This document shows positions 1 through 64,000 of a DNA stretch of 64,000 nt, in pieces. The notes under the pieces are model-generated. The model worked only from the letters and a program-made list of their open reading frames with translations. It made no database searches and was not told where the DNA came from. The stretch is from Agrobacterium tumefaciens. Lineage in GTDB: Bacteria > Pseudomonadota > Alphaproteobacteria > Rhizobiales > Rhizobiaceae. Both the position numbers and the translations under genes were made by a program. Each line of letters starts with the position of its first letter. Position 1 is the stretch's first letter. The DNA lies in contig CP048485.1 of the NCBI GenBank assembly GCA_025560025.1, forward strand, positions 434,001 to 498,000, read 5' to 3'.

Positions 1-131
1 AACGCGGAAAGAGCAAACAGTATAAGCGTTGCGAGCGACACGGCGACAAGCAGCATGATCACTCCGTTGATGGATGCGCCCCAAATGCATTCGAACGGGA
101 CCGGCCTGTCAGCCGATATGCGCATTATCAT
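1..131 (-). CDS. Possible N-terminal part of a small membrane protein (runs off the window)
   Basis: An open frame begins with ATG at 131 (second ATG at 125) and reads off the left edge. The visible 43 residues end in a strongly hydrophobic run starting near residue 26 (MLLVAVSLATLILFALSA), which looks like a transmembrane segment or signal anchor. No clear ribosome binding site is visible, and the family cannot be told from this fragment. It points the same way as the genes that follow. It could also be a chance frame. Confidence 0.35.
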   Translation of the reverse strand, partial: MIMRISADRPVPFECIWGASINGVIMLLVAVSLATLILFALSA

Positions 132-164
132 AAACACCAATGGCTAAAGCCATGTGACGCGTTT

Positions 165-839
165 TCAAACCTCTGAAAGCTGCGCCTTTTGCAGGAGGTC
201 TGCAACCGCATGAAGGTCGCTCGATACGGCGATGCATCTCTCCCGCATTTCCTCGGTCGGCGGCGCAACGTCCGGCACCATGATCGTCATCATGCCCGCC
301 GATGTGGCCGAGCGGACGCCGGAATAGGAATCCTCCAGCGCCAGGCAGCGGCCCGGATCGATGTCGAGACGCTTGGCGGCGGCCAGGTACGGCATGGGTG
401 AGGGCTTCGGCTCCTTATAGTCGCCGCGTGCGACGATGGTGTCGAAACGTTTGAGAAGATCATGGGGGCCGAGATGGCGCGTTACCGAATCATGCCGCGA
501 GGAGGTGGCGATGGCGCGGCGGATGTCGAGCCTGTCGAGGAGATCGAGAATGTCGATGACGCCCGGTTTCAGCGCCACGCCTTCCGCCATCATCACGGCA
601 AGATGCCGCAGCCACGCATCCCGAAAGGCATCGATGGGAAAATCCGCACCATAATCGGCGAAGATGGTTCCGGTGATGACATCCCAGGGGCTGCCGCAGA
701 CCTTCTGATAGGTCTCGACCCGCATCCCGTGGCCGCCTTCATCTGACGCTGCCAGAAATGAATCGCGATAGAGCGCCTCGCTTTCGATCAGCAATCCATC
801 CATGTCGAAAACGACGGCGTGAGGAAGAAAAGGCAGCAT
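165..839 (-). CDS. HAD-superfamily hydrolase (phosphoglycolate phosphatase/beta-phosphoglucomutase-like)
   Basis: A 224-residue protein with the HAD core in order: nucleophile loop FDMDGLL (Asp12, Asp14), motif II ATSSR near residue 112, the motif III lysine in KEPKPSP, and motif IV ALEDSYSG. The roughly 60-residue helical cap between motifs I and II is typical of subfamily IA enzymes such as phosphoglycolate phosphatase, beta-phosphoglucomutase and sugar-phosphate phosphatases. It should dephosphorylate or isomerise a small phosphorylated metabolite in the cytoplasm, but the substrate cannot be read from sequence. It lies 6 bp after the VOC gene upstream of it on the same strand, so the two are probably co-transcribed. 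Confidence 0.9.
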   Translation of the reverse strand: MLPFLPHAVVFDMDGLLIESEALYRDSFLAASDEGGHGMRVETYQKVCGSPWDVITGTIFADYGADFPIDAFRDAWLRHLAVMMAEGVALKPGVIDILDLLDRLDIRRAIATSSRHDSVTRHLGPHDLLKRFDTIVARGDYKEPKPSPMPYLAAAKRLDIDPGRCLALEDSYSGVRSATSAGMMTIMVPDVAPPTEEMRERCIAVSSDLHAVADLLQKAQLSEV

Positions 840-845
840 GCTGGC

Positions 846-1283
846 TCAGCCGAACCGGAAGGGGCGTTCGCCGAGGCTCTCGAACGGGCGGATGAGGTAG
901 CCGTCCGGATCGGCGACGATGAATTGCCGGTTGCCGACCTCGACCGTGCCGCGCCTGTACCATTTTTCCTCGAGCGGCATGATGAGATCGATCGAGGATC
1001 GTTCCAGCCGGGAGAGAATGGGCTGCAGGGAAGGGACGGCGAGTTGCAGGTTCATGCCACGGCCAAGCGGAAATTCAAGCGCGGCATTGTCCGCCACGAA
1101 GGTCCGGGTCGCGCCGATCTGGTCGATCATCAGCTGCGCATCGCCCAGCGCCAGATAGGTGAAGCCCTCTTCGGGCCGCTCATACACCACATGAAAACCA
1201 ATCAGATCGCAATAAAAAGCGCGGCTTTTCTGCCAGTCGCTGACGGCAAGTTCCGGGACGAGGGCATTTCGTATGATGGTCAT
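846..1283 (-). CDS. VOC-fold protein (glyoxalase/bleomycin-resistance family)
   Basis: A 145-residue protein of the vicinal-oxygen-chelate fold. It opens with the typical beta strand and helix (NALVPELAVSDWQKSRAFY, DLIGFHVVYE), continues with LALGDAQLMID, and ends with RQFIVADPDGYLIRPFESLG, the usual second-module signature. The length is that of single-chain bleomycin-resistance-like proteins that dimerise to bind a ligand or metal. It has no strong clue to substrate. It is followed after 6 bp by the HAD hydrolase gene, which suggests a two-gene unit. The 270 bp upstream, before tldD, hold no gene. Confidence 0.88.
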   Translation of the reverse strand: MTIIRNALVPELAVSDWQKSRAFYCDLIGFHVVYERPEEGFTYLALGDAQLMIDQIGATRTFVADNAALEFPLGRGMNLQLAVPSLQPILSRLERSSIDLIMPLEEKWYRRGTVEVGNRQFIVADPDGYLIRPFESLGERPFRFG

Positions 1284-1552
1284 GGTCTCCTTTGACGCGC
1301 AGAGGCCCGGCGGTGGGAGGATGGGCCTGCGGTAATGCGACGATCTTATCGTCTTCCGGGTGACTTGCCAGAAAAATCCTCATCATGGCTGGCATGTGTG
1401 AGGCTCTGTGCTGAAGCCGGTTTAACTTCTCGCCCGGCAACAGGGTTCCTGCCGTCATGCCGGATCGAGGCCGCAATGAGGAGTAGGGGAGGGCTCCGCA
1501 CCGGTCTTCAGAGTACGTATGCCCCCCACGCGCGACGCCGCCCGTGCCGCGA

Positions 1553-2968
1553 CTAAGCCTTCGTGCCGCCAACGGTGATCTGGTCCATGCGCAGATGCGG
1601 CTGGCCGACGCCGACCGGCACCCATTGCCCGGCCTTGCCGCAATTGCCGATGCCCGTATCGAGTTTGGAATCGTTGCCGATCATCGATACGCGCTTCATC
1701 GCGTCCGGCCCGTTGCCGATCAGCATGGCGCCCTTCACCGGCGCGCCGATCCTGCCGTTCTCGATCAGATAGGCCTCGGTGCAGCCGAACACGAATTTGC
1801 CCGAGGTGATGTCCACCTGCCCGCCGCCAAAGGAAACGGCATAGATGCCCTTTTTGACCGAGGCGATGATCTCTTCCGGCGTCTTGTCGCCCGATAACAT
1901 GTAGGTATTGGTCATGCGCGGCATCGGCACATGCGAATAACCCTGCCGGCGGCCATTGCCGGTCGCCTTCGCGCCCATCAGCCGGGCGTTCTGCCGGTCC
2001 TGCATATAGCCGACCAGCCTGCCATTCTCGATCAGTACATTATAAGCCGAGGGCGTTCCCTCGTCATCGATGGTCAGCGAACCGCGGCGGCTGTCGATGG
2101 TGCCGTCATCCACGACCGTTACGCCGGGAGCGGCGACCATTTCGCCCATCAGCCCGGCAAAGGCCGAGGTCTTCTTGCGGTTGAAATCACCCTCCAGACC
2201 ATGACCGACCGCCTCATGCAGCATCACGCCGGGCCAGCCGGAACCCAGCACCACATCCATGGTGCCCGCCGGCGCATCGATGGCGGTGAGGTTGACGAGC
2301 GCCTGACGCAACGCCTCGTCCGCGCCACGCTGCCAGCTTTCCGTGGTGATGAAATCGCCAAAGCCGACACGGCCGCCAATGCCGTAGGAGCCGCTTTCCT
2401 GCCGGTCGCCTTCGCCGGCCACCACGGAAATATTGATACGGGTCATCGGCCTTATATCGCTGACGCGATGACCGTCGGCGCGCAGAATATCCACCACCTG
2501 CCAGCTCGCGGAAATCGTCGCCGTCACCTGCCGGACATTCTCATTCTTGTCGCGCAGATAGGCATCGATATCGGTGAGAAGTTTCACCTTTTCCTCGAAG
2601 CTCGGGCTGCCGATCGGGTTTTCGTCGCCGTAGAGCTTCTTGTTTGTGCGCTGGGGTGCGGCGGCATAAGAGCCGGAATAACCTCTGGTGACGGCGCCGA
2701 CCGCATCCGAAGCGCGCTTCAGCGCACCTTCCGAAAGCTCGCCCGCATGGGCGTAACCCACCGTCTCGCCGGCAACGGCGCGCAGGCCGAAGCCCTGGTC
2801 GGTGTTGAAGGAGCCGCCCTTGAGGCGGCCATTGTCGAAGGTCAGCGATTCGGCCTGGGCATGTTCGATGAACAGTTCGCCATCGTCAGCACCGGCAAGC
2901 GCTTCCGCGACGAGCTTGCGCAATTGCGTTTCATCGCAATCGAAGAGTTTTACAAGATCGTCGGTCAT
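1553..2968 (-). CDS. tldD: Metalloprotease TldD
   Basis: A 471-residue protein, the normal size for TldD. The zinc-binding HExxxH motif is visible as HEAVGHGLEGD in the middle of the chain, and the C-terminal half carries conserved glycine-rich blocks (VDDGTIDSRRGSLTIDDEGTPS, GNGRRQGYSHVPMPRM, GGGQVDITSGKFVFGC). In other bacteria TldD pairs with TldE/PmbA to degrade unfolded peptides and to mature peptide antibiotics such as microcin B17 or to process CcdA. No tldE is in this window. The gene starts at ATG 2968 and is preceded by an 84-bp gap after ialB, which lies upstream on the same strand. Confidence 0.96.
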   Translation of the reverse strand: MTDDLVKLFDCDETQLRKLVAEALAGADDGELFIEHAQAESLTFDNGRLKGGSFNTDQGFGLRAVAGETVGYAHAGELSEGALKRASDAVGAVTRGYSGSYAAAPQRTNKKLYGDENPIGSPSFEEKVKLLTDIDAYLRDKNENVRQVTATISASWQVVDILRADGHRVSDIRPMTRINISVVAGEGDRQESGSYGIGGRVGFGDFITTESWQRGADEALRQALVNLTAIDAPAGTMDVVLGSGWPGVMLHEAVGHGLEGDFNRKKTSAFAGLMGEMVAAPGVTVVDDGTIDSRRGSLTIDDEGTPSAYNVLIENGRLVGYMQDRQNARLMGAKATGNGRRQGYSHVPMPRMTNTYMLSGDKTPEEIIASVKKGIYAVSFGGGQVDITSGKFVFGCTEAYLIENGRIGAPVKGAMLIGNGPDAMKRVSMIGNDSKLDTGIGNCGKAGQWVPVGVGQPHLRMDQITVGGTKA

Positions 2969-3051
2969 GGGAGGCTCCAGTCATTATCGTTCAATGACCG
3001 ATTTAGGCACTGGAGCGGGCAGACGCAAGGCTGCCCGTGAACGGCGAGGCC

Positions 3052-3576
3052 TTAAGGAAGCGCGTCGTAGCCTTCGGCAAAGCCGGTCAGCTCGATCGGA
3101 ATGCCAACGCGATCCTGATCGACGGATTCACGCAGCGCAAAAACGGCGGCTTTGCCGGCGCGTAGAACCTTCAGCAACTCGTCGTCAATATCCACTTCCA
3201 CATAGCAGCCTTCGGAGAAGCAGCGGGTGAAATAGGCCCGGCCGATATTGTTGTTGTCGATATAAAGCTCCATGCCATCCTTCAGGAGAACACCGAGCGG
3301 CGCGAGGATGCGCAGGATGCGCGACTTGCGGTCGGCGGTTTTCAGCACCACCACCGAAAGCCCCACTTCCGGGCGGTCATCGGCAATCACGTTCTGCATC
3401 AGGGCGCATTGTTCTTCGGAGGCGCCGGCCGGCTTGTCGCAGATGACAGACCATGCGCCATGCGTCGACTTTGGCGTGCCGGGCGGCTGCTGTTGCGCCA
3501 GCGCCGCAGCGGCGGGGGCGATGATGGCAAGACCGGCGGCGGCAAGAAAAGTGCGCGCGAGCGGGGAAAGACGCAT
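3052..3576 (-). CDS. Invasion-associated locus B (IalB) family exported protein
   Basis: The chosen ATG at 3576 sits 7 bases after AGAGG and gives 174 residues with a signal peptide (hydrophobic segment to about residue 26, ending ALAQ). The mature part begins HGAWSVICD, contains four cysteines in the two-pair arrangement of the IalB family, and ends with the family's usual PIELTGF block. IalB was named in Bartonella for its role in red-cell invasion. In rhizobia these proteins are common and their function is unknown. A longer frame upstream exists but lacks the signal peptide at its N terminus, so it was not used. Confidence 0.88.
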   Translation of the reverse strand: MRLSPLARTFLAAAGLAIIAPAAAALAQQQPPGTPKSTHGAWSVICDKPAGASEEQCALMQNVIADDRPEVGLSVVVLKTADRKSRILRILAPLGVLLKDGMELYIDNNNIGRAYFTRCFSEGCYVEVDIDDELLKVLRAGKAAVFALRESVDQDRVGIPIELTGFAEGYDALP

Positions 3577-3986
3577 GGATACCTCTGGGATTCGAATCAG
3601 TGCGGCTATTTTGACGCCATAATCCGGAAAAAAAAGCCTCAGGCCTTCAATTCCAGCGGAGTTGGGCGGAAATAGGACCTGTCCGCCCGTATGGACGTCT
3701 GATTTGCCGCCGCGACATTCATTATCCGGCGACGAAAGGTGCGGCAAAACCGGCCGCAAGAAGGGGCTTTGTCGCATCTGCGCTGTTTGAAACTGTGTTC
3801 GGCCAGTTCGGTCGGGCATGGGGGCGGAGAAAGTCGGTCGTGGATTGACCAATGGCAAAATTGGGGCGCATCCGTGTCCCGACGCATATTGCGGCAGAGG
3901 ACAAACTGTGGTTTGAAGTTAGTACCATAAGCATGGATTCTGCGTCTGTGATTGATCTAGATCAGACGCGTGAGGGAGAGGGTACC
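3577..3986. promoter_or_regulatory. Divergent promoter region between ialB and coxB
   Basis: This 410-bp gene-free stretch must hold the promoters of the minus-strand ialB/tldD genes and of the plus-strand cox cluster. Visible sites are the adjacent CcrM targets GATTC-GAATC at 3589-3598 just before ialB, another GATTC at 3936-3940, and the FNR/FixK-like box at 3952-3965. No sigma-70 hexamer pair is clear enough to mark. Confidence 0.6.
3952..3965. promoter_or_regulatory. FNR/FixK-like box upstream of coxB
   Basis: TTGAT-CTAG-ATCAG matches the anaerobox consensus TTGAT-N4-ATCAA at 9 of 10 fixed positions. It ends 21 bp before the GTG start of coxB, a position near or downstream of the likely transcription start, where binding would be expected to repress. 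Low-oxygen repression of the aa3 oxidase fits the biology of rhizobia, but the binding itself is inferred. Confidence 0.6.
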
Positions 3987-4883
3987 GTGACGAATAGGAT
4001 TTACGCAGCACTGGCGGGGATGACCTGTCTGCTCACGGCTGTCGGCGCCCACGCCGATCAGCCGGTGCATTGGCAAATGGGCATGCAGGAGGCCGCCACG
4101 CCGATCATGCACGAAATACGCTGGTTCGAACAATATACGCTCTGGTTCATTGTTCCGGTTACGCTTTTCGTTCTTGCGCTGCTCATTATCGTCGCCCTGA
4201 AATTCCGCGCTGCGAAAAATCCGGTGCCTTCCAAGACCAGTCACAACACGACGATCGAGGTGGTGTGGACGCTCGCGCCGGTTCTCATTCTCCTGTTCCT
4301 CGCTTTCCCGTCGTTCAATCTTCTGAACGCGCAGCTGACGCAGCCGGAAAACCCGGACCTGACGCTGAAGGCAACCGCCACGCAATGGCTGTGGAGCTAT
4401 GAATATGCCGCCGCCGAGGGTGCCGAGCCGCTCTCCTTCGACAGCTACATGCTGAAGGATCAGGATCGCGCGGCTGCGGGCAAGGAGGACAAGGCCCGCT
4501 ATCCGCGTCTTCTTGCGGTGGACAATGAAATGGTCGTTCCGGTCGGCAAGACCGTTCGCCTTCTGGTGACGGCGGCTCCGACCGACGTCATCCACGCCTT
4601 CGCCATGCCCGCTTTCGGCGTCAAGATCGATGCCGTTCCGGGTCGCCTCAACGAAACATGGTTCAAGCCGGAGAAGGAAGGCCTTTATTACGGTCAGTGT
4701 TCCGAGCTTTGCGGCAAGGACCACGCTTTCATGCCCATCGCCATTCGGGTGGTTTCCGAACAGCAGTACAATGCCTGGCACGCCGCCGCCGCTTCTGATC
4801 TGAACGGCGCGAACCGGGCGCTGATGGCCTCCGTCGACGGCGCTCCGCGCACGGTCGATGTTGCCGCCAACGAAACCAACTGA
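3987..4883 (+). CDS. coxB: Cytochrome c oxidase subunit II (aa3 type)
   Basis: This subunit accepts electrons from cytochrome c through the CuA centre. GTG at 3987 follows GGGAGAGG and gives 298 residues with a signal peptide cleaved near AHA-DQP. Two transmembrane helices follow (about residues 42-65 and 85-105), then the periplasmic cupredoxin domain. The CuA ligands are present in CSELCGKDHAFMP, with the upstream histidine in DVIHAFAMP. The CuA-proximal aromatic patch WLWSYEY is also intact. It heads the cox cluster, with coxA starting 18 bp downstream. Open frame extends upstream to 3852 but lacks a better start. Confidence 0.97.
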   Translation: MTNRIYAALAGMTCLLTAVGAHADQPVHWQMGMQEAATPIMHEIRWFEQYTLWFIVPVTLFVLALLIIVALKFRAAKNPVPSKTSHNTTIEVVWTLAPVLILLFLAFPSFNLLNAQLTQPENPDLTLKATATQWLWSYEYAAAEGAEPLSFDSYMLKDQDRAAAGKEDKARYPRLLAVDNEMVVPVGKTVRLLVTAAPTDVIHAFAMPAFGVKIDAVPGRLNETWFKPEKEGLYYGQCSELCGKDHAFMPIAIRVVSEQQYNAWHAAAASDLNGANRALMASVDGAPRTVDVAANETN

Positions 4884-6617
<1,734 letters not shown>

Positions 6618-7003
6618 TGCGCGGACCGGAAGGCGCGGGCAAGGCCTGTGCATTCCGGTTGCTGGAATACGGGGCGGCATGGTTTCGTCCATGCCGTTTC
6701 CGAAGGCGGGTGGATCCGCCGCTGCGTGACATTTTGTCCAAGCGAAGCGCGCCGTCCGACATGATACATGCCCGGATGTGATAAATGCCAATTTTGGCCT
6801 TTATGAAGAAGCAGGCGCAGACGAATGGCGGAATGGGCGCGGCGAAAAGCCGGTGAATGGCATTGGTTCGACCCGATGCTGCCCGCCCGCGACATTCGGA
6901 CCCAGGAACTGACGCGCCGAACATGCCGAAAATAATCTTCGTTTTTCGGGCCGGTGCAGGGGATGCCGCGGCAAGCGTCATCTGAAAGAAAACAGGACAG
7001 GAA
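6618..7003. other. Gene-free stretch between coxA and ctaB
   Basis: This 386-bp interval has no frame that looks coding on either strand. It contains short inverted sequences near 6675-6700 (GCATGGTTTC with its GTCCATGCC counterpart) but no strong terminator. A GGACAG sequence near 6996 precedes the ctaB start. I see no RNA gene in it. Confidence 0.5.
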
Positions 7004-7957
7004 ATGACCGTTATCGACAATCGCGAAATGCTGGGCGCAGAAAGCTCCGAACTCTCGGAAGCCGGCGCACGCGATTATTTCGAATTGCTGAAGCCGCGCG
7101 TCATGTCGCTGGTCGTCTTCACGGCCTTTGCCGGCCTCGTGCTGGCGCCGGGCGAAATCAATCCGGTGCTTGGGCTCATCGCCATTCTCTGTATTGCCGT
7201 CGGTGCCGGTGCCTCCGGCGCGCTCAACATGTGGTACGATGCCGATATCGATGCCGTGATGAGCCGCACCGCCAAGCGGCCGATCCCGTCCGGCCGCATT
7301 GCGCCGCGCGAGGCCTTGGCCTTCGGGCTGACGCTGTCGGCCTTTTCCGTGGTCATTCTCGGCCTTGCGGTCAACTGGTTCTCGGCCGGCCTGCTGGCCT
7401 TTACGATCTTCTTTTATGCCGTTGTTTATACGATGTGGCTGAAGCGCTCGACGCCGCAGAACATCGTCATCGGCGGTGCTGCCGGCGCTTTCCCGCCCAT
7501 GCTCGGCTGGGCCTGCGTCACCGGCGGCGTTTCGCTTGACAGCATCATCCTGTTCCTCATCATCTTTTTGTGGACACCGGCGCATTTCTGGGCGCTGGCG
7601 CTCTTCAAGATGCGTGACTACGGCGCCGTCGGCATTCCGATGATGCCGAACGTGGCGGGCGAGCGCTCCACCAAGAACCAGATGATCGTTTATGCCGTGC
7701 TGACCGCTGCCGCTGCCGTGGCGCCTTATTTCACGGGTCTGGCGAGCGGTGGTTACGGCATTTTCGCGGCCGTATTGAGCGCCATCTTCGTTTACTGTTC
7801 GCTCGATGTCCGGCGCATGCCTGAGGGTGACGAGAAGATGCTGCCCGCCAAGAAGATGTTCGCCTATTCGGTGCTTTACCTCTTCGCCATCTTCTCCGGC
7901 CTTCTGGCCGATCATTTTGCTCCGGCCCTGAAGGCCGTGATTTCGGGAGTTCTGTGA
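7004..7957 (+). CDS. ctaB: Protoheme IX farnesyltransferase (heme O synthase)
   Basis: This membrane enzyme attaches a farnesyl tail to heme B, making the heme O precursor of heme A for the neighbouring oxidase. It has 317 residues with about nine transmembrane segments. The UbiA-family signature [23 protein letters not shown] gives the metal-diphosphate-binding aspartates, and a second Asp-rich region ([20 protein letters not shown]) follows the [11 protein letters not shown] helix typical of CtaB. Its TGA overlaps the ATG of coxF by one base, so translation of the two is probably coupled. Confidence 0.97.
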
Positions 7958-8088
7958 TGGAAACGGTGGAACTGAGCGCGGCGCAGAAAAAATCGAGACG
8001 CGGGCGCAATATTGCGCTCGGCGTCCTGCTCGCCGGTCTGGTGGTGCTGTTCTACGTCATCACCATCATCAAGATCGGTTCGCATTGA
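7957..8088 (+). CDS. coxF: CoxF-like small membrane protein of the oxidase cluster
   Basis: A 43-residue frame starts at the ATG overlapping the ctaB stop (TGATG). It reads a charged N terminus ([18 protein letters not shown]) and one transmembrane helix (IALGVLLAGLVVLFYVITIIKI), ending GSH. Small single-helix proteins in this place between ctaB and ctaG are annotated CoxF in other alphaproteobacteria, with a likely role in oxidase assembly. Identification rests on position and topology. Confidence 0.75.
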   Translation: METVELSAAQKKSRRGRNIALGVLLAGLVVLFYVITIIKIGSH

Positions 8089-8130
8089 CGGCCTGACGGT
8101 AAGAGGACGAGATCGGAGGAGGGGGAGGAC

Positions 8131-8760
8131 ATGGCGAATACTGGGACAAATATCGGATCAGATAAGGCAACGGCCGGTACGCAGCGGGTGAGCAACCGCT
8201 CGATCCTCGTGCTCTGTCTGGTGTTTTTCTGCGCCATGATCGGCATGGCCTATGCCGCCGTTCCCCTTTATACGCTGTTCTGCCGCGTCACCGGCTATAA
8301 CGGCACGACCCAGCGCGTCGAGCAATATTCCGACGTCATCCTCGACAAGACCATCAACGTCACCTTCGACGCCAATACGTCGAACGGCCTCAACTGGGAT
8401 TTCCGTCCCGTTGACAAGAAGGTGACGCCAAAGATCGGGGAGACGGTGCAGGTCACCTTCAAGGCGACGAACCGTTCGCGCGTGGCGACCACGGGAACGG
8501 CGGTTTTCAATGTTACGCCCATGGAAGCGGGCGCCTATTTCAACAAGGTGGAGTGTTTCTGCTTCACCGAAACGACGCTGCAGCCGGGTGAAACGCTGGA
8601 AATGCCGGTGGTTTTCTTCGTCGATCCCGACATCGCCACTGCGCGCGAAACCAAGAGCATTCATACTTTAACGCTGTCCTATACGTTTTATCCGGCCAAA
8701 ACCGAAAAACCGGTTGCGTCCTTGCCGGTAAAGACCGAGTCTGGCGAAAGCAAATTGTGA
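8131..8760 (+). CDS. ctaG: Cytochrome c oxidase assembly protein CtaG/Cox11
   Basis: This protein delivers copper to the CuB site of subunit I. It has 209 residues: a cytoplasmic N terminus, one transmembrane helix (about residues 25-48, [24 protein letters not shown]), a conserved [14 protein letters not shown] block and a periplasmic immunoglobulin-like domain. The copper-binding motif CFCF is visible in [29 protein letters not shown]-like ribosome site lies just before ATG 8131. It sits between coxF and coxC. Confidence 0.97.
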
Positions 8761-8821
8761 GAGGAGATCTGGCCTTTTATCCGAGGCCGGATCAGGGAAG
8801 AGATACCAGGGGATTGTCGCA

Positions 8822-9697
8822 ATGGCAGATACGCATCAGAAGAACCACGATTACCACATCATAGATCCAAGCCCCTGGCCGCTTCTGGCCTCGATCGGCG
8901 CCTTCATCCTGACCTTCGGCGGCGTCTGTTACATGCGTTACCTGTCGGGCGGTTCCTTCAAGCTGTTCGGCGCGGAACTGGCCAATCCCTGGCTTTTCTA
9001 TATCGGCCTCGTCATCGTGCTCTACACCATGTACGCCTGGTGGGCGGACACGATCAAGGAAGCCAATGAGGGCAGCCACACCCGCGTCGTTTCGCTTCAC
9101 CTGCGCTATGGCATGATCATGTTCATCGCCTCCGAGGTGATGTTCTTCGTCGCTTGGTTCTGGGCCTATTTCGATGCCAGCCTTTATCCGCATGAGGCCA
9201 TTCAGGCGTCCCGCCTTGAATATACCGGCGGTCAATGGCCGCCAAAGGGTATCGAAGTCATCGATCCCTGGCACCTGCCGCTCTACAACACCGTCATCCT
9301 GCTTCTGTCTGGCACCTGCGTCACCTGGGCGCACCACGCCCTGCTGCACAATGACCGCAAGGGCCTGATCACCGGTCTGGTTCTCACCGTCGCGCTCGGC
9401 GTCCTGTTCTCTACGGTGCAGGTCTACGAATACATTCACGCCCCGTTCGACTTCAAGAATTCGATCTATGGCGCGACCTTCTTCATGGCCACCGGTTTCC
9501 ACGGTTTCCACGTCTTCGTCGGCACGGTGTTCCTTCTCGTGTGCCTGTTCCGGGCCATTGCCGGCGGTTTCACGCCCAAGCAGCATTTCGGTTTCGAAGC
9601 GGCCGCCTGGTACTGGCACTTCGTTGACGTCGTCTGGCTGTTCCTGTTCTTCGCCATCTACATCTGGGGTGGTTGGGGAGCGCCGGTGCACGGCTGA
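8822..9697 (+). CDS. coxC: Cytochrome c oxidase subunit III
   Basis: A 291-residue integral membrane subunit with seven predicted helices. It stabilises the oxidase and sustains proton uptake but binds no metal. Family marks are WWADTIKEANEGSHT, the FFVAWFWAYFDASL helix, SGTCVTWAHHAL, and the C-terminal AAAWYWHFVDVVWLFLFFAIYIWG. It closes the core cox cluster, and the 360 bp after it are filled by repeats. Confidence 0.97.
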   Translation: MADTHQKNHDYHIIDPSPWPLLASIGAFILTFGGVCYMRYLSGGSFKLFGAELANPWLFYIGLVIVLYTMYAWWADTIKEANEGSHTRVVSLHLRYGMIMFIASEVMFFVAWFWAYFDASLYPHEAIQASRLEYTGGQWPPKGIEVIDPWHLPLYNTVILLLSGTCVTWAHHALLHNDRKGLITGLVLTVALGVLFSTVQVYEYIHAPFDFKNSIYGATFFMATGFHGFHVFVGTVFLLVCLFRAIAGGFTPKQHFGFEAAAWYWHFVDVVWLFLFFAIYIWGGWGAPVHG

Positions 9698-9760
9698 TAG
9701 CGCTGGATAGAGTTCGGGCCCGAAGCAAGGCATTCCGTGGAGAGAGCGGGTGCCACGCGT

Positions 9761-9884
9761 TTCTTCTCCCCGCCGGGGAGAAGTCCGCGGCAGCGGGATG
9801 AGGGGGCTACGGTAGAGATAGACCTATAGCTCGCCCCCCTCATCCGACCCTTCGGGCCACCTTCTCCCCGGCGGGGAGAAGAAA
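9761..9884. repeat. RIME-like palindromic intergenic repeat (copy 1)
   Basis: The ends are inverted copies of TTCTTCTCCCCGCCGGGGAG, and inside lies a CGCGGCAGCGGGATGAGGGG block facing CCCTCATCCGACCCTTCGGG. The whole unit can fold into a long stem. A related unit in opposite orientation is at 47839-47959. It resembles the intergenic mosaic repeats (RIME) described in rhizobia. Confidence 0.75.
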
Positions 9885-9948
9885 GTCGCAGCGCCGTCGA
9901 GCAACAACAGGTGCCCGGGTTCTGAGGCAAGCTTCCAGGAGATTGGAC

Positions 9949-10023
9949 GTCATCCTCGGGCTTGACCCGAGGATCCATAGCCCGCTGAAATCGTGGGTCC
10001 TCGGGTCAAGCCCGAGGAGGACG
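9949..10023. repeat. Palindromic repeat, GTCATCCTCGGG type (copy 1)
   Basis: GTCATCCTCGGGCTTGACCC is followed by its near-perfect inverse after about 30 bp (GGGTCAAGCCCGAGGA). Each arm also holds a small internal palindrome, CCTCGGG...CCCGAGG. The same unit recurs at 18242-18316 and, degraded, at 25515-25549. Confidence 0.75.
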
Positions 10024-10057
10024 GGCGAGGGGTTAGGCAACTTCGCGGGAGGTCATC

Positions 10058-10444
10058 ATGTCAGAACCATCAAACGGCAATTTTGCGCCTGTTGATCCCA
10101 TCAAGGTGGGCTTGAAAGGCTGCTGCCCGCGTTGTGGTAACGGCCGGCTGTTCGACGGTTTCCTGACGCCGAAACCGGCATGCAGCGCCTGCGGACTGGA
10201 TTATGGTTTCGCTGACGCGGGTGATGGTCCGGCGGTCTTCGTCATGCTGATTGTGGGTTTTCTGGTCGTTGGTCTGGCGCTCTGGTTCGATCAGCGTTTT
10301 GGCCCGCCCGTCTGGGTGCATGTCATGCTCTGGTTGCCTTTCACGGTGATTGTTTCGCTCGTGCTGCTGCGCAAGCTGAAAGGGATCATGATTGCGCTGC
10401 AATACCGCAACAATGCAAGCGAAGGCAGGCTTGATCGTGAATGA
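10058..10444 (+). CDS. DUF983 family membrane protein
   Basis: A 128-residue protein with a zinc-ribbon-like N terminus (CCPRCGNGRLFDGFLTPKPACSACGLDYG: two CxxC pairs) followed by two transmembrane helices, about residues 62-82 and 90-108. This is the DUF983 pattern. In alphaproteobacteria these genes often sit beside cox and SURF1 genes, as here, which hints at a part in oxidase assembly. That role is inferred from context only. The stop codon overlaps the start region of the SURF1 gene. Confidence 0.9.
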   Translation: MSEPSNGNFAPVDPIKVGLKGCCPRCGNGRLFDGFLTPKPACSACGLDYGFADAGDGPAVFVMLIVGFLVVGLALWFDQRFGPPVWVHVMLWLPFTVIVSLVLLRKLKGIMIALQYRNNASEGRLDRE

Positions 10445-11189
10445 TGTTTCCCACATGAAGGCGGCGGAAAGACGGGTCTGGTTTGCCGCGCCGCTTGTCC
10501 TGCTGGCACTTGCCATCCTGCTCGGGCTGGGCACCTGGCAGGTGAAGCGGCTCTATTGGAAAGAGGCCCTGATGGCCGATATCGAGGAGCGACGGAGCGC
10601 AAGCCCGGCCACGCTTTCCGACATCGAGGCCATCGCGAAAAGCGGCGGCGAGATAGAATATCGCAGGGTCAGCCTTTCCGGCACGTTCGATCACGCCCGC
10701 GAGCGGCATTTCTTCGCCACCCATCAGGGCAGAACCGGTTATTATATCTATACGCCGCTGACGCTTGCCGATGGCCGTATTCTCTTCGTCAATCGCGGCT
10801 TCGTGCCCTTCGAGATGAAGGAACCGGCAAAGCGCCCCGACGGCCAGGTTGCCGGCGAGGTGACGATCACCGGACTGGCGCGCGCGCCGCTCGTCGCTAA
10901 ACCATCTTCCCTGCTGCCGGATAATGATGTCGCCAAGAACATCTTCTACTGGAAAGATCTGGCGGCGATGGCCTCGAGCGTCAATATCCCGTCGGACCGG
11001 CTGGTCCACCTGTTCGTCGATGCCGATAATGCGCCCAATCCCGGAGGCTGGCCCGAAGGTGGCGTGACGCTGATAGATTTGCCCAACAATCACCTGCAAT
11101 ATGCGATAACGTGGTATGGCCTGGCGGTGGCCCTTGTCATCGTCGCCGGTTTTGCCTATTTCCGGAACGGTAAGGCGCAGGGTGAATAA
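10437..11189 (+). CDS. SURF1-family oxidase assembly protein
   Basis: SURF1 proteins (Shy1 in yeast) help heme a enter subunit I of cytochrome c oxidase. The product has the SURF1 plan: an N-terminal transmembrane helix (FAAPLVLLALAILLGLGTWQ), the conserved GTWQVKRL..K start of the domain, YRRVSLSGTFDH, LFVNRGFVP, and a C-terminal helix after NNHLQYAITWYGLA. GTG at 10437, overlapping the DUF983 stop and following GAAGGCAGG, gives 250 residues. ATG at 10455 is an alternative start. Translational coupling to the DUF983 gene is likely. Confidence 0.92.
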   Translation: MNDVSHMKAAERRVWFAAPLVLLALAILLGLGTWQVKRLYWKEALMADIEERRSASPATLSDIEAIAKSGGEIEYRRVSLSGTFDHARERHFFATHQGRTGYYIYTPLTLADGRILFVNRGFVPFEMKEPAKRPDGQVAGEVTITGLARAPLVAKPSSLLPDNDVAKNIFYWKDLAAMASSVNIPSDRLVHLFVDADNAPNPGGWPEGGVTLIDLPNNHLQYAITWYGLAVALVIVAGFAYFRNGKAQGE

Positions 11190-11241
11190 AGCACGTGCCG
11201 TCCGATAATGGCTGGTTATCGGGCAAGGCCAAGGAGCAGGA

Positions 11242-12288
11242 ATGAACATCGCCGTTTCCAAACCCCCTTTGACAATAAGGCTGTGCGGACCGCGCGGTTT
11301 TTGCGCGGGCGTGGACCGGGCGATCCAGATCGTTGTGCTGGCGCTGAAGGCCTATGGCGCGCCTGTCTATGTTCGCCATGAAATCGTGCATAACCGCTAC
11401 GTGGTGGAAGGGCTTGAAGCCAAGGGCGCGGTCTTCGTCGAGGAGCTGCATGAGATCCCCGTCGAGCACCGCGAGCAGCCGGTGGTCTTTTCCGCCCATG
11501 GCGTGCCGAAATCCGTGCCTGAAGACGCGCAGGCGCGCAATCTTTTCTATCTCGATGCCACATGCCCGCTGGTCTCCAAGGTGCATAAGCAGGCCATGCG
11601 CCACCAGCGCCTCGGCCGCCATGTCGTGCTGATCGGCCATGCCGGTCACCCTGAGGTCATCGGCACCATGGGTCAGCTTCCAGAAGGCACGGTCTCGCTG
11701 GTCGAGACGGTGGAGGATGCGGGTGTTTATGAGCCGGTGGACCGTGAAAACCTCGGTTTCGTTACCCAGACGACACTGTCGGTCGATGATACCGCCGGCG
11801 TCATCGCCAGGCTCCAGGAACGCTTCCCGGCCATTCAGGCGCCTGCCGCCGACAGCATCTGTTACGCAACCACCAATCGTCAGGATGCGGTAAAGCAGGC
11901 GGCGCCCGGCTGCGATCTGTTCATCGTCGTTGGCGCCCCCAATTCGTCCAATTCCAAGCGGCTGGTGGAAGTGGCGCTGCGCGCCGGCGCCAAACATTCC
12001 GTGCTGGTGCAGCGGGCGGCGGAAATCGACTGGGACGCGATCGGCGATATCCGCACCGTTGGTCTTTCGGCTGGCGCCTCCGCACCGGAAGTCATCGTCG
12101 ATGAGATCATCGAAGCTTTCAAGGCGCGGTTCGACACGACGCTCGATCTGGCCGTCACGGTGGAGGAAACGGAACATTTCCTCGTCAATCGCGAGCTGCG
12201 CAGTATCGAACTGACGACGGACGACATGGCTTTCGTCAACGGCAATGCCAGCAATGCGCTTCCGCCGAAAACCGCCGCCGGTGCCTGA
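11242..12288 (+). CDS. ispH: 4-hydroxy-3-methylbut-2-enyl diphosphate reductase
   Basis: This is the last enzyme of the non-mevalonate isoprenoid pathway; it makes IPP and DMAPP using a [4Fe-4S] cluster. The three cluster cysteines are present in [24 protein letters not shown] and [11 protein letters not shown]. Other family blocks are VVFSAHGVP, the [14 protein letters not shown] histidine region, and [13 protein letters not shown]. The product has 348 residues. AAGGAGCAGG precedes ATG 11242. It also supplies precursors for the farnesyl tail added by CtaB. Confidence 0.98.
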
Positions 12289-12292
12289 AACG

Positions 12293-12337
12293 GAATGACG
12301 GTCAATGCGGCTGGTCTTCGCCTTGCATCCGTCATTC
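12293..12337. terminator. Hairpin between ispH and thrB
   Basis: GAATGACGG at 12293-12301 pairs perfectly with CCGTCATTC at 12329-12337 around a 27-base loop. No T-run follows, so it is at best a weak or Rho-assisted terminator or a processing signal. Confidence 0.35.
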
Positions 12338-12380
12338 TAACCCCAGATTTTCATCCTTTCCTTCATCAAGAGATTTGAAA

Positions 12381-13349
12381 TTGGCAGTTTATACGGACAT
12401 CACCGAAGATGATCTGAGGAATTTCCTCACGCAATATGACGTCGGCAGCCTCACCTCCTATAAGGGCATTGCCGAAGGCGTCGAAAACTCCAATTTCCTG
12501 CTGCACACCAACAAGGACCCGCTGATCCTGACGCTTTATGAAAAGCGCGTGGAAAAAAACGATCTGCCTTTCTTCCTCGGCCTGATGCAGCATCTGGCCG
12601 CCAAGGGCCTGTCCTGCCCCCTGCCGCTGCCGCGCAAGGATGGTGCGTTGCTGGGCGAACTGTCGGGCCGGCCGGCGGCGCTTATCTCCTTCCTTGAAGG
12701 CATGTGGCTGAGAAAGCCGGAAGCAAAGCACTGCCGCGAAGTCGGCAAGGCGCTGGCCGCCATGCATCTGGCGGGCGAGGGGTTCGAAATCAGGCGGCCG
12801 AATGCACTCTCCGTCGAGGGCTGGAAGGTGCTTTGGGACAAATCCGAAGACCGCGCCGACGAGGTGGAGAAGGGCCTGAAAGACGAGATCCGCCCCGAGA
12901 TCGATTATCTCGCCGCCCATTGGCCGAAGGATCTGCCAGCCGGCGTCATCCATGCCGATCTGTTTCAGGACAATGTGTTCTTCCTCGGCGACGAGCTTTC
13001 GGGCCTGATTGATTTTTACTTCGCCTGCAACGATCTGCTCGCTTATGACGTGTCGATCTGCCTCAATGCCTGGTGCTTCGAAAAGGATGGCGCTTATAAC
13101 GTCACGAAGGGCAAGGCGCTCTTGGAGGGTTACCAGTCGGTGCGTCCGCTGAGTGAGGCGGAGCTGGAGGCGCTGCCGCTTCTGGCGCGCGGTTCGGCGC
13201 TGCGTTTCTTCCTGACGCGGCTTTACGACTGGCTGACGACGCCGGCCGGCGCGCTGGTGGTGAAAAAAGATCCGCTGGAATATCTGCGCAAGCTGCGGTT
13301 CCACCGCTCCATCGCCAATGTCGCCGAATATGGGCTGGCCGGCGAATGA
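12381..13349 (+). CDS. thrB: Homoserine kinase (choline-kinase-like type)
   Basis: This enzyme phosphorylates homoserine, the step before threonine synthase (thrC lies at 23.2-24.6 kb). The likely start is TTG at 12381, giving [12 protein letters not shown] and 322 residues; an in-frame TTG at 12375 is also possible, and AAGAGA lies just upstream. The protein is of the aminoglycoside/choline-kinase fold (ThrB2), not the GHMP type of E. coli. Markers are the phosphate-binding [12 protein letters not shown], the catalytic [13 protein letters not shown] and the metal-binding [11 protein letters not shown]. Its TGA overlaps the ATG of rnhA. Confidence 0.95.
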
Positions 13350-13786
13350 AACATGTCGATATTTTCACCGATGGCGCCTGCTCCGGCAATCCCGGTCCCG
13401 GCGGCTGGGGTGCCGTGCTGCGTTATGGTGAGGTGGAGAAGGAACTCTCCGGCGGCGAGGCCGAGACCACCAATAACCGCATGGAACTGCTGGCGGCGAT
13501 TTCGGCGCTCAACGCGCTGAAAAGCCCCTGCGAGGTCGATCTTTATACCGACAGCGCCTATGTGAAAGACGGCATCACCAAATGGATTTTCGGCTGGAAA
13601 AAGAAGGGCTGGAAAACCGCCGATAACAAGCCGGTCAAGAATGTCGAGCTGTGGCAGGCGCTGGAAGCGGCGCAGGAACGCCACAAGGTTACCCTGCATT
13701 GGGTCAAGGGCCATGCTGGCCACCCGGAAAACGAGCGCGCCGACGAATTGGCGCGCAAGGGCATGGAGCCCTTCAAACGGCGGTAA
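13346..13786 (+). CDS. rnhA: Ribonuclease HI
   Basis: Degrades RNA in RNA-DNA hybrids. The 146-residue product has the full catalytic DEDD set: Asp in [17 protein letters not shown], Glu in [10 protein letters not shown], Asp in [12 protein letters not shown] and the last Asp in [11 protein letters not shown]. The basic protrusion ([20 protein letters not shown]) that grips the hybrid is present. The ATG overlaps the thrB stop by four bases (ATGA), as in other rhizobia. Confidence 0.98.
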
Positions 13787-13909
13787 CGGAAACCTGTCTT
13801 ATTCGGCCTGTGTAATCCGGGCCATATCTAATCCGGGGTTGTGAAAACTGAAACCCGATTTATCTTGTCGTCAAACAGCCGGACAGTCCGGCGGAGGAGA
13901 GGAATTCGG

Positions 13910-14218
13910 ATGATCCTGCATTGTGTATTTTTGCGCTTCAAGGCTGCGACGGCATCCTCTGAAAAACAAGCGGTGTTCGAAGCGATTGCGGCCCTGAAGG
14001 ACGTGATACCGGGCATCATCGATGTAAAATACGGCCAGAATGTTTCGCCCGAGGGTCTGAACGGCGGTTTCGTCGACGGTTTTATCGTGACGCTTGACAG
14101 CCCCGAGGCCCGCGACGATTACCTCGCCCATCCCCAGCATATGGAAGTCGGCGAGCGCCTCGTGTCGCTGACCGATGGCGGTCTGGCCGGGCTTCTGGTG
14201 TTTGACATGAATGTCTGA
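13910..14218 (+). CDS. Dabb (stress-responsive alpha/beta barrel) domain protein
   Basis: ATG at 13910 follows GGCGGAGGAGAGG and gives 102 residues of a single Dabb domain: MILHCVFLRFK strand, helix, VIPGIIDVKYGQNVSPEG, and the conserved YLAHPQHMEVGERL helix. These small ferredoxin-like proteins dimerise. Their function is often unknown, and some are stress-induced. It lies 123 bp after rnhA and has a strong terminator directly behind it. Confidence 0.9.
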   Translation: MILHCVFLRFKAATASSEKQAVFEAIAALKDVIPGIIDVKYGQNVSPEGLNGGFVDGFIVTLDSPEARDDYLAHPQHMEVGERLVSLTDGGLAGLLVFDMNV

Positions 14219-14223
14219 GGGAA

Positions 14224-14245
14224 GGGCGGCTTGGCCGCCCTTTTT
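14224..14245 (+). terminator. Rho-independent terminator after the Dabb gene
   Basis: GGGCGGC (14224-14230), loop TTG, GCCGCCC (14234-14240), then TTTTTG. It starts six bases after the Dabb stop codon and probably ends the thrB-rnhA-Dabb transcript. Confidence 0.88.
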
Positions 14246-14301
14246 GTTTGTCGCTAAAAGCAGCGTTGATGCCTTTGGCGATGTCGTGTCAGCCGATACA
14301 C

Positions 14302-14415
14302 CGTCACCCCGGACTTGATCCGGGGTCCAGCGCGATCAAGTCCTTGATCGCAAAAGACTCTTATCACGGCGCAGACGCGCCGTGGCTGGATGCCGGATCA
14401 AGTCCGGCATGACGG
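14302..14415. repeat. Modular palindromic repeat, GTCA-CCGG type (copy 1)
   Basis: Outer arms CGTCACCCCGGACTTGATCC and GGATCAAGTCCGGCATGACG are inverted. Between them lie two inner hairpins: CGATCAAGTCCTTGATCG and CACGGCGCAGACGCGCCGTG, joined by AAAAGACTCTTAT. The same plan is seen at 40448-40561, 46580-46718 and, inverted, 59412-59525. Confidence 0.8.
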
Positions 14416-14435
14416 AGAGACTAAGCCACCCGCCC

Positions 14436-14921
14436 TCAAAGCTGCTCGATCATCGCAGCAGCGGCCGAAACCGTCGCCTGACCGGGGTTCTCTTCCACGT
14501 TGAGCGATTTCACCACGCCGTCTTCGACCAGCATCGAATAGCGCTTGGAGCGCACACCGAGGCCGCCGCCGGAAAGGTCGGCATCAAGGCCAAGTGCCTT
14601 GGTGAACGAGGCATCCCAGTCGGCGAGGAAGTGGATCTTGCCCTGACCGCCGGACGATTGCGCCCATGCGCCCATCACGTGCCAGTCATTGACGGCGACA
14701 ACGGCGATGTCATCCACGCCTTTTGAGAGAATGGTGTCGCGGTTTTCAAGATAGCCCGGCAGATGGTTCAGCGAGCAGGTGGGGGTAAAAGCGCCGGGCA
14801 CGGCGAAGAGCACGACCTTCTTGCCGCCGAAAAGCGCGTCCGTGGTGGTTTCCACCGGGCCGTCGGCCGTCTTTTCTTTGAAGGTTGCGGAAGGCAGTTT
14901 TTCGCCGATCTTGATGGTCAT
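14436..14921 (-). CDS. Peroxiredoxin (Prx5/type II)
   Basis: A 161-residue thiol peroxidase that reduces hydrogen peroxide and organic peroxides. The peroxidatic cysteine lies in VPGAFTPTCSLNHLPGY, the PxxxTxxC motif of the Prx5 group. The dimer-interface and arginine region is seen in GLGVRSKRYSMLVEDGVV, and the C terminus NVEENPGQATVSAAAAMIEQL is typical. No glutaredoxin domain is fused. It is transcribed opposite to the Dabb gene and ends close to a repeat. Confidence 0.95.
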   Translation of the reverse strand: MTIKIGEKLPSATFKEKTADGPVETTTDALFGGKKVVLFAVPGAFTPTCSLNHLPGYLENRDTILSKGVDDIAVVAVNDWHVMGAWAQSSGGQGKIHFLADWDASFTKALGLDADLSGGGLGVRSKRYSMLVEDGVVKSLNVEENPGQATVSAAAAMIEQL

Positions 14922-15043
14922 GTCCGTGCTCCTGTAGCCGTTCGGTTCGCGCGACTATAGAGCAACCAAATGAAACGTGTCATGCGGTTTTCGCGGGAAA
15001 TTCCACTGCGGAGGCGATCGCTCAAGCGTGGCGGCAAAACCGA

Positions 15044-15892
15044 TCAGGGCTTCGGGAAATTCAGCATCGTCTCCATGGCCCGGTCGCCGGATTTGACCAG
15101 GATGGGCCAGCTATTGCCCTGCACCTGATAGGTTTTCGGCAGGCCCTTGATGTTCATGTAGAAGGAGAGCTTGCGCTTGTCGCGCACCAGGTTCTGCGGT
15201 TCGTAATAGGCAAAGCCCGAGGGACCGGCGATGAAGATTTCGGTCTCCTTCGGCGCGTTTTCCGGCAGCTGCAGCTGCACGCCGAGCATGGTCTTGTCGG
15301 GTGTGATATGGAAATCGGTCACCTTGAAATCGTCTGATGCCGCCTCGGGCAGCGTCTCGCGCGCCTCTTCCAGCAGGCGCCGTTCCTCGCCGTCGTCATT
15401 GCCCGCATTGCCGCGCTCAATCGAAAACGTCGCCTCGAAAGGGATACAGATATTCTGGCAGACACCGATGAAGGCGGTGAGGTCGATTTTCCCGCTCGCC
15501 GCCGGGTCGGCGGCTTTCAGCTGGAAGGGAAGGCTGACGGCGTGATCATAGCCGATATCGGTAATGTCGCCGTTTTCGATCAGCTTCGGAACCGGATAGG
15601 CCATGGTGGTAAGGCTGACACCGCTTGCCGGGTCAAGCCTGATCTGAGGCGGTATGCCGGCTTCCCCCGGCTCCCGCCAATAGGTTATCCAGCCGTCTTT
15701 CGGCTCGATCTGCAGCACGCCGCGCACCACGCCGTCCGCATCCATCGCAAGGCTTGCCACGCGCATCTGGCCGCCTTCGCTTCTGGCCCAGTCGGTAATC
15801 TCCGCCCGGGCGGCTTGCCCGCTGCCGAGGATGGCGGCGAATGCGGCGACGAAGCGAAGATGTGAAAATCGAAAGAATGTCCTGAAGCTCAT
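15044..15892 (-). CDS. Exported DsbD N-terminal-domain-like (thiol-disulfide) protein
   Basis: A 282-residue protein with a signal peptide (hydrophobic to about residue 29, ending ARAE). The mature part resembles the periplasmic alpha domain of DsbD/ScsB: the segment DGWITYWREPGEAGIPPQI and the cysteine pair in FIGVCQNICIPFEATF. The transmembrane and thioredoxin parts of a full DsbD are missing, so it may accept or pass electrons to other periplasmic thiol proteins, or serve in copper or peroxide tolerance. The exact partner is unknown. It stands alone, divergent from yqgE. Confidence 0.82.
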   Translation of the reverse strand: MSFRTFFRFSHLRFVAAFAAILGSGQAARAEITDWARSEGGQMRVASLAMDADGVVRGVLQIEPKDGWITYWREPGEAGIPPQIRLDPASGVSLTTMAYPVPKLIENGDITDIGYDHAVSLPFQLKAADPAASGKIDLTAFIGVCQNICIPFEATFSIERGNAGNDDGEERRLLEEARETLPEAASDDFKVTDFHITPDKTMLGVQLQLPENAPKETEIFIAGPSGFAYYEPQNLVRDKRKLSFYMNIKGLPKTYQVQGNSWPILVKSGDRAMETMLNFPKP

Positions 15893-16052
15893 TCTTTCCG
15901 TCTAACCCAACATCGCCCGGCGGACCAGTTACGAATTCGTGCGGTTCATCATTTTCGGTTGATTGATCGGGCGCTATGCCGCATCCTGTTCCCTGTCGAA
16001 GTGCGAACGCCTTTTCCGTTCAAGAACGGAATTCGGCCTGCTGGAGGCGCCG

Positions 16053-16658
16053 GTGAGCTTTTCAACCCTGATGGACAAACGCGAACGTGGCTTTCTCGAT
16101 GGTCAGTTCCTCATCGCGATGCCGGGGCTGGACGATGGCAACTTTGCCCGTTCGGTGATCTATATCTGCGCCCATTCGGATGCAGGCGCCATGGGCTTCA
16201 TCATCAACCGTCCGCAGCAGATCACCTTCACCGATATTCTGCTGCATCTGAAACTGGTTGATAGCAACGACGCCATCATGCTGCCCAACCGCACCCGTGA
16301 ATTTCCGATACAGTGCGGCGGTCCGGTCGAATCCGGTCGGGGCTTCGTGCTGCATTCGGATGATTACTTGAGCGAATCCAGCATTCCGGTCAGCGACGAC
16401 ATTTCCCTGACTGCGACGCTCGATATCGTCCGCGCCATTTCCAACGGCCGCGGCCCGCAAAGGGCCACCATGCTGCTGGGTTATGCCGGCTGGGGACCGG
16501 GGCAGCTGGAAAACGAGATCGCCAATAATGGCTGGCTGAATTGCCCGGCTGCCGAAGAGCTGATCTTCGACCGCGGACTGGACAATAAATATGAGCGCGC
16601 GCTAGCGTTGATGGGCGTCGACCCGCGCATGCTCTCGCCCGATGCCGGCCACGCCTGA
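16053..16658 (+). CDS. YqgE/AlgH family protein (UPF0301)
   Basis: GTG at 16053 follows GGAGG and gives 201 residues starting [25 protein letters not shown]. Family blocks are [23 protein letters not shown], the [18 protein letters not shown] loop, and [19 protein letters not shown]. The fold is a compact alpha/beta domain. AlgH in Pseudomonas was first linked to alginate regulation, but the molecular function is unknown. The frame is open up to 15963, but no good ribosome site supports a longer form. Confidence 0.93.
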
Positions 16659-16689
16659 GTTTTCCGCCGCTTTCACGCGGCTGCCGGCT

Positions 16690-16715
16690 GGAACCAAACC
16701 TTGCTCCCTCACGTT
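16690..16715 (+). promoter_or_regulatory. EcfG (general stress sigma factor)-type promoter of csbD
   Basis: GGAAC at 16690-16694, a 17-base spacer, and CGTT at 16712-16715 match the alphaproteobacterial EcfG/RpoE2 consensus GGAAC-N16/17-CGTT exactly. The site is 53 bp before the csbD start. CsbD proteins are frequent general-stress targets, which supports the call. Confidence 0.8.
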
Positions 16716-16767
16716 AGTCACCCGGAAAGCCGGACAAGACAGTGCGGTTAAACTAGGGAGCAGTGAC

Positions 16768-16959
16768 ATGGGTAGCACATCAGACAAGATCGCCGGTAAA
16801 GCCAACGAAGTCGCCGGCAAGGTCAAGAAGAGCGTCGGCGAAGCGACCGGCAACAACGAGTTGCGCGCCAAGGGTGCGGCCCAGGAAACCAAGGGCAAGA
16901 TCCAGAAAAACGTTGGCAAGGCCAAGGATGCCGTCAAGGGCGCCGTTGATCGGATGTAA
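16768..16959 (+). CDS. CsbD family stress protein
   Basis: A 63-residue, lysine- and alanine-rich hydrophilic protein (start [17 protein letters not shown]). It has the CsbD repeat pattern of short helices KxxGxxKExxGxxT, including [17 protein letters not shown]. CsbD is sigma-B dependent in Bacillus and EcfG dependent in several alphaproteobacteria. Its molecular role is unknown. GGGAGCAG precedes the ATG. An EcfG-type promoter lies upstream, and a second one follows the gene, ahead of the zinc peptidase. Confidence 0.93.
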
Positions 16960-17046
16960 TCTCGCCCGACGGATTGCGCCTCTCTGACGACGTGGCGCTC
17001 GGAGCGCATGTGTGACAGCACATGCGCTCTTGTCGTCTGAGGGGCA

Positions 17047-17071
17047 GGAACGTTCGGCTTGTTACGCCGTT
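17047..17071 (+). promoter_or_regulatory. EcfG-type promoter of the zinc peptidase gene
   Basis: GGAAC at 17047-17051, a 16-base spacer and CGTT at 17068-17071 match the general-stress consensus. The site is 58 bp before the ATG at 17129. It lies only about 355 bp from the csbD promoter of the same type. Confidence 0.75.
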
Positions 17072-17128
17072 CATGTTGATATTCTACGTTCGCCTCCACC
17101 CACCTGATCCATCGCAAGGGTTTCATCG

Positions 17129-18223
17129 ATGAAGCTTTTTTCCTGCGCTTCCTGCGGCCAGCCGGTCCATTTCGACAATCGTTTCTGCGTCTCCTGTGGT
17201 CATCGTCTGGCCTTCGTGCCGGAGCGCCTTTCCATGGAAGCGCTTGCGCCTGCGGGCGAGCCGAACTGGCAGATCGTTGCCCAGCCGGAAAAACAGGTGC
17301 GTTTCTGCGCCAATGAGGTGAATGACATCTGCAACTGGTCTGTCCCGGCGGAAAGTGACAGCGCCTTTTGTCCGGCCTGCAGTCATAATCGTCTGGTGCC
17401 TGATATCGCGACCGAGCAGGGGATCGAACAGTGGCGACGCCTCAGCCAGGCGCAGCGCCATCTGTTTTATTCTATCCTGCGGCTCGGCCTGCCGCATCCC
17501 AACCGGGACGCCGATCCGGCGGGTGGGCTGGTCTTCGACTTTCTGGTCGATGAGGTGGCGCCCGACGGTTCGGTCATTCCCGCCATGACCGGTCACGATG
17601 AGGGCCTGATCGCCATCCGTGCGGCGGAAGCCGATGATGCGACGCGCGAGCAGGTGCGCGCCAACATGAACGAGCCCTACCGCACCATGCTTGGCCATTT
17701 CCGCCACGAGGTCGGGCATTTCATCTGGAACAAGCTGGTGCGCGATGAGAACCGGCTGGAAGCCTGCCGCGCCGTGTTCGGTGACGAGCGCGAGGATTAT
17801 GCGGCGGCGCTGCAACGCAATTACGAGCAGGGACCGCGGCCCGACTGGCAGGAGAATTTCATAAGCTCCTATGCCTCCGTCCACCCATGGGAAGATTTCG
17901 CCGAATGTTTCGCCCATTACCTGCATATCGTTGACACGCTCGAAACGGCGCGCGCCTTCGGCGTGGCGATCGATCCGGACGGACATGAGGAAATGGCCGC
18001 AGAGGTGACATTCGATCCCTACAAGGCCCGCAGCGCCGCGCAACTGGTCAAGGCCTGGATTCCGCTCAGCGTCGCCATCAATTCCATCCAGCGCAGCATG
18101 GGGGAGGCGGACCTCTACCCCTTCGTGCTGACGCCGCCGGTGGTGACGAAGATGGAATTCATTCACGACGTCCTGCATGGGAGGGTGGCGGCGGATGCAC
18201 AGCCGGTGATGATGGTTCAGTAA
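17129..18223 (+). CDS. Putative zinc-binding metallopeptidase with N-terminal zinc ribbon
   Basis: A 364-residue protein. The N terminus is a zinc ribbon (FSCASCGQPVHFDNRFCVSC: two CxxC pairs), and a second Cys set follows (FCANE...CNW...FCPACSHNRL). The catalytic part holds HFRHEVGHFIWNKL, an HExxH zinc motif, and downstream a Glu/His-rich helix WEDFAECFAHYLHIVDTLETA that probably gives the third ligand. This matches the putative zinc-binding peptidase family (formerly DUF2248). It has no signal peptide, so it probably acts in the cytoplasm. Substrate unknown. The EcfG-type promoter suggests stress induction. Confidence 0.88.
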   Translation: MKLFSCASCGQPVHFDNRFCVSCGHRLAFVPERLSMEALAPAGEPNWQIVAQPEKQVRFCANEVNDICNWSVPAESDSAFCPACSHNRLVPDIATEQGIEQWRRLSQAQRHLFYSILRLGLPHPNRDADPAGGLVFDFLVDEVAPDGSVIPAMTGHDEGLIAIRAAEADDATREQVRANMNEPYRTMLGHFRHEVGHFIWNKLVRDENRLEACRAVFGDEREDYAAALQRNYEQGPRPDWQENFISSYASVHPWEDFAECFAHYLHIVDTLETARAFGVAIDPDGHEEMAAEVTFDPYKARSAAQLVKAWIPLSVAINSIQRSMGEADLYPFVLTPPVVTKMEFIHDVLHGRVAADAQPVMMVQ

Positions 18224-18241
18224 GGAACGCCTTACCCTCGA

Positions 18242-18316
18242 CGTCATCCTCGGGCTTGACCCGAGGATCCACAACCACCTGCGACAATGGATCCTCGGGT
18301 CAAGCCCGAGGATGAC
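18242..18316. repeat. Palindromic repeat, GTCATCCTCGGG type (copy 2)
   Basis: CGTCATCCTCGGGCTTGACC and its inverse GGTCAAGCCCGAGGATGAC flank a 24-base centre. It is the best-preserved copy of the unit also found at 9949-10023. It lies between two converging genes. Confidence 0.8.
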
Positions 18317-18366
18317 CTCGCGTTAGATAGAGGGGACGGGGGAGTGCGCTACAGCACTCATCCTCT

Positions 18367-21282
18367 TTACGAAGCCCGCTTCGTGGGCTGGAACCGCTCC
18401 CTGAGAAGCTTCAGAGCCGCATCGCCCGAGACCGGTGTTCCGAACAGGAAGCTCTGGCCAAAATGGCAATTCATGCGCGACAATTCCGCCGCATCTTCCG
18501 GCGTCTCGATGCCTTCCGCCACCACCTGCATATCTAGCGCGCGCGCCATGGCGATGACGGAGCGCAGGAGCACATTGCGCTTGTCGCTGGTATTGGCCAC
18601 AAGCGCCTTGTCGAGCTTGATCGTATCGAACGGGAAGCGGGTGAGATAGGCAAGCGATGAATAGCCGGTGCCGAAATCATCCATGGCAAGGCTCAGGCCG
18701 GTTTCCTTCAGCTTGGAAAGTACCAGCCGCGCCTGTTCCGGGTTTTCCATGACGACGGATTCCGTCAGCTCCAGCTTCAGCTGCTGCGGATTGCAGCGCG
18801 TGCGCGTCAGCATGCTGCGCACATCATTATACAATTCGTTGTTCAGCAATTGCGCGCTGGAAATATTGACGGAAATGAAGATCGGCATCTTCTCGATGGC
18901 ATGCTGCCAGTCCATCAGATCGGTCGCCGCCCGCTCCAGTGCGAACATACCGAGCGGCTCGATCAGGCCGGAAGCTTCCGCAATGGGAATGAACTCGCTC
19001 GGCGGAATATTGCCGCGCTTGGGATGTTCCCAGCGCATCAGCGCCTCGAAGCCGGCCAGCTCGCCATCGTCGAGCTTGACGATCGGCTGATAGGCGAGCG
19101 ATAGCTCCTTGCGTTCGATGGCGCGGCGAAGGTCGCTTTCCATCTGCAGGCGGTCGGTGCCCGACGTGCGGAAGGCGGGGCGGAACGGCTCGACACGGTT
19201 TCCGCCGGCGCGCTTGGCGCGATACATGGCAAGTTCCGCGTCACTCAAAAGTCCGGCCGCACTTTCCTGCTGGTCGATCCACGAGACGAGGCCGATGGAA
19301 GCGGTGAGGATGATTTCGCGATTGGCGAAATTGATCGGCACCATGATCGCCTTGTTCACCGCATCGGCGAAATCGGCAACCCGCTGCGGATCGCGCTCGG
19401 AGGTCAGGATCAGGCCGAACTCATCGCCACCGAGGCGCGCCAGCGTATCCTGCGGTTTCAGCAGGCGGCGCAGGCGGCGCGTCAGCGCGATGAGAATATT
19501 GTCGCCCGCGGCAATGCCGAGCGTATCGTTGACCAGCTTGTAACGGTCGATATCGATCGCCATCACGGTCGGGCGCACGCCCTCGCTGTCGGGCGAGAGG
19601 TTGAGGATCGATTGCAGGCGGTCGAGGAAGACCTGCCGGTTCGGAAGTCCGGTCAGATTGTCGTTCATCGCATCCTGCAACAGCCGCTCGACCGAATTCT
19701 TCTGCTCGGTAATGTCTGTAATCGTGCCGACGCAGCGGATGATTTCGCCGTTGGAGCCGAGAACCGGACGGGCGCGGATCTGCAGCCAGTGGAAATGCCC
19801 GTCTTCGGCGCGAATGCGGAATTCGTGGTTGAGGCGGCCCTTGCGGTGGTCGAGCAGCACGTCGAGCGTCGCCTTGAACCGGTCGCGATCGTCAGGGTGC
19901 AGGCGCGGCAGCCAGTTGCGCGCAGCACCATGCATGGTGCCGGGTTCCAGCCCCAGCCGGTTGGAAATATCGGGCGTGGTGACGATGCGGTCGCGCGTCA
20001 CGTCCCAGTCCCACACGGTATCGCCGCTGCCCGTCAGCGCCAGGGACTGGCGTTCAAGGTCAGAGAACAGACCCTGCTGATAGGCGCTGCCGGCAAAGGC
20101 ATGCTGGATGACGGTAAAGCCGATCAGCAACACGATCAGCACCAGCCCGCCGCCAAGCGCCGGCTGCACGATGTCATTGTCCAGTTGCCCCGTTACCGTC
20201 AGCCAGCTGCCGAACAGCCAGACGAGGATGAGCGCCCAGGAGGGCACGAGCAAAATCGCCCGGTCGTAACGGTTGAAGCCGAGATAGATGATGAGCGCGA
20301 TACCGGCCGTTGCGGTGAGCGCGAAGGACACGCGGGCGATGCCCGACGCGACCGAAGGATCGTAGATCGCGACGCCAAACAGCAGCGCCAGACCCACCAC
20401 CCAGGCAAAGGTCGCATAACCCAGATGCGCATGCCATCGGTTGAGATTGAGATAGGTGAACAGGAAGACCACGAAGCTGGAGGCGAGCGCCACTTCGGCA
20501 CCCGCCCTCCATATTCGCTGATCGCTGGATGTGACGGTGATGAGCTTTTCAAGAAAGCCGAAATCAACGCAGATATAGGCAAGCACCGCCCAGGCAAGCG
20601 CGGCGGAAGCCGGCAGAACCGAGGTTCCCTTGACCACGAACAGAATGGTCAGAAGCACGGCCAGAAGGCCGGCAATGCCGAGAACGATGCCGCGATAGAG
20701 CGTGAACGCGTTGATCGTGTCCTTGTAGGCTTCCGGTTCCCACAGATAGATCTGCGGCAGCTGCGGCGTGGAAAGCTCGGCGACGAAGGTGATGACGGAG
20801 CCGGGATTGAGCGTGATGCGAAACACGTCGGCATCCGGGCTCGGTTGCCGGTCCAGCGCGAAGCCTTCGCTCGGCGTGATCGCGATGATGCGCTGCGAGC
20901 CGAGATCGGGCCAGAACAGTTTGGAGTTCACCAGACGGAAATGCGGGGCGACGATGACGCGTTCCAGCTGCTCTTCGGAGACGTTGGCGAGCGCAAAGAC
21001 CGCCCAGTCGCCCTGATGATCCGTGGAACTGGCGCGCACCTCGATACGGCGGCGGATGCCGTCTGGTCCGGGGGCGGTGGAAACCTGAAAGGCCTCGCCC
21101 TGATTGGCGTAGATATCTGTGGTCGCGGTCAGATCAAGCGCCGTATCGTCACGGGAAATCTTCACCGGCTCGAAGGCGTAGGAATAGGAGGCAAAAAGCA
21201 GGAACAGCAGGAAAAACGGCGCAGCCAGTGCGATTGCCGCCAGACGTTTCGACAGGCAAGGCGCAGTGTGATTGTAGGTCAT
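18367..21282 (-). CDS. Membrane GGDEF-EAL cyclic-di-GMP protein with PAS domain
   Basis: The start ATG at 21282 overlaps the stop of the acetyltransferase gene (ATGA) and gives 971 residues. The order is: signal/anchor helix (about 14-38), a periplasmic sensory domain to about 190, seven or so transmembrane helices (about 195-400), PAS (about 425-535), GGDEF (about 540-700, motif RLGGDEFG near 617) and EAL (about 715-960, motif FEALMRW near 745). Both catalytic motifs are intact, so it could make and break c-di-GMP. The periplasmic-plus-7TM layout resembles 7TMR-DISM receptors. An in-frame extension upstream is the shadow of the neighbour and was not used. Confidence 0.93.
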   Translation of the reverse strand: MTYNHTAPCLSKRLAAIALAAPFFLLFLLFASYSYAFEPVKISRDDTALDLTATTDIYANQGEAFQVSTAPGPDGIRRRIEVRASSTDHQGDWAVFALANVSEEQLERVIVAPHFRLVNSKLFWPDLGSQRIIAITPSEGFALDRQPSPDADVFRITLNPGSVITFVAELSTPQLPQIYLWEPEAYKDTINAFTLYRGIVLGIAGLLAVLLTILFVVKGTSVLPASAALAWAVLAYICVDFGFLEKLITVTSSDQRIWRAGAEVALASSFVVFLFTYLNLNRWHAHLGYATFAWVVGLALLFGVAIYDPSVASGIARVSFALTATAGIALIIYLGFNRYDRAILLVPSWALILVWLFGSWLTVTGQLDNDIVQPALGGGLVLIVLLIGFTVIQHAFAGSAYQQGLFSDLERQSLALTGSGDTVWDWDVTRDRIVTTPDISNRLGLEPGTMHGAARNWLPRLHPDDRDRFKATLDVLLDHRKGRLNHEFRIRAEDGHFHWLQIRARPVLGSNGEIIRCVGTITDITEQKNSVERLLQDAMNDNLTGLPNRQVFLDRLQSILNLSPDSEGVRPTVMAIDIDRYKLVNDTLGIAAGDNILIALTRRLRRLLKPQDTLARLGGDEFGLILTSERDPQRVADFADAVNKAIMVPINFANREIILTASIGLVSWIDQQESAAGLLSDAELAMYRAKRAGGNRVEPFRPAFRTSGTDRLQMESDLRRAIERKELSLAYQPIVKLDDGELAGFEALMRWEHPKRGNIPPSEFIPIAEASGLIEPLGMFALERAATDLMDWQHAIEKMPIFISVNISSAQLLNNELYNDVRSMLTRTRCNPQQLKLELTESVVMENPEQARLVLSKLKETGLSLAMDDFGTGYSSLAYLTRFPFDTIKLDKALVANTSDKRNVLLRSVIAMARALDMQVVAEGIETPEDAAELSRMNCHFGQSFLFGTPVSGDAALKLLRERFQPTKRAS

Positions 21283-21878
21283 GTATCGTACTTCGTTCCG
21301 CCGGAGCTTTGCTTGTCGGCAAGAAGGGAAAACATCATATGATCCCGCCATTGGCCATTGATTTTCAGATATTCCCGCAAGAGACCTTCCCGCTGGAACC
21401 CGGCATTTTCGAGAAGCCGGATGCTTTTGAAGTTTTCCGGAATACAGGCTGCCTCGATACGGTGCAACTGAAGTCCGTTGAAGATGTATGGTATTACCAA
21501 TTTTAATGCGGCAGACATATGGCCTCTGGCGGCGTGGCGTTCGCCTATCCAGTAGCCGATCATGCAGCTTTGCGCGGCCCCCCGGCGGATGTAACCGATT
21601 GTGATGCCGCCGACCAGCAGGGTCTCCTTTTCGAACAGCAGAAACGAAACGGCGGTGCCGGAGGAAAATTCCTGGCCGTTGCGCACCACCCGCATCCGGA
21701 AAGAGCCTTCCGTCAATTCGTCCGGACGCCAGCTTGGCTCCCAGGGCTGGAGAAACTGCCGGCTTTCCGACCGCAGGACGTGCCATTGCTTGAAATCGCC
21801 ATAGCGCGGCAGTCTGAGAAGGTGGTCGGCGCTGCGCAGTTCAGGCGTGTCATTATGTCGGGAAAGAAAACGCAGCAT
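21279..21878 (-). CDS. GNAT acetyltransferase, RimJ/RimL-like
   Basis: A 199-residue GNAT protein resembling ribosomal-protein alanine N-acetyltransferases (RimJ). Visible marks are IGYIRRGAAQSCMIGYWIGERHAARGHMSAALKLV, which contains the acetyl-CoA-binding loop region, and ACIPENFKSIRLLENAGFQREGLLREYLKINGQWRDHMMFSLL, the classic RimJ C terminus. It probably acetylates the N terminus of a protein such as S5. Its stop overlaps the start of the GGDEF-EAL gene by four bases. Confidence 0.92.
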   Translation of the reverse strand: MLRFLSRHNDTPELRSADHLLRLPRYGDFKQWHVLRSESRQFLQPWEPSWRPDELTEGSFRMRVVRNGQEFSSGTAVSFLLFEKETLLVGGITIGYIRRGAAQSCMIGYWIGERHAARGHMSAALKLVIPYIFNGLQLHRIEAACIPENFKSIRLLENAGFQREGLLREYLKINGQWRDHMMFSLLADKQSSGGTKYDT

Positions 21879-21910
21879 TCACCATCCCCGTGCGGAAGAA
21901 ACCGCCACGC

Positions 21911-23209
21911 TTAGCCGTTCGCCTTTATCCTTGCGGGCTGCTGCGCGGAAAGCGCGGCAGTGATGTCTGAAAGAGGCGGCAGATGTTCGAGCGGGCCAAT
22001 TGCGGACAATGTCGGAACTGTATCGAAAAACAGCCGTCCCGCAAGATCGGTGAGCCGTTCGCGGGTAATGTCGCCAAGGCGCTCCATCATTTCCTCATTG
22101 GGAATGGGCCGGCCGTAGAGCATCATCTGCCGGGCCATCTGGCCGGCACGGGCCGCCGGGCTTTCCTGTCCCATCAGCAATTGGGCGCGGATTTGCGCGC
22201 GCGCCCGGTCGATTTCTTCCTGATGGATGGTCTGCGAGGACTTGCGCAATTCTTCCAGAATGACCGGCACCAGTTCCGGCAGGTCGTTGCCGCCGGTGGC
22301 CGCGTGTACGCCGAAAATGCCCGTATCGGAAAAGCCCCAGTGAAACGCATAGACGGAATAGCAAAGGCCGCGATATTCGCGCACTTCCTGGAAAAGGCGC
22401 GACGACATGCCGCCGCCGAGGATATTGGCGAGGATCTGCGAACAATAGAAATCGCGGGCGTGATAGGCCTTGCCCTCGAAACCCAGAAGCACCTGTGCGT
22501 CCATCAGGTCGCGGGTCTCGCGGATTTCACCGCCGGTATAAATAGCCTTTTCGAGAACCGGCGTGGTGACGGGCAGTTGCGGCAACGAGGCGAAACGTTC
22601 TTCCACCTGCTTCACGAAGCTTTCGTGATCGACAGCACCGGCCGCCACGACGAAAATGCGGTCCGTCGTGTAGTTGCGGGCGAGATAATGCCTGATCTGG
22701 CCGGTGGTGAAGGATTGCACGGTATCCGGCGTGCCGAGGATCGGCCGGCCGATAGTCTGGTCGCGATAGGCGACACCGGAGAAATTGTCGAAGATCACGT
22801 CGTCGGGCGTATCGGTCGCAGCGCCGATTTCCTGCAGGATGACGTTTTTCTCCCGCTCCAGTTCCTCTTCGTCGAAGAGGGATTCCGTCAGGATATCGGC
22901 AAGAATATCAACGGCGAGCGGGACGTGGTCTTTCAGGACGCGGGCATAGTAGGAGGTTGTTTCCGTGGATGTCGCGGCGTTGACTTCGCCGCCGACATTT
23001 TCGATCTCTTCGGCGATCTGCCTTGCGGTGCGGCGTGCCGTGCCCTTGAAGGCCATATGTTCGAGAAGATGGGCGATGCCGTGTTCGGCAGTCGTCTCGT
23101 TGCGGGACCCGGATTTGATCCACACCCCAAGAGCAACGCTTTCGAGATGCGGCATTTTTTCCGTCACAACGGTCAACCCGGACGAAAGCCGGGTCACATT
23201 AACTCTCAT
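21911..23209 (-). CDS. M16-family zinc peptidase (mitochondrial processing peptidase-like)
   Basis: Start ATG at 23209 (MRVNVTRLSSGLTVVTEKMP) gives 432 residues, the normal size of single-subunit bacterial M16B peptidases. The inverted zinc motif HxxEH is present in HGIAHLLEHMAFKGT, and the distal Glu lies in the VNAATSTETTSYYARVL region. A glycine-rich loop GGGMSSRLFQEVREYRGL, as in MPP, follows. It probably cleaves peptides in the cytoplasm or periplasm; homologues are rhizobial relatives of the mitochondrial beta-MPP. It lies 19 bp downstream of thrC. Confidence 0.95.
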   Translation of the reverse strand: MRVNVTRLSSGLTVVTEKMPHLESVALGVWIKSGSRNETTAEHGIAHLLEHMAFKGTARRTARQIAEEIENVGGEVNAATSTETTSYYARVLKDHVPLAVDILADILTESLFDEEELEREKNVILQEIGAATDTPDDVIFDNFSGVAYRDQTIGRPILGTPDTVQSFTTGQIRHYLARNYTTDRIFVVAAGAVDHESFVKQVEERFASLPQLPVTTPVLEKAIYTGGEIRETRDLMDAQVLLGFEGKAYHARDFYCSQILANILGGGMSSRLFQEVREYRGLCYSVYAFHWGFSDTGIFGVHAATGGNDLPELVPVILEELRKSSQTIHQEEIDRARAQIRAQLLMGQESPAARAGQMARQMMLYGRPIPNEEMMERLGDITRERLTDLAGRLFFDTVPTLSAIGPLEHLPPLSDITAALSAQQPARIKANG

Positions 23210-23228
23210 ATCAAGTCTTTCCGCGTCT

Positions 23229-24626
23229 CTATTTGCCGGCGCGTGCATGTTGGCCGATGAAGGTTTCCACGGCTTTCAGCTCTGCGTCCAGAATGTCGAA
23301 ACGCTCCTCCCGGTTCATAATGTCAGCTAACCATACTGGAAGCGCAGGCTCGATTGCGCAAGCGGATTTTACAGCAGCCGGGAATTTAGCCGGATGGGCG
23401 GTAGACAGAACCACCATCGGGCTTCCCGCTTTTTCGTGCTTTTCCGCCACGAAAACACCGGTCGCCGTATGGGGGTCGATCAGGTAGCCGGTTTTCTCAA
23501 GTGTCTCGCGAATGGTCGCCGCCACCTGCTTTTCGGTGGCGCGGCCGGCGCGGAAATCCTTCTTGATGAATTTCAGTGCCTTCGGCGGAATTTCAAACGC
23601 ACCGGACTGCTTCAGACCATCCATCGATGCCTTCACCGCCGCGGAATCGCGGTCATAGGCTTCAAACAGCAGGCGCTCGAAGTTGGAAGAAATCTGGATG
23701 TCCATCGAAGGCGAGGTGGTGGGCTTGACGCCGCGCATCTCGTAACGGCCGGTCTTCAGCGTGCGCGCCAGAATGTCGTTGTCATTGGTGGCGATGACGA
23801 GCTTGTCGATCGGCAGGCCCATCTTCTTGGCGACGTAACCGGCAAAGATATCGCCGAAATTGCCGGTTGGAACGGTAAAGGACACCTTCCGGTCGGGGCC
23901 GCCGAGCGAAAGCGAGGCGGTGAAATAATAGACCACCTGCGCCATGATGCGCGCCCAGTTGATGGAGTTGACGCCGGAAAGCTTCACGCTGTCGCGGAAC
24001 TTCACGTCGTTGAACATCTCCTTCACCAGCGTCTGGCAATCGTCGAAATTGCCGTTGATCGCCAGCGCATGCACGTTGGAAGCGGTGGAGGTCGTCATCT
24101 GGCGCTGCTGAACCGGAGAGACCTTGCCATTCGGGAAAAGGATGAAGATATCAGTGCGCTCGCGCCCGGCAAAGGCGTCGATGGCTGCACCACCCGTGTC
24201 GCCGGAGGTGGCGCCAACGATGGTGGCGCGTTCGCCGCGCTCAGTCAGCGTATAGTCCATCAGGCGGGCGAGAAGCTGCATCGCCACGTCCTTGAAGGCG
24301 AGCGTGGTGCCGTGGAAAAGTTCCAGCACGAAGGTGTTCGGACCGGTCTGGGTCAACGGCACGACGGCCGGATGCCGGAAAGTGGAATAGGCGTCGTCGA
24401 TCATCGCCCTGAATTTGTCGGCCGGAATTTCACCACCGGTGAAACGGTAGAGAACCTCGTAGGCGACGTCCTGATAGGACTTGCCGCGCAGATTGCGGAT
24501 TTCCTTTTTCGACATGGAGGGCCATTCGCGCGGCACGTAAAGCCCGCCATCACGGCCAAGGCCCGCCAGAAGCGCGTCGCAGAAACCAAGCGAAGGGGCC
24601 GAACCCCGGGTCGATACATATTTCAC
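23229..24626 (-). CDS. thrC: Threonine synthase
   Basis: This PLP enzyme converts O-phosphohomoserine to threonine, following ThrB at 12.4-13.3 kb. The product has 465 residues. The N terminus MKYVSTRGSAPSLGFCDALLAGLGRDGGLYVP is typical of the alphaproteobacterial/yeast-type enzyme. The PLP lysine lies in HGTTLAFKDVAMQLL, and the phosphate-binding loop is GATSGDTGGAAI. VPTGNFGDIFAGYVAKKMGLPI is also conserved. The M16 peptidase gene follows directly. Confidence 0.97.
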   Translation of the reverse strand: MKYVSTRGSAPSLGFCDALLAGLGRDGGLYVPREWPSMSKKEIRNLRGKSYQDVAYEVLYRFTGGEIPADKFRAMIDDAYSTFRHPAVVPLTQTGPNTFVLELFHGTTLAFKDVAMQLLARLMDYTLTERGERATIVGATSGDTGGAAIDAFAGRERTDIFILFPNGKVSPVQQRQMTTSTASNVHALAINGNFDDCQTLVKEMFNDVKFRDSVKLSGVNSINWARIMAQVVYYFTASLSLGGPDRKVSFTVPTGNFGDIFAGYVAKKMGLPIDKLVIATNDNDILARTLKTGRYEMRGVKPTTSPSMDIQISSNFERLLFEAYDRDSAAVKASMDGLKQSGAFEIPPKALKFIKKDFRAGRATEKQVAATIRETLEKTGYLIDPHTATGVFVAEKHEKAGSPMVVLSTAHPAKFPAAVKSACAIEPALPVWLADIMNREERFDILDAELKAVETFIGQHARAGK

Positions 24627-24858
24627 GAGATAGTCCCTTGTCCGTTACCGATCTTGCCGGCGTCTTTGTCCGCAACGTCTCACCGGAATGAGGCGATTGG
24701 CGAGGTAATGAAGGGCTTTTCTGAAAATTCAAGCAAAACCGAACATGCCAATCGATTTTTTCCGGCGTCGCTGCTATAGACCATCGCCAACCTGCGTGAA
24801 AGGTCAATAAACAGCGTCTCCGGTTCTGTTCCGGGACAATGGAGAGGGAATTAGAAGA

Positions 24859-25431
24859 GTGTCAGGGAATTTCTTGCGTTTGTCCGCCGCGATGTCGCTT
24901 CTGGCCGTCGTTGCAGGATGTAATTCCTCCAATCCGTCGGACTCGCTTGCCGTCAACCCTCCGGCCGCGCAGGCCAATGCCGTCACCCCGGTGGTGCAGG
25001 CCAACTGCCCGACCGTGACGGTTCTCGACGCCAACGCCGTTCACCGGGTCTATGCTGGCGGCGCCAAGGACGACCCGCAGAAGCTCGCCTATCAGGTCTC
25101 GCTGTCAGATACGACGCGCTCATGCACCGCAAACGAAGCCACGCTGACGGTAAACGTGCTGGCGCAGGGTCGTCTGGTTCCCGGCCCGATGGCCAAGCCC
25201 GGCCGCGTGACGGTTCCGATCCGCGTGACGGTGAAGGACGGCGACGGCGAGATTTACGGCGAAACGACCAATTTCGCCATCGATGTTCCGGCAGGCGGAG
25301 CCGGCACGCAGTTCATTTTCAACAACGACCACGTGGCCATTCCCAACGGTCCGGGCGGCGCACCGAAGTCGGTCAGCGTCTATATCGGCTTCGGCGGCGA
25401 GAGCGCCAAGGCAAAGACCAAGCGCCGGTGA
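24859..25431 (+). CDS. Putative lipoprotein of unknown function
   Basis: GTG at 24859, after TTAGAAGA, gives 190 residues with a lipoprotein signal (LSAAMSLLAVVAGC, lipobox VAGC). The mature part contains a beta-rich domain (HRVYAGGAKDDPQKLAYQVSLSDTTRSCTANE...RVTVPIRVTVKDGDGEIYG) and a basic C terminus (SAKAKTKRR). Similar lipoproteins are common in Rhizobiales. I recognise no function. A terminator follows 20 bp after the stop. Confidence 0.8.
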   Translation: MSGNFLRLSAAMSLLAVVAGCNSSNPSDSLAVNPPAAQANAVTPVVQANCPTVTVLDANAVHRVYAGGAKDDPQKLAYQVSLSDTTRSCTANEATLTVNVLAQGRLVPGPMAKPGRVTVPIRVTVKDGDGEIYGETTNFAIDVPAGGAGTQFIFNNDHVAIPNGPGGAPKSVSVYIGFGGESAKAKTKRR

Positions 25432-25451
25432 TTTGACGGGCGAAATGTAAA

Positions 25452-25486
25452 AACCGGAGGCTGCTTTTGCAGGCTCCGGTTTTTTT
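25452..25486 (+). terminator. Rho-independent terminator after the lipoprotein gene
   Basis: ACCGGAGGCTGC pairs with GCAGGCTCCGGT with one mismatch around a TTTT loop, then seven T residues follow. Confidence 0.85.
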
Positions 25487-25514
25487 ATTGCTTACAGGTC
25501 GCCCACCATTCGCA

Positions 25515-25549
25515 ACGTCATCCTCGGGACAAGCACGAGCATGACGGGG
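25515..25549. repeat. Degenerate palindromic repeat, GTCATCCTCGGG type
   Basis: CGTCATCCTCGGGACAAGCA and GAGCATGACGGGG look like a decayed, shortened copy of the units at 9949 and 18242. Confidence 0.5.
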
Positions 25550-25573
25550 AGGGGCTGTGCTACAGCTACCTCG

Positions 25574-26263
25574 TCAAAAAGCGCCTTCCCACTCCGCCAT
25601 TGCCGCAATCACGGCCGGCAGGTCCTGCATGCGCGAGATCACCGTTTCGGCACCCGCATCCGTCAACCGGTCGGCGTGGCTCGGATAGGTGTGGGATGCG
25701 CCGGTAAAGCCGATGACGCGCATGCCGGCGGCTCTTGCGCCATGGATGCCGTGCACGGAATCCTCGACCACGACCACGCGGTCGGGGGAGACGCCGAATT
25801 GCGCCGCGCCATGCAGGAAGATGTCGGGCTTCGGCTTCACGCGGTCGGCGCCGAGATCCTTGGCGGAATAGATATGCGGCGCGAAATAGGGCTTCAGGCC
25901 CACCTTCGTCAGCATCATGTCGAGCCGGTGGCTCGAGGAATTCGAGCAGATGCAACGCGGCGTCGTCAGACGCGATAGCGCGAATTTTACGCCTTCGATG
26001 ATCTTCACGTCGCGTTCCAGCCGCATGTCGAGCAGCTTTTCCGACTTGTCGAGCAGGGAAGCAGAGAGCGGGATGCTGGCTTCGCTTTCCACCTGCAGAA
26101 GAATGTTCTTCCAGGTCATGCCGGCAAAGCGCTCGCCCATTTCCTCGACGGAGATCGGATAACCGGCCTCGGTCAAAAGGCGGGACTCCACCTGTGCGGC
26201 GATGATTTCGGAATCGACCAGAACGCCGTCACAGTCGAAAATAATGAGGTCGAAGCCGCTCAT
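25574..26263 (-). CDS. HAD-superfamily hydrolase (subfamily IA)
   Basis: ATG at 26263 (MSGFDLIIFDCDGVLVDSE) gives 229 residues. The order is motif I FDCDGVLVDSE with the two Asp, an alpha-helical cap, motif II CICSNSSSHRL, Lys in VKPKPDIFLHGA, and motif IV VVVVEDSVHGIHGARAAGM. It is of the phosphoglycolate phosphatase/YieH-like group that acts on small phosphorylated sugars or nucleotides. The substrate is not evident. The frame upstream of 26263 lacks a plausible start. Confidence 0.92.
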   Translation of the reverse strand: MSGFDLIIFDCDGVLVDSEIIAAQVESRLLTEAGYPISVEEMGERFAGMTWKNILLQVESEASIPLSASLLDKSEKLLDMRLERDVKIIEGVKFALSRLTTPRCICSNSSSHRLDMMLTKVGLKPYFAPHIYSAKDLGADRVKPKPDIFLHGAAQFGVSPDRVVVVEDSVHGIHGARAAGMRVIGFTGASHTYPSHADRLTDAGAETVISRMQDLPAVIAAMAEWEGAF

Positions 26264-26484
26264 GGGCGCTCCCTGTATCGGATTTGCCGGGAAAAAGTGA
26301 TGCGGGGGGCTTTTAGACCATGTCCACGCCAAGCTCAACTGGCTGACCCGCAAGGGTCGGTCCCATCAGGCTCATAGCTTGCCGGTTGGGCAGGAAACTG
26401 TGCGGCTTCGAATATTCGGCTTTGCGCATTTGCCGCGTGCAAAAAGCACTACACACAGTCGCGCCAGATGCGTTATGGGATGTT

Positions 26485-27165
26485 ATGCCAAAGCCAGTGA
26501 AAACCACGCCTGAAGACACCATTGCCGCACGCATCAGCCGCACGCTCGCTGACCGCATCGTTCGCGGAGAGCTGTCGCCGGGCGAGCGGTTGCGGCAGGA
26601 TCACATCGCTGCCGAATTCGGCGCTTCGCATGTGCCGGTGCGCGAAGCATTCCGCCGGCTGGAGGCGCAGGGACTGGCCGCCAGCATTCCGCGCCGGGGT
26701 GTCCGGGTTGCGGATTTCGGCCTTGACGATGTGCGCGAAGTTGCGGAAATGCGCGCCGCCCTCGAGGTTCTGGCGCTGCGCCACGCCATTCCCAACATGA
26801 CGTCCGCCATTCTCGACCAGGCGGAAGCCGCGACACTCGAAGGCGATAGCGCCGTCGATGTGCAGCATTGGGAGGAGGCCAACCGCCGCTTCCATCGCCT
26901 CATCACGGCGCCCTGCAACATGCCGCGCCTGATGGAGGCGATCGACGGTCTGCATGCGGCGAGCGCCCGCTTCCTGTTTTCCGCCTGGCGCGCCGGCTGG
27001 GAGCGCCGCACCGATACCGATCACCGCGCGATCATCGATGCGCTGCGCGGCGGCCGCGCCGAAGAGGCGGTGCGTATCCTTGACGGCCACGTGCAATGGA
27101 TCGGTCGCAAGGCGATCCGCACCTCGTCCGGCTCGGTGCGCGACGCCTTCGCCATCGTCGGATAG
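26485..27165 (+). CDS. GntR-family regulator with FCD domain (FadR group)
   Basis: ATG at 26485 (MPKPVKTTPED) gives 226 residues. An N-terminal winged helix (RISRTLADRIVRGELSPGERLRQDHIAAEFGASHVPVREAFRRLEAQG) is followed by an FCD ligand-binding domain with the metal-binding residues in VREVAEMRAALEVLALRH, the HRLI helix and DTDHRAIIDALRGG...GHVQWI. Such regulators respond to organic acids or amino acids and usually repress a neighbouring catabolic gene. The DUF1284 gene follows after 9 bp and may share its transcript. Confidence 0.93.
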   Translation: MPKPVKTTPEDTIAARISRTLADRIVRGELSPGERLRQDHIAAEFGASHVPVREAFRRLEAQGLAASIPRRGVRVADFGLDDVREVAEMRAALEVLALRHAIPNMTSAILDQAEAATLEGDSAVDVQHWEEANRRFHRLITAPCNMPRLMEAIDGLHAASARFLFSAWRAGWERRTDTDHRAIIDALRGGRAEEAVRILDGHVQWIGRKAIRTSSGSVRDAFAIVG

Positions 27166-27174
27166 GGCAGGCCT

Positions 27175-27672
27175 GTGACCGTCCGCCTCCGGCCCCACCA
27201 TCTTCTCTGTATGCTCACCTATGTGGGCAAAGGTTATACGTCCGGCTTCGTCGAAAATTACGACCGTGTCGCCGCCCGCCTGAATGCCGGCGCGGAAGAT
27301 ATCGAGCTGGTGGATGGGCCGGATGATATTTGCGAAGGCCTGCTGTGTGAAAGCCATGCCCACTGTTTCAACGAAGGTGTGGTGCAGCGGGATGAGACGG
27401 CCCGCCTTTCGGTGTCAGTGCTTTTGGGCGAGGCACTGATCGCCGGCAAGCGGCTGCAGGCGACGCCTGACTTTCTCGCGAAGATGCGTCTGGCTTTCGC
27501 CGCAGGCGAGATCAGGCAGGCCTGTCGAGGCTGTCAGTGGATAAGGCTGTGCGACCGTATCGCGGCGTCAGGCTTCTCAGGTGTGAAAATCGGCGAACGG
27601 CCAGAGCCTCCGGCCGGGCGACGGCCGAGGCCTACTCCGGCACATTCGTCTCGGTTCTCTCGGCGGCCTTGA
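27175..27672 (+). CDS. DUF1284 domain protein
   Basis: GTG at 27175 gives 165 residues. The N-terminal 130 residues match the DUF1284 pattern: VRLRPHHLLCMLTYVGKGYTSGF, then cysteines in DDICEGLLCESHAHCF and RQACRGCQWIRLC, which suggests a metal or Fe-S site. The C-terminal 35 residues are Pro/Arg-rich, of low complexity, and overlap the end of the opposing secreted-protein gene by 41 bp, so the true function probably ends before them. It follows the GntR gene closely. Confidence 0.85.
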   Translation: MTVRLRPHHLLCMLTYVGKGYTSGFVENYDRVAARLNAGAEDIELVDGPDDICEGLLCESHAHCFNEGVVQRDETARLSVSVLLGEALIAGKRLQATPDFLAKMRLAFAAGEIRQACRGCQWIRLCDRIAASGFSGVKIGERPEPPAGRRPRPTPAHSSRFSRRP

Positions 27673-28732
27673 CCGTCGCCTTGATCTCCTTCGGGTCGCG
27701 GCCGGACTTTTCGTCGTAGCTCACCTTCACCGAGTAATCGCCCGGATGCAGCGTCTCCTGATGCCGGGTGCCGTACCGTCCGGAAATTTCCTTTTGCGTG
27801 CCCTGAAGGTCCTTGGTCGTTTCGACAATATCGATCCGCTCCGCGCCCGGCGCCGTGATCGCAAGAACGCCCGCATTGAGATCGATGTTGATTTCTGTGC
27901 GTTTTCCCGCCGTCACGGTAAAGGGCTGCTCGACCGTGACCTTGCCGAGACGGGCGCGCATCACGAAATCGCCCGCCGGCATTTCCATGATCTTGCCGGT
28001 GCCGTAAATGCCGTTGATGGTCTGGCGGGTGCCATCCAGCGTCTCCTTGGCTGAAAGCGCCTCGAAACGGATATCGTCCGTCTCCACCGCCTTGCCGCCC
28101 TGCGCATAGACCGCCTTGGCGACGACCACGCCGCTCGGGATGACGAGCTCGTGGCTGATCTTCTCGCCCGCCTTGACGGCCAGCGTTTCCTGCGCCCGTG
28201 CTGGGCCGATAGTGCCGGTGAGGAGCACGTCGCCCGCGGGCACGAAGACCGTGTTCTGGCCGTAAACGCTATCCTTGAAATCGCCCTTGGTGATGTCGGT
28301 CTTTGCCTGCGTCTCCACATCGCCGCCAGGACTGCGTTTCGGCACGACAGTCAGTTCCGCCGCGTTGAAATTAACCTTCGGCCTTGCGACGCTTCCGTCC
28401 TTCACCTCGAATGGTATTTCGCTGATGACATTGCCCAGCGCCGCGACGCCGACATATTTGCCGGCCGGCAGCTTCGCCTCGAAAGTGGCGTCATAGGATC
28501 CGCCGGCATTGACATCGGTGGGCGCTCCGGCCCGGTCAGCCTTGTAGAAATCCCATCGCACTTTGTCGCTGTTGCCCAGCGAGGGGCCGCCATCGAACAT
28601 CACGGCGTCGGTCACGACATTAAATTGCGGTGTCGGCTCCTGCGCCCGCAATGGCGACGGCAATGCTGCCATCAGAAGAACGGCGGAAACGACATGCATT
28701 GAAAAAGAAGCCGTTCTCATCATGGACCCCAT
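27632..28732 (-). CDS. Exported protein built of beta-sandwich-like repeats, unknown function
   Basis: A 366-residue protein with a signal peptide (cleavage near PLRAQ-EP). The mature chain shows four related modules of about 85 residues. Each has a PAGxY/F strand motif followed by a charged strand (LPAGKYVGVAALGNVISEIPFEVKDG, VPAGDVLLTGTIGPARAQETLAVKAG, MPAGDFVMRARLGKVTVEQPFTVTAG, LHPGDYSVKVSYDEK). It resembles carboxypeptidase-regulatory-like or Ig-like folds used in surface or envelope proteins. I do not recognise a family. An EcfG-type promoter lies 72 bp upstream. ATG at 28720 is an alternative start. Confidence 0.82.
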   Translation of the reverse strand: MGSMMRTASFSMHVVSAVLLMAALPSPLRAQEPTPQFNVVTDAVMFDGGPSLGNSDKVRWDFYKADRAGAPTDVNAGGSYDATFEAKLPAGKYVGVAALGNVISEIPFEVKDGSVARPKVNFNAAELTVVPKRSPGGDVETQAKTDITKGDFKDSVYGQNTVFVPAGDVLLTGTIGPARAQETLAVKAGEKISHELVIPSGVVVAKAVYAQGGKAVETDDIRFEALSAKETLDGTRQTINGIYGTGKIMEMPAGDFVMRARLGKVTVEQPFTVTAGKRTEINIDLNAGVLAITAPGAERIDIVETTKDLQGTQKEISGRYGTRHQETLHPGDYSVKVSYDEKSGRDPKEIKATVKAAERTETNVPE

Positions 28733-28803
28733 TCGGATTACCCCCAGTTATTGCAGGTCTTCCTGCCACACTGATAGGCGGAACAGGACAACCCGTTGTG
28801 CAC

Positions 28804-28829
28804 AACGTTTTTGTGGGACTTCGGGTTCC
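28804..28829 (-). promoter_or_regulatory. EcfG-type promoter of the repeat-built exported protein
   Basis: On the minus strand GGAAC (28829-28825), a 17-base spacer and CGTT (28807-28804) match the general-stress consensus exactly. It lies 72 bp before the start codon at 28732. Confidence 0.75.
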
Positions 28830-28930
28830 CCATGCGCCGCCGCAAATCCGCCATGCATGCTTCAACAGCCATTTATTTTGCATTTTCCGTGACTTGTTCA
28901 GGCTTTGATAACCATCTTCGGTAACCATAA

Positions 28931-30112
<1,182 letters not shown>

Positions 30113-30210
30113 TCAAAAGCCGTAGAGGCTGGAGACGGACGATCCACCGCCCGCCCTTGTCAGGATACGTCTCCGTCCGGTTTAGTACCTTCAGTCCCGG
30201 ATGGAGAACG

Positions 30211-30244
30211 ACCAACGCCCGGCACCTCGGTGTCGGGCGTTGGT
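30211..30244 (+). terminator. Strong hairpin after ccrM
   Basis: ACCAACGCCCGGCAC (30211-30225) pairs over 15 bp with GTGTCGGGCGTTGGT (30230-30244), with one G-T wobble and a CTCG tetraloop. ATTTTCGAATATTTTA follows. The T-run is broken, but this is the likely ccrM terminator. Confidence 0.7.
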
Positions 30245-30383
30245 ATTTTCGAATATTTTATTTTAGCCAGACAAGTTTCGCGCAAGAGACCGGCCATAGT
30301 GTCTGATGCAAAGCAGTGGTTGTGAAAAACCGTTTCGGAAAGATCGCAGGAACATTGCTGTCCCATGCCGCTTGCGGCAGGAC

Positions 30384-30430
30384 TGGCGCAGGCTGGAGAC
30401 CGCCATTTCCGCCTGCGCCAATTTTCTTTT
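30384..30430 (+). terminator. Second hairpin with T-rich tail, possible end of a small RNA
   Basis: TGGCGCAGGC (30384-30393) pairs with GCCTGCGCCA (30411-30420), followed by ATTTTCTTTT. No gene precedes it closely, so it could end a non-coding transcript starting after the ccrM terminator. The remainder of 30113-30659 holds no supported gene. Confidence 0.5.
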
Positions 30431-30659
30431 CCGGGTTTTCGCGGATCTGTCCGAACCCGTCATGGCGCCTGCGCCAGGTTCCCCAGCCTTAACAATAGAT
30501 GTCCTGCGCGTTACGGAAGATTAACGTGACGCTATACATGGCGGGGAGTACATATTCTTCCAGGCTGAGTGTCGCCGGCGACCCAGAAAGATCGCGACGC
30601 GACGATGCGAGACAGCCGGATTCGCGGGCCATTGCCCGTGATGAACAAGGAGGCGTGCC

Positions 30660-31136
30660 ATGCGCTCGCTTTTCAAGACAGTCACAATAGCATCCTTCAT
30701 TCTGGCGACGGCCACGGGCGGCGCTTTCGCGGCCGGACATTCGCATGGCGAGCATTCCGGCTCCGGCGGAATGCACAGTGAACGGTCCCATGATGTCGAC
30801 CGGGGCGGGAGACATTTCTTCCGTCACAACGATGACGACCTGTTCATGAATGACATGTACATGAACTATACCGGTCCCGCCGCTTACGGGCAGAGACCGC
30901 ATCTGGTTCGTGTGCTTCATGAGCTGCGTGTCGCCGACCACAGGATCGATTTCGAACGCCAGCAGGGCAGGTTGAGCGCAGGCGCTTTCAACCGGCTCGA
31001 AAATGAATCGTCCGCAATCCGCACCCAGGCACTCAAAACCGCCGACATGCATCGTGGCTACCTTCCCATGAAGGCATTTAACACCCTTCAGGGCGAAGTC
31101 CGGCAACTTGATCGGAACATCGTCCGCATGAGCTGA
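30660..31136 (+). CDS. Small exported His-rich protein, unknown function
   Basis: ATG at 30660 follows a strong AAGGAGG site and gives 158 residues. A signal peptide (cleavage near AFA-AGH) is followed by a His/Gly/Ser-rich stretch (HSHGEHSGSGGMHSERSHD), which may bind metal, and a C-terminal helical segment (LRVADHRIDFERQQGRLSAGAFNRLENESSAIRTQAL). I do not recognise the family. It precedes the degP-like gene by 236 bp in the same direction, which may point to an envelope-stress role. Confidence 0.75.
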   Translation: MRSLFKTVTIASFILATATGGAFAAGHSHGEHSGSGGMHSERSHDVDRGGRHFFRHNDDDLFMNDMYMNYTGPAAYGQRPHLVRVLHELRVADHRIDFERQQGRLSAGAFNRLENESSAIRTQALKTADMHRGYLPMKAFNTLQGEVRQLDRNIVRMS

Positions 31137-31372
31137 CAGGGGCTTGCGGTCCTCACTGACGAGGATCGGCCATGCTGCCGCAGATCGCGCCGGAGAGCGG
31201 TGACGGGGCACGAACCCGCCCTCCGGCTCCAGGATTTCCCCACGGGGTCGTGCGGATTTCGAAAGAATGATTGGAAACTCAAAACCATGCGCCTGCCGGC
31301 TGCATGGGGTGCGGCCCCGCCTGCTCCCCTGACCGTCACGACCGCAAGCATGCCCTCGAAAGGAGAAACGTC

Positions 31373-32887
31373 ATGACCAGTATTCTTCGCAGATATCGCA
31401 TCGCGGCTTTGCTTGGCGCGGCCTTTGTCGCCGCGCCGCTTGCAATGCCCGTCTTTCTGCACAACACACCCGCTTTCGCCCAGGCCGGATTATCGGCCAT
31501 TCCCGGTCCCGTGACCTCCGGCGGCTCCTTCGCCGGTATCGTCGCCGCCGACAAGCCGGCGGTGGTGACCATCACCACCGAAATGAAAACGCAGGAACAG
31601 GCGACGGACGACACGACGCCATTCGACCAGCAGTTCCGCCAGTTCTTCGGCGAGCAGGGCATTCCCATGCCGCAACAGCAGCCGCAGCAGCGCCAGTCCC
31701 AGACTGCGGAAGCGCTGGGTTCCGGCTTCATCATCTCGCCGGACGGCTATATCGTCACCAATAATCATGTCATCGACAATGCCACCGCCATCAAGGTGAC
31801 GCTGGATGACGGCACCGAGCTTCCCGCCAAGCTTGTCGGCGCCGATCCGAAATCCGATCTCGCCGTCTTGAAAGTGGTTTCTCCCAGACCGCTCGCGGTG
31901 ATTTCCTGGGGTGACTCGGACAGGCTCAAGGCCGGCGATCAGATCCTTGCCATCGGCAATCCGTTCGGTATCGGCACCACGGTCACGGCCGGCATCGTTT
32001 CTGCCCGTGGCCGCGATCTACACAGCGGGCCCTATGACGACTTCATCCAGATCGACGCGCCGATCAACCACGGCAACTCCGGCGGCCCGCTGGTCGATGT
32101 CGAAGGCAAGGTGGTCGGCATCAACACCGCGATCTATTCGCCGAATGGCGGCAGCGTCGGTGTCGGTTTCGCCATTCCCTCCGATCAGGCCCAGAACGTC
32201 GTCGTTCGCCTCATGAAGGATGGGTCGATCCAGCATGGCTTCATCGGTGTCCAGATACAGCCGGTGACGCCTGACGTGGCCAATGCCATCGGTCTGACGG
32301 CAGCGGAGGGCGCGCTGGTCGCCAAGGTCGACGCCGGCACGCCGGCAGGCCGGGCCGGCATCAAGAGTGGTGATGTCATCACCTCTCTGGGTGGACAGGC
32401 GATCAAATCGCCGCGCGACCTGTCGCGCATGGTCGCCGATCTGTCGCCCGGCCAGAAGGAACATGTCACTGTCTGGCGCCAGGGAGAAAGCAGGGACCTG
32501 CTTCTGACCGTAGGAGGCAATGAAGGCCAGAACGGGCAATCCTCCGCGGATAATGGTCAGCAGAAAGGCGACGCCTCATCGCAGTCCCTGCCGATGATCG
32601 GCATCGGGCTGGCCGACATCACCCCGGCGATCCGCGAAGCCCTCAGCCTGCCGCAGGATGAAAAGGGCGCTGTCGTCGAAAGCGTCGCGCCCTCGAAACC
32701 CGCAGCCGAGGCCGGCTTGCAGGCGGGCGATGTGATCGTCTCGGTCAATCAGGCGACGGTGAAATCGGCGGGTGACGCCAAGGCTGCGATTGCGCAGGCG
32801 GGCAAGGCAGGTCGCAAATCCGTTCTGCTGCTCATTCAGCGCGGCGATTCGCAAACCTATGTCGCCATCCCCTTCGCAAGGGGCTGA
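31373..32887 (+). CDS. Periplasmic serine protease of the DegP/HtrA family
   Basis: ATG at 31373 follows AAAGGAGAAA and gives 504 residues. A signal peptide ends near FAQA-GLS. The trypsin-like domain contains the full triad: His in TNNHVIDN, Asp in PKSDLAVLK and Ser in NHGNSGGPLVD. Two PDZ domains follow (about 285-375 and 405-500). A Gln-rich segment (MPQQQPQQRQSQ) lies before the active-site domain, where DegP proteins have the LA loop. It should degrade or refold damaged envelope proteins. A longer frame upstream (to 31271) has no support. Confidence 0.95.
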   Translation: MTSILRRYRIAALLGAAFVAAPLAMPVFLHNTPAFAQAGLSAIPGPVTSGGSFAGIVAADKPAVVTITTEMKTQEQATDDTTPFDQQFRQFFGEQGIPMPQQQPQQRQSQTAEALGSGFIISPDGYIVTNNHVIDNATAIKVTLDDGTELPAKLVGADPKSDLAVLKVVSPRPLAVISWGDSDRLKAGDQILAIGNPFGIGTTVTAGIVSARGRDLHSGPYDDFIQIDAPINHGNSGGPLVDVEGKVVGINTAIYSPNGGSVGVGFAIPSDQAQNVVVRLMKDGSIQHGFIGVQIQPVTPDVANAIGLTAAEGALVAKVDAGTPAGRAGIKSGDVITSLGGQAIKSPRDLSRMVADLSPGQKEHVTVWRQGESRDLLLTVGGNEGQNGQSSADNGQQKGDASSQSLPMIGIGLADITPAIREALSLPQDEKGAVVESVAPSKPAAEAGLQAGDVIVSVNQATVKSAGDAKAAIAQAGKAGRKSVLLLIQRGDSQTYVAIPFARG

Positions 32888-32913
32888 GCCCCGGTTTTCG
32901 GGGAGAACCGCAA

Positions 32914-32946
32914 GGAACGGGCAACTCCATCGGAGCTGCCCGTTCC
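32914..32946. terminator. Inverted repeat between degP-like and HAD genes
   Basis: GGAACGGGCA-ACTCC pairs with GGAGC-TGCCCGTTCC with one mismatch. It sits between the two converging genes. No T-run follows on either strand, so a bidirectional pause or Rho-dependent site is possible. Confidence 0.5.
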
Positions 32947-32953
32947 ATCATTC

Positions 32954-33565
32954 TCAGACATCCACACCGTGCGCCCGCAGGTCCTGCTTCAGCTTCTCGG
33001 CACCGGTAAAATGCACCGCCTGCCAGCCTGCAGCCTTAGCACCTTCCACATTCACCAATGTATCGTCGATGAAAATGCTGGCGGCGGGGTTAAGGCCGAA
33101 TTCCTTCGCGTGCAGATCGTAGATCGCCACATCCGGTTTCAGGAGCTTCACGTCGCCGGAGACCGTTACCCCGCGCGGCAGTGTCAGGAAGGGAAACATC
33201 TTCTGCGCCTCGCGAAACGTGTCGGAGGCGAAGTTGGTCAGCATCGTCACGTCATGGCCGCTGTCGATCAGGGCAACCATGATGGCGACGCTGTCATCAT
33301 AGGAATGCGAGACCATCTCGTGCCAGAACTTGCGGAAGGCGCGGATATGCTCTTCCCGCTCCGGAAACTGTTCCAACAGCAACGCCTCGGCATCCTCCCA
33401 ACCGCGTCCGCGATCCTGTTCGAGGTTCCAGTCATGGGTGCAGACATTCTCGAAGAACCATTTGCGCTCATCGGCATCGGGAATGAGGCGGCTATAGGGA
33501 ATATGCGGATCGTAATGGATCAGCACTTTGCCGATGTCGAATACGATATGCTCAATCTTGGTCAT
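32954..33565 (-). CDS. HAD-superfamily hydrolase, YihX-like
   Basis: A 203-residue HAD-IA protein. Motif I is FDIGKVLIHYDP: the first Asp is present, and the second position is Gly, as in YihX/FDLGNVL-type phosphatases, with Lys where Asn is usual. Motif II LTNFASDTFREA, Lys in KLLKPDVAIYDL and motif IV FIDDTLVNVEGAKAAGW follow. YihX acts on alpha-glucose-1-phosphate, and relatives are haloacid dehalogenase-like. Substrate unknown. Its ATG overlaps the mutY stop (33562-33565), so it is the second gene of a mutY operon. Confidence 0.9.
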   Translation of the reverse strand: MTKIEHIVFDIGKVLIHYDPHIPYSRLIPDADERKWFFENVCTHDWNLEQDRGRGWEDAEALLLEQFPEREEHIRAFRKFWHEMVSHSYDDSVAIMVALIDSGHDVTMLTNFASDTFREAQKMFPFLTLPRGVTVSGDVKLLKPDVAIYDLHAKEFGLNPAASIFIDDTLVNVEGAKAAGWQAVHFTGAEKLKQDLRAHGVDV

Positions 33566-34674
33566 CGAAATTTCCTGCGTTCATCGAATGCGGATGGAAT
33601 AGCTTGGGCGATGACTTTTTTCATCACCGTTGGCAGCGCCTGTGCGTCAAGATTTGTAACCGGCTCCCACCATCCGTCATCCGGCCCTGTTTTGAGACTA
33701 TCCGGAACCTGCGCGCGATAGACGGTGAGCCGCAGCTCGAAATGGGTGAAGACATGCACGATGACGCCCGCCGCCTGCCAGCCGGCGGCAAAGGGCGCAT
33801 GGCTCGCCTCCGTGCCGCCGTCCATGCGCGCGGTCCATGCCGTTGTCGGCACCTCGGTCATGCCGCCGAGAAGCCCGCTTTCGATGCGCCGGCGGAGCAG
33901 GATTTCGCCGCTCGCATTCACCGCCACGAAGGCGGCCCCGAGCCGCACCGGTTTTGCCTTCTTCGCCGCCTTGACCGGAAAACGCTCCGGCTCGTCATGG
34001 GCAAGCGCAAGACAGTGGCCGTTGAACGGACAGAGCGCGCAGGCCGGCCGTTTCGGCGTGCAGATCGTCGCGCCGAGATCCATCATCGCCTGGGCGAAAT
34101 CGCCGGGGCGATCAGAAGGGGTAAGCGCGGCCACCTTTGCTTTCATGGCGGGCTTTGAGCCGGGCAGGGGAGCATCGATGGCGAAGAGGCGGGAGATGAC
34201 GCGCTCCACATTGCCGTCCATCACCGCCGCCTGCCGGTTGAACGCGATGGCCGCGACGGCGGCCGATGTATAATCGCCGATGCCGGGCAGTTGCTTCAGG
34301 CCCTCTTCGCTGTCCGGAAAGACGCCGCCATGCTCGCGCGCCACGGCTTCGGCGCATTTTTTAAGGTTGCGGGCGCGGGCGTAATAACCGAGCCCCGCCC
34401 AGGCCGCCATGACATCCTCGACCGGCGCCGCGGCCAGATCACTGACGCTTGGCCAGGCGGCGAGAAACTTCAGGAAATAGGGTTTGACCGCCTGCACCGT
34501 CGTCTGCTGCAGCATGACCTCCGACAGCCAGACATGATAGGGATCGGCGCGTTTTCCCCGTGCCGCCATGGCGGGGGACGTGCGCCATGGCAGTTCGCGA
34601 TGGTGCCGGTCATACCATGCGAGAAGTTGTTCCGCTGTCGGATGGAATATGTGTTGTCGCGCATCTGTGTTCAT
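33562..34674 (-). CDS. mutY: Adenine DNA glycosylase MutY
   Basis: Removes adenine mispaired with 8-oxoguanine. ATG at 34674 (MNTDARQHIFH) gives 370 residues. The HhH-GPD domain shows LPWRTS, SEVMLQQTTVQAVKPYF with the catalytic Glu, the hairpin LPGIGDYTSAAVAAIAF and Asp in AVMDGNVERVISR. The four cluster cysteines (CTPKRPACALCPFNGHC, spacing C-6-C-2-C-5-C) are intact, and a C-terminal NUDIX-like domain recognises 8-oxoG. The longer frame upstream of 34674 is not supported. The HAD gene overlaps its end by 4 bp. Confidence 0.96.
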   Translation of the reverse strand: MNTDARQHIFHPTAEQLLAWYDRHHRELPWRTSPAMAARGKRADPYHVWLSEVMLQQTTVQAVKPYFLKFLAAWPSVSDLAAAPVEDVMAAWAGLGYYARARNLKKCAEAVAREHGGVFPDSEEGLKQLPGIGDYTSAAVAAIAFNRQAAVMDGNVERVISRLFAIDAPLPGSKPAMKAKVAALTPSDRPGDFAQAMMDLGATICTPKRPACALCPFNGHCLALAHDEPERFPVKAAKKAKPVRLGAAFVAVNASGEILLRRRIESGLLGGMTEVPTTAWTARMDGGTEASHAPFAAGWQAAGVIVHVFTHFELRLTVYRAQVPDSLKTGPDDGWWEPVTNLDAQALPTVMKKVIAQAIPSAFDERRKFR

Positions 34675-34802
34675 CGCCGCTGAACATAGAGACGGCGCGG
34701 CAATCTGCAACAGGATACCCGTTGCGACGGCGTGGAAAACCGTATCCTGCAATGAGCGCCCTGACATAGAATTCCCCCATTCGATTCAGGAGGAACGAAC
34801 CC

Positions 34803-35267
34803 ATGCCAAACGCGCTGCTGGAAATGATACCCCCGCCGCTCCAGTACACTATCGGAGTTTTGCTGGCCCTGTGCCTGATAGCGTGGTTGCTGAACCATAT
34901 CGGCCGGCTGTGTTTCGGGCATGAGAACAGCGTGGCCTTTGTGGTGGCGCGCCTGATCCGTGAAATCCGCCAGCTGGAAAAGATGCGGGGAAAGCCCTCC
35001 CGCCGTTTTCGTATTCTCGAATCCGGTTTCTGGGCGATTTTCTGCCACGGCCTGTGGATATACCTGTCCGTCGTGCTGATCTGCATGTTGGTGATCGCCG
35101 CTATCTCGGATAAGCCGGGAATAGGACATCTGAAGATTTTGGCTGGCGGATATTTCCTCTTTGGATGTTTGGCGGTCAGAATGATACGCTTGGGCGCCTG
35201 CCGGGACTGGCGGCGATTCCGGGCGCTGTTGCGCGGCGAAGAAGATGACGATGGCGCGACCGCTTGA
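34803..35267 (+). CDS. Small inner-membrane protein, unknown function
   Basis: ATG at 34803 follows TCAGGAGGAACG and gives 154 residues with about three hydrophobic helices (about 15-33, 75-100 and 108-125) separated by a basic stretch (REIRQLEKMRGKPSRRF). The C terminus is charged (RRFRALLRGEEDDDGATA). I recognise no family. It starts 128 bp from mutY in the opposite direction and is followed after 27 bp by the DUF721 gene. Confidence 0.72.
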   Translation: MPNALLEMIPPPLQYTIGVLLALCLIAWLLNHIGRLCFGHENSVAFVVARLIREIRQLEKMRGKPSRRFRILESGFWAIFCHGLWIYLSVVLICMLVIAAISDKPGIGHLKILAGGYFLFGCLAVRMIRLGACRDWRRFRALLRGEEDDDGATA

Positions 35268-35294
35268 GGTCAATTGGCCTCTGTCGAGGAGAGC

Positions 35295-35816
35295 ATGAAG
35301 AAACCCGCAGATTCATTCCGCAAAGGCGTCGTGCAGATCGCCGAAGTCGCCAATGGCATCATGGACCCCGTGCTGTCGAAACGGGCGGGCATCAACACGG
35401 CGCTGCTCGGCTCCTGGGACGAGATCGCCGGTGATGACTTCGCCGATTGCACCCGCCCGGAAAAGATCACCTGGCCGCGGCGCGACGAGGGGCCGGATCG
35501 CGGCGGCTACCAGCCGGGCGTGCTGACGATTGCCTGCGAAGGCGCGCGCGCCCTGTTCCTCACCCATGCGCAGGGCGAACTGATTGCCCGCATCAACGGC
35601 TTTTTCGGCTTTCCGGCGGTGCGCCAGATCAGGATCGTGCAGAAGCCGGTCTCGCAAACCATCACCCGCAGGCGCAAACCGCAGCCCCTGCGCGGCGATG
35701 CGGCAAAACGTCTCGATGACATGATGAATGGCATCGAGAGCGAGGCGCTGCGCAAGGCGGTGGAGAGGCTTGGCACGGCGGTGTTGCAGAAAAAGCCGGG
35801 GCGCAGGACGATTTGA
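35295..35816 (+). CDS. DUF721 (DciA-like) protein
   Basis: ATG at 35295 after GAGGAGAG gives 173 residues. The N-terminal half carries the DUF721 pattern (WDEIAGDDFADCTRPEKITWPR...GVLTIACEGARALFLTHAQGELIARINGFFG). The C-terminal half is basic. DUF721 proteins are related to DciA, the loader or operator of the replicative helicase DnaB in bacteria lacking DnaC. A replication role is inferred. The gene opens the dciA-like, dsbA, smc series. Confidence 0.85.
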   Translation: MKKPADSFRKGVVQIAEVANGIMDPVLSKRAGINTALLGSWDEIAGDDFADCTRPEKITWPRRDEGPDRGGYQPGVLTIACEGARALFLTHAQGELIARINGFFGFPAVRQIRIVQKPVSQTITRRRKPQPLRGDAAKRLDDMMNGIESEALRKAVERLGTAVLQKKPGRRTI

Positions 35817-35945
35817 TGTGACGGCGCCGTCCTTGACTGGTCACAATTCTTTGACAAGAAGAGTTCAAAACCCCGCTTGTGATGAACAGGCCGTCGCTAT
35901 ATCGGAATCAACGGACAATAGAGTCTATTACCAACAGGTGCTTTC

Positions 35946-36626
35946 ATGCATTTTCCCGAACTGACCATTTCCCGTCGCAGCCTCCTCGGCGGCGTTGCTC
36001 TTGCCGCCCTTGCCACGGCCCTGCCGTTCGCCTTCGCGCCCGGTATCGCCGAAGCGCAGGAACTGCCTGAATCCACCGGTGATGTGGATATGGCTGCGGT
36101 GCTGAAGCCCGGCCCGCTGCCGGAAGCGGCGCTCGGCGATGCCAACGCACCCGTCAAGATCGTCGAATATATGTCGATGACCTGCCCGCATTGCGCCAAC
36201 TTCCACAACAAGACCTTTGACGAGATCAAGAAGAAATATATCGATACCGGCAAGGTCTATTTCGTCATCCGCGAATTCCCGTTCGATCCGCGTGCGGCGG
36301 CCGCCTTCATGCTGGCGCGCTGCGCACCGGAAGGTCAGTATTTCCCCTTCGTTTCCATGCTGTTCAAGCAGCAGCAGAGCTGGGCCACGGCACAGGATGC
36401 CCGTGCAGCCCTGCTGCAATTGTCGAAAATGGCCGGTTTCTCACAGGAGTCTTTCGAGGCCTGCTTGACGAACCAGAAACTTCTGGATGATGTGAACGCA
36501 ACCATGCAACGCGGTGCGACGGAATTCGGCGTCAACTCCACGCCGACTTTCATCATCAACGGCAAGAAATATGCGGGAGACATGTCGGTTGAAAACATGT
36601 CGGCTGTCATCGACAAGCTGCTCTGA
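35946..36626 (+). CDS. Exported DsbA-family thiol oxidoreductase
   Basis: A 226-residue periplasmic protein. The N terminus carries a twin-arginine-like signal (ISRRSLLGGVALAALATALP), cut near AEAQ-EL. The thioredoxin fold contains the active site in MSMTCPHCANFH (CPHC) and the cis-proline loop NSTPTFIINGK. DsbA-like proteins oxidise or reshuffle disulfides of exported proteins. A predicted Tat route is unusual because most DsbA proteins use Sec. This gene precedes smc and is followed by a strong terminator. Confidence 0.92.
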   Translation: MHFPELTISRRSLLGGVALAALATALPFAFAPGIAEAQELPESTGDVDMAAVLKPGPLPEAALGDANAPVKIVEYMSMTCPHCANFHNKTFDEIKKKYIDTGKVYFVIREFPFDPRAAAAFMLARCAPEGQYFPFVSMLFKQQQSWATAQDARAALLQLSKMAGFSQESFEACLTNQKLLDDVNATMQRGATEFGVNSTPTFIINGKKYAGDMSVENMSAVIDKLL

Positions 36627-36644
36627 TCGCCGAACCCCAAGAGA

Positions 36645-36680
36645 AACGGGCGGCGGATACTTCCGTTCGCCCGTTTTTTA
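36645..36680 (+). terminator. Rho-independent terminator between dsbA-like gene and smc
   Basis: AAACGGGCG pairs with CGCCCGTTT around a loop of about 14 bases, then TTTTTATT follows. It begins 19 bp after the stop codon. Confidence 0.85.
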
Positions 36681-36710
36681 TTGCCTGTCTTCCGGTCGGA
36701 GCATGACGGC

Positions 36711-39700
36711 ATGAAGTTCAACAAGCTCCGCGTCGTCGGTTTCAAGTCCTTCGTCGAACCTTCCGAATTCATCATCGAGCCGGGTCTTACCGGCGTTGTC
36801 GGTCCGAATGGCTGCGGCAAGTCCAATCTGGTCGAAGCGCTGCGTTGGGTGATGGGCGAAAACTCCTACAAGAACATGCGCGCCTCCGGCATGGATGACG
36901 TCATCTTCTCCGGTTCCGGCAATCGACCGGCCCGCAATACCGCCGAAGTCGGCCTTTACCTCGACAATTCCGACCGCACCGCGCCCGCCGCCTTCAACGA
37001 TGCCGATGAAATTCAGGTCACACGCCGCATCGAGCGCGAAAACGGTTCCGTCTACCGCATCAACGGCAAGGAGGCCCGCGCCAAGGATGTGCAGCTGCTG
37101 TTTGCGGACGCCTCCACCGGCGCGCGCTCGCCCTCCATGGTTGGGCAGGGGCGTATCGGCGAGCTCATTAATGCCAAGCCGCAGGCCCGCCGCCAGCTGC
37201 TGGAAGAGGCGGCCGGCATTTCCGGCCTGCATTCCCGCCGCCACGAGGCCGAGCTTCGCCTGCGCGCCGCCGAGACCAATCTGGAGCGGCTGGAAGACGT
37301 CACCGCCCAGCTGGAAAGCCAGATCGAAAGCCTGAAGCGTCAGGCCCGGCAGGCCAACCGTTTCAAGATGCTGTCAGCCGATATCCGCGCCCGCGAAGCT
37401 ACCCTGCTGCACATCCGCTGGGTGGAGGCGAAGGAAGCCGAAGGCGAGGCGGAAAGCGCGCTCAATCAGGCCACCAACATCGTCGCCGAAAAAGCGCAGG
37501 CGCAGATGGAAGCGGCCAAGCAGCAGGGTATTGCCAGCCTGAAACTGCCGGAACTGCGCGAGGACGAGGCCCGCGTCGCCGCCGCCCTGCAACGCTTGCA
37601 GATCGCCCGCACCCAGCTGGACGACGAAGCGAACCGCCTGCTGCGCCGCCGTGATGAGCTGGCCCGCCGCCTGTCGCAGCTTGGCGAGGATATTATCCGC
37701 GAGGAACGGCTGGTCTCCGATAATGCCCAGATACTCGCACGGCTCGATGAGGAAGAGGCCGAGCTTCTGGAAATCCTCTCCGATTCCGGCCGCCATGCCG
37801 AAGAAATGCGCGAAGCCTTTGAAGCTGCGGCTATCAAGCTGGCGGAAAGCGAAGCCATCTTCACCGCGATCACCGCCGAACGGGCCGAGGCTGCCGCCGC
37901 CCGTCAGCAATTGGAGCGGGCGATCCGCGATCTTTCCGATCGCAAGCTGAGGCTGGAACGACAATCGCAGGAGGCATCCGCCGAGATCGATGCCATCGAC
38001 GAAAAACTCTCCGGCCTTCCCGATCCTTCCGAACGGCGCGAAGCGGTCGAGGCGGCGGAGATCGCGGTCGAGGATGCCCTGATCGTGGTGGAGGAAGCCG
38101 AAGCCGCCGTCGCCGAGGCGCGTTCCGCCGAAGCGCTGGCGCGCGCGCCGCTGGAAACGGCGCGGAACCGGCTGAACGCGCTGGACACGGAAGCGCGCAC
38201 CATCACCAAAATCCTTGCCTCCAGCGCCGCCGCCAATGGCAGTTTCACGCCGGTGGCGGAAGAAATGACGGTGGAGCGCGGTTTCGAGGCGGCATTGGGT
38301 GCCGCCCTCGGCGACGATCTCGAAAGCCCGCTCGATCCCGCCGCGCCCGCCTATTGGGCCGGTAATGGCGATGGCGCGGATGATCCCGCGTTGCCGCAGG
38401 GCGCGAAACCGCTTCTGGATTATGCGCAGGCGCCGGAAGCCCTGCGCCGCGCTTTGGCGCAGATCGGCGTCGTCGCCAACACTACGGAAGCCCTGCGCCT
38501 GCTGCCGCATCTGAAGGCCGGTCAGCGGCTGGTGACGCGCGAAGGCGCGCTGTTGCGCTGGGACGGTCACATCGCCAGTGCCGATGCGCCGGGTGCCGCA
38601 GCACTTCGCCTGTCGCAGAAGAACCGCCTCGCTGAAATCGAGACAGAACTGGATGAGGCCCGCTCCATTCTGGACGAGGCGGAAGACCAGCTTGCCGCGA
38701 AAACCGAAGATATCCGCAGCAGCGAATTGCGGCTCTCGGACGTGCGCGACCGAAGCCGGCTTGCGACCCGCCATCTTGCCGAGGCGCGCGAGGCGCTGAC
38801 ATCAGCCGAAAGGGCCTCGGGCGATCTGCTGCGCCGTCGCGATATCGTGTCCGAAGCACTGAACCAGATCGGCGCGCAGATCGACGAAATCGCCGTTCAG
38901 GAAGAAAACGCCCGCATCGAAATGGAAGATGCGCCCGATCTTTCCGTGCTGGATCTGCGGCTGCGCGAAAGCCAGCTTGAAGTCGCGACTGATCGCGGCC
39001 TTCTGGCGGAGGCCCGCGCCCGCCATGAGGGTGTGAGCCGCGAGGCGGAAAGTCGCCAGCGCAGAATTCAGGCAATCGGGCAGGAGCGCTCCACCTGGCA
39101 GTCGCGTGCGGCAAGTGCGGCCGATCACATCGCGACATTGCGCGAACGCGAGGAAGAGGCGCGCGAGGAAATCGCCGAGCTGGACATAGCGCCGGAGGAG
39201 TTCGACGAGAAACGCCGCAACCTCCTCAACGAATTGCAGAAGACCGAAGACGCCCGCCGCGGGGCCGCCGACCGGCTGGCCGAGGCGGAAAACCTGCAGC
39301 GCGCCGCCGACCGGGTGGCTGCAACCGCGCTTTCGGAACTGGCCGAGGCCCGGGAAAAGCGCGGCCGTGCCGAAGAACGGCTGGTCTCCGCCCGCGAAAA
39401 GCGCCAGGAAACCGAACACCGTATCCGCGAAACGCTGAATACCGAGCCGCATATGGCCTTCCGCCTGACCGGCCTTGGCCCGGACCAGCCAAAGCCGGAT
39501 ATTCGCGATGTCGAGCGCGATCTCGACCGGCTGAAGATCGAACGCGAGCGGCTTGGCGCGGTCAATCTGCGCGCCGAGGAAGAGCAGGCCGAGCTTTCCG
39601 CCAAGCTGGAGGCGTTGATCAAGGAGCGCGACGACATCATCGACGCCGTGCGCAAGCTGCGCGCCGGCATCCAGAATCTCAACCGCGAAGGCCGCGAACG

Positions 39701-40178
39701 GCTGATTGCGGCTTTCGATGTGGTCAATTCGCAGTTCCAGCGGCTGTTCACCCATCTCTTCGGCGGCGGCACGGCGGAATTGCAGTTGATCGAATCCGAC
39801 GATCCGCTGGAAGCGGGGCTGGAAATCCTCGCCCGCCCACCGGGCAAGAAACCGCAGACCATGACGCTGCTGTCCGGCGGCGAGCAGGCGCTGACGGCCA
39901 TGGCGCTGATCTTCGCGGTCTTCCTCACCAATCCCGCGCCCATCTGCGTGCTGGACGAGGTGGACGCGCCGCTCGACGACCACAATGTCGAGCGTTATTG
40001 CAACCTGATGGACGAGATGGTGGCCTCCACCGAAACCCGCTTCGTCATCATCACCCACAATCCCATCACCATGGCGCGCATGAACCGCCTCTTCGGCGTC
40101 ACCATGGCCGAACAGGGCGTCTCGCAACTGGTGTCAGTAGATTTGCAGACCGCCGAGCAGCTTCGCGAAGCCGTCTGA
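36711..40178 (+). CDS. smc: Chromosome segregation protein SMC
   Basis: An ATPase that organises and separates the chromosome with ScpA/ScpB. ATG at 36711 gives 1155 residues. The N-terminal ATPase half holds Walker A GPNGCGKSN (residues 31-39). Two long coiled coils follow, split by a hinge (about 510-650, with GAKPLLDYAQAPEALRRALAQIGVV), and the C-terminal half has the signature LLSGGEQALTAM and Walker B PICVLDEVDAPLDDHN. The coiled coils are rich in Ala, Glu and Arg. The start 30 bp upstream is less likely. Confidence 0.97.
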   Translation: MKFNKLRVVGFKSFVEPSEFIIEPGLTGVVGPNGCGKSNLVEALRWVMGENSYKNMRASGMDDVIFSGSGNRPARNTAEVGLYLDNSDRTAPAAFNDADEIQVTRRIERENGSVYRINGKEARAKDVQLLFADASTGARSPSMVGQGRIGELINAKPQARRQLLEEAAGISGLHSRRHEAELRLRAAETNLERLEDVTAQLESQIESLKRQARQANRFKMLSADIRAREATLLHIRWVEAKEAEGEAESALNQATNIVAEKAQAQMEAAKQQGIASLKLPELREDEARVAAALQRLQIARTQLDDEANRLLRRRDELARRLSQLGEDIIREERLVSDNAQILARLDEEEAELLEILSDSGRHAEEMREAFEAAAIKLAESEAIFTAITAERAEAAAARQQLERAIRDLSDRKLRLERQSQEASAEIDAIDEKLSGLPDPSERREAVEAAEIAVEDALIVVEEAEAAVAEARSAEALARAPLETARNRLNALDTEARTITKILASSAAANGSFTPVAEEMTVERGFEAALGAALGDDLESPLDPAAPAYWAGNGDGADDPALPQGAKPLLDYAQAPEALRRALAQIGVVANTTEALRLLPHLKAGQRLVTREGALLRWDGHIASADAPGAAALRLSQKNRLAEIETELDEARSILDEAEDQLAAKTEDIRSSELRLSDVRDRSRLATRHLAEAREALTSAERASGDLLRRRDIVSEALNQIGAQIDEIAVQEENARIEMEDAPDLSVLDLRLRESQLEVATDRGLLAEARARHEGVSREAESRQRRIQAIGQERSTWQSRAASAADHIATLREREEEAREEIAELDIAPEEFDEKRRNLLNELQKTEDARRGAADRLAEAENLQRAADRVAATALSELAEAREKRGRAEERLVSAREKRQETEHRIRETLNTEPHMAFRLTGLGPDQPKPDIRDVERDLDRLKIERERLGAVNLRAEEEQAELSAKLEALIKERDDIIDAVRKLRAGIQNLNREGRERLIAAFDVVNSQFQRLFTHLFGGGTAELQLIESDDPLEAGLEILARPPGKKPQTMTLLSGGEQALTAMALIFAVFLTNPAPICVLDEVDAPLDDHNVERYCNLMDEMVASTETRFVIITHNPITMARMNRLFGVTMAEQGVSQLVSVDLQTAEQLREAV

Positions 40179-40269
40179 GTTTCATTTCCAGGGCCGGCTC
40201 CCAGCTTTGTCCATCGCGAATTTATCTGGCCGCATCACCCATTCGGGTGGGCGACAATGCGCAGCGTTT

Positions 40270-40388
40270 TGCTATGTCTTCTTGAAAGGGATCAGGGTTC
40301 TTTCAGACCCCCCATCCGGTTTCCTGTACCGGATGGAATGCCTTGCGAGGCCGCTGCCGTGGCCTCGCAAGGCTTTCTTTTTTTCGGG
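40270..40388 (+). ncRNA. Candidate small RNA with three hairpins after smc
   Basis: Three consecutive hairpins are seen: TGAAAG/CTTTCA at 40283-40305, CCATCCGGT/ACCGGATGG at 40312-40336 with loop TTCCTGT, and CCTTGCGAGGCC/GGCCTCGCAAGG at 40341-40372. The last is followed by CTTTCTTTTTTT, a complete Rho-independent terminator. CTATGT at 40272-40277 may serve as a -10 box; the -35 is weak. The layout matches rhizobial trans-acting sRNAs, but the family was not identified. The same hairpin 3 could simply be the smc terminator. Confidence 0.5.
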
Positions 40389-40447
40389 TTCACAGGGTTG
40401 CGCGGCGGTTTGCATTGGCAATTGTGTCAGGGGAGTAAGCCTCTTTC

Positions 40448-40561
40448 CGTCATACCGGCCTTGAGCCGGTATCCAGCCAGCCCAAGTCCTTGGGCTGAAA
40501 GGACTCTTCCCGTCGCGCAGACGCGCGTCGACTGGATTCCGGCTCAAGGCCGGAATGACGG
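40448..40561. repeat. Modular palindromic repeat, GTCA-CCGG type (copy 3)
   Basis: Outer arms CGTCATACCGGCCTTGAGCC and GGCTCAAGGCCGGAATGACG are inverted. The inner hairpins are CAGCCCAAGTCCTTGGGCTG and GTCGCGCAGACGCGCGTCGAC, joined by AAAGGACTCTTCCC. The inner modules read in the opposite order at 59412-59525. Confidence 0.8.
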
Positions 40562-40642
40562 AAGGAGAGGACACTACGAATCCCGGTAAACGCCGAGCCT
40601 GCCATAACTGTCAATCGTGCAGTGCGGAGCGCTACCACCCAC

Positions 40643-41623
40643 TCATACCGGCACCAGCCGCAGCCGCGTGCCCCATGGATCAATCGCCTCCACGACATTG
40701 TTCTCCATCTCCACCAGCACATAACCGGCCGCTCGCAGCCGCGTTTTCTGCGCTTCAAGGTCGGTGGGATTTTTGACGGCGAGTGAGAACCAGTCGAGGC
40801 CGGTTTCCATGGCGTTGCGTTCCTTCGCGCCACGGCTGTTCCATGTATTCACCGCCAGATGATGATGATACCTGCCGGAGGAGAGAAACGAGGCATCGGA
40901 GCGCGCGTCCTGCGTCGGCTGCAGGCCAACGGCCGTTTCGTAAAACGCCCGGGCTCCAGCAATCTCGCCGACCCGTAGGTGAACATGCCCGATGCGCATT
41001 CCCGACGGGGCAGCCTCATAATCGCTTTTTTTGGTATCGGTCAGTGTCACGAGATCATCGATATCGAGCGGTTCGGTGCCCATTTTCACAACGTTCCCGC
41101 TCCAGACCCATGCGTCCTTCGGCCGGTCGCTGTAAACCTCGATGCCGTTGCCCTCGGGATCGTTGAGATAGATCGCCTCGCTGACATTGTGATCGGCAAA
41201 ACCGGAAAGCGGCACCTGCCTGAGCGCCGCATGCACCAGCCAGCGCGCCAGATCCTTGCGGCTCGGCATCAGATAGGCGATGTGAAACAGGCCGGCGGAG
41301 GTGGGACTTTCGTAATCCGCGGCCGGCTTGTGGACGAGATCAAGCAGCGGGACGGTGCCGACGCCGAGCGTCATGCCGCGCGATGTGCGTTCCACTTCGT
41401 TCAGCCCCAGCACGGAACGGTAATAATCTATCATCGGATCGAGTTCGCGGACCCGAAGCGCCGCCTGGCCGATATGCATGGGGGTTGTCAGCGCAAAAGG
41501 AAGGGCGGCGCCCGCATTTGCCAAGGGCGGCGAGCCGCCTTCTGCTCTGAGCGCGCCGGCAAGGGCTGTGGCGGCGCAAGAAATTCCGGCAAATTTCAAC
41601 GTATGGCGGCGAGTAAATTGCAT
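40643..41623 (-). CDS. Exported two-domain VOC protein (extradiol dioxygenase-like)
   Basis: ATG at 41623 (MQFTRRHTLKFAGISCAATA) gives 326 residues with a twin-arginine signal (TRRHTLKF) and cleavage near LRAE. Two VOC domains follow: residues about 50-180 (HIGQAALRVRELDPMIDYYRSVLGL, FHIAYLMPSRKDLARWL) and about 205-326 (GHVHLRVGEIAGARAFYETAVGL, HHHLAVNTWNSRGAKE). This resembles CatE-like catechol 2,3-dioxygenases, with His and Glu ligands present. A Tat-exported version suggests metal loading before export. Substrate not known. Confidence 0.85.
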   Translation of the reverse strand: MQFTRRHTLKFAGISCAATALAGALRAEGGSPPLANAGAALPFALTTPMHIGQAALRVRELDPMIDYYRSVLGLNEVERTSRGMTLGVGTVPLLDLVHKPAADYESPTSAGLFHIAYLMPSRKDLARWLVHAALRQVPLSGFADHNVSEAIYLNDPEGNGIEVYSDRPKDAWVWSGNVVKMGTEPLDIDDLVTLTDTKKSDYEAAPSGMRIGHVHLRVGEIAGARAFYETAVGLQPTQDARSDASFLSSGRYHHHLAVNTWNSRGAKERNAMETGLDWFSLAVKNPTDLEAQKTRLRAAGYVLVEMENNVVEAIDPWGTRLRLVPV

Positions 41624-41851
41624 GAATAATCTCTTTTTGGGCGATATGGATGGCTTAGGGAACACTCCGTTTCTCCGCACTACACGAATGCGTCAGCAAC
41701 GCTGTTATTTTGCTTTTGCGGCAATTCTGGCGCGCAATTCGCCGCAATTATGCTGCACTGCGATGTAAACTGCACGTTGCGGCGTTTCCAACATGCTGCC
41801 AATGCTGTAGATGATAGAAAAATGACAACGCTTCTGGGTGGAGAGCGTGGA

Positions 41852-44578
41852 ATGAAAAAGTGGGTTTATACCTTCGGCAACGGTGCTGCCGAAGGCAGGG
41901 CAGGTGACATTGCGATATTGGGCGGCAAGGGCGCGAACCTTGCCGAAATGGCAAGTCTCGGCCTTCCCGTTCCCCCCGGCCTCACCATCATAACCGATGC
42001 CTGCGCCCTTTATCACAAGAATGGCCGCGATCTTCCCGAAGAGCTGAAGCTGCAGGTCATGGCTGGCCTGCACGGCATGGAAACCGTGACCGGCAAGACC
42101 TTCGGCGGCAGCCACTCGCCGCTGCTTCTGTCGGTCCGATCAGGCGCACGCGCCTCCATGCCCGGCATGATGGACACGGTTTTGAACCTCGGCCTCAATG
42201 ACCGCACCGTGGAAGCGCTGGGCCATGATGCGGGCGACGCGCGTTTTGCCTGGGACAGCTACCGCCGCTTCATCCAGATGTATGCCGATGTCGTCATGGG
42301 CCTCGACCACGAATTGTTCGAGGAAATTCTCGAGGACGAGAAAGGCCGCCTCGGCCACGAATACGATACCGATATGTCGGCGGTCGAATGGCAGCATGTC
42401 GTTTCGCTTTATAAAAAGCTGATCGAGGATGAGCTGGACGAAGCCTTCCCGCAGGACTGTCACGTGCAGCTCTGGGGTGCCATCGGCGCGGTCTTCGCCA
42501 GCTGGACCAATCATCGCGCCGTGACTTACCGGCACCTGCACAATATTCCGGGGGATTGGGGCACGGCCGTCAACGTTCAGGCCATGGTCTTCGGCAATCT
42601 CGGCTCGTCCTCGGCAACCGGCGTCGCCTTTACCCGCAACCCCTCGACAGGTGAGGCGGAGCTTTACGGCGAATTCCTCGTCAATGCTCAAGGCGAAGAT
42701 GTGGTTGCGGGCATCCGCACGCCGCAATCCATCACCGAGGCCGCGCGTCTTGTCTCCGGCTCCGACAAGCCTTCCATGGAAAAGCTGATGCCGGAGGCGT
42801 TCAGTGAATTCCTGGCGATCTGCAGGCGGTTGGAAAACCACTATCGCGACATGCAGGATCTGGAATTCACCATCGAGCGCGGCAAGCTCTGGATGCTCCA
42901 GACCCGCTCCGGCAAGCGCACCACCCGCGCCGCCATGAAGATCGCCGTCGATATGGTCGAGGAAAGGCTGATTTCCAGGGAGGAAGCCGTCTGCCGTATC
43001 GAGCCGTCCTCGCTGGACCAGCTGCTGCACCCGACCATCGATCCCGGCATTTCCCGCCCCATCATCGGCTCCGGCCTGCCGGCCTCTCCGGGGGCGGCAA
43101 CCGGCGAAATCGTCTTCACCTCGGAAGAGGCGGTCGCCGCCGAAGCGGAAGGGCGACGCGTCATTCTGGTGCGCATCGAAACCAGCCCGGAAGATATTCA
43201 CGGCATGCATGCCGCCGAAGGCATTCTGACGACGCGCGGCGGCATGACCAGCCACGCCGCCGTGGTGGCACGCGGCATGGGCATTCCCTGCGTCACTGGC
43301 GCCGGCTCCATGCGGGTCGACATGCGCAACAAGGTTCTGATCGGCGTCGGCTGTATGCTCAAACGCGGCGACGTCATCACCATCGACGGTTCCTCCGGCC
43401 GGGTGCTGAAGGGCGAAGTGCCGATGACGCAGCCGGAACTCTCGGGCGATTTCGGCAAGCTGATGGAATGGGCCGACGGGCTGCGCCGCATGACGGTGCG
43501 CACAAACGCCGATACACCGGCCGATGCGCGTGCCGCCCGTGCCTTTGGCGCCGAGGGCATCGGTCTCTGCCGCACCGAGCATATGTTCTTCGAGGGCGAC
43601 CGCATCCATGTGATGCGTGAGATGATCCTCGCCGAAAGCGAAAAGGGCAGGCGGGCAGCGCTAGATGAGCTTCTGCCCATGCAGCGCTCGGATTTCACCG
43701 AACTTTTCCAGATCATGCATGGCCTGCCGGTAACGATCCGCCTGCTCGATCCGCCGCTGCACGAATTCCTGCCGAAGACCGATGGCGAGATTGTCGAGGT
43801 GGCGGCCGCCATGGGCATGCCGCAGACGGTGTTCCGCCAGCGGCTGGATGCGCTGCACGAATTCAACCCCATGCTCGGCCATCGCGGCTGCCGTCTCGCC
43901 ATTTCCTATCCGGAAATTGCCGAAATGCAGGCGCGCGCCATTTTCGAAGCGGCGGTGGCCGCAGCACGTATCACCGGTGCGCCGGTCGTGCCCGAAATCA
44001 TGGTGCCGCTGGTCGGACTGCGCGCGGAACTGGATTACGTTACCGCGGTCATCGACGGCGTCGCCGCAGCGGTGGCGCAGGAAACCGGCATGGAGATCGA
44101 ATATCTGACCGGCACCATGATCGAACTGCCGCGCGCCGCCCTGCGCGCCCATGTGATCGCGGAAGCGGCGGAATTTTTCTCCTTCGGCACCAACGATTTG
44201 ACGCAGACCACCTTCGGCATTTCCCGCGACGATGCGGCGCGTTTCATCAATACCTATCAGCGCAAGGGCATCATCGAGCGCGACCCGTTCATCTCGCTCG
44301 ATTTCGACGGCGTGGGGGAATTGATCCGCATCGCCGCCGAACGCGGCCGCCAGACGCGGCCGGAGCTGAAGCTCGGCATCTGCGGCGAACATGGCGGCGA
44401 TCCGGCCTCGATCCATTTCTGCGAGGATGCCGATCTCGACTACGTGTCCTGCTCGCCCTTCCGCGTGCCCATCGCCCGCCTGGCCGCGGCTCAGGCAACG
44501 CTGGCGGCGAAGAGGGATGAGGGCAAGGTGGCGAGCAATGTCGCCTTCATTCCCGTCAGGGGTTCTGTCGGACGATGA
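41852..44578 (+). CDS. ppdK: Pyruvate phosphate dikinase
   Basis: Interconverts pyruvate, ATP and phosphate with phosphoenolpyruvate, AMP and pyrophosphate. ATG at 41852 after GGAGAGCGTGG gives 908 residues. The N-terminal ATP-grasp domain (GGKGANLAEMASLGLPVPPG) is followed by the swivelling phosphohistidine domain (GGMTSHAAVVARGMG) and the C-terminal PEP/pyruvate domain ending LGICGEHGGDP with the catalytic Cys. An ATG at 41822 would add ten residues. The 3' end overlaps the opposing lipoprotein gene by 23 bp. Confidence 0.98.
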   Translation: MKKWVYTFGNGAAEGRAGDIAILGGKGANLAEMASLGLPVPPGLTIITDACALYHKNGRDLPEELKLQVMAGLHGMETVTGKTFGGSHSPLLLSVRSGARASMPGMMDTVLNLGLNDRTVEALGHDAGDARFAWDSYRRFIQMYADVVMGLDHELFEEILEDEKGRLGHEYDTDMSAVEWQHVVSLYKKLIEDELDEAFPQDCHVQLWGAIGAVFASWTNHRAVTYRHLHNIPGDWGTAVNVQAMVFGNLGSSSATGVAFTRNPSTGEAELYGEFLVNAQGEDVVAGIRTPQSITEAARLVSGSDKPSMEKLMPEAFSEFLAICRRLENHYRDMQDLEFTIERGKLWMLQTRSGKRTTRAAMKIAVDMVEERLISREEAVCRIEPSSLDQLLHPTIDPGISRPIIGSGLPASPGAATGEIVFTSEEAVAAEAEGRRVILVRIETSPEDIHGMHAAEGILTTRGGMTSHAAVVARGMGIPCVTGAGSMRVDMRNKVLIGVGCMLKRGDVITIDGSSGRVLKGEVPMTQPELSGDFGKLMEWADGLRRMTVRTNADTPADARAARAFGAEGIGLCRTEHMFFEGDRIHVMREMILAESEKGRRAALDELLPMQRSDFTELFQIMHGLPVTIRLLDPPLHEFLPKTDGEIVEVAAAMGMPQTVFRQRLDALHEFNPMLGHRGCRLAISYPEIAEMQARAIFEAAVAAARITGAPVVPEIMVPLVGLRAELDYVTAVIDGVAAAVAQETGMEIEYLTGTMIELPRAALRAHVIAEAAEFFSFGTNDLTQTTFGISRDDAARFINTYQRKGIIERDPFISLDFDGVGELIRIAAERGRQTRPELKLGICGEHGGDPASIHFCEDADLDYVSCSPFRVPIARLAAAQATLAAKRDEGKVASNVAFIPVRGSVGR

Positions 44579-44828
44579 TCTGACGTTCGACCACCACCGG
44601 CCGATAGAACATGTCGCGGTTCATCTGCGCCTGCCAGGCGCGGTTGTCGGCGCGGCGGTCCATTTCCAGATCGAGAAGGCAACCGGCCATCGGGTCCGTG
44701 CCGGGGCGGAAACCATAACCCCGGCATGTCGCCTCATCCCGCGCCCGGCGCTCTTCCGGCGTCAGCGTCTGGCAGGCGGTGAGCGCCAGCATGGCGGCAA
44801 GCGCACCGAAGACGATGGAAACGCGCAT
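44556..44828 (-). CDS. Small lipoprotein, unknown function
   Basis: ATG at 44828 gives 90 residues with a lipoprotein signal (MRVSIVFGALAAMLALTAC, lipobox LTAC). The mature part has two further cysteines (EATCRGYGFRPGTDPMAGC) and ends with PVVVERQIIVRQNP. GGGAGAAAC lies just upstream. The motif CRGYGFxxGTxxxAxC followed by a charged tail is frequent in rhizobial small lipoproteins. It overlaps the end of ppdK on the other strand. Confidence 0.8.
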   Translation of the reverse strand: MRVSIVFGALAAMLALTACQTLTPEERRARDEATCRGYGFRPGTDPMAGCLLDLEMDRRADNRAWQAQMNRDMFYRPVVVERQIIVRQNP

Positions 44829-44981
44829 TTTGTTTCTCCCTTGAACATGACAGCCGTACGGCACTTTATTGCCGCGATTGATACGCCTGTTTTCATGTGG
44901 GGAAAAGCCGCGTTGGGGCGGAAAGTTGCATTGGAAAGCTGGCGGCCGCAGAACTGCGACCGCCCTTCATATGAACGGACG

Positions 44982-46346
44982 TCAGGCCGCCGCAACCTCC
45001 CGGTCGTCGAGCGCGTCGATGTCCTTGGCGTTGTTATAGACGGCCTCATCGAGAATGCCCTCGCGCTTGGCGACGATGGTGGGTACCAGCGCCTGGCCGG
45101 CGACGTTGACCGCCGTGCGGCCCATGTCGAGGATCGGGTCGATGGCGAGCAGCAGGCCCACACCTTCAAGCGGCAGGCCGAGCGTGGAGAGCGTCAGTGT
45201 CAGCATCACCACCGCGCCCGTGAGGCCGGCCGTTGCGGCGGAGCCGAGCACGGAGACGAAAACGATCAGCACATATTCCTGGATGCCGAGCGGCACCTGG
45301 AAGAACTGCGCGATGAAGATCGCCGAAATCGCCGGATAGATGGCGGCGCAGCCGTCCATCTTGGTGGTGGCGCCGAGCGGCACGGAGAAGGCGGCATATT
45401 CACGCGGCACGCCAAGGCTCTTTTCCGTCACGGTTTCGGTGACGGGCAGCGTGCCGATGGAGGAACGCGACACGAAGGCGAGCTGGATGGCTGGCCATGC
45501 GCCCGCAAAGAAGCGCGACGGCTTCAGGCCATGGGCGAGAAGCAGCGCCGGATAGACCACGAAAAGCACCAGCGCCAGACCGATATAAACGGCTGCCGCA
45601 TACCAGCCGAGCTGCGACAGCGTCGTCCAGCCATATTGGTCAACCGCGCGGCCGAGCAGGCCGATGGTGCCGATGGGGGTGAGGCGAATGACCCACCACA
45701 GGATTTTCCGCACGATGGCGAGCAGCGACTGGTTGAAGGCGAGGAACGGCTCTGCCGCCTTGCCCGCTTTCAGTGCCGCGACGCCGAAAGCGATCGAGAC
45801 GACGAGCAGCTGCAGCACGTTGAAGTTCAACGAGGTGCTGGCCGCGCCATTATTGAGCTTGGTAGACGCTTCGAGGCCGAAGACATTGGCCGGCACAAGG
45901 CCCTTCAGGAAATCCAGCCAGGAACCGGTGGAAGAAGGTGCCGCCGCTGCCGTATTGGCAATCGCCGTGTTGACACCCGGCTGAATGACGAGGCCGAGCA
46001 CGATGCCGATGACGACGGCGATCAGTGCGGTGATGGCGAACCAGAGAAGTGTCTGCCAGACGAGCTTCGCCGCATTGGAGAGGTTCTTGAGATTGGCGAT
46101 GGAGGCAACGATGGCCGTGAAGATCAGCGGCGGAACCAGCGCGCGCAAAAGCTGCACGAAAATGCTGCCGATGGTCTGCAGCGTCACCGAAAGCCAGTTG
46201 GGGCTGCCGGCGGCATCCGGACCGATGTTGCGCGCAACGAGGCCGAGCAGCAGGCCGATGACCATGGCGATCAGAACCTGAAAGCCGAAATTGCGATAAA
46301 AGGGTTTAGGCCCGGAAGACCGGGCGGGCGTCGTTGCCTGTGACAT
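44982..46346 (-). CDS. Dicarboxylate/amino-acid:cation symporter (SDF family)
   Basis: ATG at 46346 gives 454 residues. The protein has eight transmembrane helices plus two re-entrant loops. Family motifs are SSIGTLPVT (the serine-rich HP1 loop), GATTKMDGCAAIYPAISAIFIAQ (helix 7 with the NMDGT-like segment), and the HP2/TM8 region AIDPILDMGRTAVNVAGQ. Such proteins import C4-dicarboxylates, glutamate, aspartate or serine with cations. GltP/DctA/SstT assignment is not possible here, though the helix-7 motif KMDG (versus NMDG) is unusual. Confidence 0.92.
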   Translation of the reverse strand: MSQATTPARSSGPKPFYRNFGFQVLIAMVIGLLLGLVARNIGPDAAGSPNWLSVTLQTIGSIFVQLLRALVPPLIFTAIVASIANLKNLSNAAKLVWQTLLWFAITALIAVVIGIVLGLVIQPGVNTAIANTAAAAPSSTGSWLDFLKGLVPANVFGLEASTKLNNGAASTSLNFNVLQLLVVSIAFGVAALKAGKAAEPFLAFNQSLLAIVRKILWWVIRLTPIGTIGLLGRAVDQYGWTTLSQLGWYAAAVYIGLALVLFVVYPALLLAHGLKPSRFFAGAWPAIQLAFVSRSSIGTLPVTETVTEKSLGVPREYAAFSVPLGATTKMDGCAAIYPAISAIFIAQFFQVPLGIQEYVLIVFVSVLGSAATAGLTGAVVMLTLTLSTLGLPLEGVGLLLAIDPILDMGRTAVNVAGQALVPTIVAKREGILDEAVYNNAKDIDALDDREVAAA

Positions 46347-46868
46347 GGCGTGTCTCTTTTTTATGCAAGAAAGCGAGAATGATGCACGTTTTACACGCAT
46401 TCTCGAAGGAAGTGACGCAGAATACGCCGATTTCCTCAGCAATTAAGGGATGAGCTTGCGTATTTGTTACGCTACCGATGCATTATTCTCTTAAATTGGG
46501 GGAAAGCGGAAAAATATTCCGATCATCGTCGCCTTTGACGTCGGAGGCCTGGTGCCTATGGTTCGGCGGTGTCGTGCGTCATGGTCCGTCACCCCAACCT
46601 GATCAGCGGTCCAGCGCGATCAGGTCCTTGATCGCAAAGCTTCACTCCTCACGGCGCAGGCGCGCCGTGGTTGGATGCCGGATCATCCTCGGGCTTGTTC
46701 CGGGGACCGGCATGACGGATGGGTTTGCATGCTTTAGCGCAGGGATCGCCTCCTCCTTTGTTTTCCTCGCCGCAAATCCGGTCTATGACATCATATGCAG
46801 GTGATTCCCTTGCCAGATTTCGGGTGCAGCGTTTTTACGCCAATGCGATCTTACGGATATCCGCTTCC
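46347..46868. other. Gene-free stretch upstream of the symporter and DUF1499 genes
   Basis: This 522-bp divergent interval must hold both promoters. It contains a modular palindromic repeat at 46580-46718. I see no other RNA or protein gene in it. Confidence 0.5.
46580..46718. repeat. Modular palindromic repeat, GTCA-CCGG type (copy 2, mosaic)
   Basis: Same plan as 14302-14415: CGCGATCAGGTCCTTGATCG and CACGGCGCAGGCGCGCCGTG inner hairpins between inverted arms. The right arm carries an inserted stretch (GATCATCCTCGGGCTTGTTC) that belongs to the other repeat type, so this copy is a mosaic of two repeat families. Confidence 0.7.
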
Positions 46869-47789
46869 ATGACTGTGCGTTTCGTCCGCCCTTTTTCAGT
46901 TGCAGCCTATCTTTCCCGCTATCTTGGTCTTGCGGCGCTTGTGCTTTTTCTCATCGCTGGCGGCATTCACCGTTTCGGGCCGTTGACGACGCCGGATCTT
47001 GTCGGGCTGCTTATGATCGCCGCTGGCATCGCGCTCGTGGCCGTGCTTCTGGCGCTGATCGGCCTTGAACGACTATGGACAAAAGGCGCGCGCGGTGGCC
47101 TTTCGGCGCTGGCGGCGCTGCTTCTCGCGGCCCCGCCGCTCGGCGTCGTCGGTTATGGCGCATTTCTTTACTGGCAGCAGCCGAAGATTTACGACATCTC
47201 CACCGATCTCTCCGATGTGCCGGAATGGTTGGTGACGCCCGCGGCCAATCAGCAATGGCTGATACGGCCCGCAACCATTGCCAGGCAAGACCGCGACGCG
47301 CAGGCCGAGGCCTATGCCAGCCTCGCCGGACGCCGTTATGAAGGTGCGATAGACCGCATCTATGCCGCCGCCAAAAAAATGGCGGCAGCCCAGAATATTC
47401 GTATCGCCCATACCAGGGGCGTTATCGGCGCGGTCGAAGCCCCTTCGGCCGGCGTTCCCGAACAGGACAAGACGCCGCCCGCCGAAGAAGGTCCGGTGGA
47501 GGATTTGCCATCCATCGTGCCGGTGCCCATGGCCCGCCCGGCAGAAGCGCCACAGCCCACCTTCTTTAATGGCAGCGGTGTGGTGCTGATGCAGGGCGAA
47601 ACCCGCACGCGTATCTGGGGCCTGCGTTTCGATATTCTCATCCGCCTCAAGGAAGAGGCGGAAACCACCATCGTCGACGTCCGCGTCGCCTCCCGCTATG
47701 GCCCGCATGATCTCGGAATGGGGGCTGCGATTGCCGAAGCCTATCTCGATGCTCTGGATGCGGAAATGCAGGGGTTGAACGACAATTGA
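46869..47789 (+). CDS. DUF1499 membrane protein
   Basis: ATG at 46869 gives 306 residues; an upstream ATG at 46785 is possible. Three transmembrane helices (about 18-36, 48-68 and 80-98) are followed by a DUF1499 domain: KIYDISTDLSDVPEW, RRYEGAIDRIYAAAKKMAA, then TRTRIWGLRFDILIRLKEEAETTIVDVRVASRYGPHDLG. A Pro-rich insert (about residues 190-225) separates the halves. The function of DUF1499 is unknown. Confidence 0.88.
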   Translation: MTVRFVRPFSVAAYLSRYLGLAALVLFLIAGGIHRFGPLTTPDLVGLLMIAAGIALVAVLLALIGLERLWTKGARGGLSALAALLLAAPPLGVVGYGAFLYWQQPKIYDISTDLSDVPEWLVTPAANQQWLIRPATIARQDRDAQAEAYASLAGRRYEGAIDRIYAAAKKMAAAQNIRIAHTRGVIGAVEAPSAGVPEQDKTPPAEEGPVEDLPSIVPVPMARPAEAPQPTFFNGSGVVLMQGETRTRIWGLRFDILIRLKEEAETTIVDVRVASRYGPHDLGMGAAIAEAYLDALDAEMQGLNDN

Positions 47790-47838
47790 TGTGTCGCTGA
47801 CGCTACGCTCTCGATGAGAAACGAGAGTGTGCCGCCTG

Positions 47839-47959
47839 TTTCTTCTGAGGGGGAGAAGGTGGCCCGAAGGGCCGGAGGAGGGGGCACCCTCTCCGAATTT
47901 CGGGAGCCTTGCCCCCTCATCCCGCTGCCGCGGACTTCTCCCCCTCGGGGAGAAGAAAC
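47839..47959. repeat. RIME-like palindromic intergenic repeat (copy 2)
   Basis: TTCTTCTGAGGGGGAGAAGG and its inverse CTTCTCCCCCTCGGGGAGAA flank GGTGGCCCGAAGGGCC, which folds on itself, and CCCCTCATCCCGCTGCCGCGG. It shares TTCTTCTC ends and the CCGCTGCCGCGGACTTCTCC block with 9761-9884, in the opposite orientation. Confidence 0.75.
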
Positions 47960-48046
47960 AAGTGGTATCCGCTCGATCCAATAAAGGAATAGAGTGAGAG
48001 GCGAGGTCACAACGCGCCCTGAAATGTCACGTGCCAGAAATATCCG

Positions 48047-48955
48047 CTATGCCGGGAAATATTCCCCCAGCAGCGATGGCGCACCATCCGTCCGCACCTC
48101 ACCCTTTTCGATCAGGTCTTCGATATGCGCCAGAACGGAAAGGGCCGCCGCCCCATGCAGGCGCTTGTCGGTGCTGGCATAGATGACCTTCACCATATCG
48201 GCGATCCGCCGGTCGCCATCTTTGATGCGCTTCAAAACCGCCTTTTCCCGCATGCGCCGATGGGCGCGCAAGCCCCGCATGAAGGCGGCGGGATCGGTGA
48301 CCGGGCCGCCATGGCCGGGCAGGAACAGCCGGTCGTCACGGGTGAGCAGCCGTTCCAGTGAGGCCATGTAATCGCTCATCGCCCCATCCGGCGGCGCGAC
48401 GATGGTGGTGGCCCAGGCCATCACATGATCGGCGGAAAAGACGACGCCGCTGCCATCAAGCGCGAAGGCGGCGTGGTTGGCGGTGTGTCCCGGCGTATGC
48501 AGCGCGGTAAGCTGCCAGCCGTCGCCTGAAAGGCTCTGCCCGTCGCCAAGCGCGATATCGGGCGCAAAAGCGGTATCGGAGCTTTCGGCAAAGGGATTGG
48601 TCTCCCCCACATGCAGTGGCCGGGCGGCCCGGTGCGGGCCTTCCGCCACCGTCAGCGCCCCGGTCGCCTCCTTCAGCCGCCGGGCAAGCGGCGAGTGATC
48701 GCGATGGGTGTGGCTGACGAAGATATGGGTGACCTCGCGGCCATCAAGCGCCGCCATCAGCGCCTGAAAATGCGCCTCATCCTCCGGGCCGGGATCGATG
48801 ACGGCGACGGAACGGTCACCGACAATATAGGAGTTGGTGCCATGGAAGGTGAAGGCGGAGGGATTGTTGACGGTGATGCGCTGAATGAGCGGGGCGACGG
48901 GAACCGCCTCGCCATAGGCCGGCTGGAAATCGAGATCGAATGCCGGGTCCGCCAT
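48047..48955 (-). CDS. Metallo-beta-lactamase-fold hydrolase (LACTB2-like)
   Basis: A 302-residue MBL-fold protein. The zinc motif HTHRDHS (HxHxDH), HTPGHTANH with the next histidine, Asp in VFSADHVMA and the final His in LFLPGHGGP make a full metal site. A C-terminal winged-helix-like part (residues 230-302, HRRMREKAVLKRI...VLAHIEDLIEKGEV) is typical of the LACTB2 group, which includes RNA-cleaving and thioesterase enzymes. The substrate is not known. Confidence 0.93.
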   Translation of the reverse strand: MADPAFDLDFQPAYGEAVPVAPLIQRITVNNPSAFTFHGTNSYIVGDRSVAVIDPGPEDEAHFQALMAALDGREVTHIFVSHTHRDHSPLARRLKEATGALTVAEGPHRAARPLHVGETNPFAESSDTAFAPDIALGDGQSLSGDGWQLTALHTPGHTANHAAFALDGSGVVFSADHVMAWATTIVAPPDGAMSDYMASLERLLTRDDRLFLPGHGGPVTDPAAFMRGLRAHRRMREKAVLKRIKDGDRRIADMVKVIYASTDKRLHGAAALSVLAHIEDLIEKGEVRTDGAPSLLGEYFPA

Positions 48956-49157
48956 CGAGACCTCCTGAAAAATGCCATGCCACCCAGAGCCACGGCCTCA
49001 GCCGCGCCATCGCCAAGCCCTAACATGCCATGTCAGGCACGGCATCCAAAAAGCTTGGATTTTGTGAAAAAATAAGTCGCCGGGTCATTGCCGGGCCGGG
49101 CAGGCTTTGCTAATCAGGCCCGGTTCAGGCAGCGGCGTTTCACCCTCGCTGCCCTGT

Positions 49158-49231
49158 TGGGGCGTCGCCAAGCGGTAAGGCACCGGTTTTTGGTACCGGC
49201 ATTCCCAGGTTCGAATCCTGGCGCCCCAGCC
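49158..49231 (+). tRNA. tRNA-Gln (anticodon TTG)
   Basis: The cloverleaf is complete: acceptor TGGGGCG/CGCCCCA, D arm with AAGCGGTAAG, anticodon stem CCGGT/ACCGG around loop TTTTGGT (anticodon TTG), a five-base variable loop and T arm CCAGG/CCTGG with TTCGAAT. G73 and an encoded CCA follow. Confidence 0.96.
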
Positions 49232-49244
49232 ATCTATTTCGAAG

Positions 49245-49556
49245 TCAGAACAACGCTCGCAGGTCGCGCCGACCATCGATCACGCGAACGATTTCCACGG
49301 AATATATTTCGCCGCCATCGGTATCCGGCACGGTTTCGTAGAGAATGATATAAGGTGCTTCGACGAGCATACGGGCGGACGGAAAAATTTCCGGGTGGCG
49401 CTCGCCGAGGCGAGGATGGTCGACCAAGCGCTCCGCTTTGGCGCGGAACCGAGCGAAATATCGCTCTGCGGCAAGAGGCTGTGATTTGCCAATATCGATG
49501 TAGATTTTCTTCACATCGCTGCGCGCGCGGGGCGTCCAGACAAGCTTAGTGGTCAC
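49245..49556 (-). CDS. ParE/RelE-family toxin
   Basis: A 103-residue toxin: MTTKLVWTPRARSDVKKIYIDIGKSQPLAAERYFARF, the ERLVDHPRLGERHPEI segment and the terminal strand EIYSVEIVRVIDGRRDLRALF match ParE, which blocks DNA gyrase. It is encoded 14 bp from the 3' end of tRNA-Gln on the opposite strand and overlaps the antitoxin gene by 11 bp. Start ATG 49556 lies inside the antitoxin's last codons, so translation is coupled. An RNA-cleaving RelE relative cannot be excluded. Confidence 0.93.
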   Translation of the reverse strand: MTTKLVWTPRARSDVKKIYIDIGKSQPLAAERYFARFRAKAERLVDHPRLGERHPEIFPSARMLVEAPYIILYETVPDTDGGEIYSVEIVRVIDGRRDLRALF

Positions 49557-49827
49557 GATTTTTCAACGAGGCCAGTTCTGCACGTGCTTCATTGAGCGCC
49601 TCGTCGAAATCCACCTCGGTTGAACCGCCACTGGCTTTGCCCTCAGCCCACAATGCACGCAGCTTGGCGATGTCGTCGCGTCGTTGAACCCATTTTGCCG
49701 ACCAGTCTCGCATCGCTTCGCGGATGACTTCGCTGCTGCTGGCATAAGCGCCGCTTTCCACAGCATCACGCAAGATTTCGGCGTGCTGGGGCGTCATCGA
49801 GACGCTGATCTTTTCAACGTTGGCCAT
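49546..49827 (-). CDS. ParD-family antitoxin
   Basis: ATG at 49827 gives 93 residues: a ribbon-helix-helix DNA-binding N terminus (MANVEKISVSMTPQHAEILRDAVESGAYASSSEVIREAMRDW) and a C-terminal toxin-binding tail with DEALNEARAELASLKNRDH. The ParD family also represses its own operon. GGAGAAATGAC lies before the ATG, and an inverted repeat ATTGGT/ACCAAT lies at 49845-49869. A longer frame to 49980 is not supported. Confidence 0.92.
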   Translation of the reverse strand: MANVEKISVSMTPQHAEILRDAVESGAYASSSEVIREAMRDWSAKWVQRRDDIAKLRALWAEGKASGGSTEVDFDEALNEARAELASLKNRDH

Positions 49828-49844
49828 GTCATTTCTCCGTGGAT

Positions 49845-49869
49845 ATTGGTAGGAATTATTACCACCAAT
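49845..49869. promoter_or_regulatory. Putative ParD operator
   Basis: ATTGGT (49845-49850) and ACCAAT (49864-49869) form perfect inverted arms around a partly symmetric AT-rich centre (GGAATTATTACC). It lies 18 bp before the antitoxin start, as expected for autoregulation. Confidence 0.55.
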
Positions 49870-49953
49870 TGGTTTTTGGCGCGAGATATTTTTCCGACGC
49901 CCTGGTGGCAATGCACCGGAGGATGCCGGTGCGGGTGGAGAAGTCACCTCCAA

Positions 49954-49987
49954 CAAAAAACGCCGCGCATCCAGAGACACGCGGCGT
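49954..49987 (-). terminator. Rho-independent terminator of mqo
   Basis: Read on the minus strand, CGCCGCG pairs with CGCGGCG around a loop of 12 bases and is followed by TTTTTTG (six A residues at 49955-49960 on the plus strand). It lies 25 bp beyond the mqo stop codon. Confidence 0.88.
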
Positions 49988-50011
49988 CCAATCCTAAATC
50001 GCAGCCAAGCC

Positions 50012-51745
50012 TTAAAGCGCGATATCCGGCACCTTCTTCACCGGCGCGCCCGCAGGCGTCGCACCGGCACCCTTCAGCGCCTCAAGGTCGATCTGCGGCG
50101 GGGTGGGCAGCTGCAGGTGTTCGGCGGTGTAGGCCCATTCCTGCTGCACCTTTTCCGGGTCGTCATTGAGCTTCGTACCGTAGCTCGGCACGATCTGGCG
50201 GATCTTGGCCTGCCATTCAGGCGTCGCCACCTTGTCCTTGAAGACCTTTTCCAGAACGCTGAGCATGATCGGCGCGGCCGTGGAGGCGCCCGGTGAAGCG
50301 CCGAGCAGGCCGGCGATGCTGCCGTCCTTGGCGGCGACGACTTCGGTGCCGAGCCGCAGAACGCCGCCCTTTTCGTCGTCGCGCTTGATGATCTGCACGC
50401 GCTGGCCGGCCTGCCACAGGCGCCATTCGCCCTGCTTGGCATTCGGGAAATATTCCTTCAGCGCGGCAAAACGGTCGTCATCCGACATCATCAGCTGGCC
50501 GGCAAGATATTCCACCAGCGGATATTCATCGATGCCCACCCGCACCATCGGCCAGGCATTGCTGGTCGTCACGGAGGAGACGAGATCGAAATAGGAGCCT
50601 TCCTTCAGGAACTTGGTGGAGAAGGTGGCGAAAGGTCCGAACAGGATGACACGCTTGCCGCCCAGCACGCGGGTATCGAGATGGGGAACCGACATGGGCG
50701 GCGAGCCGACCGAGGCCTTGCCATAGGCTTTGGCCAGATGCTGCATCGTCACATCGGGGTTCTCGTTGATGAGGAACGAGCCGCCCACCGGGAAGCCGGC
50801 ATAATCGTCGGCTTCCGGAATGCCGGACATCTGCAACAGATGCAGCGCGCCGCCGCCGGCGCCGATGAACACGAATTTCGCATCCACCACCTGCTCGGCA
50901 TCGGTCTTGGTGTTGGCATAGGTCACGCGCCAGCTGCCATCGGCATTGCGCTGGATGTCGGAAACCTCGCTATTGACCTGCAGGTCGAAATTCTGGTCGC
51001 CCTGCAGATGCGATACGAACTGCCGGGTGATTTCGCCGAATTCCATGTCGGTGCCGAGCGGCGACCATGTCGCGCCGATCTTCTGGGAAGGATCGCGGCC
51101 TTCCATCATCAGCGGCACCCACTTCTTGATCTGCTCGGGATCGGTGGAGAATTCCATGCCGGCGAAAAGCGGGCTGGCTTTGAGCGCCTGATAGCGCTTT
51201 TCCAGATAGGCGACGTTTTCATCACCCCAGACGAAGCTCATATGCGGCGTGTGGTTGATGAAGGAGCGCGGGTTCTTCAAAACGCCGTTACGCACCTGCC
51301 AGGCCCAGAACTGACGGGAAATCTGGAAGGATTCGTTGATGTTGACGGCCTGGCTGATCTTGATGTTGCCGTTGTCGTCTTCCGGCGTGTAGTTGAGTTC
51401 GGCAAGCGCCGAGTGGCCGGTGCCGGCATTGTTCCAGCCGTTCGAGCTTTCAAGCGCCACGCCATCCAGCCGCTCCAGCATCTGCATCGACCAGGTGGGT
51501 TCGAGTTCACGCAGCCACACACCGAGCGTCGCGCTCATGATGCCGCCGCCGATCAGAAGCACGTCGACCTTCTTGGCAGCCGTATTGGCGAGAAGCGGGG
51601 AAGAGGGCAGCGCCGCTGCGGCAATCCCGGCGAGCGCACCGCCCAGAACCTGTCGGCGGTTCATCGGAAGTGCGTGGGAAAGGGTGGTTTCCTGGGAAAG
51701 ATCAGTGAGCTGGGATTTGTCTTGATCGATGGGAGTCACGGCCAT
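50012..51745 (-). CDS. mqo: Malate:quinone oxidoreductase
   Basis: FAD-dependent, membrane-associated enzyme that oxidises malate to oxaloacetate and passes electrons to quinone. ATG at 51745 gives 577 residues. After a leader of about 55 residues comes the dinucleotide-binding fold [21 protein letters not shown], followed by [47 protein letters not shown] and [23 protein letters not shown]. The leader holds [20 protein letters not shown], which looks like a twin-arginine signal. Alternative in-frame starts exist, including that internal ATG. Confidence 0.95.
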
Positions 51746-52132
51746 ACCTGATTCTTGTTTTGTGTTAAAAACATTCCTCCCGAACGCCCCGTTATAGCAA
51801 AGCGCAGACCCGCACAACCCGGACTCATTCACTCCAGTTCAAGCGTTTTTGCAGGGGTTTTGCCGGGACATAAGGTCGCAACGGCGAATTTCACGGCTTT
51901 GCCGATCGTCATTTTTTAGGGTTGCGAAGATTAGGCGCGGCTTTCAAACGGTTGAAAAGGGTCTGCGCGCCGGATGTCGCGAAAAGCTGGGTTATCCACC
52001 CTTTGTCAGACGGCGGCGACCGAGCGGTGCCGCGATAGGCGAAAATTTTTTCAGAAAAATGACAATAGTCCCCAAAAAGTGAAAGGCCCGCCGGTTCGGG
52101 CGGGCCCTGTTTTTTGTCTTCGGGCTGAAAAC
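51746..52132. other. Gene-free stretch between mqo and the 52.1-kb lipoprotein gene
   Basis: Besides the terminator at 52085-52116, I see no gene. The sequence between about 51840 and 52080 is slightly AT-richer than its surroundings and carries no clear pairing or frame. Confidence 0.45.
52085..52116. terminator. Terminator hairpin, active in both directions
   Basis: GGCCCGCC (52085-52092) pairs with GGCGGGCC (52099-52106) around GGTTCG. On the plus strand CTGTTTTTTG follows. On the minus strand TTTCACTTTTT follows, which would end the lipoprotein gene 52133-52555. Confidence 0.8.
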
Positions 52133-52555
52133 TCAGTTTGCGGCGAGGAATTCCGCGCAGTAGCTCGGACCGTTGACGCCGGGACGGTCGGAGACCGTGC
52201 GCACGGAGGTGATCTTGTAGTCGCTGGAAACGACGAGCTGCACCGTGCAGGAGAGCGAGGCGGTGCGGGCAGGCGAGATCTGGCGACCCTTCTTGCCGTC
52301 CTTGCCCTCTTCGAACTTGGCCGGAATGGTGGCCTTCTTGTAGCCGCCGCGCCAATTATAGACGGTCGAGCTGCCTGTCTCCGTGTCGCTCAGCGGCGGG
52401 CCGAATTTTGCGAAGAAAATACCTGCCGACTGACCGACCCACCGCGTTTCCACGGGGCTCTTCTGGGTGAAGGAAGGGGTGGAGCCGCCCGTGGAAGTGG
52501 TGCAGGCCGAGAGCGCAATGGCAAACGCTGCAAGCGTTACGCTGGGAAATAGCAT
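52133..52555 (-). CDS. Putative lipoprotein, unknown function
   Basis: ATG at 52555 after AAAGGAC gives 140 residues with a lipoprotein signal (MLFPSVTLAAFAIALSAC). The mature part shows a small domain with W...G...AKFGPPLSDTETGSSTVYNWRGG and two cysteines (LSCTVQLVVSS, SYCAEFLAAN). Similar short lipoproteins are common in Rhizobiales. No function is known to me. Confidence 0.8.
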   Translation of the reverse strand: MLFPSVTLAAFAIALSACTTSTGGSTPSFTQKSPVETRWVGQSAGIFFAKFGPPLSDTETGSSTVYNWRGGYKKATIPAKFEEGKDGKKGRQISPARTASLSCTVQLVVSSDYKITSVRTVSDRPGVNGPSYCAEFLAAN

Positions 52556-52819
52556 GGTGAAATGTCCTTTGTGCCGTGTCCGGCTTCCCGCCGGTCATTC
52601 CGTTCCCCTAGCAGATTTGACGGCGACGGGCAGGGGAGCTGTGCCGCCTGACGAAAATTTCCTGCCACAATTGCTTTTTTGTAACGTTTTCCAGCATGCT
52701 GTCCCGCGCAACAGGCGCTTGGCCGCCGCCCTTCGCCGCACCGTGAAAACTTGTCATAAAAAATGCAAGATGCCGCTTGTCGAACGCCGGAGGCTGGTCT
52801 ATAGAAGCGCCGCTGGTCA

Positions 52820-52896
52820 CGGAGTGTAGCGCAGTCTGGTAGCGCACCACGTTCGGGACGTGGGGGTCGGAGGTTCGAATCCTCTCACTCCGACCA
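52820..52896 (+). tRNA. tRNA-Pro (anticodon CGG)
   Basis: Acceptor CGGAGTG/CACTCCG, D arm around AGTCTGGTAG, anticodon stem CCACG/CGTGG with loop TTCGGGA (anticodon CGG), a five-base variable loop, T arm GGAGG/CCTCT with TTCGAAT, A73 and encoded CCA. The 3' end is not repeated elsewhere in the window. Confidence 0.96.
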
Positions 52897-53260
52897 GCTT
52901 AAGCCCTGTCCCGACGGCTTCTTCTTCACAATCTCAGCAGTTCCCGGCTTCGGCAACAAAGAGCCGTTGCATTCTTCGCCATTCGCGGCGGCAAAACTGT
53001 CACCACATCTTCACAATTTCTGGTTTATCGACATCACGCGATGCTGACGCGACACGGCGCGGGGCCTGAGAGAATTTTTGCTATTCTCTTCTATTGAATA
53101 TTTCCAGATTCAGAATATAAATCGCAATTAATATTGTAAGGTTTGAGTATACATCTCCAACTTGAGGGAGAGTATCGGCTTTTTTGCCGTTTTTTTTTGA
53201 TTTTTAAGCCGTCGTTCTAATATGCATTATTTTTTATCATACTATTTTTGAGGATTAGAG
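52897..53260. other. AT-rich junction between tRNA-Pro and the holin-lysozyme gene
   Basis: GC content falls sharply from about 53060 (runs such as TATTGAATATTTCC and ATATAAATCGCAATTAATATTG) to the next gene, unlike the rest of the window. This suggests acquired DNA. A hairpin CGGC-TTTTTT-GCCG with nine T residues lies at 53176-53198. No frame in it looks coding, and no duplicate of the tRNA 3' end is seen. Confidence 0.65.
53176..53198 (+). terminator. Terminator-like hairpin in the AT-rich junction
   Basis: CGGC (53176-53179), six-base loop, GCCG (53186-53189), then nine T residues. What transcript it would end is not clear: read-through from tRNA-Pro or an unseen RNA. Confidence 0.6.
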
Positions 53261-54439
53261 ATGAATCCATTGGTTGCCATTGCCATTGCACTGGTCCCGG
53301 ACCTGGTTCGATTGATTGCGGGAGACAAGGCCGGAGCCTTTTCGGAGAAAGTAGCCGCTGTGGTTAAAGAGAAGACCGAGACCGATGACGGCGGGGCGGC
53401 ACAAGCCAGGGTTGACGCTGATCCGCAGGTGAGAGCGCAATTGCAGAAGGCGCTTGTGGACGCCGCCTTGAACGAGACAAAAGAGCAAAATCGCGCCGAG
53501 GAAGCAAAACGCGAAATCGAGTTTGAGGCGCTGAAAGAACAATTCGCTGAGGCGGGCCGCGAGCGCGAAGACGCGATGATACGGTTCCGCGAGGAATTGC
53601 AAAGCATCCAGAACGCCCGAAGCTTCTATGCCGATCTTGCAAAGTCCGGCAATCCGGCGGCCTGGATCAATCCCTTGCTGTCGGTCGTCATCACGCTTGG
53701 ATTTTTAGCGCTTGTCTATCTGCTGCTTTACGCTCCGGCGCAGGATGTCGAAAAGAATCAAGTCTTCAATATCGCTCTCGGTGCCCTGGCCACCGCTTTC
53801 GCGACCGTCATCGGGTTTCACTTCGGTTCTTCTTCGGGGTCGAAGCAGAAGGACAATGTCAATGCGGCGATAATGGCCGAACAGGTCGCGAAGCTGGAGG
53901 AACAGCAAGGCGGGCCTGTTTCAAGAGATAAAGCGCGCGCTGGCGAAATAGCCGATAGCCGTTCCGAAACCACCAAATCCACGGGGTCCGGCTCCGGTGA
54001 TCTTTTCAACCAGAAAGCCCCTGGAATCATGACGGATCTGATGAAGGATGTCGGCATCACCGATTTTCAGGCGGGCGGCATCCTGGGCAATATCGGGCAT
54101 GAATGTGCCGGCTTCAAGCATTTTCAGGAGATCGGTGTAAAGCCGCCAAAGGGCGGCTGGGGGTGGTGCCAGTGGACCGGCGTTCGCCGTACCGCCTTTA
54201 TGCAATGGATCGCGCAGCGGGGATACGCCCCCGAATCCGACGAGGCCAATTACGGTTTTCTTGTCTATGAATTGAATGGCAGCGAGCAAAGCGCTCTGGC
54301 GCATCTCAAAAAGACGGGCAGTCTGGAAGAGGCGACAAAAAGCTTCATGGAAAAGTTCGAACGGCCCGGCGCTCCCCACCTCAATAGCCGTCTTGCTTGG
54401 GCAAAACGCGCAATGAAAGCTTTCGGGGAGGGCGTATAG
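53261..54439 (+). CDS. Fusion of GTA-type 3TM holin and phage tail lysozyme
   Basis: A 392-residue protein with two phage-lysis parts in one chain. Residues 1-200 resemble the GTA_holin_3TM family: an N-terminal amphipathic/hydrophobic segment (PLVAIAIALVPDLVRLIAGDKA), a charged helix, two strong transmembrane helices (about 137-157 and 168-188) and the family-like end FGSSSGSKQKD. After a Ser/Gly linker, residues about 252-390 resemble phage tail lysozyme (Phage_lysozyme2): FQAGGILGNIGHECAGFKHFQEIG with the likely catalytic Glu281, and GGWGWCQWTGVRR. The next gene starts directly at its stop. Such fusions are rare; a role in lysis is inferred. Confidence 0.8.
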   Translation: MNPLVAIAIALVPDLVRLIAGDKAGAFSEKVAAVVKEKTETDDGGAAQARVDADPQVRAQLQKALVDAALNETKEQNRAEEAKREIEFEALKEQFAEAGREREDAMIRFREELQSIQNARSFYADLAKSGNPAAWINPLLSVVITLGFLALVYLLLYAPAQDVEKNQVFNIALGALATAFATVIGFHFGSSSGSKQKDNVNAAIMAEQVAKLEEQQGGPVSRDKARAGEIADSRSETTKSTGSGSGDLFNQKAPGIMTDLMKDVGITDFQAGGILGNIGHECAGFKHFQEIGVKPPKGGWGWCQWTGVRRTAFMQWIAQRGYAPESDEANYGFLVYELNGSEQSALAHLKKTGSLEEATKSFMEKFERPGAPHLNSRLAWAKRAMKAFGEGV

Positions 54440-55114
54440 ATGCCTGGTTTTGTCACTGGCGTGGATATTTTCTTCAAGATCGCGCTCGCGGCGATCGCCG
54501 CTTATGTCAGCTATCAGTTCGGCGCCTTCAAACAGCAGAACGATGATATCAAGCTCGTGGTCGATCTGGCCTTTGCCAGGGAGGACCGCACTGCAGTTGC
54601 AGGTGTCACCCTCGCATCGCATTATTTTGCGCAGAAACGTATCCCCAAGGAATTTTACGACTCGGTAATGACCTCCGTCGGTAAAGACGGCAACAAGACT
54701 CTCGTCCTGGCGGCCACAAGCAGCGCCAATGAGATCGTGCAAAACAATCCTGAAGTCGCCCAGCAGGTGGTAACCGCTTCGAACGCGCTTCCCGCCCGCG
54801 TATTTTTTCAGATCAGCCGGGAGGTGGATCGGGCAAAGGCCAGGGCGATAGAGGAGATGCTGGAGGCACGGGCCGTATCACCAAGCCCGCAGGCCGTTTT
54901 TGTGCCCGGCATCGAGTTTGTGAACACGCCGATGCGCCAAACCGAGGTCAGGTGTTTCAGGAAGGAAGAATGTGACACTCTGGGTGCGGGACTGGTCGAG
55001 TTTCTGAAAGAAAATGCCGTGCCAGCCAAATTGAACGACATGAGCGACACTTACGGAAAGTCCAAGAAGATTCTTCCCAATACTTTTGAAGTGTGGTTCT
55101 CCCCGCTCTCTTAA
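54440..55114 (+). CDS. Membrane-anchored partner of the holin-lysozyme protein, unknown function
   Basis: A 224-residue protein whose ATG follows the previous stop with no gap, so it is co-translated with the lysis protein. It has one N-terminal transmembrane helix (about 10-28, DIFFKIALAAIAAYVSYQF) and a large soluble domain. A Cys pair occurs in RCFRKEECDTLGAGLVEFLKEN. The C-terminal region (EVRCFRKEE...EFLKENAVPAKL...EVWFSPLS) recalls small alpha/beta modules at the ends of peptidoglycan- or effector-associated proteins, but I cannot name a family. Function unknown. Confidence 0.75.
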   Translation: MPGFVTGVDIFFKIALAAIAAYVSYQFGAFKQQNDDIKLVVDLAFAREDRTAVAGVTLASHYFAQKRIPKEFYDSVMTSVGKDGNKTLVLAATSSANEIVQNNPEVAQQVVTASNALPARVFFQISREVDRAKARAIEEMLEARAVSPSPQAVFVPGIEFVNTPMRQTEVRCFRKEECDTLGAGLVEFLKENAVPAKLNDMSDTYGKSKKILPNTFEVWFSPLS

Positions 55115-55250
55115 GGTCGTGCGAGGGTCCTTCAGTTCAAGTCGAAGAGCTGATGCATTTAGCCCTATATCATGATTGAAGCCCGATGTTTGTTTGCGCA
55201 CAAGCATTGGGCTTTCATGCCGCCGACCTGAAATCCTCCCTTTGTGAAAG

Positions 55251-55275
55251 GGAACGCAACGGCTCTTCGGCCGTT
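55251..55275 (+). promoter_or_regulatory. EcfG-type promoter of the 25-residue membrane protein
   Basis: GGAAC at 55251-55255, a 16-base spacer and CGTT at 55272-55275 match the general-stress consensus. The site lies 28 bp before the ATG at 55303. Confidence 0.75.
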
Positions 55276-55302
55276 ATCCATTCACAACACATGGAGGATA
55301 AC

Positions 55303-55380
55303 ATGCTTAAGGGTATTGCACTGTGGGCTATGGGCGTTCCGATCTTCGTGATCATTCTGCTTTATATGTTCGTGTTTTAA
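55303..55380 (+). CDS. 25-residue membrane micropeptide
   Basis: ATG at 55303 follows ATGGAGGAT, a strong ribosome site, and the frame stops at TAA 55380. The product MLKGIALWAMGVPIFVIILL-YMFVF is one transmembrane helix with a single Lys at residue 3. The site, length, strong ribosome site, an EcfG-type promoter ahead and a terminator behind make it a real gene. Similar one-helix proteins seem widespread in alphaproteobacteria; I do not know a function. Confidence 0.75.
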   Translation: MLKGIALWAMGVPIFVIILLYMFVF

Positions 55381-55410
55381 GCGGTAACTGACCAAAGGTT
55401 CCGCAACAAA

Positions 55411-55437
55411 AAAGGCGACCGCATTGCGGTCGCCTTT
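55411..55437. terminator. Terminator between the small protein gene and cysN (both strands)
   Basis: AAAGGCGACCGC pairs perfectly with GCGGTCGCCTTT around ATT. T-runs flank it on both strands, so it can end transcripts from both sides. Confidence 0.9.
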
Positions 55438-55457
55438 TTCTGTTCATGCCGACATTC

Positions 55458-56942
55458 TCAGTCCAGATCGCCGATCAGCCGTGAGGCCGTTGCATTATCC
55501 GTACGGCGGATGTCGATTTCGTCGCGGTGCTTGGCCAGCAGTTCGCTCGCCAGAAGCTTCTCAGCGAGATGGGCGGGCAGGGACAGGATGACCCGGTCAC
55601 CCGCTTCTTCCGTCGCGCCAACGCTGCGCTTGCCGGTGATCATGCCGCCCGCAACCGTGTTGTTGGTGTCGGGGTCGATCAGGATGAAGGAGCCGGTCGC
55701 CCGGTTCTGCTCATAGGCGTCGAAGATCGCCGTCTCGTCGAAGGAGAGCCGTACCTTGCCGATGGCGTTCATGGAGAGCGACGTTTCATGCGCCTGCCAT
55801 TCACCTTCTTTCAGGTTCAGCTGGCTCATGGGCTGCACGCTGACGCGCTGGCGGCGGCTGCCGCTTTTCAGCCAGTAGCGCTTGCCTGCCTCGATGCCGC
55901 CCGGCTGCAAGGCCACGATCTGGGCGTCGAAGGCAAGCCCTGTCTGCGGCTGCGCCTCGATGGAGACGATCATGTCGCCGCGCGACACGTCCACCTGACG
56001 ATCAAGGACGAGCGTAACCGCATCACCCGCGACAGCCGCATTGCGCACCAGATCGAAAGTGACGATCTGCTTGACGTTCGCGACCATGCCGGATGGCAGG
56101 ATGACGACGCTGTCGCCCGGCTTCACCGAACCGCCGGCAACCGTGCCCTGATAACCACGGAAGCTTTCACCCGGACGCGAGACGCGCTGCACCGGCAGAC
56201 GGAAGCCGCCGGATTGCGCGGAACGCACCGTGGCAAGCTCCAGCGTCTCCACCAGCGTCGGGCCTTCATACCAGGGCATGGAGGCCTTGCCTGACAGCAC
56301 GACGTTTTCACCCTTCAGCGCCGACATCGGAATGGCGGTGATCTGCTTGATGCCGAGATTGGAGGCGAAATCGCGGAATTCATGGGCGATCAGCTCGAAA
56401 CCGGCCTTGTCGTAATTGGTCAGGTCGATCTTGTTGACGGCCAGCACGAATTGCCGGATGCCCATCAGCGCCGCGATGGTGGCGTGGCGGCGGGTCTGTT
56501 CGAGAATGCCGGTGCGTGCATCGACGAGCAGCACGGCGAGATCGGCGGTAGAAGCGCCGGTCGCCATGTTGCGGGTATATTGCTCATGGCCGGGCGTGTC
56601 GGCCACGATGAAGGCGCGCCGGTCGGTGGCGAAATAACGATAGGCGACATCGATGGTGATACCCTGCTCGCGCTCCGCCTGAAGACCGTCGAGCAGCAGC
56701 GCGAAATCGGGCAGGCCGAGATCGTTCTGCTTGCCGCTGTCACGGTGCAGGGTGGCGGCCTGATCTTCCTTGACGGCCTTGGTATCCCAGAGAAGACGGC
56801 CGATCAGGGTCGACTTGCCATCATCCACGCTGCCGCAGGTGATGAGACGCAGCGGGCGCGTATCGCGCGCCGCCTTCGAATGTTCGGCAAAGGGCAGAAT
56901 GGTGGCGGAAGAGGAGGAGGTGTTGGCGGCGGCAGTGCTCAT
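55458..56942 (-). CDS. cysN: Sulfate adenylyltransferase subunit 1 (CysN)
   Basis: GTPase subunit that drives formation of adenosine 5'-phosphosulfate (APS) with CysD. The 494-residue product has the G1 loop GSVDDGKSTLIGRLL, DTPGHEQYTRNMA (G3), NKIDL (G4) and the beta-barrel domains. It is a plain CysN: no C-terminal APS-kinase (CysC) domain is attached, unlike the NodQ form, which agrees with an APS-reducing pathway. Its ATG overlaps the cysD stop by one base. Confidence 0.97.
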   Translation of the reverse strand: MSTAAANTSSSSATILPFAEHSKAARDTRPLRLITCGSVDDGKSTLIGRLLWDTKAVKEDQAATLHRDSGKQNDLGLPDFALLLDGLQAEREQGITIDVAYRYFATDRRAFIVADTPGHEQYTRNMATGASTADLAVLLVDARTGILEQTRRHATIAALMGIRQFVLAVNKIDLTNYDKAGFELIAHEFRDFASNLGIKQITAIPMSALKGENVVLSGKASMPWYEGPTLVETLELATVRSAQSGGFRLPVQRVSRPGESFRGYQGTVAGGSVKPGDSVVILPSGMVANVKQIVTFDLVRNAAVAGDAVTLVLDRQVDVSRGDMIVSIEAQPQTGLAFDAQIVALQPGGIEAGKRYWLKSGSRRQRVSVQPMSQLNLKEGEWQAHETSLSMNAIGKVRLSFDETAIFDAYEQNRATGSFILIDPDTNNTVAGGMITGKRSVGATEEAGDRVILSLPAHLAEKLLASELLAKHRDEIDIRRTDNATASRLIGDLD

Positions 56943-57895
56943 CAGAAATACCCCTCGCGCTTCTTCTTCTCCATGGAGCCGGACTGGTCGCGGTCAATCG
57001 CGCGGCCCTGCCGTTCGGAAACGGTGGCGATTTCGAGTTCGGCGATGACTTCCTGAAGCGTCGCCGCCTCGGAGCGGATAGCGCCGGTCAGCGGGAAGCA
57101 GCCGAGCGTGCGGAAGCGGATCGAGCCATGCTTGATCTCTTCGCCGGGCAGCAGTTCCAGACGCTCGTCTTCGGCAAGGATCATCATGCCGTCGCGCTCG
57201 ATGTAAGGGCGCTCGGCGGCGTAATAGAGCGGCACCAGCGGAATGTTTTCCGCCTCGATGTAACGCCAGATGTCGACCTCGGTCCAGTTGGAGAGCGGGA
57301 AGGCGCGCACGCTTTCGCCCTTGCGGACCATGCCGTTATAGATATTCCACAGTTCCGGGCGCTGGTTGCGCGGGTCCCATTTGTGGTCAGGCGTGCGGAA
57401 AGAATAGATGCGCTCCTTGGCGCGGCTCGCCTCCTCGTCGCGGCGCGCACCACCGAAGGCCGCGTCGAACTGGCCGGCATCGAGCGCCTGGCGCAGGGCT
57501 TCGGTCTTCATGATGTCGGTGTAAAGCGCCGAACCATGAGTGAAGGGCGTCACGTTTTCCGCAGCACCGCGCGGATTGGTATGGGAAATCAGGTCGAGAT
57601 CATATTCCTTGACGATATTGTCGCGGAATTCGATCATTTCCTTGAACTTCCAGCCGGTATTGACGTGCAGCAGCGGGAAGGGAATGCGGCCGGGGAAGAA
57701 CGCCTTGCGCGCCAAATGCAGCAGCACGGAGGAATCCTTGCCGATGGAATAGAGCATGACAGGGTTGTCGAATTCGGCGGCGACTTCGCGGAAAATATGA
57801 ATAGCTTCGTTTTCAAGCGCCTTCAGATGGGGATCGAGCGGCGGCTTGGATGCGACAGTATTCTTGCTGTCCGTCTCGTGGACTGCGTTGGACAT
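56942..57895 (-). CDS. cysD: Sulfate adenylyltransferase subunit 2 (CysD)
   Basis: Catalytic subunit of ATP sulfurylase. ATG at 57895 after CCGGAG gives 317 residues. The PP-loop is [15 protein letters not shown], and further marks are [69 protein letters not shown] and the C-terminal [11 protein letters not shown]. The frame continues upstream into cysH but has no start. It lies between cysN and cysH. Confidence 0.97.
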
Positions 57896-57923
57896 TGTGA
57901 ACTCCGGGAGATGTACTGAATGA

Positions 57924-58685
57924 TTATCGTTGCGGGATGGCGGAAATGGCGGATGTCTGCTCCGCACCGGCGACGTGAAGACCGCATTCGCGCTTCTCGT
58001 CGTTTTCCCACCACCATCGTCCGGCGCGCTCAGGCTCGCCGGGCTTGATGGCGCGCGTACACGGCTCACAGCCGATGGAGGGGTAACCGCGCTGGTGCAA
58101 CGGATTGACGGGGATGTTCTCCTGGGCGACATGCGCCCGGATGAGGTCGATATCCCAGTCAGCGAGGGGATTGATCTTGATAAGATTACGCTCCGCGTCG
58201 AATTCGGCGAAAGGCGTCGTGGCGCGGTTGCCCGACTGGCCGCGACGAAGCCCGGTGATCCAGAAGGAAGCGCCTTCCAGAGCCTTGCCGAGCGGGATGA
58301 GCTTTCTGACATGACAGCAGGCGTGACGGGCTTCAACGCTTTCGTAAAAACCATTCAGACCGTATTTTTCGGCGTAAGCGTCGATATCGTCCTGTTCGGG
58401 GCGGAAGCGGCGGATTTCGATGCCGAAACGCTCTTCGGTTTCATCGATGAGATCGACGGTTTCCTTGAACAGCCGGCCGGTTTCGAGCGTCACGACATCG
58501 ATAGGCAGGCGATGCGTGCCGATGGCTGCCGTGATGACCTGATCCTCGATGCCGAGACTGGTGGTGAAAACCGCGCGTCCGCCGAGGCCTGCGATAAACG
58601 AAAGCCGACCCGCCAGATCGAGCCCGGCAAGCGTGGCATCGAGGGAAGCGGTATCGGCAGAGGCATTTGCTGAATTGATCGTCAT
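57924..58685 (-). CDS. cysH: Assimilatory APS reductase (iron-sulfur type CysH)
   Basis: Reduces APS to sulfite. ATG at 58685 gives 253 residues; a start at 58706 would add seven. The PP-loop-like [12 protein letters not shown], the R-loop [14 protein letters not shown] and the second cysteine pair [14 protein letters not shown] form the CC...CxxC set that binds a [4Fe-4S] cluster, so the enzyme should use APS rather than PAPS. The catalytic ECGLH is near the C terminus. The gene lies 28 bp upstream of cysD. Confidence 0.95.
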
Positions 58686-58910
58686 TGTCACGTCCGGGAT
58701 TTCCATGGCCGATTATTGTTGAAATCCGGCCTTTGGAACAGAAATGACAGTCTTTGTGCGCTGCGCTTAAGAGCAAAAATGCCTCTCGCGCGCGTGGTAT
58801 GAGCAAAAGATGCCCGTTCACCTTCTTTGCAGCTTGGATTTGAATTGTGACAACTTCTGCGCTAAGCCGGAATTGCCGGGTTTCCGGGCTTGTGGTCTAC
58901 TGGTTTTACG

Positions 58911-59351
58911 ATGATTTCGCAGAAGGCAAAATATGCGCTGAGGGCGCTCCTTTCGCTGGCCAAGGCCGACGGCGCCTGTCCTGTGCAGATTTCCGACATT
59001 GCCCGCGAACAGGCCATTCCGAAAAAGTTTCTGGAACAGATCCTTCTCGAAATGAAGAAGGAACGCCTGGTCGAAAGCCGGCGCGGCAAGCAGGGCGGTT
59101 ATCTTCTGGCGCGCCCGGCTGCGGATATCACCTTCGGCGAGGTGCTGCGCCTCATCGACGGGCCGCTCGCTCCCTTGCCCTGCCTCTCGCAGACGGCCTA
59201 TCGCCGCTGCGAGGATTGCGACGGCGAGAAGCAGTGCGAGATCCGCCACGTCTTTGCCCGCGTGGCCGATGCGACGCGCAATATCCTTTTCAACACTACC
59301 ATTGCCGATGCGGTGGCGGGTGTTGAAGTGCCCGAGCTTTTGACGGCCTGA
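58911..59351 (+). CDS. Rrf2-family transcriptional regulator
   Basis: ATG at 58911 gives 146 residues: a winged helix ([68 protein letters not shown]) and a wing helix with three or four cysteines ([24 protein letters not shown]) that might hold a Fe-S cluster, as in IscR, or sense a sulfur signal, as in CymR. It is transcribed divergently from cysH and lies 460 bp before cysP, so it probably controls the sulfate genes. Confidence 0.93.
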
Positions 59352-59411
59352 CACTCGTTCTTTTTTCACGTTTCGCTGTCGAGAGTTTGCAACGAGGGTC
59401 CTCAACCTGTC

Positions 59412-59525
59412 CGTCATTCCGGCCTTGAGCCGGAATCCAGCCGACGCGCGTCTGCGCGGCGAAACGACTCCTTCAGCCCAAGGACTTGGGCTGGCTGGAT
59501 TCCGGCTCAGGGCCGGAATGACGGA
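59412..59525. repeat. Modular palindromic repeat, GTCA-CCGG type (copy 4, inverted)
   Basis: Outer arms CCGTCATTCCGGCCTTGAGC and GCTCAGGGCCGGAATGACGG are inverted. The inner modules are GCCGACGCGCGTCTGCGCGGC and CAGCCCAAGGACTTGGGCTG, the reverse order of 40448-40561. Confidence 0.8.
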
Positions 59526-59754
59526 TGAGGAGATTGTAATGATCCCCTTGCCTCGTTCCTTCCAAACGAAAAAATCGTCTAAAACCCCAGAATATTTTTC
59601 GCCATCGCGGCAAAAAATCGGCAAAAATGTGAAATGCTTTTGCATTCAGAAAAGTTTTACACGACGCTTGTTGCGCCTTTCGCTTATGCTGCGCTGTATT
59701 TGTTGCCCGTGGAAACGCTCTCGGGAAACACTTTTTCGATCGTATTCGGCCTCA

Positions 59755-59783
59755 TTGACCAACTCTACTCAGCCGGTAGAGTT
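59755..59783 (+). promoter_or_regulatory. Promoter and palindromic operator of cysP
   Basis: TTGACC (59755-59760) and TAGAGT (59777-59782), 16 bases apart, form a good sigma-70 type promoter. The perfect inverted repeat AACTCTAC-N7-GTAGAGTT spans 59761-59783, covering spacer and -10. A protein bound here would block transcription. The Rrf2 regulator encoded nearby is the natural candidate. Confidence 0.65.
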
Positions 59784-59811
59784 AAGCCATCGCAATCAGG
59801 AGGGAATACCG

Positions 59812-60837
59812 ATGTCCAAGCTTCTGTCCGGTTTGAGCGTTGTTGCGCTTAGCCTCTCACTGGCACTTGGCGGCGCTGGCTCGGCCGCCGCGCAGACCAA
59901 GCTGCTCAACGTGTCCTACGATCCGACCCGTGAACTCTACAAGGATTTCAACGAAGCCTTCGCCAAGAAGTGGAAGGCCGACACCGGTGAGGACGTCACG
60001 ATCCAGCAGTCGCATGGCGGCTCCGGCAAGCAGGCACGCTCGGTCATCGACGGTCTGGAAGCGGACGTCGTGACGCTGGCGCTGCAGAGCGATATCGACG
60101 CCATCGTCCAGAACTCCGGCAAGATCAACAAGGACTGGCGCACCCGCCTGCCGCATAATTCTTCGCCTTACACCTCGACAATCGTTTTCCTGGTCCGCAA
60201 GGGTAACCCCAAGGGCATCCACAATTGGGGCGATCTGGTGAAGGGCGACGTGCAGATCGTCACGCCGAACCCGAAGACCTCGGGCGGCGCGCGCTGGAAC
60301 TATCTGGCGGCCTGGGCCTGGGCGAATGAAGAATTCAAGGGCGATCAGGACAAGATCAAGGCCTATGTCGGCGAGCTCTACAAGCGCGCCCCGGTTCTCG
60401 ACACCGGCGCCCGTGGCTCCACGGTCACCTTCGCACAGCGCCAGATCGGTGACGTGCTGCTGGCCTGGGAAAACGAGGCCTATCTCGCCGGCCAGGAATT
60501 CGGCGCTGACGCTTTCGATATCGTCGTGCCGCCGATCTCGATCCTTGCCGAACCGCCGGTCGCCGTGGTTGACGCCAATGTTGACGCCAAGGGCACCCGC
60601 AAGGCGGCGGAAGCCTATCTGCAATACCTCTATTCCGACGAGGGCCAGAATATTGCGGCGAAGCACTTCTACCGCCCGTCCAACCCCGCCGTGGTCTCCA
60701 AGGATCTGCTCAAGCAGCTGCCCGACATCAAGCTCGTCACCATCGACGACCCGCAGTTTGGCGGCTGGGCCAAAGCGCAGCCTGAACATTTCGGTGACGG
60801 CGGCATCTTCGACCAGATTTACAAGCCCGCAAAGTAA
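59812..60837 (+). CDS. cysP: Periplasmic sulfate-binding protein
   Basis: Delivers sulfate or thiosulfate to the CysTWA transporter. ATG at 59812 after AGGAGGG gives 341 residues. A signal peptide ([20 protein letters not shown], cleavage near AAA-QTK) is followed by the family pattern [64 protein letters not shown] and the C-terminal [19 protein letters not shown]. Called CysP or Sbp; the two cannot be separated here. Confidence 0.95.
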
Positions 60838-60891
60838 GCGGATGATGGGCTGAAAATCGCCCGCTCGCTGAGACAACAGAAAAAAAGCCTG

Positions 60892-60917
60892 ATCGACCGG
60901 ACACCGTGCCGGTCGAT
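60892..60917 (+). promoter_or_regulatory. Hairpin between cysP and cysT (mRNA stabiliser or partial terminator)
   Basis: ATCGACCGG (60892-60900) pairs with CCGGTCGAT (60909-60917) around ACACCGTG, followed by ACTTTATAATAA. Such hairpins after solute-binding protein genes often raise the level of the first gene against the permeases. Confidence 0.65.
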
Positions 60918-61028
60918 ACTTTATAATAAACGCCGGGGAACACCGGCTCCCAGAGAGCATTTTCAGGAAAAGCGGCCCCCGGTTTTCTGTTCGGAAATGC
61001 ACCAAACTAAAGATTATCCGGAGCCTTG

Positions 61029-61886
61029 ATGAGCAATAATACTTCCGGAAACAGGTGGAAATGGCGGCAGTCGAGCGTCATACCGGGCTTCGGCCTGACG
61101 CTTGGTTACACAGTGACCTATCTGTTTCTCATCATTCTTATTCCGCTTGGCGGCCTTGTCTGGTCCACGGCGAAACTGGGTTTTTCAGATTTCATTGCGA
61201 TTGCCACGGATAGCCGCACGCTGAATGCGCTGCGTGTCAGTTTCGGAACGGCATTTCTTGCCGCGCTGGTCAACGCGGTCTTCGGTGTCATCGTCGCCTG
61301 GGTGCTGACGCGTTACCGTTTTCCCGGCCGCCGCTTCGTCGATGCCATCGTCGACCTTCCCTTTGCTTTGCCCACGGCGGTCGCCGGTATCGCGCTGACC
61401 ACGCTTTATGCCAATCGCGGCTGGGTCGGTTCGCTGTTCGAACCCTTCGGCATCAAGATCGCCTTTACGCCGACCGGCATCGTCATCGCACTGATCTTCA
61501 TCGGCCTGCCATTCGTGGTCCGCACCGTGCAGCCGGTCATGGAAGAAATCGACCGGCAGGTGGAGGAGGTGGCCGCCACGCTTGGCGCGAACCGTTTCCA
61601 GACCATCACCCGCGTTCTGCTGCCGAGCCTCACACCGGCCATCCTCACGGGTTTCGCGCTCGCCTTCGCGCGCGGCGTCGGCGAATATGGCTCGGTCATC
61701 TTCATCGCCGGCAATATTCCCTACGTCTCGGAAATCGCGCCGCTTCTCATTGTCATCCGGCTGGAGGAGTTCAATTATGCGGCCGCGACCGGCATCGCCA
61801 CCATCATGCTGATCATCTCGTTTGCCATGCTGTTCCTCATCAATCTCATTCAGGCCTGGAGCCGCAAGAGGTACGGTTATGTCTGA
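61029..61886 (+). CDS. cysT: Sulfate ABC transporter permease CysT
   Basis: ATG at 61029 gives 285 residues with six transmembrane helices. The EAA loop that contacts CysA is seen in VEEVAATLGANRFQTITRVLLPSLTPAILTG. SVIPGFGLTLGYTVTYLFLIILIPL and DLPFALPTAVAGIALTTLYA are typical of CysT/CysU. Its last codons overlap the start of cysW. Confidence 0.96.
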   Translation: MSNNTSGNRWKWRQSSVIPGFGLTLGYTVTYLFLIILIPLGGLVWSTAKLGFSDFIAIATDSRTLNALRVSFGTAFLAALVNAVFGVIVAWVLTRYRFPGRRFVDAIVDLPFALPTAVAGIALTTLYANRGWVGSLFEPFGIKIAFTPTGIVIALIFIGLPFVVRTVQPVMEEIDRQVEEVAATLGANRFQTITRVLLPSLTPAILTGFALAFARGVGEYGSVIFIAGNIPYVSEIAPLLIVIRLEEFNYAAATGIATIMLIISFAMLFLINLIQAWSRKRYGYV

Positions 61887-62751
61887 GACCGCTTCCCGCA
61901 CGTCCCCCCGGCCGTTCCGCGACCCCGCCAGCGAGAGCTTTCCCGCCCGGCTGGCGTTGATCGCGATTGCCTTCGTCTTCCTCGCTGCTTTTCTGGTTCT
62001 GCCGCTGGTCTCGGTCTTCTTCGAAGCCTTCCGCAAGGGTGCGGAAAGCTTCTGGGAGGCGATTGTCGAGCCGGATGCACTCTCCGCCATTCGCCTGACG
62101 CTGCTCGTCGCCGCCATTTCGGTGCCGCTCAACCTGGTCTTCGGGGTGATGGCCGCCTGGGCGATTGCGAAGTTTGAGTTCAAGGGCAAGGCGTTCCTGA
62201 TCACGCTCATCGACCTGCCGTTTTCGATCTCGCCGGTCATATCAGGTCTGGTCTATGTCATCCTGTTCTCATCCCACAGCGTGCTCGGGCCATGGCTGAA
62301 GAGCTACGGCATCGAGATCCTCTTCGCCGTGCCGGGCATCGTGCTCGCTACCATCTTTGTCACCTTTCCTTTTGTCGCGCGCGAACTGATCCCGCTGATG
62401 CAGGATCAGGGCAATGGCGACGAGGAGGCGGCGATTTCGCTTGGTGCTTCGGGCTGGCAGACCTTCTGGTATGTCACGCTGCCCAACATCAAATGGGGCC
62501 TGCTTTACGGCGTGCTGCTCTGCAACGCCCGCGCCATGGGCGAGTTCGGTGCCGTCTCGGTGGTCTCGGGCCATATTCGCGGCGAGACCAACACCATGCC
62601 GCTGCATGTCGAGATACTCTATAATGAGTACAATATCGGCGCAGCCTTTGCCGTGGCGACGCTGCTCGCCGGTCTGGCGCTGGTGACGCTCGTTCTCAAA
62701 ACCATTCTCGAAATACGCTTTGGCGCGGGCAACGCAGCCGGCAAGCATTGA
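61879..62751 (+). CDS. cysW: Sulfate ABC transporter permease CysW
   Basis: ATG at 61879 overlaps the cysT stop region by 8 bp and gives 290 residues. Six transmembrane helices and the EAA loop [32 protein letters not shown] are visible, and [19 protein letters not shown] and [23 protein letters not shown] match CysW. It pairs with CysT in the membrane. Confidence 0.96.
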
Positions 62752-62762
62752 AAGGCATCTTC

Positions 62763-63803
62763 ATGGAAGTGAAAGTTTCCGGCATCACCAAGCAGTTCGA
62801 TCGCTTTCCGGCGCTGAACGATGTGTCGCTCGACATTCGTTCCGGCGAGCTGATCGCGCTGCTCGGTCCTTCCGGTTCCGGCAAGACGACGCTTCTGCGT
62901 CTCATTGCCGGTCTCGAGCAGCCGACGACCGGCCAGATTTTCTTCGGCAACGAGGATGCCTCGCACCGCACGGTGCAGGAGCGCAATGTCGGTTTTGTGT
63001 TCCAGCATTACGCCCTGTTCCGCCACATGACGGTGGCCGACAATATCGCTTTCGGCCTCAAGGTGCGGCCCTCGGCCAAGCGTCCGCCCAAGGCGGAAAT
63101 CCGCAGACGGGTTTCCGAACTGCTCGACATGGTGCACCTCTCCGGGCTTGAGAAGCGTTACCCCTCGCAGCTTTCCGGCGGCCAGCGTCAGCGCGTGGCG
63201 CTTGCCCGCGCCGTCGCCATCGAACCGAAGGTGCTGCTCCTCGATGAGCCCTTCGGCGCGCTTGACGCCAAGGTGCGCAAGGAGCTGCGCCGCTGGCTGC
63301 GCGAATTCCACGACCGCACCGGCCATACCACCGTCTTCGTCACCCACGATCAGGAAGAGGCGCTGGAACTGGCCGACCGCGTCGTCGTCATGAGCCAGGG
63401 CAAGATCGAACAGGTCGGCACGGCTGACGATGTCTACGACACGCCCAACTCCCCCTTCGTTTTCTCCTTCATTGGCGAATCCTCCAGCCTGCCGGTGACG
63501 ATCCGCGACGGCCACGTGCTGTTCCAGGGCGAAAGCATCGGCATCGATGAGAGCGGCTCTGGCGAGGGCGAGCTTTTCTTCCGCCCGGAAGATGTGGTGC
63601 TGACTGGGGAGAAGGACGCGCTTTACGGCAAGGTCACCACCTGTCGCCGCCTCGCGGGCACCCGCATCGCCGAAATCGACATCGCCAATAACGGCCATGA
63701 GCCCTATCACCTCGAAATCGAAGTGCCGCTCAACGCCGCCGTGGCGGTGGGGGCGGAGCTGCGCTTCCGGCCGACACGGTGGAAGGTGTTTGGGAAGAAA
63801 TAG
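62763..63803 (+). CDS. cysA: Sulfate ABC transporter ATP-binding protein
   Basis: ATG at 62763 after GAAAGG gives 346 residues. Walker [11 protein letters not shown]-loop [13 protein letters not shown], signature [16 protein letters not shown], Walker [15 protein letters not shown] and H-loop [13 protein letters not shown] are all intact. A C-terminal TOBE-like regulatory domain follows (about 240-346). It energises sulfate import through CysTW. Confidence 0.97.
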
Positions 63804-63919
63804 GGGTGAGGTGACCGCAGTTGACGGTCGATGACTTGTCGCTCTTTAACGCGCGTCACGTTTAATCTGATTCCACAGTAGACCACAGTTGAAATCATCG
63901 AGTGTGCTGCGCGTCGTTA

Positions 63920-64000
63920 CCCCCCTCTGTCCTGCCGGACATCTCCCCCTCAAGGGGGGAGATCGTTCCGTGGCGAGGTCTCGCACCTCTCGACGGTCGA
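63920..64000. repeat. RIME-like palindromic repeat (cut by window end)
   Basis: CCCCCCTCTGTCCTGCCGGA and CATCTCCCCC-TCAAGG-GGGGGAGATC resemble the left part of a rhizobial intergenic mosaic element. The rest lies outside the window. No gene is visible in 63804-63919. Confidence 0.6.

What the first reader, a model, noticed from the sequence alone, without database searches (positions are those of the whole stretch)
53261..54439. Holin and phage lysozyme fused in one protein next to tRNA-Pro
The N-terminal part carries the pattern of GTA-type 3TM holins (two strong helices, end FGSSSGSKQKD), and the C-terminal part that of phage tail lysozyme with NIGHECAGF. Holins and endolysins are normally separate genes. 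Here both lie in a two-gene module with an AT-rich front, beside a tRNA and with no other phage gene around. It may be a self-contained lysis device, for instance for GTA release, an abortive-infection effector or a toxin.
Basis: partly seen in the sequence, partly recalled or inferred. Interest (0 to 1): 0.78.

Follow-up and report, generated by a model that had tools for sequence, protein, structure and literature searches.

The report
Muramidase welded to a membrane module
A rare two-gene cassette beside a tRNA gene encodes a wall-cutting enzyme joined in one chain to a membrane-spanning module, which looks like a host-owned, conditional self-lysis device rather than part of a phage.

Summary
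The ORF at 53261-54439 (392 aa) is real, intact and under purifying selection. Its C-terminal part is a phage-tail-type lysozyme (PF18013; phi29 gp13 fold; catalytic Glu kept). Its N-terminal half is a membrane module with a helical hairpin, but not the Pfam GTA 3TM holin (3 of 36 family members, best E 0.096; profile-profile probability 0.4%). The fusion is a small real family: 54 of 120 listed homologues cover at least 96% of it. The same N-module is also joined to M15, GH108 and CHAP wall hydrolases. In seven other loci read the fusion has a partner directly downstream: in four a small membrane-anchored protein (as here, 54440-55114), in three marine-type loci a second N-module with an M15 peptidase. 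No phage or plasmid record holds the whole fusion; one viral contig does, beside an integrase. In the window it is a low-GC insertion at the 3' end of tRNA-Pro, absent from 21 sister genomes with that synteny. Charge patterns of the M15 relatives place the hydrolase in the cytosol, so it should need membrane breach: a one-chain lysis device. The trigger is unknown. A defence role is possible, but a PADLOC control showed no enrichment of defence genes.

The parts
53261..54439 (+). membrane-module-lysozyme fusion gene (392 aa)
   Evidence: dN/dS 0.0022/0.0416 against L007
53261..53860 (+). N-terminal membrane module (residues 1-200): short hydrophobic helices, 74-residue helix, transmembrane hairpin, conserved HFGSSxGSKxKD end
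   Evidence: PHROG 1544 E 1.6e-13; AlphaFold2 helices 55-128, 132-157, 167-187; also fused to M15, GH108, CHAP
53654..53821 (+). transmembrane hairpin (residues 132-187)
   Evidence: hydropathy, model
53903..53995 (+). disordered linker (residues 215-245)
   Evidence: pLDDT under 50; variable in the alignment
54026..54424 (+). Phage_lysozyme2 domain (residues 256-388) with presumed catalytic Glu281
54440..55114 (+). partner gene2 (224 aa): one N-terminal membrane helix, helical part, C-terminal alpha/beta part with two invariant Cys (C172, C178)
   Evidence: directly downstream of the fusion in L006-L009; alignment of 12; model; no significant Pfam, PHROG, NCBIfam or PADLOC family
52820..52896 (+). 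tRNA-Pro(CGG), left edge of the insertion
52897..55248 (.). inserted segment absent from 21 sister genomes that share the tRNA-Pro...cysN synteny
   Evidence: GC 0.533, below all 229 non-overlapping windows of that size (lowest 0.565)

Best explanation
A mobile two-gene cassette that encodes a conditional, host-owned lysis device in a single chain. Shown by sequence and model: a muramidase-fold domain tied by a flexible linker to a membrane hairpin module, with a conserved partner gene directly downstream, sitting in an insertion at a tRNA-Pro site and kept under selection. Inferred: the membrane module sits in the inner membrane with the lysozyme on the cytosolic side, harmless because peptidoglycan is outside. 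On a trigger (loss of membrane potential, infection or another stress) the modules cluster and breach the membrane, so the tethered lysozyme reaches and cuts the wall and the cell lyses. Gene2 probably restrains or senses (an immunity- or antiholin-like role). In the marine branch the partner is instead a second N-module carrying an M15 peptidase, so that glycan and peptide bonds could both be cut. Whether the lysis serves phage defence or the release of a product is not settled.
Against: No test of lysis or of membrane activity. For the lysozyme group itself the charge rule is undecided (17 of 36), so a periplasmic enzyme is possible. No trigger, regulator or spanin is known. Defence-type neighbours are no more frequent by family count than in 8 arbitrary control regions (49 against 55). 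The N-module is not a known holin family. The gene2 role as restraint rests on one decayed locus.
Confidence: 0.45

Rival explanations
1. A membrane-anchored wall-remodelling enzyme: the lysozyme faces the periplasm and trims peptidoglycan locally (for an envelope machine or secretion) without lysing the cell; the membrane module is only an anchor.
For: A disordered, variable linker; charge rule undecided in the lysozyme group, 17 of 36; gene2 has two Cys invariant in 12 of 12 in its soluble part, which would suit a periplasmic disulfide (inference).
Against: No K or R at the alignment positions of residues 1-5 in 36 of 36, so no ordinary signal-like start (no signal predictor was run); M15 and GH108 relatives fit a cytosolic hydrolase; very patchy distribution, unlike a housekeeping enzyme.
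Confidence: 0.25
2. A phage-defence (abortive-infection) effector. This is a special case of the best explanation: the same device, triggered by phage infection.
For: Ensifer aridi locus L006 holds a ThsB-TIR match (3e-149), a Fic protein of candidate system PDC-S04 (2.3e-70) and a viperin-like radical SAM (1.6e-18) within 3.5 kb of the pair; L011 has a type II methylase and a MkoA-like kinase match, L010 an HsdS-like remnant; insertion beside a tRNA and position beside an integrase in L060.
Against: Control: 80 neighbouring ORFs match 49 PADLOC families at 1e-10, 104 ORFs of 8 arbitrary regions match 55, so no enrichment is shown; the 25 families displayed for the targets all trace to L006, L010 and L011, the other 24 are not displayed. 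The two window proteins match no PADLOC model, and gene2 relatives only two at E about 0.03.
Confidence: 0.25
3. A lysis cassette left by, or serving, a phage, tailocin or gene transfer agent.
For: One viral contig (L060; its fusion protein equals P0030 of Roseibium album) carries the pair next to an integrase; the lysozyme type occurs in 124 phage records, the 40 listed matching the C-part only; PHROG 1544 and 9 Vibrio phage records show phage kin of the N-module.
Against: 0 of 50,697 phage records and 0 of 72,556 plasmids hold a place covering 80% of the fusion; the N-module scan of viral contigs returned only that contig and the gene2 scan none; L060 has a separate amidase gene; gene2 in 3 of 394 Rhizobiaceae genomes.
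Confidence: 0.12
4. An antagonistic toxin-immunity pair used against other cells.
For: Gene2 outlives the fusion on S. fredii pSfreNXT3a; a C1 peptidase and a PG-binding protein are annotated near that locus.
Against: No export signal or secretion partner seen by eye (no predictor run); a membrane hairpin makes delivery to other cells unlikely.
Confidence: 0.06

Closest known systems
Clostridium sporogenes TpeE-family holin-endolysin fusion (PMC9527704, passages read)
   Same: holin-type membrane part at the N-terminus, endolysin at the C-terminus in one chain
   Different: TpeE holins are described with one short TM helix plus an amphipathic helix; here a long helix and a TM hairpin, other hydrolase families, a conserved second gene, Alphaproteobacteria; homology of the membrane parts was not tested
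Phage_lysozyme2 / phi29 gp13 tail lysozyme (3csr)
   Same: fold, catalytic Glu position and neighbouring motifs
   Different: not a tail protein; tethered to a membrane module
GTA_holin_3TM (PF11351)
   Different: no significant sequence or profile match
Type 10 secretion system lysis cassettes (PMC10847048, passages)
   Same: holin and endolysin functions owned by the host, outside phages
   Different: separate holin, endolysin and spanin genes there; one chain and no recognised spanin here
N-module fused to M15, GH108 or CHAP
   Same: same membrane module (tree)
   Different: other hydrolase domain; the M15 form is the second gene of the marine pair

Membership tests
GTA_holin_3TM (PF11351) | match to the family model over its cut-off | tested here: not met
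   none at E<=1; 3 of 36 members, best E 0.096
GTA_holin_3TM (PF11351) | profile-profile similarity to family members | tested here: not met
   hhalign of 10 N-modules with 7 PF11351 proteins: probability 0.4%; both alignments are small
Holin (functional class) | membrane-spanning segments | tested here: met
   three hydrophobic segments; two long hairpin helices in the model
Holin (functional class) | forms membrane lesions or releases an endolysin | not testable with these tools
   needs an experiment
Phage_lysozyme2 (PF18013) | match over the curated cut-off | tested here: met
   95.4 bits, cut-off 28.2
Phage_lysozyme2 (PF18013) | catalytic Glu and gp13 fold | tested here: met
Phage_lysozyme2 (PF18013) | muramidase activity | not testable with these tools
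   needs an assay
Holin-endolysin fusion of the TpeE type | membrane part N-terminal, endolysin C-terminal in one chain | tested here: met
Holin-endolysin fusion of the TpeE type | homology of the membrane part to TpeE | not tested
   no TpeE sequence was fetched
Type 10 secretion system | spanin gene in the cassette | tested here: inconclusive
   gene2 matches no PHROG; spanins vary strongly in sequence
Known anti-phage system | match to a PADLOC model (2023 library) | tested here: not met
   0 families for both window proteins at 0.1; gene2 relatives only two hits at E about 0.03
Prophage or GTA lysis module | lies among phage structural genes | tested here: not met
   in the window between tRNA-Pro and cysN, 21 sister genomes without it; neighbours read by eye, not run against PHROGs; L060 lies beside an integrase

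The most novel reading that the evidence does not exclude
A previously undescribed class of bacterial programmed-lysis effectors: an inner-membrane module that holds one of four unrelated wall hydrolases on the cytosolic side and, when triggered, both opens the membrane and delivers the enzyme; used in pairs (muramidase with a small partner, or with an M15 peptidase) as mobile cargo, probably in immunity.
Probability: 0.3. Interest if true: 0.8.

Novelty: new variant of a known kind. Interest (0 to 1): 0.52.

Why it matters
Phage lysis is normally timed by keeping holin and endolysin apart. A chain that joins them needs another way of timing and delivery, and gives a direct test of the proposal that a holin can carry its own C-terminal cargo across the membrane. 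If the device is host-owned and triggered by infection, wall hydrolysis would join the known ways in which infected cells die. The presence of four hydrolase types on one membrane module is a natural experiment on what the module needs.

Tried and rejected
GTA holin identity: rejected. A search of the own genome for PF11351 found nothing, but its 14 controls also rang nowhere, so it shows no absence; in 150 genomes of the order 19 match at E<=0.001, the own genome not among them.

Defence-island enrichment: the first, hand-picked scans looked suggestive. All 80 tiled ORFs of at least 110 aa in 8 target loci (module genes left out) and 104 such ORFs in 8 control regions then gave 49 and 55 PADLOC families at 1e-10. 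Rejected as a general claim. Limits: the control regions are arbitrary round coordinates in 5 genomes, not matched accessory DNA; 104 control against 80 target ORFs; the tool counts families, not members, and displays the first 25.

Conserved RNA leader: a hairpin with a T-run stands before the fusion in the window and L007 but was not seen in L006, L008, L009; Rfam gives only the tRNA over its cut-off; promoter and terminator scans gave no more than shuffles.

att repeats: no direct repeat of the tRNA end was reported; a 16-nt inverted repeat pair flanks the module, but other pairs of 13-17 nt occur in the same stretch.

Literature: nine searches. The phrase holin-endolysin fusion is held by two papers: PMC9527704 (passages read) and PMC13230199 (listing only). 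In the listings of these nine searches I saw nothing on this family; most subscription papers are not held. PMC10847048 and PMC13236601: passages read.

Full report

The N-terminal half. It is not a GTA 3TM holin by sequence: PF11351 is missing at E<=1, matches 3 of 36 members with best E 0.096, and a profile comparison with 7 PF11351 proteins from the same order gives 0.4%. It matches two uncharacterised phage families, PHROG 1544 (E 1.6e-13) and 9990 (5.4e-7), and 9 Vibrio phage records at about 26% identity; the one such locus read shows tRNAs, hypothetical proteins and a terminase. Hydropathy gives segments 3-21, 139-157 and 168-186. The model (mean pLDDT 80.2, pTM 0.43) has short helices 3-11 and 15-21, a helix 55-128, a hairpin 132-157/167-187, a helix 191-215 of low confidence, and a linker 215-245 under pLDDT 50. 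I call it a holin-like membrane module; holin activity is not shown.

A family, not an accident. Of 5.8 billion proteins, 140 match among the 7,991 candidates scored; of the 120 listed, 54 cover at least 96% of the query. With residues 1-205 alone, 48 proteins match; 46 carry a wall-hydrolase domain (PF18013, PF08291 or PF05951, PF05838 with PF09374, or PF05257), two have no domain call, and two of the 46 match over a fifth or less of the N-part. That search could not see proteins under about 215 aa, so free-standing modules are not excluded. Five genomes of the order match with the N-part only; the proteins of all five were read and in the three that were scanned the C-part is GH108. In a tree of 58 N-modules the four hydrolase labels need 3 changes, against 19.9 in shuffles; the M15 group is one side of a branch (94/82) and lies with 13 lysozyme rows, mostly marine, and one CHAP row in a group of 30 (100/99), while the GH108 rows lie among the other lysozyme rows. 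The simplest reading is a duplication that made the marine pair, with a few hydrolase swaps. That the group is marine is read from the few named members (Roseibium, Ruegeria, Roseobacter).

Pairs. Gene2 lies directly behind the fusion in Ensifer L006, Agrobacterium genomosp. 13 L007, Rhizobium L008 and Phyllobacterium L009. In Ruegeria L010, G057 (L011) and the viral contig L060 the following gene is N-module plus M15. On S. fredii pSfreNXT3a gene2 is intact and is preceded by a short ORF (94 residues) that resembles only the start of the fusion (by eye). Gene2 has one membrane helix, a helical part and an alpha/beta part with two Cys invariant in 12 of 12, and no known family.

Not phage, and rare. 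None of 50,697 phage records and none of 72,556 plasmids has a place covering 80% of the fusion. Of 120 viral loci found and 80 kept, one has the whole fusion, L060; the N-module scan returns that contig only and the gene2 scan none. Full-length fusions were found in 2 of 61 relatives, in 2 of 397 genomes of the order, where 14 more match one half only, 5 the N-part and 9 the C-part, and in 1 of 385 of the class, where two more match the N-part (a second query on the same sample gave 1). The window's own genome is counted each time. Gene2 is in 3 of 394 genomes of the family: the own one, G1095, whose coordinates are those of pSfreNXT3a, and G1105, whose coordinates fit L008. These searches score few candidates per genome, so the counts are lower bounds.

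How it came. All 39 genomes of the genus have cysN, and loci were given for 30 of them. Two hold the module: the own genome and G446 of the same species, which by its coordinates is the genome of L007. Twenty-one have tRNA-Pro and cysN in the same order without it; seven show only cysN. The 364 bases after the tRNA find no match in the 21; homology resumes between 55247 and 55251 in 17 of 21 and up to 36 bases later in the other four. The segment has GC 0.533 against 0.604 for the window; the lowest of 229 non-overlapping windows of that size is 0.565. GC3 is 0.64 and 0.66 against 0.79 and 0.80 in the mqo-like gene and cysN. In L008 the pair also stands beside tRNA-Pro(CGG), but turned round, which suggests an independent arrival or an inversion. 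Selection keeps both genes: dN/dS 0.0022/0.0416 and 0.0078/0.0885 against L007.

Which side of the membrane. The lysozyme members alone do not decide (17 of 36). The M15 relatives do better: a long acidic loop (K+R 8.6%, D+E 18.1%) and a strongly basic stretch after the second TM (23.1%, 0.9%), 14 of 16; GH108 5 of 5. By homology the lysozyme should sit in the cytosol, away from its substrate. Hence the proposed mode: action after membrane breach, as for holin and endolysin, but in one chain. A review proposes that such fusions flip their C-terminal cargo through the membrane and reports one in C. sporogenes (PMC9527704, passages). Host-owned lysis cassettes outside phages exist as T10SS and are reported to act by lysis (PMC10847048, passages). 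In Caulobacter, GTA lysis runs through LypABC and no canonical holin-endolysin genes were found (PMC13236601, passages), so lysis genes of other kinds do occur in this class.

What it is for. Immunity is attractive: L006 holds ThsB-TIR (3e-149), a PDC-S04 Fic (2.3e-70) and a viperin-like protein, and L060 lies beside an integrase. But the control speaks against a general claim. I commit to a conditional self-lysis device (0.45) and leave its occasion open.

Noticed in passing
window 49158-49980: A RelE/ParE-like toxin ORF and a ParD-like antitoxin ORF (resemblance recalled, not searched) stand beside tRNA-Gln, a second small cargo at a tRNA in the same window.
   Followed up: no
L018, L022-L025, L028-L031 between tRNA-Pro and cysN: In sister genomes the site holds other segments of 136 to 914 bases, in these nine with a small lipoprotein-like ORF on the minus strand, so the tRNA-Pro side is a variable spot.
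   Followed up: partly
window 55303-55380: A 25-aa hydrophobic ORF (MLKGIALWAMGVPIFVIILLYMFVF) lies in the stretch between gene2 and cysN that matches all 21 sister genomes at least in part.
   Followed up: no
window 53176-53198: A hairpin followed by nine T stands about 60 bases before the fusion start; present in L007 with seven T, not seen in L006, L008, L009.
   Followed up: partly
window 52959-52974 and 55252-55267: A 16-nt inverted repeat (94%) flanks the whole module; others of similar length occur nearby, so it may be chance.
   Followed up: partly
L054 853-2874 (-): A 673-aa protein with PG_binding_1, the N-module and GH108 in one chain; its first 150 residues resemble the start of a S. 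fredii protein near gene2 (L141 4655-6385) by eye.
   Followed up: no
L141 8715-8999: S. fredii plasmid ORF that reads as a remnant of the fusion's start, in front of an intact gene2.
   Followed up: partly
L142 3457-6233: On a R. phaseoli plasmid a protein annotated phage tail tip lysozyme (with what looks like an amidase part) follows an S8 peptidase gene.
   Followed up: no
G418 C2:349417-350169 (L013): N-module match (E 3.4e-44) in a 463-aa open frame of another family of the class; its C-terminal part was not identified.
   Followed up: no
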